DNA of 64,000 nucleotides, taken from contig CAIIXF020000302.1 of the NCBI GenBank assembly GCA_903813345.2, positions 26,001 to 90,000 of the forward strand. The letters run 5' to 3'. Below are positions 1 through 64,000 of this stretch, in pieces. The position numbers and the translations under genes are program-made. This DNA is from Owenia fusiformis (taxonomy: Eukaryota > Annelida > Polychaeta > Sabellida > Oweniidae). The notes beneath the pieces were generated by a model that did no database searches, was not told the origin of the DNA, and worked only from the letters and a program-made list of their open reading frames with translations. The stretch's first letter is position 1, and each line of letters begins with the position of its first letter.

Positions 1-104
1 GAAATTTTCAAGATGGCCACTCACTATCAAAATATGTTTTGTTCGTTGGGATTTGCTACTCCGTGGAGTTGCTGTTGTTCTAGTTATATTATATCACAAT
101 CATA

Positions 105-3100
105 CAGGGTGACAAAAAGTGTCACCCATATTATGTAATGATTTTGTCTGCAAAATGTCTGACTTGTTCTTGAGCACATTGAAACTTTACTTTATGTAGC
201 AACTCCACAAGAGGTTTCAGGTGACTAGCTCAACCAGATGCACTTTTAAAAGCGCTACAAGATATGCTCTAAATGCCGTCTATCCCACGCACACTGCTGG
301 ATTCTCCGGGCAGTTATTGACAACATTCATCTGACTCAAACCCTCCAGGTTTTTATCTCTGGGGGTGCTAGAAAGATCTGTGAATGAAACATTCCCCTAA
401 TCCATAGAAGTTCCGAAGATATTGATCACTAAAAAGATGAGGGCCATTTCGGTGGAAAATGCTTTGCCTGTAGAATTCAGGTAAGCCTGATATTTAGACT
501 ACATATTGTAATGCTCATAAGCATGCTAGATAGGTATCAATTTAAATAATTCAAGTTTTTGAGGCAATTTAAAAAAAAGCAACAGACCTTTTTTCTAAAT
601 CGGTTTTAATGCCGATAAAGATATTAAATGATAGCAGCTCTATGGGATGGGCATGTCACTGAGTTTTAGCGTTTTTAACCCCCATAGCAAAATATTTTAG
701 GGGGTACTATGATATTAGTTCATAACTCAAAGGATATATTAACTATTGTTCTGATATCTACAGTATACATTACTAGTACAGAGATAAATACTATCCCTAA
801 GTTGTATGTTAATATCTTCATGGGTCTCAGAAAAAATACAATTAATAGGAAAAAGATTTGCAATTTTCTTCATTTTTTGTTTTGCCAATTTAACATTAGT
901 ATATCCAAGCAAAAGATGACACCTTTAACAGTTCAGAGTAGTATTCTAACAACATTTCCAAGCTATTTATGATATTGTAATACATCTATTGTAGTGATTA
1001 AGTACTATTTTGTAATTTTAATAAGACTTTTTAGTGCCCTACCCCTGAAAAATAGAAAAAATGTGCGTGGTCAGGGTGGAAAAGGGGTTCACTGTATACC
1101 AAAAATTGGTGGGGGTCCTAAGCGGAACCCCCATATATCAGTATGTTCCCATACGAATCTGTCAAATTTCAATGAGTTCCTATACCAACTAAATTAACAC
1201 CCAAAAGCCATACCAGATATCTTATAGATATAAGACCAATATAGGACCAATGCCATGCCAGTCCAGATATAAGACCAATACCATACCAGTCCAGATATAA
1301 GAACAATACCATAGCAAATATCCAGATATAAGACCAATGCCATACCAGTCCAGATATAAAGCCAATGTCATGGCAAATGTCCAGATATAGGACGGATACC
1401 ATACCAGTCAAGATATAAGACCAATGCCATAGCAAATGTCAAGATATATGACCAATGTCATACCAGCCCAGATATAAGACCAATGCCATAGCAAATGTCC
1501 AGATATAGGACCAATGCCATAGCAAATGTCCAGATATAGGACCAATCCCATACCACTCCAGATATAAGACCAATGCCGTTGCAAATATCCAGATAGAGGA
1601 CCAATGTCATACAAAATGTCCAAATATAGGACCAATGCCATACATGTCCAGATATAAGACAAATGCCATTGCAAATGTCCAGATATAGGACCAATGTCAT
1701 AGCAAATGCCCTGATATAAGGTCAATACCATAGCAAATGTCTTAATAAGACCAATGAGTTGTCAATTTTCTATCATAATTTCCAAACATGGTGGTTTGAA
1801 AGCCGATAGTTTACCATAATGTGAAGATACATATCCCATTAAACCTGCATATTTTATATTTTGCATTCTCTCATCCACTACTACTTGTATATGTCTTTTT
1901 AAAATTCTCTTTTTTCTAGCATGGAAAATCCTCACTTCAGCAAATGCATGACTGATTATTTTTTTGCCCAAACTGCACTAGACTAAAGCCATATCACAAG
2001 TGTGAGTTAATATATTATCCATCTTTCTCATACCAGAAAGTGGAAAAGTCTGACCATTGCAAAACCTCAAAGTAACAATTTGGGGGCATTCTCATACCAG
2101 ATCATAAAATTAGTAGGGTGTCTTACAATGTGTAAATCATGGCAAAAATTTTGATAAAACTATCAGTTACCATCATTTGACCATATAAGTCCTCATTGAG
2201 CCATGAAGCGTCAGAGCCAAGTAGCTTAGAGAATGCTTTTCATCACATATCCTTAATTTAGTCCTATACGTGTATATTTGGCATGGCATTGGTCCTATGT
2301 TTGAACATTTGGTATGGCATTGGTCTTATATTTTGACATTTGGTATGACTTTCAGGTATCATTTTGGCTGGTATGAGAACACATTAGAATTTGACTTGAC
2401 TAGATTGCTATGGGTACATACTAATGCGTATCAACCTAGAACCCCCGCCTAAATTTGTATACAGTGAACACCCCTCTCCCAGGACTATATATGGTTAAAT
2501 TACACGTGACCTCGTACAAGGGACACTATAGTACTTGTGCATGATGACCACCATAGTCTGGTTGCTCAGATGAGATCAATTGATGAATAAAATGTTTAGA
2601 CTTTATTCCAATGTCTAGACTTTATTCCAACCTCTCCAGTGTATGATTACAAAAGATTCCATTATGATACTATGTACTAAATTGAAAACTTATATATGAA
2701 ATATGTTTAGTCCTATATTCTAGTAATAAGTGAATTTAAATGTCATATAACGTTTGAAGATGAATTGAATCCATTGATTTGCTTTCTATCAATATGTTTC
2801 TAGTTTAATGCTGCAAAATGATAAAACTGACCACTTTCCTATATTTTACAGGGGTTGGGTAGTATAAAGTTATATGAAAATTACAAAATAGTACTTGACA
2901 CTTAATTTTAATAAATGTTTAACAATATAACATATAGCTAGGAAATGTTGTTATAATACTACTTCGGGCTGTAAAAGCTATCATCTTTTGCTTGAAGCTA
3001 CAAATATAAAATTGGCAACACAAAAAGTGACAAAAATTGCATATGTTTTTCCTATTTACTGCATTTTTCAGAGAGCAATGAAGATATCAACCTATAACTT

Positions 3101-3473
3101 TAGGGTAGTATTCAACTAAGTATTCAATTTTTGTATGCTGTAGATATTCGAACTATAGGCATTATATGCTTTGAGTTATGAACGAATATCATAGTACCCC
3201 TAAAATATATTTCCCGGGGGGGGGGTAAAATCACCAAAAATCAGTGTCATGCCCACCCCGTTGAGCTGCTATCTTTTAACATCTTTAATCATTAGCATGA
3301 AAAACTGATCTAGAAAAAATAGGTCTGTTGCTTTTTCTAAAAAATGCCTCAAAAACCTTATCCCTTGAGATAATCTGAATTCTGTTTGTGCATCCAATTG
3401 AGCATCCAGTTGAGCTACTCATTTGAAACATCTCGTGGAGTTGCTCCATTGTGTCTAGTTTTTTGTCACCCTG
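105..3473. mobile_element. Long-inverted-repeat (foldback) DNA transposon, non-autonomous, TA target site
   Basis: The ends are CAGGGTGACAAAAA at 105 and its complement ending at 3473, each flanked by TA (103-104 and 3474-3475), the target duplication expected of Tc1/mariner-type elements. Beyond the termini the two halves pair over long distances: about 105-1060 pairs with about 2835-3473 and, after an unpaired stretch of about 370 bp on the right (2460-2835), about 1070-1260 pairs with 2260-2450. Short anchors are AAAGCAACAGACCT on the left against AGGTCTGTTGCTTTTTC on the right, and the shared GGGGTACTATGATATT. There is no transposase frame. A minisatellite sits in the left inner arm; only three degenerate units of it survive in the right arm. 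The element lies 3' of the last recognised exon of the minus-strand gene. Confidence 0.85.
1195..1760. repeat. Minisatellite, 28-31 bp unit, about 19 copies
   Basis: The unit is close to CCAGATATAAGACCAATGCC followed by ATA and either CCAGT or GCAAATGT, giving 28- and 31-bp versions that alternate irregularly. Because some units are near-multiples of three, the minus strand shows open frames of 80-107 codons with a repeating W-S-Y-I-W or L-Y-L-D-I pattern; these are by-products of the repeat, not genes. Three inverted degenerate units at 2265-2360 mark the matching position in the other arm of the host element, so the array grew inside one arm. Confidence 0.9.
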
Positions 3474-3475
3474 TA

Positions 3476-4322
3476 GTTTATTACACTCTTATAAAGGTAA
3501 TAATTACTTTAAAGTGTCTCACATATTCGATCAAAATTTGCCGTGCAAACATGTTAGTCTACTTTACTGGCCCCCCTTGCTGTAACAAGGAACCCAAAAC
3601 ACATTAAAACGTAAACATAAACCAATTAGTCACTTCACTATGAAAGTGAGGGGTGTACGCTGTGTGCATGGACTAACACAATATCAGTGGTCATTTACTG
3701 TGTCAACTTAGTAACCCTTGCATATCGTGCTCACTCAACTATTGAATAATTTTTTATGATCTAAATGTTTGTGGTTTATAAAAAATGTGATATGTTTTAG
3801 TTAGAAATACATTAATTAATATATTCATTCAAACAGCACTAGAATGCGGGAAGAAAGAGCATCGGTGACAAAATGCAGACAGAATTTTCCGTAAGGGTTT
3901 CAAACATTTCTAAACACAATCATACATGTACTTCATGTGTACTGTTATTTATAGTGCTATATTTATAGATATAATTTCACGTATTAAAATCATATTTTCC
4001 AGCAATGACTTCAAATTCCAAACCACACCCATATTACATTTTCTTCAATAACTCCAAACATGTGTAAACATTGACCATGTGCATATAAATTCAGATTTCA
4101 CGAGCTCTCCTATTCGAGTACCTCATACACCCCTGCATGGATTTGAGTTGGATTCGCCTTTTATACGTGAGCCGACACACTCGCAAACGCTGATTGGATA
4201 AAGATTGCGAGAATCTTTAATATAAGTAATATTATATTATTCATCACATTGTAATATAGCGAGGTCTATCATATCATACTAACATAATGTCATAGTCTAT
4301 TGTATTATATTATTTAACATAC
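3476..4322. other. AT-rich spacer, no gene seen
   Basis: Between the foldback transposon and the last recognised exon I see no exon-like frame, RNA gene or structured repeat. If exon 25 is internal (see its entry) this is intron; if it ends at its stop codon (4297) this is 3' flank. Confidence 0.5.
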
Positions 4323-4502
4323 ATATTATTGCATTATCACCAAAATCTGTCATTTCCTGCTTCCATTCTATGCCAATACCAGATTGATCCTTACAAATAG
4401 TGACATCACTTGCCAGATTAATAGGAATATCGTAGCTTGACCTGCATGTTGTATTCACCTCAACGTATGGCGTTACATATTTTGGTAGCACTATCATAAC
4501 TC
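4323..4502 (-). CDS. Exon 25 (last recognised) of the FN3-like gene
   Basis: Acceptor TTTAAG before 4502 and phase 1 entry match the phase 1 exit of exon 24. The peptide includes TTCRSSYDIPINLASDVTIC with two Cys. A good donor (GTATGT) would end the exon at 4323, again in phase 1. If it is not used, the frame runs to a TAG at 4297-4299 and this is the terminal exon. I cannot decide which. Confidence 0.6.
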
Positions 4503-7500
4503 CTTAAATCACATTGTAAAAATTTATTCTATTCTTATATTCTCCTACTGATAAAGTCGTATTATATCATGGTCTAATGAGCCAATGCAGAAAATATATA
4601 CACCATATATCTAAAGTTCTTTTAGAAACTTGCGATAACTGAATTTTCAATTTTCATTTTATTTATTTTTCTCACAATAGGTTATATTTTTATTTTATAT
4701 TAAAGTCGAGATTACATATTCGTAAACTATTATGATTTCAAATGAATGTTGACAATACATACCAGCAGAAGAGTTTGTTGTTTGCCCACCAGCACCATTT
4801 GTGACCCTGACAGAGACATAGTAAATGCGTCCATCTTGAAGCATTCCACTTAGATCTCCACTTTTACCAAACTTCTTGCTTCCCATCATCTGATATGACT
4901 GGATATTACTAAGGAATGGTCCACTTCCTATTGCCCATTCAAAGCTGACGACCTGTTTAATTTTATATATAAACATTGGAACATTGGAATGAAGTAAACC
5001 ATAGAAGTAGGACATTAAGTAGATATAAATTAAAGATATGTATTTTGAGCCCTATTTTTCCCGAAACGCCTGCATTTCAAACAAAAAAGGGTCACCTGCA
5101 ACAACTGTTAGCCAATACAGTAAACAATGGAATGCCTTCAAAAATTCCAAGCATAGATCCATTGGTGTGCAACAATAAGTAAGTAAACATAGGCTTGAAA
5201 CGATCCCCAAACCCAAGCCAATTAAACATTCAAAGCGTTATCTCTCAGATCTTTATTTCTCGGCACTAACCTGGCTTTCCATGTCATATGCATCCCATCT
5301 GGCAGCAATCGTGTGGTTTTGACCTTGACTTGATACCTTGTTCATATCGGAGACAGAAACATCCACGTGGTACAAAATGTCTATTACTGGACCACTAATG
5401 TCTATAGTGATACCGTTAGATGTCGCTGTTATATACAATCCTGAACCTGAAGTTAGATGGACTGTAGGTGGAAAAGAACGAATGGCTATAGTTACCCATG
5501 AGGTTTCTTAACATTTTTTGAAAAATGCAATATCGTTAATATCCTTGATATGTAGGATCAAATTGCAGATAAATATGTATATTTTCAAGAAATAGCAATA
5601 AAAAGCATTCAAGCTTACTGATATAAGTGTATTTTGGTTGATTTGGTAGGTATGTATCACTTCCTGTGAAAATGTGAATTTTTTATCAGTCTCAGAAAAT
5701 GTCCATCTTGGATTTCCAAGGTATGATGTGTTCATACCTTGGAATATCAGGCTGATATTTCTGCCCAAAACCCTATTAATTTGTCATAGATTGAGGATTC
5801 TGATGAATGAGATATCATCTTATTCAGCCTACATTATGCTAATTCTTATGTATTAGGTAAGTAGAAGCTGATCAGTCAAACTCATTTGTAGTCAATTAAG
5901 GGCGGTTAAATATGGTTTAAAAGGAGTCTGACCGATGAGATCCTAGAGTAAAACAAACAAATCATCTGATTGTGCGCTGGTTTTAACGTGCACCAATCCG
6001 ATGATTTGTTTGTTTTTCGGATAGAAAATTTGTCCACTGATATTAGTGTGATTGAAAATCAAACTGGGAAACGAGTATGGAAAATGTCTCCAGAATGTAT
6101 AAACCCAACTTGGCAGATGTCCTATTGTTTGATTTTGTCACTCTATACACTCATTGGATTACTATTTTGTACATATAAATAGTCATATTTCAATAGTCAT
6201 TGATTAGGGATTGGGTATGTTTGCAATTGTGTTGACCTACTTATTTTTAGAGAGAGGAAGGTCATGCTAAACTCTTGTTTTGTTCATATAACGCCTGGTT
6301 CTTACCTAGAAAGTTATATGTAGTGAAGGAATAGTGTACTTCTAAGGTACTTCTTGAGATATGTAAAACTCTAGGTTAGGACCAGGCGTTGTGCAAAAAT
6401 GGAACTTTTCTGCAATTTCAGCATGAAATAAAATGATGTCAGCCATTTTGAAAATCTTTAGAATGATTGTGACAGTTGTGTTTTATATATTTGAGTATAT
6501 TTTCTTTATTCATATGATCTTTTCAGGAACTAATATGTATGCTTGCACTGGAGCATGACCCCCTGAGAAGCATATATCTTTACCATGGCTCTGAGCAACA
6601 TAATAATATGCAATTCCTTTCAATACATTCATATGAGATGATTGTTGTACAATCATTTTATCTTCATGTGACAGGCGTCATTTTTGTCAATGGATAATTT
6701 TTTATATTATCAAAGTTCACTTGCTGATCATACCAATGCTCATATTTAGAAATCCAGCTCAAATTTATACATCAACAGTTATGTAAAATCCAAAGTAACC
6801 TTTTACAATTTGTTATATTTTATGTGTTTTCAAATGTTGCTCTTTGTGCTTCCTCATTGTGATGTGAAATAATAAGTTCAGTATTTTACTGCCACTTTGA
6901 AACAAACTGTATATGAGCAATTGATCTTAAGGAAGCAGATCAATATATAATTGATTGATATGCATTTTTGAATTGTTAATTACTTCATGTGATTTTTAAT
7001 GTTGCCCCTTGTTCTTTCTCATTGTGATGAAAATTAAGAAAACTCAATATTCTTTTCTGACATAGTTTTGCACATTTTTTTAGTAGACAATATATCTCAA
7101 TGGAGTATAAAGAAGATCACTATTCAATATTTTGTTTGCCTTTTTGACTTGTAATATTTTACATGTTTTCAAATGTTACCCATTATGCTTTGTCACTACA
7201 CTATTATGTAAAATAATACCAATAAGATCAATTAAAAAGTCTTAAATTACTGAAAAGAATTTTTTGATAATAAATAGAAACAGTGACAATAATGATGTGA
7301 AAAAGTGATTTTCCTTGAAAAGGTCATTTTATACACGTTAATAGAATGACCTATATTTTGAAATATAAAAGTCAGAATGACCTAAATTTTTGATCTGCTT
7401 GTCAAACAAGGTCTCTTCTTTGATATCCTGTACAATTTTTTCTAAATATCTTGGGGGCTAATATAGGGTCTTAAAGACACTCGTCCTTTGAGGAAAATGT

Positions 7501-10500
7501 ACACTCTATTGGGCTTATCATCCACGCAGTTTAAAAATTGGCAGTTTGAAAATTACCTCCGATTCAGCACCCCCCCCCCTTCCATCCACCAGCATGATTT
7601 AACAATATAAAATTAACTGAGTAGCCAGTAAATGTCACAGAGCAAAATATGCAGAGAAAGTGTTAAATACATATCAAATACCTTGCCAATTAAAGGATGA
7701 CTGAATAATAAAAAAAGGAAAAGCAAAAACTACTACTTAAACTACTACTACTTAAAGTCACATATTTCCCACGTTGAAAACTCCCTTTCAAAAGGCAGAA
7801 GAGCTATCAATGCCTATATTGGAGTGTCATCAACTGATAATAATCCTACAAATCCTCTCACTGTCTCTCGCTTGTATTGGACATGCTGTGTCCCATCTAT
7901 AACGTATGGTATGGAACTCTTCCCACTAAAAGAATCTGAGTTAGAGCGCCTTGAAAGTGGCCGCAGGGGAATAGCTAAGAAAATTCAAGGAAACCCCAAG
8001 ACCACTAGCAACGCAGCCTCAACTTCAATTTTAGGATGGCTTTCTTTAACCTCGAACATTGTTATAAGTAAACTTATGCTTTTATGGCAACTTTTATCTT
8101 TACCATTTCCAAGTATTTACAAGAAACTTATCATTTTACGTCTCCTTAGTGCAACATACGAAGTTCTCCACAAATTTTCTCCCATAGGGAATTGTATTAA
8201 GATGGCAAAAGCATATCAGCTAGAAGGAATGGTCTATGAAATGTTTAATGGACGCGTCTATTCAAAGTTACAGTGGAAAAAAAGTGTGAAGAGTAAGGTA
8301 CATTTTTTCGAATTACGTAGCTGGCAAATTGAATGTATATTGTCAAGAAAATTGCCATTTTTAGAATTGTAACCCATGACATCCAGCCTATTATATGGTG
8401 GAAGGTAGCTAAATTAGACCCGAGAATTTTGATGTGTTGCAGGACGGTGGTTAAACTACTGTTGGGAGAAGGAAACATAATGATTAATGTCAAAAGGTGG
8501 TCTAACGGAAAAATTTCCGTATTATGTAAAATGTGCTATATAGAACCAGAAACACTATCACACATAATACTGGACTGTGAAGGTCATGCTGCTTTAAGAT
8601 CAAATATTTTGAAAATTGTATATAATATCTTCAAACCAGCACAAAGTTATCCAAAAGAGATGATTCTTGGAGCAATTTTTGGTGCAGGGGAGATATTTGA
8701 TGTCGAGGAATATAAGCAAATTGCTGTTTACATCCATAAAATGCACATAAATGAAGAGAATCTGGTCTGTAACCAAAATTAAATTGTACATTATATATAT
8801 GTTATATTTATAAGTAAATAATGTAAAATTTATTCAAACACATCAAATATGGTGGATGAAATGAATAAACAAAGATAAAAACTGCGGTTGTATCTGTAGA
8901 TTAAGAATCGCAATTGTACAGGGTGTCAAAAAACGGCACCCCCTCTACAGCAAAAAGTCTTGAATGTTCCACATAGTGGCATACCTCATCTGAAAGATAA
9001 TTTAATTCTGGAGTTACTCCTCAAATTTCATTTAATAAAACATAATATCAAAAAGCTACATTGTTTTAAAGTTCGCTACTTCAGTACTTTTTTTGCTGCT
9101 CTGTTGCTGGTTAAAGGTCAAATCTTCAGAACGTGGAATATGAGAAAATTAGCCCAGATTTCAACTGCACTGAACATATGGGCTCAGTTCTGAAAAACAG
9201 GGTATAGGAAATGATGGACGAAGAGCCTCTTGAAAAATAGATACAGTGGGAATGAATTTCTGAAGAATGTGAGGAAAGTGCTTATTATTAAAGTGATTAT
9301 GCAATGCTACACCATTATCTGAATTTTCATTGAAATCATATCCGTCCAGATAAGCTGCTGTTTGAGTAGCAATTGGTGGTCATACCAACTACTAAGAATC
9401 AGCTGTAAATCTGTAAGATTATATGATATAAAGATGAATTTTCTCAGGTAACTCCAGAATTAAATTGTCTTTAAAATGAGATATGACACACCATGTAACA
9501 TTAAGTACTTTTTGCTGTAGAGGGGGGTGTCGTTGTTTTTTGACACGCTGTATAGTCTTAAAGCTTGCCTTTTCTGGTCTTGAAGATTATCATCAATATT
9601 ATCAATTAAAAATCATTTGATTTTTTTCTTGTAAAGAGTTATATATTTATAAGTTATAATTTGTTATTTGATTATATAATGGGCCCGGATTGAGTCGGCT
9701 TAAATAGTCACTGTAAAGGACCGCGAGTTGTTTGTAGAATGAATCGGGGTAGTTTTTTCATGCATTTCGCTTGTGTTTTTCATCTAAAAACATCAATACG
9801 CTTTAAACATTAATTGATTATAAGATTGCACCATATGATCCCAAAAGATATATCTCATTTTCGTGGATTATCTCTGGATTAACACAGAGCTGTTGTTATT
9901 TTGCAAACTTCAGAGGGCTGGGAAGCATTATTACGATCGTCTTTGAATAATATTAATGCTGTTTTAAATAGGTTTCATGTATGCCGACAATTTCTCAAAT
10001 TGTGTGTACCAATGGTATAGTTTCAATCAGATTTTGAGATAACAGGAAAATTAATCAGTAATATACACCTTATTGGGTTGTTTTGGCTTATATTACTGAT
10101 CATACGTACTACCTAGTGTATATGTGAACAAGGTTCACTGGACGATCTAGGGGGGGGGGAATTGGATTTAGGGGCTCAATTTTTTTCCAAAATTTTAAAA
10201 TATCTCACATATTTCCTTTGGGATAAACTCTCTGCCCTTATATAAATACTCATGTGTGTCATGCTCCTAAGATGCACAGTCTGAATCTGAATTCATTGAA
10301 ATCCACAACAATTCATAATCAAAGGCAGGCCTTCATATTGTTTTTAATTTCAAAGTAATATCAAACTTTGTAAACGCAAATGTAATCATTCTCAATTATC
10401 AATTTCAAATTTTTAAGATCTTTGGTGAGAGATGACAGCCTTTTATCAACTATTAATCCCTCGACTCACTATTGTACAAAGCTGGTATTATAATATCCGG

Positions 10501-13500
10501 TACCATTTCAGGATCCAGCTCAGTCAAAGTCCTCAAGTGGCTGAACTGGTTACCACTTGAAACAAGAAGATTCCATCGCCGCATGAACATGATGTATAGT
10601 GTCACAAATGGAAATAGTCCAAATTATACACTTGACATTTTCAGAAAGTTACAACGTCCTGATAATAGACGCGTACTTCGAAACAAACCGTCATATATCC
10701 TCCCCTCAAAACGTGCTTTTATCAAGTCAAAATCATGTGTTTTCAGAAGTTTAAAAGAATGGAATGATCTACCTCTGCAAATCAAACAATCCAACACACT
10801 TGATACATTTAAACGTAAAATGGCCTCTAAATCACTACCAACTCCTATAATTATAGCAAGTTTTTCATTAAATCTTACCAGACATCGGGAAAAACTCTTG
10901 AACCAACTCCGATGCGACCTAGTCTTCAAAGCGCAACTACACTCACATAATTTTAATAATGTTAATTCCCCAATGTGCGCTTGCGAACTGGAATCAGAAA
11001 CTTTTCAGATGGCCCCTCCATGTAAATGATTTCAAGTTGCTAAACGATAAAATAACACGTGAAAATTCAATGATAACATTTAAATCTCTAACACGAGCCA
11101 ATAAGGCTAACACTTTACTTTTTGGTTATCATCTCTCTAACCGCCAAGTCATTCTTTGGAGCACCACCAACATGCTTCTAGTCGTGCGAGCCTCACTTGG
11201 CTGTATACGTATGTAACACCAACGTACGTACGTTAACTCCTATATTTCTGTAAAGTGGCTCATAATGTCAAGTTGACCGAGCCACAAACTTAAATACTAT
11301 ATAAAAAAAATTCTTTATTAGCCACATGTAGCGATATCCTTTGCAAGACAAAGCCAAGAAATACATATGTTTGAAAATCAGCTAGACGGCCTGATTAAGC
11401 AGCTATATTTCTATTCATCAATGTACAATAAGATGTATAGGCCAGCTTTTGCTAAGGGCGTTAACTTTTCAAAAAGGGGGGGGGCTTCAGTTTTGACAAT
11501 TGTAGCCCAAAATCACTTGACCCCCGCGGCCACGGGCCTGGCCGAAAAGGGGCTACACGCTTGCACTTCATTGTGTTCAATGTGCGTTTACTCATGATTA
11601 TTTGTGCATATGTGTTCAACTCGCTGTGGTTACTGTAAATGATCGAATGCATTTACTGGAATGTGGCAACTGCTTAAATTGCCTCACTTGATTTAAATCT
11701 CTATCAGAGGGATGATACTTCAACAAATGCATTGAATCCCGACGTTGAACTTTCCTTTCAGATAAAATCAGAATTAAAGAAACAACAAGAAAAACATTGT
11801 GGCTTGAACATGATTCTAAACGTTATATGATCGAAAACGCAATGTTACCACATGATATTGAGTGTGGGGTAGAATTTGTTAAGAAAAATCCAAATCATTC
11901 TATATAAACATTACATATAGTTCCCGGGATATTGTTATTGAAACTTGTAATAAAATTAGATGAAGGCAAAATGTAGCTAATAAACATTTAACATTTCCTT
12001 GTTTTCTTAAACGGTTATAAATGTCTGATTGAAATATCTATAAATGTATAATAATGCTTGACTGTGTCCTTTTACCAAGGGGAGGGGGGGGGGGGCTTTG
12101 CCAAGGGGGAACTTTTGACAGTTTTGGCAAAAGGTGCTCAGAATGGTGAATAAAGGACCCACGGTCCTGTGCTCACACAGTGTAGAACCTTCAGAGGAAT
12201 GTATATCCTGCTTTTCAAACAAAATTATTGATTTTGATTTGTAGTCTCGAACTTTGAGAAACTTAGCTAGCACCGTTTGTGACCTAGTTTTAGGACATTT
12301 GACCTTGAACATTTTACTTATTCAGAGTTCAGTAGGTCTTTTGTGATTAAGGTGACCAAAATTTACATCCAAAAAAGTTGATTTTCAAATTGATTATTTA
12401 GTTACTCAGTACTCAGTTTCTCAAGTCAGATTTTCCTATCAGTTTCAGTCAGTCAATTGTTCAGTTAGTCAATTAATTTGACTTTTTGACGTCAAAATCG
12501 GCAATTTCTCGGAAACCGGGCGAACTTGAGAAATGGCGATGATAGGTCAAACAGGCATTATGGATATGCATAAACTGAATGTGAATATGATTCAATACGA
12601 ATAGCAGTTTTAATTTGTGCAGCCAATGATGATTGACTTTATACATGTACATGAGAAAGTTCCCTGAAAATGACTTAGTCCTACTTTTTGTCAAATTTTA
12701 TGGAGTAAACACCAAAAACTGTAATTTCAAGAGCTTTTAAATCTTCGGAGAACATAAATTGCATATACAGCAACTAGTACAAGTTATTTGAAAGTTCTAC
12801 TTCAACAAAGTGTTTAGTATTTACAGAAAATTTGACTTTTTGACGTCAAAATCAGCAATTTCTGATAGGTCAAATAGGCATTATGGATATGCATAAAATG
12901 AATGTGGATATGACTCAATCCGAATAGCAGTTTTAATTTGTGCGGCCAATGTTGACGGACGGACGGACCGACGGACGGACCAACGGACGGACGGACGCCT
13001 GGTCGATCCCATAGGCTCACTGTGTGAGCCAAAAACTGCATGGTTTTGGAAAATGTCTAGGCAGGAACTACCCCTCTCCAGCTCCCCTACGTGTCTGTGA
13101 TGTATGAGGATGACATCATTTTGAGATTCATCATAATGTATGTATACCATCATGATAAACCATGACATCCCATTCGAATCCCCTTCCTGGTTCCGCAATT
13201 TCCTGCTTCAAAATCATGAACACAATTAATTCTGCCAAAAATAGCCTTCATACCATAACCAGCTCAGCGCTTATCACCTTAGTTCTAAATGAATCATCCT
13301 CCCCTCCCATTCTTCACCAGACCTCAGCTGGTTTTCAAATTGAAATATCTTGATCTATAGTTTTTTAAATAAATTTCTAGGTCCGTGGGCTGTCATTCAC
13401 CTGGGTATTCTTGTAACACTCGACATGCATTGCAATATATTACCTATTTTAAACAAACCAAGAAAATATATAACTAGTCTTTTATCATAGTACATGTACG

Positions 13501-15777
13501 TCATATGCATGTTGCCCATTTTAGTTGTCATTTCTCTTGAGAAACGCCAGGCCCGTAAGACACTTTTCCCCAAGGGGGGGTGCGGTTTTTAGCTAACTAA
13601 AGAGAATATAAAATTATCAGTTTTTTTGCCGCGTAAATCAAATCGCGTAAGGCAGAGGGGGGGGGTCAGTTACTCCCTATATTGGTTTGGAATTAGCAAA
13701 TGCAACTTCCAAACGTTCCAATTGTTTTGTGGGGGGTGTGAGGAGTAGTCCACTCCCCCTAGAAAATTTTACAGTTTTGAGATGCTATTTGGTGCTTTCT
13801 GGGCACTTTCAAAGTGTAAGTTTCTAAGTAGTACGCCACCACCACAAGAATAAGAGTTGAGTGAATAATTCAGGGGCGTCTGGGGGTTCTCCCCCAGGTA
13901 AATTTTGAAATTTGCTTGTATTTGGAGCGAATTTGCAACCATCTGGTACGTCTGTGCGTTATGAGTCAATAAGAAAAATGTGAATTTTTTTTCAAATTCT
14001 TTTGGGGGTGTCAAAGAGGATGAGAGGGTAAAGTGGGGTGGGGTGCCAGTAGGGGAGCAAGGGGTTGTCCCCCAGAAACATTGACCATATCAAGGTGCTA
14101 TTTGATGATGTCTGGGCACTTAAAAAATGTCTGAGACAATACATGAAATTCAGAATATTTATTTTGTTTTGTGGGTGATGTGAGGGGTGGCTAACTCTCC
14201 TAGAAAATTTCACAATTTATAGATGATATTTAGTGCTTCTGGGCACTTTTAAAGGTATTAGTCAATAAAAACATTGAAAAACAATCACAATTTTTTTCAA
14301 ATTTTGGGGGTGTCAAAGGGGGGGGGGGAGGGTTGCCAGAGGGGGAGGTGGGACTGGGGTGCAAGAGGGGGAGCAAGTGTTTGTCCCCCATATCAAAATT
14401 TACAATATCAAGGTGCTATTCGATGAAGTTTGGGCACTTTAAAAGTGTCTGTGCCTAAAAGCGCAGATTTCCCAAGAACATTTTACAATTTTAAGATGCT
14501 ATTTGGTGCTTTCTGGGCACTTTCAAAATGTATGAGTCAATAAAAAAAATTGAAAAATCTCAATTCTATTTTTTTTGGGGGGGGGGACTGCCAGAGGGGG
14601 AGGTGGAGTGGGGATGCCAGAGGGCGAGTAAGTGTTAGTCTTCCAGAATCATTAACTTTATCAAGGAGCTATTTGATGATGTCTGGGCAATTTAAAAGTG
14701 TCTGAGACAATACATAAAACAAATTCAGAACTTTTCCATTGTTTTGTTTGGGGTGTGAGGGGTGGCCCACTCCCCCTAGAAAATGTTACAATTTTAAGAT
14801 GCTATTTGGTGCTTTCTGGGCACTTTCAAAATGTATGAGTCAATAAAAAAAATTGAAAAATCTCAATTTTATTTTTTTTTGGGGGGGGGGGGCTGCCAGA
14901 GGGGGAGGTGGAGTGGGGATGCCAGAGGGCGAGTAAGTGTTAGTCTTCCAGAATCATTAACTTTATCAAGGAGCTATTTGGTGCTTTCTGGGCATTTTCA
15001 AATTGTATGAGTCAATTAAAGAATTTGAGAAAATCACAATTTTTATTTTTTTTTGGGGGGGGCAACGCGGGTGTGGGCGCCAGAAGGGGGGGGGGGGGTA
15101 TGCAAGAGCAAGATGCAAGAGGGGGAGCAAGTCCCCCAGAAACACTAACTATATCAAGGAGCTATTTGATGATGTCTGGGCACTTTAAAAGTATCTGAGA
15201 CAAAACACTAAAATAAATTTAGAACTTTTCCATTGTTTTGTGGGGGGTGTGAGGGGTGGCCAATACCCCTAGAAAATTTTACAATTTTAATATGCTATTT
15301 GGCGCTTTCTGGGTACTTTCAAAGTGTATGAGTCAATGAAAAAAAATTACAAGTTTTTTCAAATTTTTTTTTTCAAATTTATTTTGGGGGGTAACAAAGG
15401 GGGGTGCGGTCGCACCCATCGCACCCCCCCATCTGACGGCCCTGAACGCATACATAATATCAGGAACAATATGGTCCTCCGCCTCGGGATCACCGCTGGG
15501 ACCCCGGGACTAGGACCTGCCATTGGATGAATACAAACTTGCACTTTCTCTGTATACGCTCATGTTAATGCAGATACATATATCCCTACATTATCTTTTT
15601 ATTGTAAAGAAAACACGAGTGCATTTAGAACATAATCTTTGTAAACACCAATTAAACATATAAATTATATATGGTGGATGAAAAGAACAAACAAACTTAT
15701 GTTATCGGGATTGAGAACAAACATGGGCTTAAAACATCCTCAATGACTAATGACTAACTTTGTAAATATGGAGAATA

Positions 15778-15860
<83 letters not shown>

Positions 15861-18800
15861 GGGAGGGGTTTAACAATATAGTGGTTTTAGTTTATTTCTA
15901 AGTTCACTCATATGAAACAATCAACCCCCCCCCCCACTTAAAAATCACACGAACAGTGACATATAAAAATACAAAATCCACCCTTCAAGATCGGACTTCA
16001 TATCTATCGCAGCTATGAAAAGAATTGAAACGTGTACTCGAAATTATACACTCAGTTAATTAGCATTTGCTTTGTCTAGATTATTGATCAAAGAAAAGTT
16101 CATGGGAATCTCTGAAACAACTCTTACTTTAATTGATTGGGAAGAAGAGGGAAGGGGGAATGGTCACACCTTTTAGGCTTCATGAATTTGTTCTTTACTT
16201 GATGTATTAAAATCAAAATGTACATCTTTTAAAAGTGTACATGTATTAGGTATATAGAGAGTATCATAGAGTTGATCATAGAGTAAGTTACCAGTTATAG
16301 CCTTGACGTGTACATAGTATGTAGCAGCAGCAACAGCATCAGTTTGGTTTAGGGTTGAACTGAAGAATTGTGTATCTTCTAATTCAAGGTCTGCCCAAAC
16401 AATGTCGTACATCTTCATCAGTTCGTTACAGTTTTCATTACAGAACAGGCTATCACACGCAGCATTGCACGATAGACATGTTTTGATCACCTAAATCAAT
16501 GTATATTAGAAGTCACCAAGTGTGCTGAGATGATTATAATGGAGATTTTACCATACTTTATATTGTGGAACGTTTCTGTCATCAACGTTTAAATCACATT
16601 TCCTGCAAAATGGACTCATTTCTTATTTCGAAAAAGTGTACCGAGAATAATAGAGGGACGTTAATTGTTATACCTGTTTAAATGGCACCACATCGGTCTC
16701 ATTCTTGCTAGTGCCTAGTCCCATACTAAATGAAACTATGCCTGTCCCCGTATTTTGGAAAGGTTTTCCATAGTTACAGTAGGTTCCCTTATCCAGTGGC
16801 AAACTACGACGTGTATACAACATGTATATTTAATTTATATATAATAATATAATCTATTCAACTGTCATATTTCATATCAGAAAATAATTATAGTATCTTG
16901 ATTTTGCTTAAATCTACAAATCTATGTCTTAAATTGATAAAGATTTAAAATCTCTTTTGCTTTTTGCAGTTATTACCTGATTTTCTTAACAGAAGCGAAT
17001 ACATATGGGCGGTTGAATGGATCATATGATACCGGATAAAACAAATGCTTATTTCTAACTGCCAGGCTTAGCAGACATTGTGCTTCAAAGCTTGGAATTT
17101 GGTACATCATTGCTATCACTTTTCCGTCAGCTGAGAACTCGATCAAGTTCGCCTCCTATAATGGAATATATTATACAAATATTCGAGGAACAAATATTGG
17201 GCGAGGCGTAGGGCTAATGCACCATTCAAAAGTTTGCGTGAGACCCCACCCCCACGCCAGAAGCACTCGTTGCCATAAGTCGCGCCCTCAAAACCCGGGT
17301 TTACCGTCATCCAAATCCGCCTTTGCAAAAATGTTAACGGTCCATAATTAGAGTCGTTCGTGTTATTTTCGGGAGTTTTCAAACCTGGATTTAATTTATT
17401 TTATTAGAAGGGTTCTTCGTTATCAATTGTAATATCGTAAGATTTTGACCAAGACTGACACAACAGAAATTGTCAACACTGGAGAATGGTATAGTAATAG
17501 CTCGGAATTGTATTTAAATCAAATATTATCCATATTTATGAATAAAAATAAATGTGTTTCAAGTTCCTCATCTCTACTGGACAATTTTTCCTTGCTTTAG
17601 TAGCCGTTGTACTGATATATTGGAGAGGTTATTAGCTTTGCATATATAATCGAAACTGAACCTGTACGTATCATATCATATCATATCATATCATATACAA
17701 ATTCGTGTAGCCTTCTCATATAAATAGCCGTTCAAATCCAGTGTTTGTTTAGACTACACCATAGCGTGTAATGATTCTATAGTATGTCATTGATGCGGTT
17801 TTATAGCTGGTTTTCTAATACATATTTTAAACGAGCTCGTTTCGTAAGATTTTTGGCGCTAAATCATGCATGACATACATCATCGTGTTCAGCAAGAATT
17901 CAACTGTGCATCGAAATCAAAATTGACAGCATAGTGTTCAATAGACACGAGTAAAATGGTTCCCGTTGACCCAACGTCAAATTTCAAATCTCCCGTTCTA
18001 AACCCGAAACTCTGAGGCTGAAAGAGTATCTGAAGTAGACTAAGCGCGCATAAAACTATGAGCGCTCGATACATTCCTTTGTTAATTTTTGTACTTTGCG
18101 TTCACGGTTACGTTATGAAAAACATCGTTAGCTTAACCTCTCCATTATCTAAAGAACGAACGAATATTAAGGGGTCTTCTAGCTTTGCACATTTTAGACC
18201 AATCATAATACATACCTTTTTCTAATATGTTTAACATCTTGGTAGATACAAAATAACACGTATAAAATTCTAATATAACGAACTTTTATATTTCGTGGCC
18301 TCATTGAACACTTATTTCGTTTGGAATGGCCTTAAACCCTAGTCAGCGAAACACACATTTAAATAAGGGATTGGCGCACCCGGGTCTGACTGTAAACCTC
18401 CTGTTTACTGTCGTATGAATTATGAAAGTAGTTTCGCATAGTTGTCAACGGAAACAAACAGTGAACCCTGCTTTCCCGAACCCGGGTTTCCAGGATTTGC
18501 CTCGCATGCCTTCGACTCTTTCTCCCCCACGCGGGGAGGGTAAGGAATTTGATACACATTATTGCCCCCAGGGGTGGGAATTTGACGAAGATTGTCGTCC
18601 CGGGGGTGTGGAATTTGATTTGCATGTGCCCGGGAATGGGGACTTTTGAGTGAATCTGTTTCGTCCAGTATACATTTTAGGATTCTCGGAATTTGCAAAT
18701 GATCGGTAAATTCAGTGAACTAAAGATGGCTTTGTATAAAAAACCTCCTACCTCATACCTACCTACCCACCTACGTAGGACATGATACAGTCATTGAAGG

Positions 18801-21800
18801 GTTCAATTTTAAAGATTTTTAAATCTCAAAATAGCTCTAATTATTAACATTTCTACAATTCCGGCTTTATTTTATGACTAGACGGATGACAGATCCATAA
18901 ATAAAGGCATATGGGTGCATTGTAATGTGTGATGACCATAGGGCGCCCCAGGGGAATAACTAACTAACGACCGCGAGCAGGTCCAACAAGCCAGATAAAG
19001 AAATTGAAAGAAAGTGTGCTAAATTCGATGCCCCGAGTGGGAATCGAACCCAGCTTGGCTGTAGTAGCAACTTGCTGTCAAGGGTCGTTACAAATGCATC
19101 TATAATTCATCATAAACTAAGATTTAATAAACTAGTTACTCATCTACACGTTGGGTATAGTTTCTGGGGTGGAATCGACGTGAATAACCGCTGGAGAGAG
19201 AGGGATTCTAGAATACTGAGCAGTGTCTTAATTATTGGTTGTCACGCTTGTTTTCGCCTTCTCTTCGGAAAAAAGCACTTTCGCGTTCTACTTATATTTG
19301 TAAGCTCGCCATAATTTAATTGATTTAATATAGATGATTAATTCAATTTAAAATTGATTTTTGAAAAATTGTACGTTCGAATTTTTTTTAATTAAATTTA
19401 ATTTGATATAGATGAATAAAACGGATGGAGGTTTAAGGCGCAGAAATGCAAACACCCACAAGTAAATATCTACTATTTTAGCTCGAAATATGGTAAGTTC
19501 AGGGTAAAACTGGTGTTTATCCTTTATAAAACAGTCGCACAGTAGATTGAGTAAGTAAAATTAAATGTAATAAAATTAATCGAGCTAGCAAGATGTTAGA
19601 GCAGCTACCTTAACTGAGTGTGCCTTATCTGCGATTTCAGAATTCAGAAAATTATATCATTGGAATAACTTTTACAACATATTACGAGCATATAGTAATG
19701 TACCTTGTTTAATATGATAGCGTACGTATGGAAGGCCTCTGATGGATCAAATGCCAACGGAATAACTTCGAATATGGGTTGTCTGTAATCATGCAGCCAT
19801 TTACACCACACGACAATATAACTAGTATTGATGAACAATGCTGTAATTGTAATGAAATTTATATATAATAATAAAATATAATTATGTCATCTAAATATGC
19901 CTCAAGAATGTGTCAACACATGAACTTAAACGGTTGTCCAATTCAAAACACCCCGGCATAGGCCAAGGCACACGCATTGCATTATGAAGTAGTATTCAGA
20001 ACGATTGCTATGTACCACTGATAGGGGGAATGTCAGTACTCTAAACCAGTCAATATGGTACAACGAAAATGGGACTTCTGCGCATGTTAAAATTTTTCGT
20101 CAAAACTCAACTTTTGTTCAAGTTGATACGATTGACTTTCGAACTAGAGACTTACCTCATTCGAAAGATCATAGAAGACTTTATCTACACTGAAAATCTT
20201 AGATCCCAGCATAATAGAATACGCCGTAAGTCCGCTTTTTGATTTATTGAAGTGAGTTTCGTAGATCGTCAGATTTCTCCGACTAATAGTACAATAATGT
20301 CATATCTAAGGGCAATATAGTGATATATTGGACCGAGGGCCGAAGGCCCAAGGTCCAATATTTCACTATATTGCTCGCAGAAATGACGTTATTAGTATTA
20401 TTACCACCGTTAACGACCAGAACTGAACCAGCAAGAAAATCTTACGCATTGAACGATATCTAATTTCCCGGGGAAAATTGCCGGTCCAGAATATATTCTA
20501 GACCGGTCCATATGGACCACCACTATGACGTAACACATTTCTCAGGTCGATATAGTAAAATAAATGCCTTCTAAACTAGCACTAAAACCCCAAGAACTGG
20601 CCCGGCAAGGTGGTAATGATATCGGGTTATCTCAAATTGGTTCGTTTATGAATACGAATTGCTTTATCCTTGTTAGGCGCATGCGCAAAATTGTTATTTA
20701 TTTGAAATTATACACGTGATTGGTTGATGATCTTTCTACTGAGCATGCGCGAAGTCTGATGGACATTTATGATGAAGATATGTAGCAAACATTACTAGCT
20801 CTCGAACGAAATTCCAAGATTCAGATCATTTCGCTATGTTTGCTAAGCGTGTATACGTGAATGACAAGCTGTTTTGAGGTACGTGTTTTAGACACAACAT
20901 TGATTTAGCTTGACATTGAGGTGCACATTCGCACTTTTGAGCATGTTAATACAAGTTTTTGTATCCTTAGCAGGAGACGGGTTTTCGAAAGATCTGTTAT
21001 CTATTATTAAATTCCTTCGATTATCGTATGGATAATTTCTGCTGACATTTCAACACCACAGCACATAGAATTACGATGCAGATTGATAATAAAACACACA
21101 ACAACCACTAAATTCCACTTGTAATTTCACAGGAGGTAAAAACACTGCACACTGCCTAGATTTTTTGGAAGGGTTGTAAGACATCGGATTGGTCGCCATA
21201 TTTGAAATGAAAATATCACGAAATAGAGCTTTGAGCATGTCATAACGTACAGATCGACTGAAACCACGTACCGCAAAACAGAATGGGCCACGCGGTGAAA
21301 CCAGTTACGAAATAATCTACACAAAGAACTATATTACTGTAAAATGCTAAATACTACCTGGATGAAGCTGGAATCCACACGAATTTTGTGATGCTGACAC
21401 ATTGGATGGACCATTATAGCTATCACCTTCCAATGGGAAGTAATATGTATCCACATTCACTCGACCATCCCATTTGGACTCAGTGGACTGGGAATCATTA
21501 GCTGTTAAGGGGAACAAATTATTATAACAAAAATAGTATTCCTAGCTAGGATGTGAATTTACAAATAGATGTTTCAACAATTTGTATATAATGCACGTTG
21601 TCTCAATTCATATTGAACAGACATACATGTTTATCATATATATGTTTAAATGACTTAACGATTGAGAATAGAATACATAACATACCAACTTTGATATGGT
21701 CGGATATGTTTATATCAAAGTCAGCAAACAGGCCAGATGGGCCTTCACTTATCACTACACTGGTTACCCCATACATGTCACAACTAGCAGCTTTTATTTC

Positions 21801-24800
21801 AAACTAAAATATAGAAAAAATGCCAATCAATGTTAAATTAATAACCTAGATAATCTTATAACAGTTCAACGACGTTACGAAAATAGAAGATGATTGACAA
21901 CATCGGTGAACAAAATGTATTGTGGAAAACGTAATATTAATTTGTTTCAAAGTAACTATATTGTCCCAGTGTTCAAAGACCTTTTCCTCAGATGAACTTC
22001 TGTTTTATTTGTTTCCGTCAAATCATCATCACTGCCTGATTGAAACATTTATTGGTCACTATTTAAAAGAAAGAAAACGAGTTAGAGTCAAAACAGGTGT
22101 GTGGAAGAGGTAAGGTTAACTGTCAACTTTTTCACATATTAATATCTACAAAGTACCTTATATTTCCCAGACGTCCCATATATCTCCTTGTCAACTGCCC
22201 CTGCTAACATCCTAGTTGTTTTAACATCGGGAAGCATTCTTAACTCAATAATACCACGTTCATTCCTCGACTATAAAGGGCAACAAAACAGGGAACAATC
22301 TTATTCGAACCATGTCATCAACATTGTGGATAAAAAGCAACTTAAACTGCCAACCACGCAAACATGATTGTACATGTGAGCTTCATTTAGCTAATTTGGA
22401 TGTGTTTTTATAATTTCAGTATTTATTATGATATATTATTATTCCATTTGAGTTTGTTATCTTTCATAAGTAGTATTCCGACTACCGCAAATACTGACCT
22501 GGTATTTTTCATAAATAACATTTCCTTCGACGCCCAAGATACCAACGTGATGTACTGGATTCCAAGATGACATTGTTAAATCTACCAAACTCTCAGGACA
22601 TGCATCCACGTCTCCCGATGCTTTTAGTTGATGTAGGAATGAAGCTGCAAGAAATTGATAACAACTTCATGTCATATAATTATTTAAAAATTATATATAT
22701 TCATCAAATCTTTACCATTTTTGGATTATAAACATTATAATTAAAAACCATTAACATATCAATATCGTTACAATATGTATGATATTTTTCATCATTATGT
22801 CGTTGTTCGAAGTGTACTTATAGCTCTACAAATGTATTTTTAAATTAAACACAAAATTCGTTTAGTGGACCCACCACTTATACGTGTTGTTGAGGCTTGA
22901 TACTCGACATCTGAAGTGAAACCAGTGCCATCTCTAACATCTCCTGGTAGCGGGGGAATCTTGTCTAACAAGATTGGTGCTGTGTAGTTGCCAAATGTAA
23001 GACCGGCACAATTGATTGCCTCAAAATATATAAAGTACGGTCTGTCTTCCTGAAAGAATTGTGAAGTGAATTGCTAAATTGCCATTGCTTTCATTGAAGG
23101 AATATAATACGAGGGGTGATCAGGAATTTCTGGACCGTTGGCACTATTTTTGCCATTTTTTATCCTTTCTTAGTGTTTTTTCACTCACCCAAATATATAG
23201 GATCTCACCATGAAGATTTTATTGTTCTATGACATCATTATCCTATTATTTTTGTTACCGATGGTAACTGGTGACGCGACAAGGTGGAGCTCAGAAAAAT
23301 ACCAAATTTGAAAAATCTACAGTAATTTTATATGGTGTTATGACACTGTATTCATTGCTTAATATGTGACATACTGTATAGGTTGTATTAATCATAAAGT
23401 ATATTCATTAATGTTCATAGTAACTATTATTATTCTTCCATCAATTCTTATCCTTCAAAGTAGTTACCAGCACTTTGTAGGCATTTGTTATACCTTTTCA
23501 CCCAGTCCTGAAAGACATGATAAGACCATCTTTGCCTACTTTGTAACATTGCTGTGTGAATTCCTGAATGGTCTCATTAGTGTCCTCAAAGTGGATACCT
23601 CATAATTTGTTATTCACTGATGGGAAAACTAAGATAGAAATCACACCCAGCTAATTCTGGGGGATACGGTGTGTGTGGTACACGGCCACAACCGATGGAA
23701 ACAATCACATTTTGTAGGCAAATATGGTCTGTATCACATCTTTCAGGACTGGGTGAAAAGGCATAACAAATGCGTACAAAATGCTGGTAACTACATGTAC
23801 TTTGAAGGATTAGAATTGATGGAAGAATAATAATAGTTACTATATGAACATTAATGAATAAACTTCATGATATAATGCAACCTATTACAGTATGTCATAC
23901 ATTCAGTGATGAATACAGTGTCCAAACATCATGTAAAACTACTGTTGATTTTTCAAATTTGTTATTTTTTCTGAGCTCCACCTTGTCGCATCACAGGTTA
24001 CCATGGTAACAAAAATAAAAGGATAATGATGTCATAGAACAGTGAAATCTTCATGGTGCGATCCTATATATTTGGGTTATATTGTGTGAAAAAGTCATCA
24101 AGAAAGGATAAAAATGGCAAAAATAGAGCCAACGGTCCAGAAATTCCTGATCACCCTTCGTAAATTAATATACGTATGGTGGGTAGTATACAATTCCAGA
24201 GGTTATGTATAGAACCTTCCTGCACATCACATGGGCTGTTCCATAACAGTTTTTGGTCTTTCCGTTTTGCTCTCATGCATACATGTTCACCAGTGGTGTA
24301 ATGTAATTGATCGGAATCAAAGACAAGTAGTCATTTGTAAGTCCATGTCATGCAATTATGCAGAAAAACTCGAAATGCATACCTTTAGATACAGCTGATA
24401 GAAGGTATAGCTTGTTGTATTTGGTTTCAAAATTACAACATCTGTTACCGCAGTAGACGGTGTTCGCATGTCTCCGAAACCGCATACATTTCCTTCAAAT
24501 AATGTCAGTCTGTAGCTTTCTATTTGGGAATCAGGATCTGTGTAATGTTGCCATGACGCTGTTAGTCTATCAGACTGATCGGCAAACATAACGCCCTGAA
24601 GTATGAAATAATTTGATTCAGTCTAATTGTTCCATTGCATATAATTTTCAAATGGCGAAGTGTTGGAACATACCCTGTAAGTGAAAGTAAAGTAAAGTAA
24701 AGTAATATAAGGTCATTTTAATAAGACAAAACAAGGTACTGCCTTAAATAAATCTATGCTTACACTATCCTTATATCCTTATATTTTCATTAGGTAATTT

Positions 24801-27800
24801 GTTCCAGCGGAACCTAATGCCATGTGTACGTAGGTTGGACTAAATAATGTTATGACCTTTTTTCATTGCTAGGTTTTTCAATTTTAAAATAATGTTTAAA
24901 AATATATAAGGGAAACCCAGATGGTTTACAACTTATAACGTATATTTATACTTATAAGAAGACGTACAAGGTGTTTCATAATGTGGGAATTTCGTCAGGA
25001 AAGATCTTCTCGGACTGTAATAAATAAAGGTCAAAGGGATGCCTTTTGTACTTTTTGATTGGATACTGTTCCTACTCAGCCGATTAATTTAGAAAATGCT
25101 TGCGGTCAATTGTTCCACACACATGTAGGTAAAGCTTTATACGTAGATCCAACTGTATACGTTTATCATCTACGTGTATATACAATTTTGTAAGTTCATT
25201 GAACTTATACTGATCATGAAAACTTTGAAATAATCAACTTGTTTATGTAATGACTCACTTGAAAGGATCATGACTCACTTTAAAGGATCGTGTTTAGAAT
25301 ACACTACAACTACTAGAACACGGAAGCAAGCATTTAATTATGATGTACATAATCTACACGTGCAGATGACAGTGCATTCACAGTCTCTGGTTGATGGAGC
25401 TTTTCTGTATCGGGAATAGTTATGTTCCATTAAGTACAATTTAAAATTGATTTTAGTAAATATAATAGTTCGACATGACCCTTTAAACTATACGTATACG
25501 TATAAGTTGTACTTTCACTTATGTGCGAAATCTCTCTAATATGATTTTATGATTTCCTTTTGTATTAAATTCATTGGGGTGAGAATTTTCATTTTTATTA
25601 CCGCAAATGATGTTGCATTTGAGAAAGAATCAATGAATTTACAAAAAGAATCAATGGATTTACAAAAATGATTCCTGTATCTCTCTTTATGGGAACATTG
25701 TCATTAACTACATCTTTATATCTTTGAATAATGGTTCTACCTCGGATGATTAATGTTAAACTCATCCAAAGAATAGTGTCTAAACTCTAAAGTGGGAATA
25801 TTTCAGTATTCGCTTCATGGTACATAGTCGTCCGTAAATATGAACATACCAGCTCGTTTGGAGGACCAACTATGATATCTCCAGATATAGGAGGTGTTAT
25901 ATCAACTAATATCTCCTTGGTTACCATAGAGCAGATTGAGGATTCATCAGTTGCCATGACAACAACCAGGTAAGTGTTACCATGCAGCATTCTCAAATTA
26001 CTTCGTTCAGCATAAGAATCTTTCAAAACATTCACCATTGGTTGAACATCAAATGCGTCTAGAAATTTGGAGTTCTCAGTAACCCTATGCTCAAACAATT
26101 GCTGAAAATAAAATGAAACATTAAGAGGTATATCAAAATATTGTCTCTATTCGTGATGCTGAATCATACTCATACTTAGTTTTTGAAAATGATTTAATAA
26201 TCCTACTTTGGCAGCATTTTGATTTAAAGATTCAACAATTGTCTGGGAGCAGACATGAAGTCCACGCCCACCATATTGATTTATATATAAATCTTTCTGC
26301 ATTAACAACAAAATCTTAACAAATCATTAGCCTCTATTTCTCTCTTTCCTAATAAGGACAATATGCATTTCTCATATACCTACTTAGGAAGGTTTTGAGT
26401 GGCTATTTATAACTGAAAATAGGTTAATACATACCAGGGTCAATGTGATGATTTTTATTTATGCGTTTTAACTAGCAAAGGCCAGGCTCAAAATATGTAA
26501 ATGTAGATAAAAAGATCACCTTACAAGAATTTAGCACAAATGTTTCTGTTTGGATTTCATTTTATTTTAGTAATTTAATATTGTGCAATATCGTTGTCTG
26601 TGTAAACAGGAAAAAATGTAGTTGATTAAATTCACACTGTGTCCTATATTCTAGAATTTAAATTTGATCTCACGCTTCCTTTATTCCCGCCTTCCCGCCA
26701 TCACACATATACAGGGCGTCCACAAAAAATATACCCAACTTCAAAGCTAGGATACTAGAATTCTGAGCAATTTTTTAAAAATACGAAGGTAGCAGTTAAA
26801 GGCCCTGTTTGTCCTCCTTCCAATGGTACCTAGATCATTATGTAACTGTCATGGATGACTGAGCAATCATGACTAAAATCAGCACTGTGCCAAGTTAGCA
26901 TTCGAGTAGGTTGACACAGTGAATGTTTTTTAGTGTTAAAAACATTATTAATGTTCAAATTGATACTTGTTTTATGTTCTTCACACTTTTGCATAATTTT
27001 GCATAACTTTTAGTTAGTACCTCCCTCTCGAGAAATTGAAATCAAAGAGCCTCTTGAACAACAATGAAACTTCTACTTGATGATAGGCAGCTTTGAAGTC
27101 AATTATATTCCCATGTTAAGTCAACAACCTTTTCTGAAATCGTCATTTTCCTAGAAGAACTCGAGTTTATTGAGTCTAAACAAGTACATTCATGTGGGAC
27201 AGTATTGCTAGAATCCATTTCAATATAAAAAATAGGGGTTCCATAAACAGTACATGGGACTTGCTTTTAGAACTTTTTTGTTGGTTTTTGCTGCTCAGGT
27301 GTCAGTTGAACCACTATTTTAGAATAAGTTCAGCTTTTTGCTAAACCTTTTTTCATACGAGAGTTACTCAGTCCCAAGTCCAATTCAATATGGAAAGCCT
27401 GTCATCTAACTTAATGTAACAGAAAAAAGAATACTAAGCCAATTACACACCAATTGCCACACAGGCAGGTAATTTGGCATAGTGCTAATTTTACCACCTC
27501 TCATAGTGGTCAAGATTGCTCAGTTATACATGACAGTTACACAATGATCTTGGTATCATTTAATGGAGAATAAATCAGGCTTTTTACTACTACTTTTATA
27601 TTTTATAAAAACTGCCTAGGATTCTAGTAGTTTGGATTTGAAGTTGGGTATACTTTTTTGTGGACGCCCTGTATTTCATCACTTACTAATTGTTGGCACC
27701 TCAGACCTTCCACTGCAGAGAGGTTAGAAGAGATACCCCACTGGTAGAACATTACGGGTAAACCAAACTCAAATCCGTCCCAGGAAAATGATATGTCCGA

Positions 27801-30800
27801 TGTTGATGGTATACATCTAGAAATATATTATAAAGTACGTTCCAGAGAATGACCAATGAAAAAGGAAAATATTACAAATGAGAAAAATATAAAGAAAATG
27901 AGCAGAATCACGTTTAAACAATTGCTCAACATACATATACATGTACATGTATATAAACAAGTTAAATACCCAGCAAGTTGTACATTGCCTTGTTTTACAA
28001 CAGTTCCGCCGATACCAACTTGGATGCCATTGGAGGTCTGGATACGTGACGCACTAGATTTAGCAACTCCTCTCACGGTGATATAATAATGTCCTATTCC
28101 AGGCAATAATTCTAAATTGGCGAAATGCCAAGATTGATTTAAGCCCACCCAAAGAAATGGATGAATATTAGTTCTTGTGTTGGCATAACGACGGTCATTT
28201 CCAACTGCAACTTCGTAGTAGATAATGTCTTGGTGAGCTCCTATCCTAGGATCAAGGTCAGGGTCGCCTTAAACAAAGACAATGCATTTAAATGCAAAAT
28301 TTCACCACCTGCCATGTGTAACATACGTCGAACGCCGAATATCAACCACTGACACCGAACACCAACCGCCGAACACCGTTCACAAAACAGTTGGAGACCA
28401 TCATTCTTGTGGCGGTGACATAAAATTAATTAAATATGCAAATATGCACATTCTGCAGAAGTAATGAGGGTTTGCTTTAATTATAAATGTCATGCATACC
28501 ATCACCTATCAAATTCGCATTTTCCTCTTTCGTTTTTCCAAAAGCTTCCCAATTTCCCCAAAGTTCTGTAATAGATGGCTGTACATTAAAATCTACTCCA
28601 AACACAGGCCCATCACGCACTATACCAGGCATAAGTGGCTCTTGCCTTACAGTGATACCATCTGAACGTTCTGTATGGACATATCCAAGTGAGTTTTCTC
28701 CTTGTACAACAACAAAGTATTCGTCCTCATCTTGTAGATTCAGTCCATCATATGTCCCGAAGGTTTGACCTGTTAACGGAACGGATTAATATGTACGCAC
28801 TTATTTTAGGTTCAATGGACTATTACTATCCAAATGTGGAAAACTTCACAATATTAAAAATGCCATCTCTTTTTCATTTAACTTACAATGTGTGCTGTCT
28901 TGTCTTGTTCAATGTAAACGAGACTCTGCAGGGTATATCTCATTTACGAAATCTTTAAAAGGGTTGTCTAAACTTAACAGGACATCTAATCTGTATCTGT
29001 CGTATTGAATAAATTAGCGATGTGAAAATTAGATATTTATTTCAACATCTTTTGTAAAAACCTATATTCGTAAGAGAATATAAAAGGGTCTCTTTAAAGA
29101 GGGGCAAAATCTGTCCCCATTGATATTCCTACATTTTGACGAAAACTGTATTTCCAAAGTTTACATAAATATTGTCGGTCAAAAGCCTAATCTTAACAAT
29201 CTTAAGTTGTATTTTAGTAAAAGAAATATCCGTATCGTGTTGATCACTAGAAAAGAAAGCCTTTCAATTACAATTATTTAGATTTGCTACCCATCATTGT
29301 CTTTTTAATAATTCCAAATGATTCCCCCTTTAAACTGTTGTCAGGGATCGATGTGATATGTACAAGGTCACTGAATTACTGCACATATTGTATAAACTGT
29401 GTCAAGACTTTGTCAAATTTACCAGTGTTCATGTAGAAGTAACCTGAATTACCCTATTGGACTATAATATGAAGGTACCAAGACTATGGGGAAGTCTAAA
29501 TATTCAGGGAAATCTAAACTAGAAAGAACAGGACAACCTCCAAAGATTTCAACAGGACCAACAGAAAATGTAGCCAAATCCAATATGGCTTCCACATGTA
29601 ATCTTCCCACAATAGTACAATAACGTCATGTCAAAGGGCAATATAGTGAAATATTTGGACCAAGGGCCGCAGGCCCAAGGTCCAATATTTCACTATTTTG
29701 CCCGCAGAAATGACGTTATTACTATTATTACCACCGTTAATGCCCAGGGCTGAAATAGCAAATCTGAAATAGAAAATCTTACGCGCTGAACGATATCACT
29801 TTTCCCGGGAAACATAGCTGGGCGGATAATGTCATTATTGCCCGACTAAAGTCATTAACGCCCGACACAATATTGCTCATGTCAATATAGCAATTTAAAT
29901 GCCTTCTCAACTAGTACTAAAACCCCTAGAACAGGCCCTGCAAGGTGGTAATAATATTGAATAGCAATCACAGACTACCATGTATGATATAATGACAATT
30001 ATAGTTGCATTACAACAAAAAGTGGAGGATTAAATGGACAGTACGGATCGAGTAGTACAACAACTGGATTTACAGCGACAACAATTTGTGGACATTTTAG
30101 ACAGTCATATATCAAAGGTAAAGTTGAAGATTGACAACAAGATAAGTATTTTACGTAAACACATTGAAAATACACGCCCGTTTGAGTATTTTGGAAAATC
30201 AAGATGAAGCTAACTACAAATCTAAATCTGTGAATTAAAATGTGATTGAAATTGAGGACAACTGTATTGTGATTAAAAATGTGGATCAAACGTCAGACTT
30301 AGCTCAAACTGTGAATGGCATTTTTTTGATGAAGTATCGATTGATGACAAAATTGAAACTACCCCTAAATCTTTTAAAAAGCTACCATCTCAACATGACC
30401 GATCAGGTATTGTGTTTGTAGCCTTGACATCACATAGAGATAAAATGTGCATACTGAAACATCGCCTTAGACATTCTGCATAGTATCACAATGTTTATAT
30501 TGACACCAGGAAATCAAGGGACCAACTACGGCAGGAATATTTAGTGCGCTCTCTACGGAAAATGAACGGTCCTCCAAAATGACTATCACCTCCTCCAACA
30601 TAAGGATTATGGATAAATTATACACAAAGGCATAACGATTATACACAATTATTATTTCCATGCCGTGATACTCGTTCTTTCATTGGTAAATTAGATACCA
30701 TGTGACTAAAAATATATCGAGGTATTCCATGTCTCCCTGCTTATAGTGCTGATAAAAAATAATTGATAAGTCGTATAATTGGCATACTTTCTTGAATTTT

Positions 30801-33800
30801 AAGATTTAATGTCCCAAACTCCCACAAACTGCAGAAAAGTAAACACCGTAAATCATATTTACCAATATGAGTGTCTACAAGGCTTCATACCAGCGTATGC
30901 TTAATGCATTTGTCACGAGTTTGAGCTGAACTTTCACTAAAATGAAGTAGGCTAAGGGTAGTCTTTGCCAGGGCTGTTATTGTGGTAAGCTTGTAAGTGC
31001 TCAGAAGCAAATAATTCATGTGCGCAAAATAATCAAATAATATGATTGCTTTAAACTTTGCTGCACATGCGCACAATGTGTACCATGGCTTTTTCTAATG
31101 ATTTCGTTTCGTTCAATGGAGTTTGCGCTTCAGTGTAACTTCCGCCAACATGGCGGACCAATTACAGAATTAACAGGTAAAATCACTTTGACTTTTTAAG
31201 AGAACTTTTTACCTATAAGGTATGAGTACCGTAATCCAACACCAAATTCGAAAATTCATAACAATACTTTGCACATATGGCGTTCGTGATCAACTATAAA
31301 ACGCTTACCCCCATAGTGTTGTATATCAAAATGTACCTGTTCATATAGGGGTTCGATTGATCTACATCAAACTATAGGAAGTCAGATTACTTTTCGAGAT
31401 ATCAGCGTCCATTTATTGTAACTCGCGTTTGCTACCATTTCCTCAATTCTAAAATTGAGGGGCACACGCGTAGTACACATGCTCAAGTCGGAACTATTTT
31501 GACCTGCATCGCTATTTTCGTAATTCAAATGAAAGTTGAACTCCTACTCTTTATTTTGATACCAAATAGTGGCATACTAGGCACCCTAGAAGCCAACTAT
31601 GGCGTTATTTAGAACGATACCACAGGTTTTTAAATGGACTATATAGGGGGATATGGAACCTCATACCATAAGAGCAAAACTTTTGTTTTATTTGTGCATT
31701 CTATCTATTAGGGTATGAGGTTCCATATCCATCCGCCAAAAGGTATGACCCCTATATAGTCCATTTAAAAACTTGTGGTTTTGTTCTAAATAACGCTATA
31801 GTTGGCTTATAGGGTACCTAGTATGCCACTATTTGGTATCAAAATAAAGAAGAGGAGTTCAACTTTCATTTGAATTACGAAAATAGCGATGTAGGTCAAA
31901 ATAGTTCCGACGTGAGCATGTTTACTACGCGTTTGCCCGTCGTCTCAGAATTGAGGAAATGGTAGCAAACGCGAGTTACAATAAATGGACGCTGATATCT
32001 CAAAAAGTAACCTGACTCCCTATAATTTGATGTAGATCAATCGAACCCCTATATGGACAGGTACATTTTGATATATAACACTATGGGGGGTAAGCGCTTT
32101 ATAGTTGATCAGGAACGCCATATGTGCAAAGTATTGATATGAATTTTCGAATTTGGTGTTGGATTACGGTACTCGTACCTTAATATGAGGCCTAAAATTG
32201 TCTGCTAGTTGGCCAGAGACCAATATTCTAGCAGAATTTGAGAACAGAATCGATTTTTTCGTTCTGCGTAGGGCAAACAATGATTTAATATCACTTTCAA
32301 CCCTTCTGTGCGTATAAGAATGGTCATGAGAGGCCCGTGGGGGGTCATGAATGAAAGAAAACCCTCTGCAATTCCGTCAAAATTGCAGATTATTTCTTCA
32401 TTTTTTGCTAAAATTACATGATATTGAAGGCCCACACATCTCACTGAAATTGCTACAATGTAGCGATTTTTCATTTTTACAGGCTAGATACACGTGTCAG
32501 GTCAACAGAAACAGTAAGCATGTGTGATTTTTAAATTGCTACATTGTAGCAATATTTATTCCAAAATACAGCTGTGGGGGAAACTGCTATTTACTTAGAT
32601 TTGGGCAAAAATGGCCAAATTTCAGTCAAAATCCTCGGGACATAGGGCCTTTGTCGTAGATTTAGTCAATGATGCAACTCTTAGTAGAAGATGTGCCATA
32701 TAGGGAATGAAAGCTGTTTGTCAGACGTATCGTTTTCTTCAATAAACTCAGAGAAAGTCAGGTTAGATTTGTGACGTCACAGTGGCAAAGTTAGACTAGC
32801 ATATTTAGACGTATTTGGAGTAGGGCAAATTAACCCTTTCTAGCCTAAATGGATACATTTTTCACATATTCAGCCAGTTCCGACGTTTTTATGCATTTTT
32901 AGACTAAAAATGATATTTTCTGCCAAAAAAAGTTGCAGAGACAAAAATCAGTGTGATGTCATAAATCATTAAGGTATGAGGTTACATATCCATCCGCCAA
33001 AAGGTATGACCCCTATATAGTCCATTTAAAAACTTGTGGTTTTGTTCTAAATAACGCTATAGTTGGCTTATAGGGTACCTAGTATGCCACTATTTGGTAT
33101 CAAAATAAAGAGGAGGAGTTAAACTTTCATTTGAATTACGAAAATAGCGATGTAGGTCAAAATAGTTCCGACGTGAGCATGTTTACTACGCGTTTGCCCG
33201 TCGTCTCAGAATTGAGGAAATGGTAGCAAACGCGAGTTACAATAAATGGACGCTGATATCTCAAAAAGTAACCTGACTCCCTATAATTTGATGTAGATCA
33301 ATCGAACCCCTATATGGACAGGTACATTTTGATATATAACACTATGGGGGGTAAGCGTTTTATAGTTGATCAGGAACGCCATATGTGCAAAGTATTGATA
33401 TGAATTTTCGAATTTGGTGTTGGATTACGGTACTCATACCTTAAATAAGAGTCTAAGGGGTATGTATACAAATTCATTTTGGTAGGAGCACTCTATTTAG
33501 TTTGAAAACGCACCCTTTATTATTATATATCAGCACTGGAAAACGTGGGAATAGCGTATTCACCGGCAGTGACGTCATTTTTAGGGAACACCACTTTGTA
33601 TTCAATTAAATGACGTCACATCACTTAATTCCTGGAAATTCTTTTAGGACCACCCTATATGATTTTAATAGACCGTTATTATTAAAATGTTACCCTTGCT
33701 TATCTAGGCTATCCCCATTAACTAAAGACGCCACAAGTCGGGTGGTAGACACGAATACAAAAGGGAAGTGTTTAATATTGAGTAAAGAAAAAATAAATTA

Positions 33801-36800
33801 TGTGACAAGGGCGCATCAGTTTTGTAGTCTAATTGCTAGATTGATCTTACATATAAATTATGAAATGTATAATTAACTTCTTATATCTGTACTATACTTC
33901 TTGAATGTACAGCCACTTGTCCCTATCCTCATGCCTGTCTATTTTATACTGTATTACATACCTAGCGAAGCATTTGTATGGAAGTCAATGGAGCTGAAGG
34001 ACGGCTATATATTCCTGTATAGCCGCCGAACTTTTTTACCATGACAATTGTATGTCGTCAAAACATGGAAACAAAGTGATTTCGACTGGAATCGTGTAAA
34101 AGTTTGGTCTTTTTTCACGCATTATTCTACATAATACCTTCATGGAATCCAATGTAAATGTACTTTAGCTCGCAAGCTCGGGCTATATTGACGTCAAACT
34201 TCAGGCATATATTCAATGATAGGGACATAATGGCTAAGTATTACCTTTAGATAGTTGCACAGGATTCATAAAAACAGTATTATCTAGTCGGAGTATGCTC
34301 CACGTGTAATTCTCCATAGGGCATGGGTCGCCACTAAAGTTCCAATTCGCAGTTAACCTCTCTCGATCTGTTTGAAAATCCCTGGAGAAACGAACTCATA
34401 TTAGCATGGGAATAGTGGAACTAGATTGCATCATGTTGCAGTCAATGGATGTGCGATTAAAGTGGATATACGTGTACATCTATAGAATACTGATTTGATA
34501 TTGTCATTTTATGAATGTAATCCAACTCTTATCTTAATTCACTAATTTACTTATCGCGCATATAATTATTACATGTCTTTTCCTATTGTATGACCATCAT
34601 TTACAGTAAGACGACCAAGTGGTGAAAGTCCTGCAGAAATACGACTGATGAAGACTCCATTTGATATTGTGACAGAGGAAAGGCCAGCTGCATTTGTCCC
34701 TCGAACAATCACAAATACCTATGATATTGATTTACATATGGTCAGATACAAAAATCAGATTCAGCGTCAAAATTGTGTGAGATCTTTAAAAATGTGTCTA
34801 CTTCATAGTTGGTGACTAAAAAATATGGCATTGACATTTTATTGCACTGACCTGTCTTTGTTCTGTGAGATCAAGATGTTCTATGTTAACAAGATGTGTA
34901 TTGGGTGGTACCTCAAAGAAGGATTTGAGCTGAGTACCTCCCTCTGTGTTACCAACCGCAATCTCATATCTAAAAAGTAAATGTATGAGAATTATATCCC
35001 ATCGAACGAAGTTCGAGGCCATATAGATAACAGCTCCGTCCGGCGTCCGCTCCTCCGTCATTTCAGCCAAAAAACATAAATATTTTGGCCTGTAATTTGC
35101 AACCTGTTGACTCCGGATGGACATTAGTGCTGAGAGACTTTTGACGGGTTTTAATAAAAATATTAAAGAATTTGAGAATTCCGATTAAGCCATCGACATG
35201 GCATGCTTTTTCTAATGTGTCTGTATTTTTCTGGAAAATGTATGATAAAATTGAAACATTTGGCCTCATATAAGGACTAAATATGTTTGTTAACAGTTAC
35301 AAACAAGAGGTATTTACAACAAGAAGAGCACTATCAAAATCTGATATCACTATCCATCATAGAAGCTATTTATATATCGTAAGCACTCTTATATCTTACT
35401 ATAAACGATTAAAGTAAGCAGTATACTGTATTATGATTGACTTCAGAAAAGCGTTTGATTGTGTAAATAGGTCAGCACTAATGTATAAACTATGCAAAGC
35501 AGGTATATTACCAAGTTGAAATATTTTCAAAATTATTCCAGTATGTCTAAAAAAAATCTTAAGCATGCCTCAAACTCAAAGATGGTATTACCCCTACTTT
35601 TGAGACAGATGCCGGTGTTATGCAGGGCTCCGCCCTGAGTACTTATTTATTAACCACTTTATTGATGATTTGTCAGACTATTTACCGAAGGAGTATGGAA
35701 TTCAATTTGACTGTGATAAGATAAATCGTTTATTTAGGGCTGATGATTTAATTTTATTGTCAAATACTGAAGATGGAGCGCAAAAAATGTTAAATTGATT
35801 ATTTAAGTTCTATAAGAGGTATCACCTTATTGTTAACACAATAAAGACGAAATCAATAATTTTCAATTCAAAATCCAATGTACAATTCACGTTTAATGAC
35901 AACATTATTGAAAGCGTTAACCACTATAAATATTTGGGCTGCATATTTATTACTGTTGTAATTGTATTACTTGTGCTTGATACACATGCTGGAAGATATT
36001 CCTTTAAAATTAGTAAACAATTACCAAAACTATGGTTACCCTGTAGTAGTGTGAGGCACATTAAAAATGAATATCACCCCCTTCAATCTATTTTTACAGT
36101 TTTTATGATTATTTCACATTTTTCTATATTTTGCGTTACCAGGACGGTGAATTTTCTTCATTTTTCTTTAAACATTTCGTCTTACCAATATTTATTATAT
36201 CTGTCAATTTCAAGAAAATTGCACCGCTACGTTTGAAAATAATTCAAATTGTGTCGTTTTTCCCATTGAGCTCCGATATAAAAATGGAATCTTCAAACTT
36301 AATATTTTAAAATTCTACGTGGTGAAAAGTTGCATATTGAGTAGTTAGTTAATGTTATAGTGTTAAAAATTAAAAACAAAAAGGAAAAAAGAAAAAATGC
36401 CACAGAGAAGTCTCAATAGAGTCTATTAAATATGCAACCAACTGGCTCGCTCCAGGAGTCGCTAGCACAGATCGGATTGATTAGTGCATCAAAATGGTAG
36501 TCGAAGTGTTTGATTGGATGCTTTACATATTCAGCTTATACATTTTGAATAGGGATCACGGTCTATTGGTTGACACACATGAGTATGTTAGGGTTTACAA
36601 TCATCGTCTATATGGCGTTTTATACATTGTAAACTTATATCTCAACTTCAATTTTGATAAGAACTTAAAATAATTCACTCGTCCGTGTGATAAATCACGT
36701 TAAATGGTCTTGTTGTAGAACATTGCGCCACAAGAGCTTGATTTATAATACACATGTACATGTACACAATACAACGATGCTACAGATAATGAATTAAAAT

Positions 36801-39800
36801 TCAACACGTTTGAAATTAGAGTTGAATTATTTTATTTCCGGTTGATATAACGTCTTAGCGTTAGTGAAATCGAACGCGATTTCAACTGATTGGATAACAT
36901 GATGTGATCATGAGTAGGTTATGTGAGTGGATGCACGATGGGATCGTGTTATTCTGCGAGTTGCAACCGAAGCGTTTATACACAGTTTTAGTTAAACCTG
37001 CACATCGCTCCAAAACGCAATATGTTGACATATATTGTTTTTACATTTTCAAGCTCTAATATAAAGTTTATGTAAATAAAAATTGTTTTTTTCTGCGTAA
37101 TATCAAAGAACAATCATTTAGTTAAAAAAATAAAAAGGGGAACGCGGGATTCGAACCCGATTCGAAAATTTTGAATGCTATGATTCGGAAGTGACGTCAC
37201 GTTCTTCATTTAGAAACCTTTCCAAAATCATATCGCCGGCTCCGATCGAAGCAAATTCAATGAAAAATCTTTGAAATGACACATTTATCGTAAGTATTTC
37301 TACACAAGATTTGCCCCATTTGTTCATCATTCTATAATCTTTCATTAAGCTCAAAATGATAAAGTTCACCCCCGAAACAACCCAAGATTGCGTTTCGGAG
37401 CGAAGTCTAGCTTTAATGTTGTAAGTTGTCATACAACCGATTCGAAAATTTAGTTTTATTGTTCAAGGAGGCATACCTTTTTCCCTTTCGAAAGTCACAA
37501 AGATTTTGATCTGGGTTTTAACGGTGTCAGGTCGATAAAATAAAGTTTTTCATATTGAAGTCAATGAACACTTTCTTTAGTGCTATTGACCAAATCAACG
37601 TTTTTGAATGAAGTATACGTGTTCTGGCGTTGATGTAACCTGTTCCCAATAATTACTATTTTGGGAAGTATATTTTTCTGCAATTATTACAAAGCATTGC
37701 ATAGCATAGGATGTTAATTAAGTTAATTAAAACATTTAGATATTAGGTTTCTAAGAAGCAATTATGTAATGTGCATATAAATCTGAAACTCAAGGCATGG
37801 CTTTTTACTGACAGCGCATTGAATCTAAGTGAATAAATATGTATTTAAGTGCGTTTCTGTCATATTGTTTCAAGGAAGGCACAAAGTTTTGCTTTTAAAG
37901 GGTGACGTAGACTTTCCCGTACAAAAACAAAATGGCGGTTAAATGGACTAGTTGATCATTAGAAAATTAGGGGCGTTTGATAATCAACAAGGCCAAGGTT
38001 TTTTAATATTATGTTTATTTACAAAAAGTACGTTTCGCATTAAGGATATACCAGTGTAACCTCCGAAAAAATCGACCATTTTCAATCTCAACGAAACTAG
38101 GTTTTTATTATAGACCTAGATGTAGCGATTCGAAAAATGTAATAAAAAAGGTAGGTCAACGGATTAGTTTTTTCATGAGAAGCTTCTGAAAATAGGTGTG
38201 ACGTTATCATCATTTGAACATTTGAGGCGCCATTGATTCCAAAGCAAAAAAAACATATTTTCCTATATTTCGTCGATAAAATGATGATTTAGGGAGTATT
38301 GACGATTTTTTTCGACCCTAGATAAACTTCCTTTATACATAATTACATTGGTTCGAATATTGGTACACTCGGGACATTTTTTCTTACTTTTTTCACTTAA
38401 AGTGTTACCCCTACCCCAACAATATTTGTGAGTTTTTGTAACGTTTTTCCATTAAAAACATATCTTTTTCATTTTCGCTTTTTGACACGTTTTGAATCGA
38501 AAATTACGCAAATTTCCAATGGATTGTGGTATTTTTTTTATTTGCTCATTCTAAATAAGGTGTTCTCAAGTTTATTTTGATATAAAAAAAACATAGGGTC
38601 AACGGTCTGTTTTACGCTTGAAAATGCCGTTGAAGATGGGTGTGCTTTAACAATGATACAAAAGCCACTGGTCAATTCGCGTCATAATTTAACTAAATAT
38701 ATGACGTCTTTCTCAAGAATTAACAAAATCGACTGCTCACAGAAACATAAACTAGCTAAGTCCACATGATAAACATCATTTCAAAATATTATAAATTATG
38801 AATAAATTGAGGGCTAGATGCCCCAGTAAGACATTCATTCAATAAACGATGATTTAAAATGGCTAATAATAGCCATATTTGACTCCTATTCTAATATGGT
38901 AATATTTCTGTTCATTTTTGGGAACTGATAACGTTACATTTGAGGTTAACAATTGTGAAAACTCATTATGTCCTGTCTTAATGAACTGCCTTCACAAGTA
39001 TAACCTCACAGATCAGGCATGACAAATGATTTCACTCGTGATATATAGCATGCGTGCTTTTTGATGATTTTGGGGTGGGGTTGTACATTCCCTGTGCATT
39101 CCTCACCCCGAGGTCCCCACTTATGTAAAGCTGTCGAATTTGAGCAAGATACGTCTACTGAATGTAGTACACGAATAATGTTTTTCTGTGAACGGCTATG
39201 GACGTTTTTCGCATTGTATCCGGCATGTCCGATCATGGTCGTTAATACTGACTGGTAAAATACTTTTAACTGGTAACTATAATTATAAAAATATAGAATA
39301 ATAACATAAATTGAACAAAGGTTTGAATGGCTTGTTTGACATGTTTGATGGTTTTTGTTTTGACAGAAAGGAAAAACGAAACAAGGTAATGATTTCAACA
39401 GAAATACATATAAATGAATGTTCATGCACGGACTTTAAGTGTCCGTGGTTCATGTAATAATTGTGAATGCATGAATTATAGAAATTCCAAAATAGAATAC
39501 TGTATTTTACAGTTGCCCTTTGATATTAAATACCCCTGGTCAATACATACGCTATAGAGTATAACTTAATGAAAACTCATACGTGTACAGACTGTAGCGA
39601 AATAACAAGCAAGTTACAAATTAGATTTGTCGTGTTTGTAATACATGGGCATATACACATATACTGCTGGGATAACAAGAATATACAAAAAATTACTGAA
39701 TTATTTGGAAGAATTGATGACGTATAGTTCATTTGTTTGTTTATTTGTTGATGGGGCAATATGTCACTGACGTCACAGATAATGGTATCATATTTCAAGA

Positions 39801-42800
39801 ACCCATTAACAAAAGTGTTATATGACGTCATGATAAAACAACATTGTAAATGAGAATCTCTTAGTTGCTATGGATTACTATGTCGTAAAGCGTCATATGT
39901 CGTCATTCTGCGTCCTTGATATTTAATACAGAACACTTGTCAAACGTGAAGTTAACAAACGAGCTTTCCATAGAGGTGTTAATTTTCTATTTCTGTAATT
40001 TAAAAATATATCACCATTGTCGTAAGGGTTACACTGGTATATCCTTAATACGCGTTTGGGGTCTAGAATTTTGGACATTTGATGAAGCTGTACATATATT
40101 ATTTGTAACTTGGGGCTGCATTAATTAGTAATTGTAATAACATTTGTGAGGAGAGTTTAAATGTGATTGACAGAGAACATTTACTACCAGACTTTAACGC
40201 TTCCTTTAGTGGATTTATGAATTGATTGATTTATGTGGAAACACAATACGTAATTAATTTTGGGATTATAAGAAATAGATCGATTAACAAGGTAGGCCTG
40301 TCAAATCTATATTACATCGTGATGGATTTTAAATAGGTACCTCATATCGTCGAATCAATTCAATACAAGATATTATCATATTTTGCAGATAAAGATCACA
40401 AAACGAAGAGTTTGATTAAAATATGTATTGGTACATGTAACAAAATAATATAAGTACTGTAAAATAGACAAGCATTGTGTGTTTCAGTATAATAATAAAA
40501 ATTGCAGCCACAATTGTTTCAAATATTTGTAGCTTTTTCGAGATTTTTTAATTTTTCCTAGTCCTTCGCGTGGGGTCCCATCGTCTTTAGGCGTTGGTAC
40601 CCGGTGTTGTTTCCTATTAACATTTTCGTTCCAGTCAAGGATAAAAAGATCTGTCCTAAATCTGTACACCACTTCACCGAATGATTGTTTCTTTGGAGCA
40701 AATGAGCGGAGTGCTCCATTCGCAGCCTCAATATAAAATGTTGAAAGGCCGGATAAAACAAGGTGTGGCTTTTTGTAAACTATTGAATCTGTTACAAAAT
40801 CAATGAGGAGACGAATGGCATCCGGGTTTGTGATGATAACTCTTGAGGGCTGATAGCTTCTGTTTTTGTTACAAGGTGAGCTCAAGCGGCAATTGTCGTG
40901 GTTACCCTGATAATGTAGCGGGATGGCATCGAGACTGTCAGTAAGATTATTTTCGTCTCCACCACAGTTCATAATAGAATAAATGAAATGGTTTTTTACT
41001 CCGTCAGCTTTGTCAAATAGTTGTGGATGCCAGGTTTTCCCAATATTGGTCTTTGTACCTTTGCTGATTTTACTAAATTTTTTCATTACACTTTTAATCA
41101 CGTGCCATAAATCTAATTGTTCGTTGACATTTTCGTCTTTTATGATTTTACTGATCTGTTGATTATGATCATGAATGTTGCACTTTATTTTCACATCGTT
41201 ACTTTTAAAATGTTCATAAATTTTCTTTGTGGCAACCGCTTCGTGTTGCTGCGTGGTTACACAAATTGATCGGGATATAACCTCAGAGGCCACAATCTGA
41301 TGGGTGCTATGGTCGATTGCAAACGTGTTTGAGTGGGTGGCATTTCTGCAAGCGCTGTACGTTGCATCTGTTTCTATTGTAAGACCATCAGGACTGTCAT
41401 TTGAGGCTACTTGAATACACTCCGATATAGACAGGAATCGCATTTGGCTTGCTGCCTCAGACATGACCGGTTTACATACAGGGTGTCCAAAAAAAAACAG
41501 GACCGCAAGAAAGTTGAATAACTCGGTCAATTTTGCGTATTTTGCCTTGAAACTCCATAATTATTTAGTTCATTCAATGTGAATTTTGTTCTGAAAGTGT
41601 GATGTTAATCTGTATATTGTGTCAAAAACTACAGTCCTTTCCAAAACATGCTCAAAGTGGGCACTTCTCCTCTCTATGCACAAACGAATCCTGCGAACAA
41701 AGTTGTTAATGACCCTTACCTATACACATTAATGTGGATGGTAAATATTGGTGTAGTTATTGCCCTCTTAAGATTGTTAGGGGCCTGTCAGTATACACAT
41801 TGGCTTTGAGAAATCCTCAAAGATAAAAATTTGGGGGATTTAGATCAGGCGAATGAGCTGCCCATTTGGTTTGCATTCTGCAACTGATGAGCTGACCACC
41901 AAAGCATTGCCTAAACCATTTCAGCATATCATTTGCAGTGTTGGGGTGGTATTGGCTTGTTGAAAACACTGCTTAATTATCTCCTTAGATGTCCCTTCTG
42001 GTGCTTAGTGACCTCCAAAACTTGGTGAGAACTTACTGGTCCTTGTTCATGGTGATAGCAAGTCCCCAGTCACCTTCGAACCAAAAGGGACTGATGATTC
42101 CATGTTTCCTCATTGTCACCCAGTCAGTGCATTGTTCAGAATGCAATGGATGCTGTAACCCTTCATCAGGAGGATGTAAGCCCCAGTAGCAATTGTCCTT
42201 GGAACAAACTTGTCCATTCAGTAAGGCATGTGTGTGGAAGGATCATCAACAACTTTGTTCGCCGGATTGAATTGTGCATAGAGATGAGATTCACACATTT
42301 GGGGCATGTTTTGTAAGGAGCTGTAGTTTTTGACTCAATTGGTAGATTATGTTCAAACTTTCACAACAAAATTCACATTGAATGAACTAAATAATTCTGA
42401 AATTTCAAGGCAAAATATGCAAAATTGACCGAGTTATTCAACTTTCTTACGGTCCTGTTTTTTTTTGGACACCCTGTACATCAATGAGACTTCTTGGAAG
42501 CTGTCCGATGTCGAGTGATTCAGCAAAACGGTTGTACTGATCTAAAAGTAAACCACTGGATAAGAAACTTTGTGCAGCTTTGACGTTCAGAAGGAATCTG
42601 GGGTTTGCAGTACCTGTAGGATTGTCATTACATAAATATGGTGAGGACTTCCATTTCAACGTCTGGTGTTTGGAATCCAGAGCATAAATCCCCACATGAA
42701 TATATGTTGATTCCAGAGTAATTTGTGGAGGTGATTTTATCTTTTTGGAATCAATCATGTAAAATACAGTATCGATCAATTTCTGTAAAGCAGTCGAACA

Positions 42801-45800
42801 TGTTAGAACGGGTTTTTCTGATTTCGAAATGTCTTTCCCAACGGTATAGAACGGTTGAAAATTTATTGGCGTACTAGTACCTTCTGAATCGCACACTGAA
42901 GGTTCGGCATGGTCTAGTAAAGTTGTAATGATGTCCTGCATGGAAGAGATACCAGTTGCAGATTTAAAACTCGCAATGCGTGCGTTGAAATTGTCCAGCT
43001 CGACTTTAGATGCGAAATAGCAGTCTATGTTTTTTCTAAACTGTTTCCTTTTCTTCGGGGGTGGTCCATTTGTGTCCATTCTGAAAAATAAAAAAGAAGA
43101 ATTAGGCTGTGTGGCTGTCCAAATTAAAGTACAAAAATGTACTATTCTGATTATTTGTATCGGACGAATAGAAGATAATAGAACAAACAGTGGACACAAC
43201 ATTGACAGGGCTTGCAAAGTTATAACTAAGAATTAGACTCAAATAAATGACAATAAAATATAATGTATCTTACTTTCAACATGGCATTTTTACAAACAAA
43301 CAATCGTTTATCCTAAACACTCAAGTAATGCAATTATTGATCAGTAAATGTTATATCAAACAAATGTGTTACTTACTTTTGTTGATTCTGCAATCACTGT
43401 TACTACAATGTGTAGCTGGTATGGCAATCTCGTGGTTGTTTGAGGCCTGCTTTAGTTGAGCATCCGACTGGAAATATACATACAAGTATATCATGATCCA
43501 TGATGTACTAAACATATATTTCATTCATTTTATAGAATTTATTAAATCCTCGATAATAGCAGCCATTGATGTTCCATGTTATCAATATTTGATACCAAGT
43601 ACAATGATATCAAGGTTGAAAGAAAAATGCATACGTTTTGAAACTAACCTAACAAAATTGCTTGGCCTACTAGTGTATTTGTTTACGTCATATTTGAGCC
43701 TTCGAAACGTATTAATTTTCTTATCAAAACGCATTCAATTCACAATATTGCCTAAACATTTCAACAACTGCACAACTTATATCACTGGAGATCGATAAAA
43801 TTACAAAATATACTCACTGCACTTCTTGCATGCCCCGCTTCTAATATCTAACGATAAATGCACATGTTACATGCTCTCTCCCCTTGAGTAGAAATCCGGG
43901 ATCGTTCCTTTTATACTAAACGGTGACCAACACCAACAGAGCGCGTTCGATTTGCTAAACGATATGCGTCAACCTTTAAAGATAGTTATTATATCCGAAA
44001 GTCCTTCATATTTTTAGATATGTAATATCTATTTCCAGAAGGGCATCGATTTTGGTAATTTAAGATGATAGTTGTGTTCCTTAACAACATTTACAGTAGT
44101 TGTGTTATATCAGTGTGACAAACACATTAAGAGAAGTGCTTGTCAACTAATTGCATTTTATATTAAACAGATAGTATTTAGATTTACAACGTTTCAAAGA
44201 ATTGTACTTTTGCTTTTGTTGCAATACGAGATAAGTTTGTATTAAGGTTTGCAAAGCATGGTGCTTTCCAGATATTATATTGTTCATCACAATAGTTTTA
44301 GAAGATCGTATGATTTTTGTAGTCCAGTCGTGTATTCTTGTGATAATCACGGAATTTTTGTCTTTTGTGACCAACAATGTCGCATATTACGACAGTCTAT
44401 TAAGGAATGAAGTTTCATTAACTTTCTGAGTTACGTGTTTTGCCAAAAGGCAATGTTATGGTTACAGTGCAAGTCTGTAGACAGTGATTTAGATTATTGT
44501 TATGTATTAATGACAGTGCGTGATTACTGTATTAGATAGTGAGGCATGTTACTCACAGATTTTGCATAGTGCTAGAAGGCACTATCTACATGTATGGTCC
44601 TTGTATGTACAAGTTTTTTATATTGCAAGTTGACAGATAGTCACAATTTAGAATTGGTTTATTCCGAAATTTGTGAATTAATTTGAGATCTTTGACGTGT
44701 TTACAAACGTGTAGCCACAATGGTTTTAATGACAGTTGATGATTAGATATGGATGGGTTGTTGGATTTAGATGTTTTAATTAGGCACACGGTGCCTTATT
44801 GATGCCTTGAAGGCAGTTAAACATCGTAAATCAGCAGCGAGGTTGGGAGCCGAGGACGGATGTTGGGTACATTTGAACCTAAGAGGTTTCTGGCATTAAT
44901 GCCATCGGCATCGTGGCCGCTATGACATTGGCATCGTGGCCGTCATAGATACCTGGATGCATCGCGACCTGGCTACATTTTTTCTTTTTTTCACTCATTC
45001 TTTGTATCAGATGTACTTAATGCTATTCCAATAAACGCGGGCAGCTGGCTCGAATTTAATCCTATAATATATGTGATATTATGTTGTGTGGTTTGTGGTG
45101 AAGACTGTTTAATTAGGAAATAATGAGGCTTACATTTCGGAAACTATTGATGTCAACTGGGTGCAATTCATGAAAAGCAATTTCAAATTGATTTAAGTGT
45201 GACAAGACCCTTTAAAGAGCAAGTTTACGTATACTTTTTCGAAATGACCTTTATCGAAAGATCTCTACTGTATCATATTGAATACTTATAAGCATATCTA
45301 ATGACAATTTGGCTAATTTGCAGCTATTTCCAAAAATGGCAACCATACATGTAGCTGTTCGAAGGGATTTGCTATGTCTTTACATTGCAGATATCTAGTA
45401 TTCTAATTAACTAATTCTAGTAAACTGAATAAAGTCTTAACGTCATCCTCTCAAGTGAAGAAAAATGACGTGAAATCCAAGAAACTATGCGGTCTAACGT
45501 CATCACGAATTATCTATTTAGAGAATATCTACCAAGAATCTGGTGATAGTGATGCCGATACAATAAAGCTGGTCAAGGATTATGCCACTGATAATGGTAT
45601 AAAAGTTCTCCAATTGTTTATTGTACATAATAAAGTCTCTCGAATGAAGGTAGGGTGCAAGCTATATGTACCCTCATCTATGTACGACAAGGCTATTGAT
45701 AGTGATTTATGGCCTGATGAGATTACAAGCCGCGAATGGAGTAGCAGACCCCCAAGACAACAGCGATCTATGGGTGGATATTGGTCTGGCGCTCGTGAGG

Positions 45801-48800
45801 AAGATGTTCCACCCAAGCACAGACGAGTCCACTACCGTAGCAGACGTGGGAGGTATGATGATAATAATTACGATGATGTCAATGATAAGGAGGATTATAG
45901 CAAAAAGGATAAATATGATGACAAATATAGTGATTATGATAACGATTATGATGACCGACAACGATGGGAAACACGTAGAGATTATACGGGTAAATCATAC
46001 CATACCGAGCAGTATGATGCCTGGAATGACAGATAATGATGTATGCTGTATATCTTGTCTTAATCATGACTATTATCCGCCTATGCCAATGGAATGTGAA
46101 TGGTTTCAACTCATCTCAATTGCTTTTGTACAAATTATTGAATGAAAGTGATGTGGTATGCATATCTGAACATAAGTTATATGATTGTAACATGCATAAG
46201 TTGAACTTAATGAAAAATGATTTTAATATGATATGTAGAAGCAGTGATGCTCTGAATCCTATGAATTGTGGCCGTGTTTGGGGTCACGGAGGTGTGGCGA
46301 TTTTGTGGAGAAAAAATATCCCTAAAGCTGTAGCTGTATCAAAATTCTCCATTGATAGAATTGTATGCATCAAGATAATGATTGATGCTCCCCTGTACAT
46401 ATTTTCTGTCTATCTTCCTCAGCCAACATGTGAAAATGATCATTTTGAAGACGTACTCAATCAGCTGGATGAATTTATTAATGTATGTGATGGCAGAGTC
46501 ATTATAATGGGTGATGTAAATGCTAATGTCGGTAATTTATGTAGTTCGTACGGTGCAAGGAGTGTTTGGAATCCTACCCCGAATGGAAAGATGTTTTATA
46601 ATTTTTGTACTAGAAATGGTCTCATCATACGCGATGTGATGGATGATGCGACTGGCCCACTTTACACCTTTGTTTCCCACAAAGGCACGTCGTACATCGA
46701 TCACATTGCTGTATCTGAGGAATTAATTCCTAACGTATTGTCTTGTGTGGTACTTCACGAATCAGCTGATCTTACATCTGATCATCTTGTGGTTAAATCA
46801 AAACTGGAACTGATTGGCATTAAGCCAGGTCGTCATGTAAGTAGCTCAAAAAAGGTCTATGCTTGGAATAAGCTGACACGTGAAGATATCAATGAGGTAT
46901 ATACTTCTATTGTAGAACAAAAGTTAAGTAATATGTTACATGAAATGTCCTTAAATGATTATACCGTCTGTTCAAATGAAGAGATTGAGCGTCTGGTAGA
47001 AACTTTCACTGATATTTTAATTGAGTCATCCATAAATGTACCGTGCAAACAATTTCTTAAACATCAGAAGCCCTTTTGGTCATCAACTTTAACTGAACTT
47101 GTTAACGCTAAACGTATATCGTGGAGATTGTGGGTGCGAGCAGGCAGACCCCGAGCACAGGGGAACCAATTACTGGTTAATTATAAACAGGCTAATAAGC
47201 AATTTAAGAAGGCATATCACCAAGCGCAAAAGGACTATGAAATTGATGAATTAAAAAAGTTGTATGATTCCGAATTCCTTGACCAACGTTTATACTGGTA
47301 TTTGGTGACAAAGAGTAGGGGGTCTAAATGTGATAAAGTCCAAACTATACGAGACGATAATGACGATCTTCTCTCAAATCCTAGCGATGTAAGAAATGCC
47401 TGGAAAACTCACTTTCAAAATCTAGCATCTCCTAAGGAAAGCCCGCACTTTAATGAAGCATTTCGAAAACACGTAGAGTCACAGATACCAACACTATGTG
47501 CTAAATCACTGGGAAATGTCAATACTATTCTTGATCGAGTAATAAGTCCCCAAGAGGTGCAGGAAGCCATTATGTGTTTAAATAGTAACAGGGCATGTGG
47601 TTGGGATGATGTTTCTGCAGAGCACGTAAAATACGGTGGTCAGAATCTAATTAAGGTTGTAACTAAACTTTTTGTAATGATTTGTAAACACGAGTATATT
47701 CCAAGTAATTTTTGCATGGGACTCCTAGTACCTCTTTTTAAGGGAGGGAATAAGAGTCCCATAGAAAGAGATAACTATAGGGATATTACCCTTATGACAA
47801 TTCTGAGGAAATTGTTCGATAATGTGTTGTTAATGCGTAGCAAAGACGCCCTGCTGAAACATATACCGCAATTGCAGGGGGCCTCAATAGAGAAGTGCTC
47901 ATCGCTACACAGCTCTTTTCTGGTACAAGAGACAATCGCTCACAATATTGACAGAGGGAGGACTGTCCTGTGTTGTCTATTAGACATCCGTAAAGCCTTC
48001 AATACCATGTGGATCGATGGGTTCCTATACAAGTTATATCACTGTGGTATTAATGGCAAATTCTGGCGAATAATGTACCAGTCGTTTAAAACGTACAAAT
48101 GCGCGGTTTTAAGTGCTGGTGAGCAATCAGATTGCTTCAGCGTACAGCAGGGGGTCCATCAAGGAGGAATTTTGTCGATGTTGGTCTACCAGTATTACCT
48201 AGCAGAACTTCTTAATGATGTCACGGGGTTAAAAAAGGGCCTTACAATAGGACATATAGATGTCTCTGCTGCAGCCTACGCAGATGACTTGACACTGATG
48301 GCACCCAGTGTCCAAAACATGAACTATCTTCTGGATGCCGTATGGCAATATAGTCAGATGTGGAGAATAGAATTCCACCCAGGGAAATGTGTGATGTTAG
48401 CTTTCGGAAATAAGCTTCCAATAAACGAACCAGTTAAGCTTGGCCATGATACAATCACGTTGAAAACTGGCGCGATTCATGTTGGAATCCCACTCGGCCA
48501 ACGTACCGACTATATTACAGATGTCATAAGCAGGGGGAAACGGAAATTCTTTTCACTGTTAGGCCTCGGTTCTCTGACAGGGGGTCTTAGTCCCCTCACT
48601 GCCAGTAGACTATATACTACGTATTCCCTTAACACAATGCTGTATGGTTGCGCCGTTATACAGTACACCCCACAGGAAGTAGAACGTCTTGAAATAGTAC
48701 ACAGAGAGATTGGTAGACGAGTTCAAAACCTACCGAAGGGGTCTGCCAACCCAATAGCTACAGCTCCATTAGGTTTGAGTAAGATATCCAGGAAAATAGA

Positions 48801-51800
48801 TATATATAGGTTAATGTTCTTCTGGGGAATCTTGAGCTTACCTATGAGTAATATTTATAAATGCGTTGCAATCCACAGACTCGTTCAAATAATGAATGGT
48901 GTTGGGCACTCTATGTCACCTCTAGTTAGTATGTGGAACACAGTTGTAAGGTACAATATGAGAGGTAGTGTTGTAAAAATGTTAGGTACAGCGCAATATG
49001 GGTCGAAATTCAGTTGGAGCAAAAAGGTAAAAATGATCGTCGGTAACTCTGATTTACAGAGTTTAAGAATCATGTGCTCATTATATAGTTCTTTGAAATG
49101 GTATTGTGAATCTTTAACGACCACACCTACTTTATGCCCTACTATTTGGTGGAAAATTTGTCAAGAATTTCCAATGATAAAAAAATCATGCCAGCTCATG
49201 TTACATTTGCAAACCGGTTGTTTCAGATTCTCCGAATCGATGTGTCCTTGTTGCAATTCTTGTTATGACACAATTGAGCACTTCATGTTGCATTGTGAAG
49301 CACTTGCTGATGTTAGAAGACCCTTGGCAATATTTTTCAATGAAATGCATTTAATGTCAAATGACCAGAAAATGAGAATGTCTCTTGGGATTCAAGTGTC
49401 AATAGATGACATTGATACGCTAGTTTTTATCTCAGGAATAGTAACCCAAATGTATACTAAGCGCAATTCATTGATCTCATACAATGGCATTTACTAGGCT
49501 AATCACATGTAGTGTGGTATGATAATATCATTCTTGTAAATGGTACTATATAATATATGTATTTTTATACCTTTATTCCTAATTATATACTGTATGCAAT
49601 GTAACTGTCTTTTTATAAAAGATGCAAATAAATTATACATACATACATAAAGAGGCATATCAGGCTTGCAAATAGGCTAGAAAATGAACAAATGCGAAGG
49701 GATCTTATATCAGAGAGATTATGCATGGGATTATGTTTACTTCACAATAGGTGATTCGTCATCTTGGAATGGCACCCAACTTGCGTGGATATTTGTCATT
49801 GAAGTTTGACATTTGGTATCAGCCTCTACACAATCTAAAATATATATATAAATTATATATTACAACACATTGGTTTTCAAAAGTTGACATATATATGACT
49901 TTATATATGGTCATTCAAATGTGTATTTGAACTATTCTTTTTTTGTTTTTCTGACCTTTTCGAGATAAACAATCTTTAATGGTTAGTCGTTGTCCAGATA
50001 CTGATGTGTTTACTTCTATAATGTCGCTCAGCTCTGCGATCATCCCAGCTACTGGAGGCGTTCCATCAACAATAATGGGGTGGGAATACGACTCTGATAT
50101 TAAACCAGCACCATTTGTTGCTCTCAATGTCATAAAGTATTGACCCATTTGAAGAACTGTATTTCTATATTCTAAACAATCAATAGTTGAAATAAAAGTT
50201 AACTAAACACTGTGCAAAAAGGCTATATAGTAATTAGCATCTTCTGTTAACTATGCTCTAATATCAACTGTCAAATTGTGAAATATCTCCCATGTTGTAT
50301 AGACACATGCTATATCCAGAGATTTGGCGTGCCACTGGTATAGTTAATACTATTTGCCACTCTACTAAATATGAGCTAATATAACCTGTGTTATATATCA
50401 AGGCTTACAGTTTGTCTACAACTTTATTACCCCCTATCACATCAAACTAGTTCTTACCCGTTCTTGCCAGTCCTACGAAAACGTCGTAAAACGGACTCAA
50501 TCTGCCTGTGGTCGGGAAATATGTCTAAAATAATTAGCTACTTCGTTCATAAACAGTCTTCAATACGTCCATCTCATTCGCAGTTCGTCCAGGTCGCACC
50601 ACGTCGGTGTGTGACGTCGTATAACGCGTCCCTTAGTCTAGAAGGTCACCGTGACCTGATTACATAACGGTATGGTCGCCATCGAGTTTTGAATTGATTC
50701 AAAATTCTAAATCACATTCCCCGTCCGGGAAAGTCCATGAAGTTCGTAAAGAGACCGCAGAACGTTGTAGCTACGCTCATTCCATTCGCACACAGTTTAA
50801 AACCGTTTCGGCAACGTTTTGACGATCACCAGAAAATTTTAAGCATGCTCTAAGTTCTGGAGGACCTACTCGTTCTAGTGGTTTCATGAATTTTTAAACA
50901 GATCCGAAATGGTTCTTAGTGGGTTCTTAGTACATCAAATCCGTTCGTGCACAGTTTAAGCCCGTTATCGAGAACGTAGTGAGAACTAGTTTGGTGTGAT
51001 AGTAGGGTAAGACCTACGGAACAGGATATACTTTCTCTAGCTTATTTCAGGATAAACTACTGAACCAGAGCTCCAAAAAACAAGTGATACGCTAACTATA
51101 CGAAATGACGTCATCATATCTCATTTCTGTAACTTACCTTGCTTATCAATGATAATGACTTGTTTACATTGATAATTAATCCGTTTGTTAGAGTTAATGG
51201 ATTAATTTCGCCAACGGAGGGTTCTTACTTTTAACAAAAAACAGGTTAAGTTTTTTTATATATACAGTATATTTGATTGTATTATGTCCTTATTGTCATG
51301 TTTAACATTGTGTTAACTTTTGAATTTAATCGATCAACTCTGTGGAAAAATAATTTTTGATTAATGAGTTTTTATGTCACCAAAAAAAGTTAGGTCCCAG
51401 TGATACATTTGTTTCTATGTAGAATTTGACCATTGTTGCAATTTTTAATCCCTAATTATTCAATTTTCAGGAACAAAACGACATAAACACAACATATTTA
51501 GGTCTCTCAATATTGTAATTGTACAAAGGAAATTTTGGTTGATTTTAAAAAAGTATCTTGTTAATGAAATAGAAGGGTTTTCTTGATTTTTATCTATTTT
51601 GGGGGGATTTTGTTTTAATTTTTTGAATACTTTTTTAAAATCAACCAAAAATTCCTTTGTATAACTTTAATATTGAGAGGTCTAAAAACATGTTTTATCA
51701 CATGCTCTGTAAAATTCCAGTAATCTGATTGGTTGATTACCGTGTGAGTTTTCCCGTCTCACACGGCCGTCTCACACGTTACTAGAGGCAACCAGTGATG

Positions 51801-54161: not shown

Positions 54162-54552
54162 GGATATTTAGCTCTCTTCTTCATCCCGATAAACATCTGA
54201 TGAATGTAGATGTTTGCTCCCCATGTACATCACATTATATTATACAATTTATAAAACTCTAAATGAGTCGCTTCAGACGAAAACAAATAATTTAACAAAG
54301 TGTTTTTCAAAATGCTTTTTGAATCATCTGTTCCCATTTAACCACAGTACAGTATAAATGCACATATATTTATTGGATCCTGAATTTAATCAATGCGATG
54401 AATTTACATGAAATTAACAGACACTGCATGCGAACAATAACAACTATTTACCAATGAAATTGTTTTCATCAAAAAAGGCCACGCGTTAGCGTATCTACAT
54501 CGTGAATTCTGAAAATTTCGTCCTGAAATGACAAATTAAACTCTTGCGCCAG
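54162..54552. other. Spacer, no gene seen
   Basis: AT-rich sequence between the FN3-like gene and the G/T-rich array. Upstream exons of the gene, if any, must lie beyond the arrays or were missed. Confidence 0.4.
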
Positions 54553-54829
54553 GCTGGTTTTCGGGAGTGGTGACTTAGACAATGGCTTGAGACATCACCC
54601 GCACATGTCATGCAGTCTGTGTTAATAGTGAGAGGTCTCGGTCGAGGGGTCTGGGAGAAAAGGTCTAGTAGCTAAGCTTCCCCAAACCACCGTCAGTATT
54701 TATGTGACAGGTAGATTGGTTGATCCTAGGGTTATGACATCTGTGTGTCATTTCCTGCAGTCTTCATTAATGTAGAGATAGGCTGGACATCCCGATCATT
54801 CAGTTGTGTTAGAGATAATTTTTGGTTAA

Positions 54830-55915
54830 GAAAAGTTGTGGTTTTGGTTTTGTGTTTAAGTTTCATGTATGGTGGTGTATCTTTTATGTTGATGGTAGAT
54901 ATATTGGAAGAGTTGTAAATTCGTTCGTCTTTAGTAGCATTTGGATGTGTGTAGTGTGAGTTTGTGGTGGGTTCCCCGTTTGTTAAAGGTTTGGGTGTTT
55001 AGTCTGGTGTTTGAGCTACGTGTTGGTCTGTGTGTAGTGGTGGTAGTATATCTTATTGTCAAGATATTAACTTGACTAGGGGATCTATTTCGACGTGCTG
55101 GGTTGTATTTTGGCTTTATCGAAGTTTTGCATTATTTTGGTTCGTAAATTTCGTGTATGTTTGGCGGCGTTTGTGGTATCTATGTGGTGGCTAAGTTGTT
55201 TTTCAATGGTTTGGGTGTGTAGTGTCATGTCTGAGGTTCATTTTGGTGTGTGTGTTATGGTAGTAGCATATCTTGTTGTTGAGATATTAATTTGGTTTTG
55301 GAGGCTGTCTTCCCGTGATTTCATTATGTTTTGATTATCCTGTGTTTGTGGTTTGTTGGGATCGTGTAGCGTATTGATTAATTGCATCAAGTTGCGGTCA
55401 GTTTGTTTCTTTTAATTTGTTTTGTTTGTTTTGTTTGTTGTTTACCCTTTATGGCGAGGTGTTTTTATTTTGATACGATGTGTGCGTTGGGGGAGTTGTT
55501 AGATTGTTCGCGATTGGTTGTATTTTGGTTTTATCGGAGTTTTGTGGTATTTTGGGTTGTAAATTTCGTGTTTGTTTTGTGGCGTTTTTTGGTAAGTAAA
55601 TGGTAGGTAAGTTGTTTTTCAACGGTTTGGGTGTGTAGTGTCATGTCTAAGCTTTATTTCGATGTATATGTTGTGGTCGTAGCATCTCTTGTTATTGAGG
55701 TATTAACTTGTTTCTGGGGGCTGTCTTACCGTGTTTTCAATTTGTTGATTGTCCCGTGTTTGTGTTTTGTCGGGATGGTGTATGCGTTTTGGTGAATTGT
55801 AGATCACGATTTTGTCGGTTTGTTTGTTAAAATTTGTTTCGTTTGTTTTGTTTGTTGATATGAGTTTTATATGATGTACGGGTAATGTGTTTGATAGTCT
55901 GTTGTATATGTTTGT
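54830..55915. repeat. G/T-rich body of unit 1
   Basis: The plus strand is strongly enriched in G and T and depleted of C and A for more than 1 kb, with about three sub-repeats. Open frames on the minus strand are Pro/Asn/Thr-rich as a consequence and not believable genes. Confidence 0.8.
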
Positions 55916-56255
55916 GTTTTACATGTACTTCCATTGTTTTTTAAAGAATGGGCTGTTTCTAAATAGGGTTCCCGGTTGGGGAAACCTGGTTTGGTTGGTT
56001 GTTTGTGAGTAAATGCGTTGTTTTTTAAAATATGAATTGGAGTGAGTGTTTATCTCCATAAGGTTATAAAGTGTATATATTTTTGTATTGCCGGGTCGGC
56101 AGAAAGATTGTTGAATATTCGGGACGCTGATAAGAAATGTTCGAAACACCAAGTGTGGTAAGATGGTACAGCCCTACTACAAAATGTGTCCGATCGTTTT
56201 TGAGATGAAATATACTTGGTATTTGTCCATAAGCTGAGCAATGTGACATACGAGG

Positions 56256-56440
56256 GTTGATCATAAAGTTCTCATAATATCTCTCTAATTTCTTTATTTT
56301 TCAATATTTTCCTATGAAATTTTCACAGAATGTGCAGCATGGAATGGTTTATTAATCCAGCTAACAATATTTAGAATAACGGAAACATTGAATGAGAAAT
56401 GGTTGCCATAGTAACTTGAAATCAAGTTTTTTTTATTTTT
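56256..56440 (+). mobile_element. Truncated mariner-type end
   Basis: ACGAGGGTTGATCATAAAGT begins with TA and CGAGGG, a spelling close to the termini of the mariner element at 23110. No matching opposite end is present, so it is a truncated copy inserted in the array between box B and box A. Confidence 0.6.
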
Positions 56441-56799
56441 GGAAATGGTGACTTAGACAATGTCTTGAGATATCACCTGTTTTAAACACGCACATGTCAT
56501 GCAATCTGTGTTTATGGTGAGAGGTCTCAGTCGGGGGGCCTGGCAGGCAAGGTCTTGTAGCTAAGCTTCCCCTAACCACCGTCAGTACTCATGTGACGGG
56601 TAGTGTATATTTGGTAGATCCTAGGGTAATGACATTGGTGTGTTATTCCCTATCTTCATTCACGTAGAGAGAGGCCGGACATCCCGATCCTGTAGCGGAT
56701 CTTCTCCCTTATATGTTGGTCATTATAAGGGCCCATGATGTTTCGAACTCATGGGGGTATCCCATGATTGTTCTTCCTCAGCGGCCGAATGAATGTTGT

Positions 56800-58735
56800 A
56801 TGTGATTTATTGTGATTTTATTGTGAATTATAATGCTGTTTTATTTCTATCATTCTGTTGTATTTTAATAGGTTTCCCGTATTCGTTTTTAGCGGGAGGG
56901 GGTGGTTGTTGATGCGTATTGGTTTATTGCATAAAGGCGTGGTCAGTTTATTGATGAATTTTAGTTTGGTTTGGTTTGTGGTTAAGCCATATGGTCATGT
57001 ATGTTATATGTTGATATTGTGTGTATTTAAAGGGTTGTTGGCTTGTTCGTGTTTGGTTGTATTTTGTGGCATTTTGTGGTGTTTTCAATTTGTTGAGTTG
57101 GTGTGCGTTTGGCGGTGTCTGTGGTGGGTTGAGGGTAGGTAAATTACATTTTGGTGGTTCAGGTGGTAAGTTTACTGTTTCAGCTTTCCGTTGGTATATG
57201 TGATATGTTGCTAGCATATCTTGTTGTTAAGATATTAACTTGAATGTATGGTTTAATGGCCCGTATTTTAAATATTTTGGTTTTCATATATTTGTGTTTT
57301 ATCGGGAGGGTGTATGTGTATTGGTTAATTGCATCGGGGTATGGTCGGTTCAATGTTGAAATTGGATCTGGTTGTTTTGTTCATTGTTTCAGCTTCATGG
57401 TCAGGTATATGTTATGTTCATATTGTGTGTATTAGAAGAGTTGTTGACTTTTTCGTGTTTGGTCGTGTTTTGGTGTTTTCGGCATTTTGCGGTATTTTCG
57501 ATTTGTTGAGTTGGTTTGAGTTTGGTGGTGACTAGGATGGGTCTATGGTAGGTAAATTGTCTTTTGATGGTTCAGGTGGCTTGTGTAATGTTTTAGCTTT
57601 CCGTTGGTGTGTGCATTATGTTCGTGGCATATCTCGTTGTTGAGATATTAACTTGAATGTAGGGTTTGATGGCCCGTATTTCAAATATTTTGATTTTCTC
57701 ATATTTGTGTTTTATCGGGAGGGTGTATGCGTATTGGTTAATTGCATCATGGCATGGTCAGTTCGATGTTGAAATTTTAATTTGGTTGTTTTGTTCATTG
57801 TGTCGGCTTCAGGGCCAGGAATATGTAATGTTCATATTATTAGAAGGGTTGTTAACTTTCCTGTGTTTGGAAGTGTTTTGGTGTTTTCGGCATCTTGCGG
57901 TATTTTCGATTCTTTAAGTTGGTTTGAGTTTGGCGGTGTTTAGGGTAGGTCTATGATAGGTAAATCGTTTTTCTGTTGGTTCAGGCGGCTTGTTTAATGT
58001 TTTTGCTTCCTGTTGGTGTGTGTATTATGTTCGTGGTATATCTTGTTGTTGAGATATTAACTTGAATGTAGGGTTTAATCGTCCGTATTTCAAATATTTT
58101 GATTTTCCCATATTTGTGTTGTATCGGGAGGGTGATGCTTATTGGTTGATTGTGTCTGTTTGTGGTTGGTTTATTGTTTAAGTCTGGTTTGGTTGTGTTT
58201 TTTCGTTGTAGAGAACGGGTGTTTCGTTCTACTCGTATGAAATGAGTATTTTAATCTAAGTTTTCTGGTAAAACTTAGAATGTCAGTCGGGAGTTCCCGC
58301 TCTAGTGTTTTTAAGTTTGGGGTGGGAATAAACTTGAGTCCCTTAGAGAGAACAGAGTGTTCTGCTTCTGACGGTGTGTAATCCGACAAGTTAACAACGA
58401 GCTTAGTTTTCGCTGCTTTGGTTTTGTGTGTTTTATGAGTGTTTGAAAGGATGTATTGTTTTTTGGGCTTTGTAAAGTTTGTTGTTGCGTTTCCTAGCCA
58501 TATTAGTAGTTAGGTTGATTCTTAGTTGTCAGTGGTACGTGTTATATGTGTATCAGTGGCCAATTATGTATCTAGGTCACTGTAATTATGTGTGTATCAG
58601 GTATGTTCCTGAATTAAGTGTGGTTATGGGAGTAGTGATTAAGAAGACAATAGGAAGATTCCCTTGTTAGAATGTATATTTTGAAGTGTTGGTTTCGTGT
58701 TGGTTGTTATGAAGTAATTGTTTATATTTTGGTTT
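56800..58735. repeat. G/T-rich body of unit 2
   Basis: It carries three sub-repeats of about 411-416 bp (marks at 57212, 57628, 58039) plus a stretch at 58200-58400 that is less skewed and not present in unit 1 as far as I can see. The extra length of unit 2 is due to this stretch and the sub-repeat number. Confidence 0.8.
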
Positions 58736-59439
58736 GGAAAGTGTTTTCCAGTCGGGGTATTATTTGGTTGGTTGTTTATGAGTAAATGCGTATTGTTTTA
58801 ATTTGCGAATTGGAGTTTGTGTGTGTCTCCAAACTGTTGTAAGGTGTGTATGTTTTTTGTTGCCAGGTCGGCAAGATTGTTACATGTTTGGCACGCTGCT
58901 AAGGAAAGTTCGAAACACCAAGTATGGTAAGATGGTGCAGCCCCTCCTGTACAAAAATGTGTATGATCTTTAATGAAATATACAAGGTAGTTGTCAATAA
59001 GCTGAGCGATGGGACCTAGCCCGAAGGTTTGGTACGCAGGTTATTCACTTATTATGGGTTTATCCTTATGGCTAATGGAGACAGCCCTAATATCATATTT
59101 TTGGGAGTGGTGACTTAGACAATGTCTTGAGACATCACCTGTATTAAACACGCACATGTCATGCAATCTGTGTTGTTTATGGTGAGAGGATTGGGTCGGG
59201 GGGCCTGGCAGACAAGGTCTAGTAGCTAAGCTTCCCCTAACCAGGTGCATATATAGGCCTACAATATCTAATTTAATTTTAATAACATCATGGGCTTTCG
59301 TACTGAAAAAAGAAAAGATTATTTAACGCATTGGATATTTTTGCTTTTAGAATTGATTTGACGTTAATCCCTATTTAATGATCAGATCTTGAAGTTTGGA
59401 GCATAGCTACAATAGTATACAGCAATTTTGATTTACACA

Positions 59440-60345
59440 CCCCAAAAACATGGATTAGTCATTAACTTTTGCATTGATTTCGAAAAAGTATTGAGATTTG
59501 TAGTAATTCATGACATTATGTTCCCGGGTAGTTTAATAAAATACTTGACAGAACTCAATAGAACATGGCGGATGCTTTACAGGGGAACTAGTTCGCCATG
59601 CACATCCCGGGATGCACATACAGTAGCGTTGTATGATATTGTACAAGTTCTGTAAAGTAGCCTACAATCAGTGCACCTTTGTCCAGTGGATAATTTATTA
59701 CATGTTTGCATATTGATTTCGAAAAAGTATTGAGATTTGTAGTAATTCATGACATTCAGATCCCGGGTAGTTTAACAAAATACTTGAAAGAACTCAATAG
59801 AACATGGCGGATGCTTTACAGGGGAACCAGTTCGCCATGCACATCCCGGGATGCACATACAGTAGCGTTGTATGATATTGTACAAGTTCTGTAAAGTAGG
59901 CTACAATATTTACAGTGCACCTTTGTCCAGTAGATAATATATTACATGTTTGCATATTGATTTCGAAAAAGTATTGAGATTTGTAGTAATTCATGGCATT
60001 CAGTTCCTTGGTAGTTTAACAAAATACTTGAAAGAACTCAACAGAACATGGCAGATGCTTTACAGGGGAACCAGTTCGCAATGCACATCCCGGGATGCAC
60101 ATACAGTAGCGTTGTATGATATTGTACAAGTTCTGTAAAGTAGCCTACAATATTTACAGCGCACCTTTGTCCAGCGGATACTATATTACATTTTTTGCAC
60201 CGATTTCGGAAAAGTATTGAGATTTGTAGTAATTTAGAATTTTCAACTCCTGGGTAGTTAAAATACTGAATGGAACAGGGCAGATGCTAATAGGGGAACC
60301 AGTTCGCCATGCGCATACAGTGGCGTTGTATGTTTTATTGACAAA
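59440..60345. repeat. Satellite subarray 1, about 239-244 bp units
   Basis: Four units start (at GATTTCG) near 59476, 59715, 59959 and 60202. Each has GATTTCGAAAAAGTATTGAG, GTAGTAATTCATGACATT, CAGGGGAACCAGTTCGCCAT and GTACAAGTTCTGTAAAGTAG. The first three also share a perfect 12-bp palindrome, CATCCCGGGATG. Units 1-3 are nearly identical; unit 4 is degenerate and lacks the palindrome. Confidence 0.95.
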
Positions 60346-61099
60346 TACATAATATTTTATGATTTGTTTGCAATGATTTCCGGAAAGTATACTCCTAATA
60401 CTGAAAAACAACATGCTTGCCTTGTGTACTGAGCTTCATTGCCAAGACTGATTTCAGGAAAAACAAAACTAATAAAAACGGTGAAAGAACTGCTCACGGA
60501 CAACTTCTAGATTAGGTGATTGACGTTAAACGAATATGTACCAGTATTATTTGCAGAAATTGCTCGAATAGAATTCAGACTATTGAAAGGGAATTAAATT
60601 CAATTAATAATAAGATCAAGCAGTACAGATCGCAGGAATATCAATCATGATGGAATCTTAAATACATGTTCGTCTTAATATTGTCTTTAGAGCAAATGTT
60701 TACAAGTCTGCAAATCCAGGTATCTCCCTTACAAATAAAATGCATTCACCAAAAATATAATTACTTTTCGATATCTTTTTTACAGCATATCTTAACTATA
60801 AGTGTTTATATGTGAACTGAACAGTCATCAACTTCCTGATATTAAATTTAATTGGTTCACTTCAATCAAATTACTTTCGATTATATTTAGCAAATAAAAC
60901 GTTTATCGATTTTGCGAGGGTCGTTTTAAATTTACCTAGATGAAAGTGAAGCGAGGTAGGACTTCCCATAATGCCATTATCAAAGGTTCAAATACTAACT
61001 TGCTGATTGGAGTAAAATCAACATGAGCATTACCTCATGTGTTTATAATCTAAATATAGACATTGAAAGATTGTGCGCTATTGGTCAAAATTACCGACA
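60346..61099. other. Spacer between satellite subarrays
   Basis: AT-rich sequence without satellite units, exons or RNA genes. Confidence 0.5.
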
Positions 61100-63060
61100 T
61101 AAACATTCAATTCGGTTTCAGAAAAGTATTGAAAAGTAATTCATGACATTCAGTTCCCGAGCAGTTTCACAAAATAAATCTATGAAATATCTCAATAGAA
61201 CAGAGCAGATGCTCACAGGGGAACCAGTTCGCCATGCACATACACAGGCGTTGTATGACACACTGTATTGACAAGTACATAATATTTTATATGTTTGCAT
61301 TGATTTCAGAAAAGAATTGAGATTTGTTGTAATTCATTCAAAATAAATCTATGAAATAACTCAATGGAACAGGGCAGATGCTCACAGGGGAACCAGTTCG
61401 CCATGCACATAATGACATTCAATTTCAAAGCAGTTATACAAACAAATCTATGAAATAACTCAAATAACAGGGCGGACGCTTGATACATTGATTTCGGGGA
61501 ATCATTGAGATCATTTGTAGTAGTTCATGACATTCAGTTCCCGGGCAGTTTCACAAATAAATCTATGAAATAACTCAATTGAACAGGGCGGACGCTTACA
61601 GGGGAACCAGTTCGCCATGTACATACAATGACGTTGTATGATTCACCACTACTGTATTGGCAGTTTCACAAAATAAATATGCCTACATGAAATAACTCAA
61701 TTGAACAGAGCGGACGCTTGATACATTGATTTCGGGGAAGTATTGAGATTTGTAGTATTTCAGTTCCCGGTCAATTTCACTAATGAATCAATGAAATAAT
61801 TCAATTGAACAGGGCGGACGCTTACAGGGGAACCAGTTCGCCATGTACATACAATGACGTTGTATGATACACCACTACTGTATTGGCAGTTTCACAAAAT
61901 AAATATGCCTACATGAAATAACTCAATTGAACAGGGCGGACGCTTGATATATTGATTTCTGGGAAGTATTGAGATTTGTAGTATTTCAGTTCCCGGTCAA
62001 TTTCACTAATGAATCAATGAAATAATTCAATTGAACAGAGCGGATGCTTACAGGGGAACCAGTTCGCCATGCACATACAGTGGCGTTGTGTAATACACTG
62101 TATTGACAAGAACATATATTTTTGCATTGGTTTCGGAAAAGTATTGAGACTGTAGAAATTCATGGCATTCAATTCCAATGGCAGTTTGACCATAGGCTTT
62201 CAATTAGAAATAAATCTATGAAATAACTCAATTGAACAGGGCGGACGCTTGAAACATTGATTTCGGGGAATCATTGAGATCATTTGTAGTAGTTCATGAC
62301 ATTCAGTTCCCGGTCAGTTTCACAAATAAATTTATGAAATAACTCAATTGAACAGGGCGGACGCTTACAGGGGAACCAGTTCGCCATGTACATACAATGA
62401 CGTTGTATGATACACCACTACTGTATTGGCAGTTTCACAAAATAAATATGCCTACATGAAATAACTCAATTGAACAGGGCGGACGCTTGATACATTGATT
62501 TCTGGGAAGTATTGAGATTTGTAGTATTTCAGTTCCCGGTCAATTTCACTAATGAATCAATGAAATAAGTCAATTGAACAGAGCGGATGCTTACAGGGGA
62601 ACCAGTTCGCCATGCACATACAGCATTTTTGCATTGGTTTCGGAAAAGTATTGAGACTGTAGAAATTCATGACATTCAATTCCAATGGCAGTTTTACCAT
62701 AGGCTTTCAATTAGAAATAAATCTATGAAATAACTCAATTGAACAGGGTGGACGCGTGATACATTGATTTCGGGGAGGTATTGAGATTTGTAGTATAATC
62801 CATGACATTCAGTTCCCGGGCAGTTTCTCAAGTAAATCTATGAAATAACTCAATTGAACAGGGCGGATACTAACAGGGGAACCAGTTTGCCATGCACATA
62901 CAGTGGCATTGTATGATACACTGTATTGACAAGTACATACTATTTTATATGTTTGCATTGGTTTCGGAAAAGTATTGAGACCGAGTTATTCACGACATTC
63001 AATTCCCAGGCAGTTTTACAAATAAATCTATGAAATAACTCAAGACATTTTTACAGATTT
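61100..63060. repeat. Satellite subarray 2, diverged units of about 170-320 bp
   Basis: The conserved box CAGGGGAACCAGTTCGCCAT recurs near 61215, 61384, 61599, 61825, 62051, 62368, 62594 and 62874. Between boxes a higher-order pattern alternates GAACAGGGCGGACGCTTGAT or CTTACAGGGG blocks with GGCAGTTTCACAAAATAAAT blocks. A spacing of about 226 bp recurs three times. The subarray is related to subarray 1 but older and rearranged. Confidence 0.9.
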
Positions 63061-64000
63061 AAATCAAATTAATAACAGTTAACTGTCTGTCGAATTTAAA
63101 GGTTCGCTTATGTTTGCAAGCAACGCATTTGTGTAATGCAATGATTCGATATCCTTTTAAGATAAACAGAAATATACGAAAATATGAATTTTTTCACTTC
63201 AAACATTATGTTTAAGTCCACATAATAATGAAATAGCCTAATCCCCTTCTTGTTCAGTGGGACTTTGATTTCAGCCCTGAATATACCAAAGTCCCCGTGT
63301 CATACTACAAATAGCATTAAACGTTAATACAATGTTCAGTATTTAAAACAACTGAAACAAGGCTTCTGGTTTTCATAATATTTTCATTTTAGACATGTTT
63401 GAGTATTTTTAAGGTTTAAAACAAACCATTATTATTATGGAGCTATCACACTTATGACATATGTGCTCATCGTTCGACAACGTGTGAATACTTTGCTGGG
63501 GCAGACAGCGGGACACAGCATGTATACCGTTTGATATCTAATCTGCTAAATATTATTCTTTTTACAGGTTCTTTCTATGAATGGAATGCTTCAGACATGA
63601 CGGACATATGAATTTTGGGGTTATACATGGACACATGCGAGGAAGGCACAACGTAAAGAAGGACGGGGGTCTTCACTCAAGGAAAGGTGTAAAACGCATC
63701 ATGTGATTCAGCAGAAACAGTTCAGATATAATTTAGAACTAAGGTTGCATTCATGAATTCGGTTGCCGGCTGGTGGTTTAACCTACTTTTTATCAGTGTT
63801 AAACTCAATTACTTATAATGGCATGTACTACTCGTGAGTTAAATGAGGAGTTTAATTCATCTGCCGGATGCCGGCTGGTGGTTTAACCTAGTTTTTAAGC
63901 CATTTTAAACATAAATGAAGGAATAGTGACAGTTACTATTCATATTTAAATGATTTGGACATGAATTAGCCTGGTTGGTGAATCTGTCAGCCGTCAGTTG
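63061..64000. other. Right end of the window, no gene seen
   Basis: It contains a small hairpin (GGGACTTTG...CAAAGTCCC, about 63259-63296) and two direct copies of GCCGGCTGGTGGTTTAACCT about 106 bp apart (63765 and 63871). No exon is recognised. Confidence 0.5.

Follow-up and report, generated by a model that had tools for sequence, protein, structure and literature searches.

The G/T-rich repeat array analysed here is, with a probability of about 0.85, a non-autonomous partial tandem of a Penelope-like retroelement (PLE), carried in reverse orientation as a passenger inside a TIR-type element, derived from a lineage without a recognisable endonuclease and bearing as its box A a 3' terminal repeat with a predicted hammerhead ribozyme. 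The window, a 64,000-nucleotide stretch of the Owenia fusiformis genome (contig CAIIXF020000302.1, positions 26,001 to 90,000 of the forward strand), had been read from its letters as holding a tandem array at 54553-59250, with ordered units of about 1.9 and 2.7 kb, boxes A and B, and 0.41-kb sub-repeats. This layout was borne out (Table 1): the three copies of box A are spaced by 1878/1889 and 2662/2665 bp, box B is present twice, the sub-repeats at 57068-58152 have a period of 413 bp (2.6 copies), and related sub-repeat copies lie 416 bp apart in the first unit. The units are indeed repeated, but a local satellite expansion was ruled out, since the composite is dispersed and recurs as a whole at eight further genomic loci (95-97% over 4-5 kb), at one of these in pieces. 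The extent first given was too narrow, as the mobile unit is larger, beginning at 53836 and ending beyond the window. Overall, both the array and its skew hold up, yet the repeat is not of the undescribed kind that the sequence-only reading had envisaged: a genome search placed box A homologues beside a reverse-transcriptase (RT) core, the very observation which that reading had listed as contrary to its proposal.

Table 1. Features of the PLE-derived array and its carrier; positions are those of the window.
Feature	Position	Strand	Basis
PLE-derived insertion, 5'-truncated partial tandem	54556..59243	minus = sense	homology to 6.3-kb PLE unit; RT relic
Box A1, PLE 3' end, without ribozyme half	54556..54797	-	homology; outer ends of C1 insertion at the matching unit position
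Body 1, sub-repeats, keto skew 0.51	54820..55990	-	
Box B1	55990..56250	-	
Spacer between B1 and A2, no skew, missing from unit 2	56250..56433	none	
Box A2, full terminal repeat including predicted ribozyme	56434..56785	-	
Predicted hammerhead ribozyme, predicted cut between 56678 and 56677	56673..56786	-	descriptor scan with control; pair count; solo ends
Body 2, 413-bp sub-repeats, keto skew 0.47	56785..58186	-	
Relic ORF, 112 aa, homologous to N-terminal part of PLE RT	58171..58509	-	
Box B2	58763..59025	-	
Box A3, truncated rest of upstream terminal repeat	59096..59243	-	
244-bp tandem array of carrier, outside PLE part, no skew	59473..60234	none	
Carrier, part in window	53836..64000	none	left terminus 53836; right terminus beyond window and contig

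Elsewhere in the genome, an intact 634-aa RT ORF lies in homologous tandem units of 6.3 kb, between homologues of box A and of the body, which agrees with the earlier suggestion of a retroelement terminal region. This ORF matches RVT_1 in Pfam (6e-13), had no match among solved structures, and shares 33% identity with residues 44-653 of a PLE-type protein of 800 aa encoded in the same genome (640 alignment columns), ending where the latter runs on for ~147 residues into a C-terminal, endonuclease-like part (read by eye, with no Pfam call). No GIY-YIG endonuclease was found in the 634-aa ORF, and the second ORF of the unit gave no Pfam match; a missing GIY-YIG domain does not exclude PLE membership, because known endonuclease-deficient PLEs, Coprina among them, also lack it. 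The PLE-type RT is thus found in the related unit, whereas the window, previously thought to encode no protein family, retains on its minus strand (58509-58174) the N-terminal relic, 61% identical to the corresponding part of the 634-aa ORF; Pfam searches of four window ORFs returned no family. The same strand matches non-coding parts of the 6.3-kb unit at 60-70%. Terminal repeats occur in tandem or inverted partial copies, namely boxes A1, A2 and A3 of the window, the C518 tandem units and a head-to-head insertion on C1. In the intact unit the sub-repeats precede the RT, while in the window the RT relic precedes the sub-repeats, and therefore no parent element is in hand. One placed PLE copy is interstitial (C1:50.08 of 62.2 Mb), the C518 and C420 tandem arrays are unplaced, and TTAGGG in tandem (two copies or more) did not appear in the seven loci tested. 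An LTR retrotransposon is not supported, given that the protein relic is PLE-type and that A3 and A1 form no matched LTR pair, nor is a functional small protein encoded by the 112-aa ORF (pN/pS 1.38 among 9 copies; L009 and L011, where the motif was not found, were left out).

The carrier, of TIR type, measures at least 16 kb. Its left terminus has an identical first base in 7/7 copies read, with unrelated flanks; the right terminus was read in other copies, and 13 copies have both ends (pairing used the 22 of 28 left-end matches that begin at base 1, and 17 right-end matches, one partial match being left out). In both copies with a right end that was read, TA is found at either end; the TIR is imperfect and may be akin to the CAGT-like TIR of Tc1 elements. 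No Tc1/mariner transposase was detected among 19 short ORFs of two carrier copies (9 + 10), which cover part of the carrier, and a TIR search made before the right end was known gave no clear result. The first bases of the spacer between B1 and A2 resemble the end of a mariner-like insert in the C10 copy, so that its origin as an insertion is possible, not proven.

The extreme G/T asymmetry reported at the outset was confirmed: against the keto skews of the two bodies, the 57 one-kb stretches in the rest of the window have a mean of 0.008 (sd 0.057, maximum 0.164), and 33 one-kb stretches of other loci range from -0.27 to 0.10, moderate skews thus occurring elsewhere. The sense strand of the PLE lineage is A/C-rich in coding and non-coding parts alike (amino skew 0.33-0.44), with values of -0.03 to 0.16 in five other PLE-type ORFs. 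The edges of the skew coincide with the PLE boundary. The G/T excess of the array is the complement of this A/C-rich sense strand, and the asymmetry is inherited. Its strength and its length of 1-2 kb per unit had been taken as a possible sign that one strand is persistently exposed (by R-loops, directional transcription or directional replication); a skew made in this way at these loci, on an otherwise ordinary repeat, is very improbable and not needed, because the intact PLE unit is equally skewed throughout and the adjoining carrier sequence on both sides has a skew of about zero. By analogy with the Drosophila telomere retrotransposons, it is weakly favoured that the lineage may be kept A/C-rich by a telomere-type strand composition. 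It is also improbable that the carrier has domesticated the array, or that selection keeps it as a non-coding part with, for example, a regulatory or replication role: the array is kept in the compared carrier copies and partly also in a diverged family (C2:2.0 Mb, C1:31.4 Mb), but some of its pieces differ from one carrier family to another or are absent, and the relic ORF is unconstrained. An inherited PLE passenger is the reading retained for both the skew and the array.

Comparison with the PLE units makes box A the PLE 3' terminal repeat, with a putative hammerhead ribozyme in its 5' half on the sense strand. The motif has CUGANGA and GAAA cores, three stems and an NUH cut site. A descriptor drawn up after the motif had been seen, and which had to tolerate one extra base after A9, gave 29 matches in the window and loci, all in box A, and one match in 4.83 Mb of random control. 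In an alignment restricted to copies fitting the relaxed pattern (18 distinct of 32 sequences), 98.4% of cells were paired and three pairs were changed on both sides (compensated), although one of the five measures, further pair types, was not above shuffles (218/500). The loci that did not fit and stand outside this count are L007, L008, L009, L056, L057, L067 and L069, with L007 and L008 having lost bases just past the cleavage site. Of the nested hairpins proposed for box A, those of the 3' half do not surpass shuffled sequences in folding (z -0.9, 34/200 shuffles as good), whereas the 5' half does (z -2.5 and -3.1). Minimum-energy folds of the 5' half form stem II and not stems I and III, the hammerhead not being the optimum. 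Rfam at the gathering threshold yielded no match in the whole window, and so no hammerhead call; below threshold only unrelated bacterial families appeared, and box A2 gave no match. Box B was rejected as a second ribozyme: TTCGAAAC is common to boxes A and B, yet the descriptor had no match in box B.

Solo copies of box A bear on the predicted cut. Among 49 matches examined, seven have solo ends, one is ambiguous (C12:22898525, stopping at 56677 or, with an indel, at 56685), and the other 41 run on or break off solely through indels, as judged by eye, one of them (C4:20463387) being a tandem joint at 56705. The seven represent six independent insertions, since C4:15528479 and C8:20447625 have one flank in common. 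In all six, the end lies inward of the predicted cut by 0-9 nt: three coincide with the cut and three fall short of it by 3-9 nt (probabilities of 3e-5 and 8e-5 for evenly spread ends, computed only after the data had been seen). These positions suggest that RNA cut by the predicted ribozyme may serve as template for the solo copies. They could instead record a reverse transcriptase halted by a stable RNA fold, a less likely but serious alternative with which the folding of the 5' half and the three short ends would agree; if the fold blocked the enzyme at its base, however, synthesis should halt ~5 nt earlier, and the three exact ends lie past the copied 3' strand of stem I, this weighing being one of six ends, few in number.

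Under the preferred reading, the carrier now spreads the partial tandem as a passenger, transcripts of tandem PLEs would be cut within box A by an active ribozyme, and the cut RNA would be copied from the box-A 3' end up to the cut, giving solo copies, with PLE insertion taking place at existing DNA breaks. The computed basis comprises the homology to the RT unit, the relic ORF, the skew common to the unit and absent from the carrier, the ribozyme core and pairing, and the carrier ends. Both broken ends may prime reverse transcription, because both outer ends of the C1 insertion correspond to the RNA 3' end, its inner joint has a 4-base overlap, and it shows no clear target-site duplication. 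Inspection by eye of the flanks of solo box-A and C1 insertions found no convincing one. The complete scheme, in which an endonuclease-less PLE of telomere-like composition would insert at double-strand breaks, both ends priming from the box-A 3' end and the hammerhead cut setting the 5' end of the copied RNA, is speculative and rather unlikely to hold in full. If true, solo box-A copies would be genomic footprints of ribozyme cleavage during PLE insertion. As to the role of hammerheads in PLEs, work with purified protein of an anole PLE showed that insertion in vitro did not require the ribozyme, and RNA-seq reads with either end at its cut were absent (PMC11167929). With solo 5' ends that lie on the predicted cut or slightly within it, cleavage in vivo becomes testable from the genome. 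This array further illustrates that strong strand asymmetry of an anonymous repeat can be retroelement heritage rather than a local product, and it invites a look at whether endonuclease-bearing PLEs differ in strand composition from those that lack the enzyme.

Among known systems, the endonuclease-deficient PLEs (Athena of bdelloid rotifers and the Terminons, the latter with hammerheads according to a passage in PMC7229834) are alike in their PLE-type RT, an ORF without recognised endonuclease and more than one ORF per unit; unlike these, the placed copy here is interstitial, with no TTAGGG pairs in the seven loci. The one-strand composition bias resembles that of HeT-A, TART and TAHRE of Drosophila telomeres, one strand of which is described as extremely G-poor along the element (PMC5537684), but those are non-LTR elements of another class, and the O. 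fusiformis genome has ordinary TTAGGG arrays. Canonical PLEs (Penelope, Poseidon; pseudo-LTRs) share the partial tandems, inverted copies and terminal repeats found here, as a section of PMC3846280 sets out, and their hammerhead is located near the repeat (PMC11167929); the present lineage differs in lacking the C-terminal endonuclease, in its strongly A/C-rich sense strand and in its predicted hammerhead, which is larger, its core having one more A and its stem III being long and branched. Finally, animal retrozymes, which carry type I hammerheads as stated in a portion of PMC7229834, are like the solo copies short, dispersed, non-autonomous and hammerhead-related, whereas solo box-A copies keep only the sequence after the cut.

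The tandem array at 54556-59243, which lies in the window at the end of a 90-kb contig of the 498-Mb Owenia fusiformis genome, is an endonuclease-less derivative of a Penelope-like retroelement (PLE) that is strongly asymmetric between its strands, contains a predicted hammerhead ribozyme of non-standard form and is enclosed in a large TIR-type element. The window sequence bore out the box A, box B, 0.41-kb sub-repeats and G/T excess described in the sequence-only reading. Its interpretation was partly right: the array is a PLE relic, but the statement that it encodes no protein family fails on a minus-strand ORF of 112 aa, which shares 61% identity with the N-terminal region of a 634-aa ORF carrying an RVT_1 domain (Pfam, E=6e-13). 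The search it proposed, for box A beside a coding core elsewhere, recovered a homologue in an RT-bearing 6.3-kb unit, in which box A matches the window minus strand (the PLE sense strand) at 70%, and a 1.86-kb non-coding stretch that covers A3, B2 and part of the body does so at 60%. Eleven full copies of the 634-aa ORF were found, eight on contig C518 in 6.3-kb tandem units, two on C420 and one at C1:50.08 Mb; possibly the unplaced contigs derive from a single array. C302 (the window's contig) and C518 measure exactly 90,000 and 50,000 bases, and C293, C190 and C292 exactly 25,000 each; figures this round suggest trimming of the unplaced contigs. The ORF shares 33% identity with residues 44-653 of an 800-aa PLE-type ORF on C5, which extends about 147 residues past the point where the former stops; by eye these residues look like the GIY-YIG endonuclease of PLEs, and Pfam made no endonuclease call on them.

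In the intact unit the sub-repeats precede the RT and in the window the RT relic precedes the sub-repeats; therefore, the intact unit is a cousin of the window array and not its parent. Relic and intact RT differ by a dS of 1.74 (near saturation) and a dN of 0.39, and pN/pS among nine array copies of the relic is 1.38; the relic ORF is a former protein, now unconstrained. The insertion on C1 consists of two parts of the 6.3-kb unit, of unequal extent and placed head to head. On either side its outer end falls at one and the same point of the unit, where box A ends (positions 4411 and 4412); the inner joint overlaps by 4 bases, and no clear target duplication was visible by eye. Box A is thus the PLE 3' terminal repeat, and the window array, with a truncated box A (A3) at its 5' end and A1 at its 3' end, is a partial tandem.

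Coordinates of features in the window and at related loci
Feature	Position	Details
Carrier left terminus	window 53836	TAC[AC]GTAC
Carrier left end	window 53836-54440	98-99% to one carrier family, 87-89% to the family matching its array
Array segment	window 55104-59254	96% to the carrier family whose left end differs more
RT relic ORF	window 58509-58174, minus strand	112 aa
Predicted ribozyme cut	between window 56678 and 56677	
Tandem array	window 1228-1756	periods 31/59/90 bp
Tandem array	window 59473-60234	244 bp; part of carrier
Tandem array	window 61533-62098	226 bp; part of carrier
Carrier segment (~394 bp)	window 60705-61105	recurs within a 0.7-kb MITE
0.7-kb MITE	L037 944-1647, L038, L039	TIR TAGCCTTGCCCCAAGTCGG; 9-bp duplications in two copies examined
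Second ORF of PLE unit	L023 3344-4132	262 aa; no Pfam match
Head-to-head PLE insertion	C1:50078365-50086642	
Polinton/adintovirus-like insertion (7.2 kb)	C10 ~11393290-11400502 (L019 end to L022)	in carrier copy; 6-bp duplication CACTTG; ends AGT...ACT; one ORF matches Pox_A32-type packaging ATPase, 3.5e-11
Mariner-like insertion (1.07 kb)	C10 ~11382034-11383100 (L004 end)	outer end of box A3; inverted terminal repeats begin TACGAGGGTTGTCCC

The two array bodies have keto skews of 0.51 and 0.47. The remainder of the window, taken in 57 one-kb stretches, averages 0.008 (sd 0.057), and 33 stretches at other loci range from -0.27 to 0.10. Amino skew (A+C-G-T, sense strand) reaches 0.37 in the 634-aa ORF (0.46 at third positions), 0.33 in the second, 262-aa ORF of the unit, 0.39 and 0.44 in PLE non-coding parts, and 0.40 and 0.27 in two fragments of closer relatives; five PLE-type ORFs from other loci (L026, L043-L046), among which L046 almost duplicates the C-terminus of L026, gave 0.14, 0.13, 0.10, -0.03 and 0.16. 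Carrier sequence adjoining the array is near zero (keto skew -0.03, 0.00 and -0.02); therefore the skew follows the PLE boundary, and that of the array is inherited from the PLE. Drosophila telomere retrotransposons are described as having an extreme shortage of G on the strand that reads 5' to 3' in the direction of the centromere (PMC5537684). Several observations count against a telomere link here: in Athena elements G-quadruplex potential occurs only in embedded telomeric repeats (PMC10088271), the sole placed copy of the intact unit is interstitial, TTAGGG pairs were absent from the seven loci tested, and ordinary TTAGGG arrays are present in the genome (19,125 pattern matches). A literature search found no paper linking PLEs with strand asymmetry.

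The 5' half of box A reads, on the sense strand, GGCCG-CTGAGGA-A-[stem II]-GAAA-CATC...GATGTC-CGGCC, a predicted hammerhead that has the two cores, all three stems and, as its triplet, GUC. A descriptor made after the motif was seen, allowing one extra base after A9 and a stem III of ≤140 nt, gave 29 matches in the window and loci L001-L070, several of them near-identical copies and all on the sense strand of box A, and one match in 4.83 Mb of Markov-1 sequence. Among 18 distinct rows preselected with a relaxed pattern, 98.4% of cells pair (24-51% in slid versions) and three pairs are changed on both sides; further pair types in these rows did not exceed shuffles (218/500). This half is more stably folded than its shuffled versions (z -2.5 and -3.1), and its minimum-energy structures contain stem II plus other hairpins, without stems I and III. 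Rfam models made no hammerhead call in box A; the extra A and the length and branching of stem III may be the reason. For the extra core nucleotide there is a precedent, a viroid hammerhead reportedly described by De la Pena and Flores in 2001 (cited in PMC3705267). Rare minimal type I hammerheads have been reported from PLEs and Terminons (PMC7229834). Box A2 of L007 and L008 (C7 and C3 copies) lacks about 13 bp directly past the predicted cleavage site, which should disable the predicted ribozyme.

A 20-base box-A motif (≤2 mismatches) has 49 genome matches; its reversed control has none. Six independent solo copies, short isolated box-A insertions, end at 56668, 56672, 56674 and, in three cases, 56677 (window coordinates), another ends ambiguously at 56677 or 56685, and the other 41 rows continue into the ribozyme half or stop by indels, one of which marks a tandem joint (56705). 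All six short copies examined, five of them independent, have their 3' end close to 56434. The simplest reading would be that ribozyme-cut RNA was copied from the 3' end of box A to the cut. Reverse transcriptase halting at an RNA fold is a fair alternative for the solo-copy ends, but its stops would be expected ahead of stem I, some 5 nt before the three exact ends are reached. In an anole PLE, the ribozyme required protein to cut and was dispensable for insertion in vitro, no RNA-seq reads started or ended at its site, and the PLE protein cleaved both DNA strands and extended them (PMC11167929).

Box B has at least 34 genome matches (about 40 of 196 candidates scored) and box A at least 40 or 41 (about 40 of 272). 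Eight loci (L004-L011) align to the window across 4-5 kb at 95-97% identity; in one of these loci the match is fragmented, with a single fragment at 92%. The match extends beyond the array on both sides. The left terminus is the same base in all seven copies examined, the window included, with unrelated flanks; the right termini of the C10 and C1 copies are alike and repeat the left end imperfectly in inverted orientation. When 22 left ends were paired with 16 right ends, 13 copies had both, at distances of 16.2 to 29.5 kb; longer copies can contain later insertions, as seen in the C10 copy. The ends, which start TACAGT and have TA on either side, are reminiscent of Tc1/mariner elements; 19 short ORFs from two copies gave no transposase match. 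It is this TIR-type element that now carries the array, and by its similarities to different carrier families the window copy looks like a mosaic.

The solo-copy ends and the strand asymmetry deserve a specialist's attention. Most parts of the array already have precedents, and in being a partial tandem it resembles other PLEs, for which such arrangements are described (PMC3846280).
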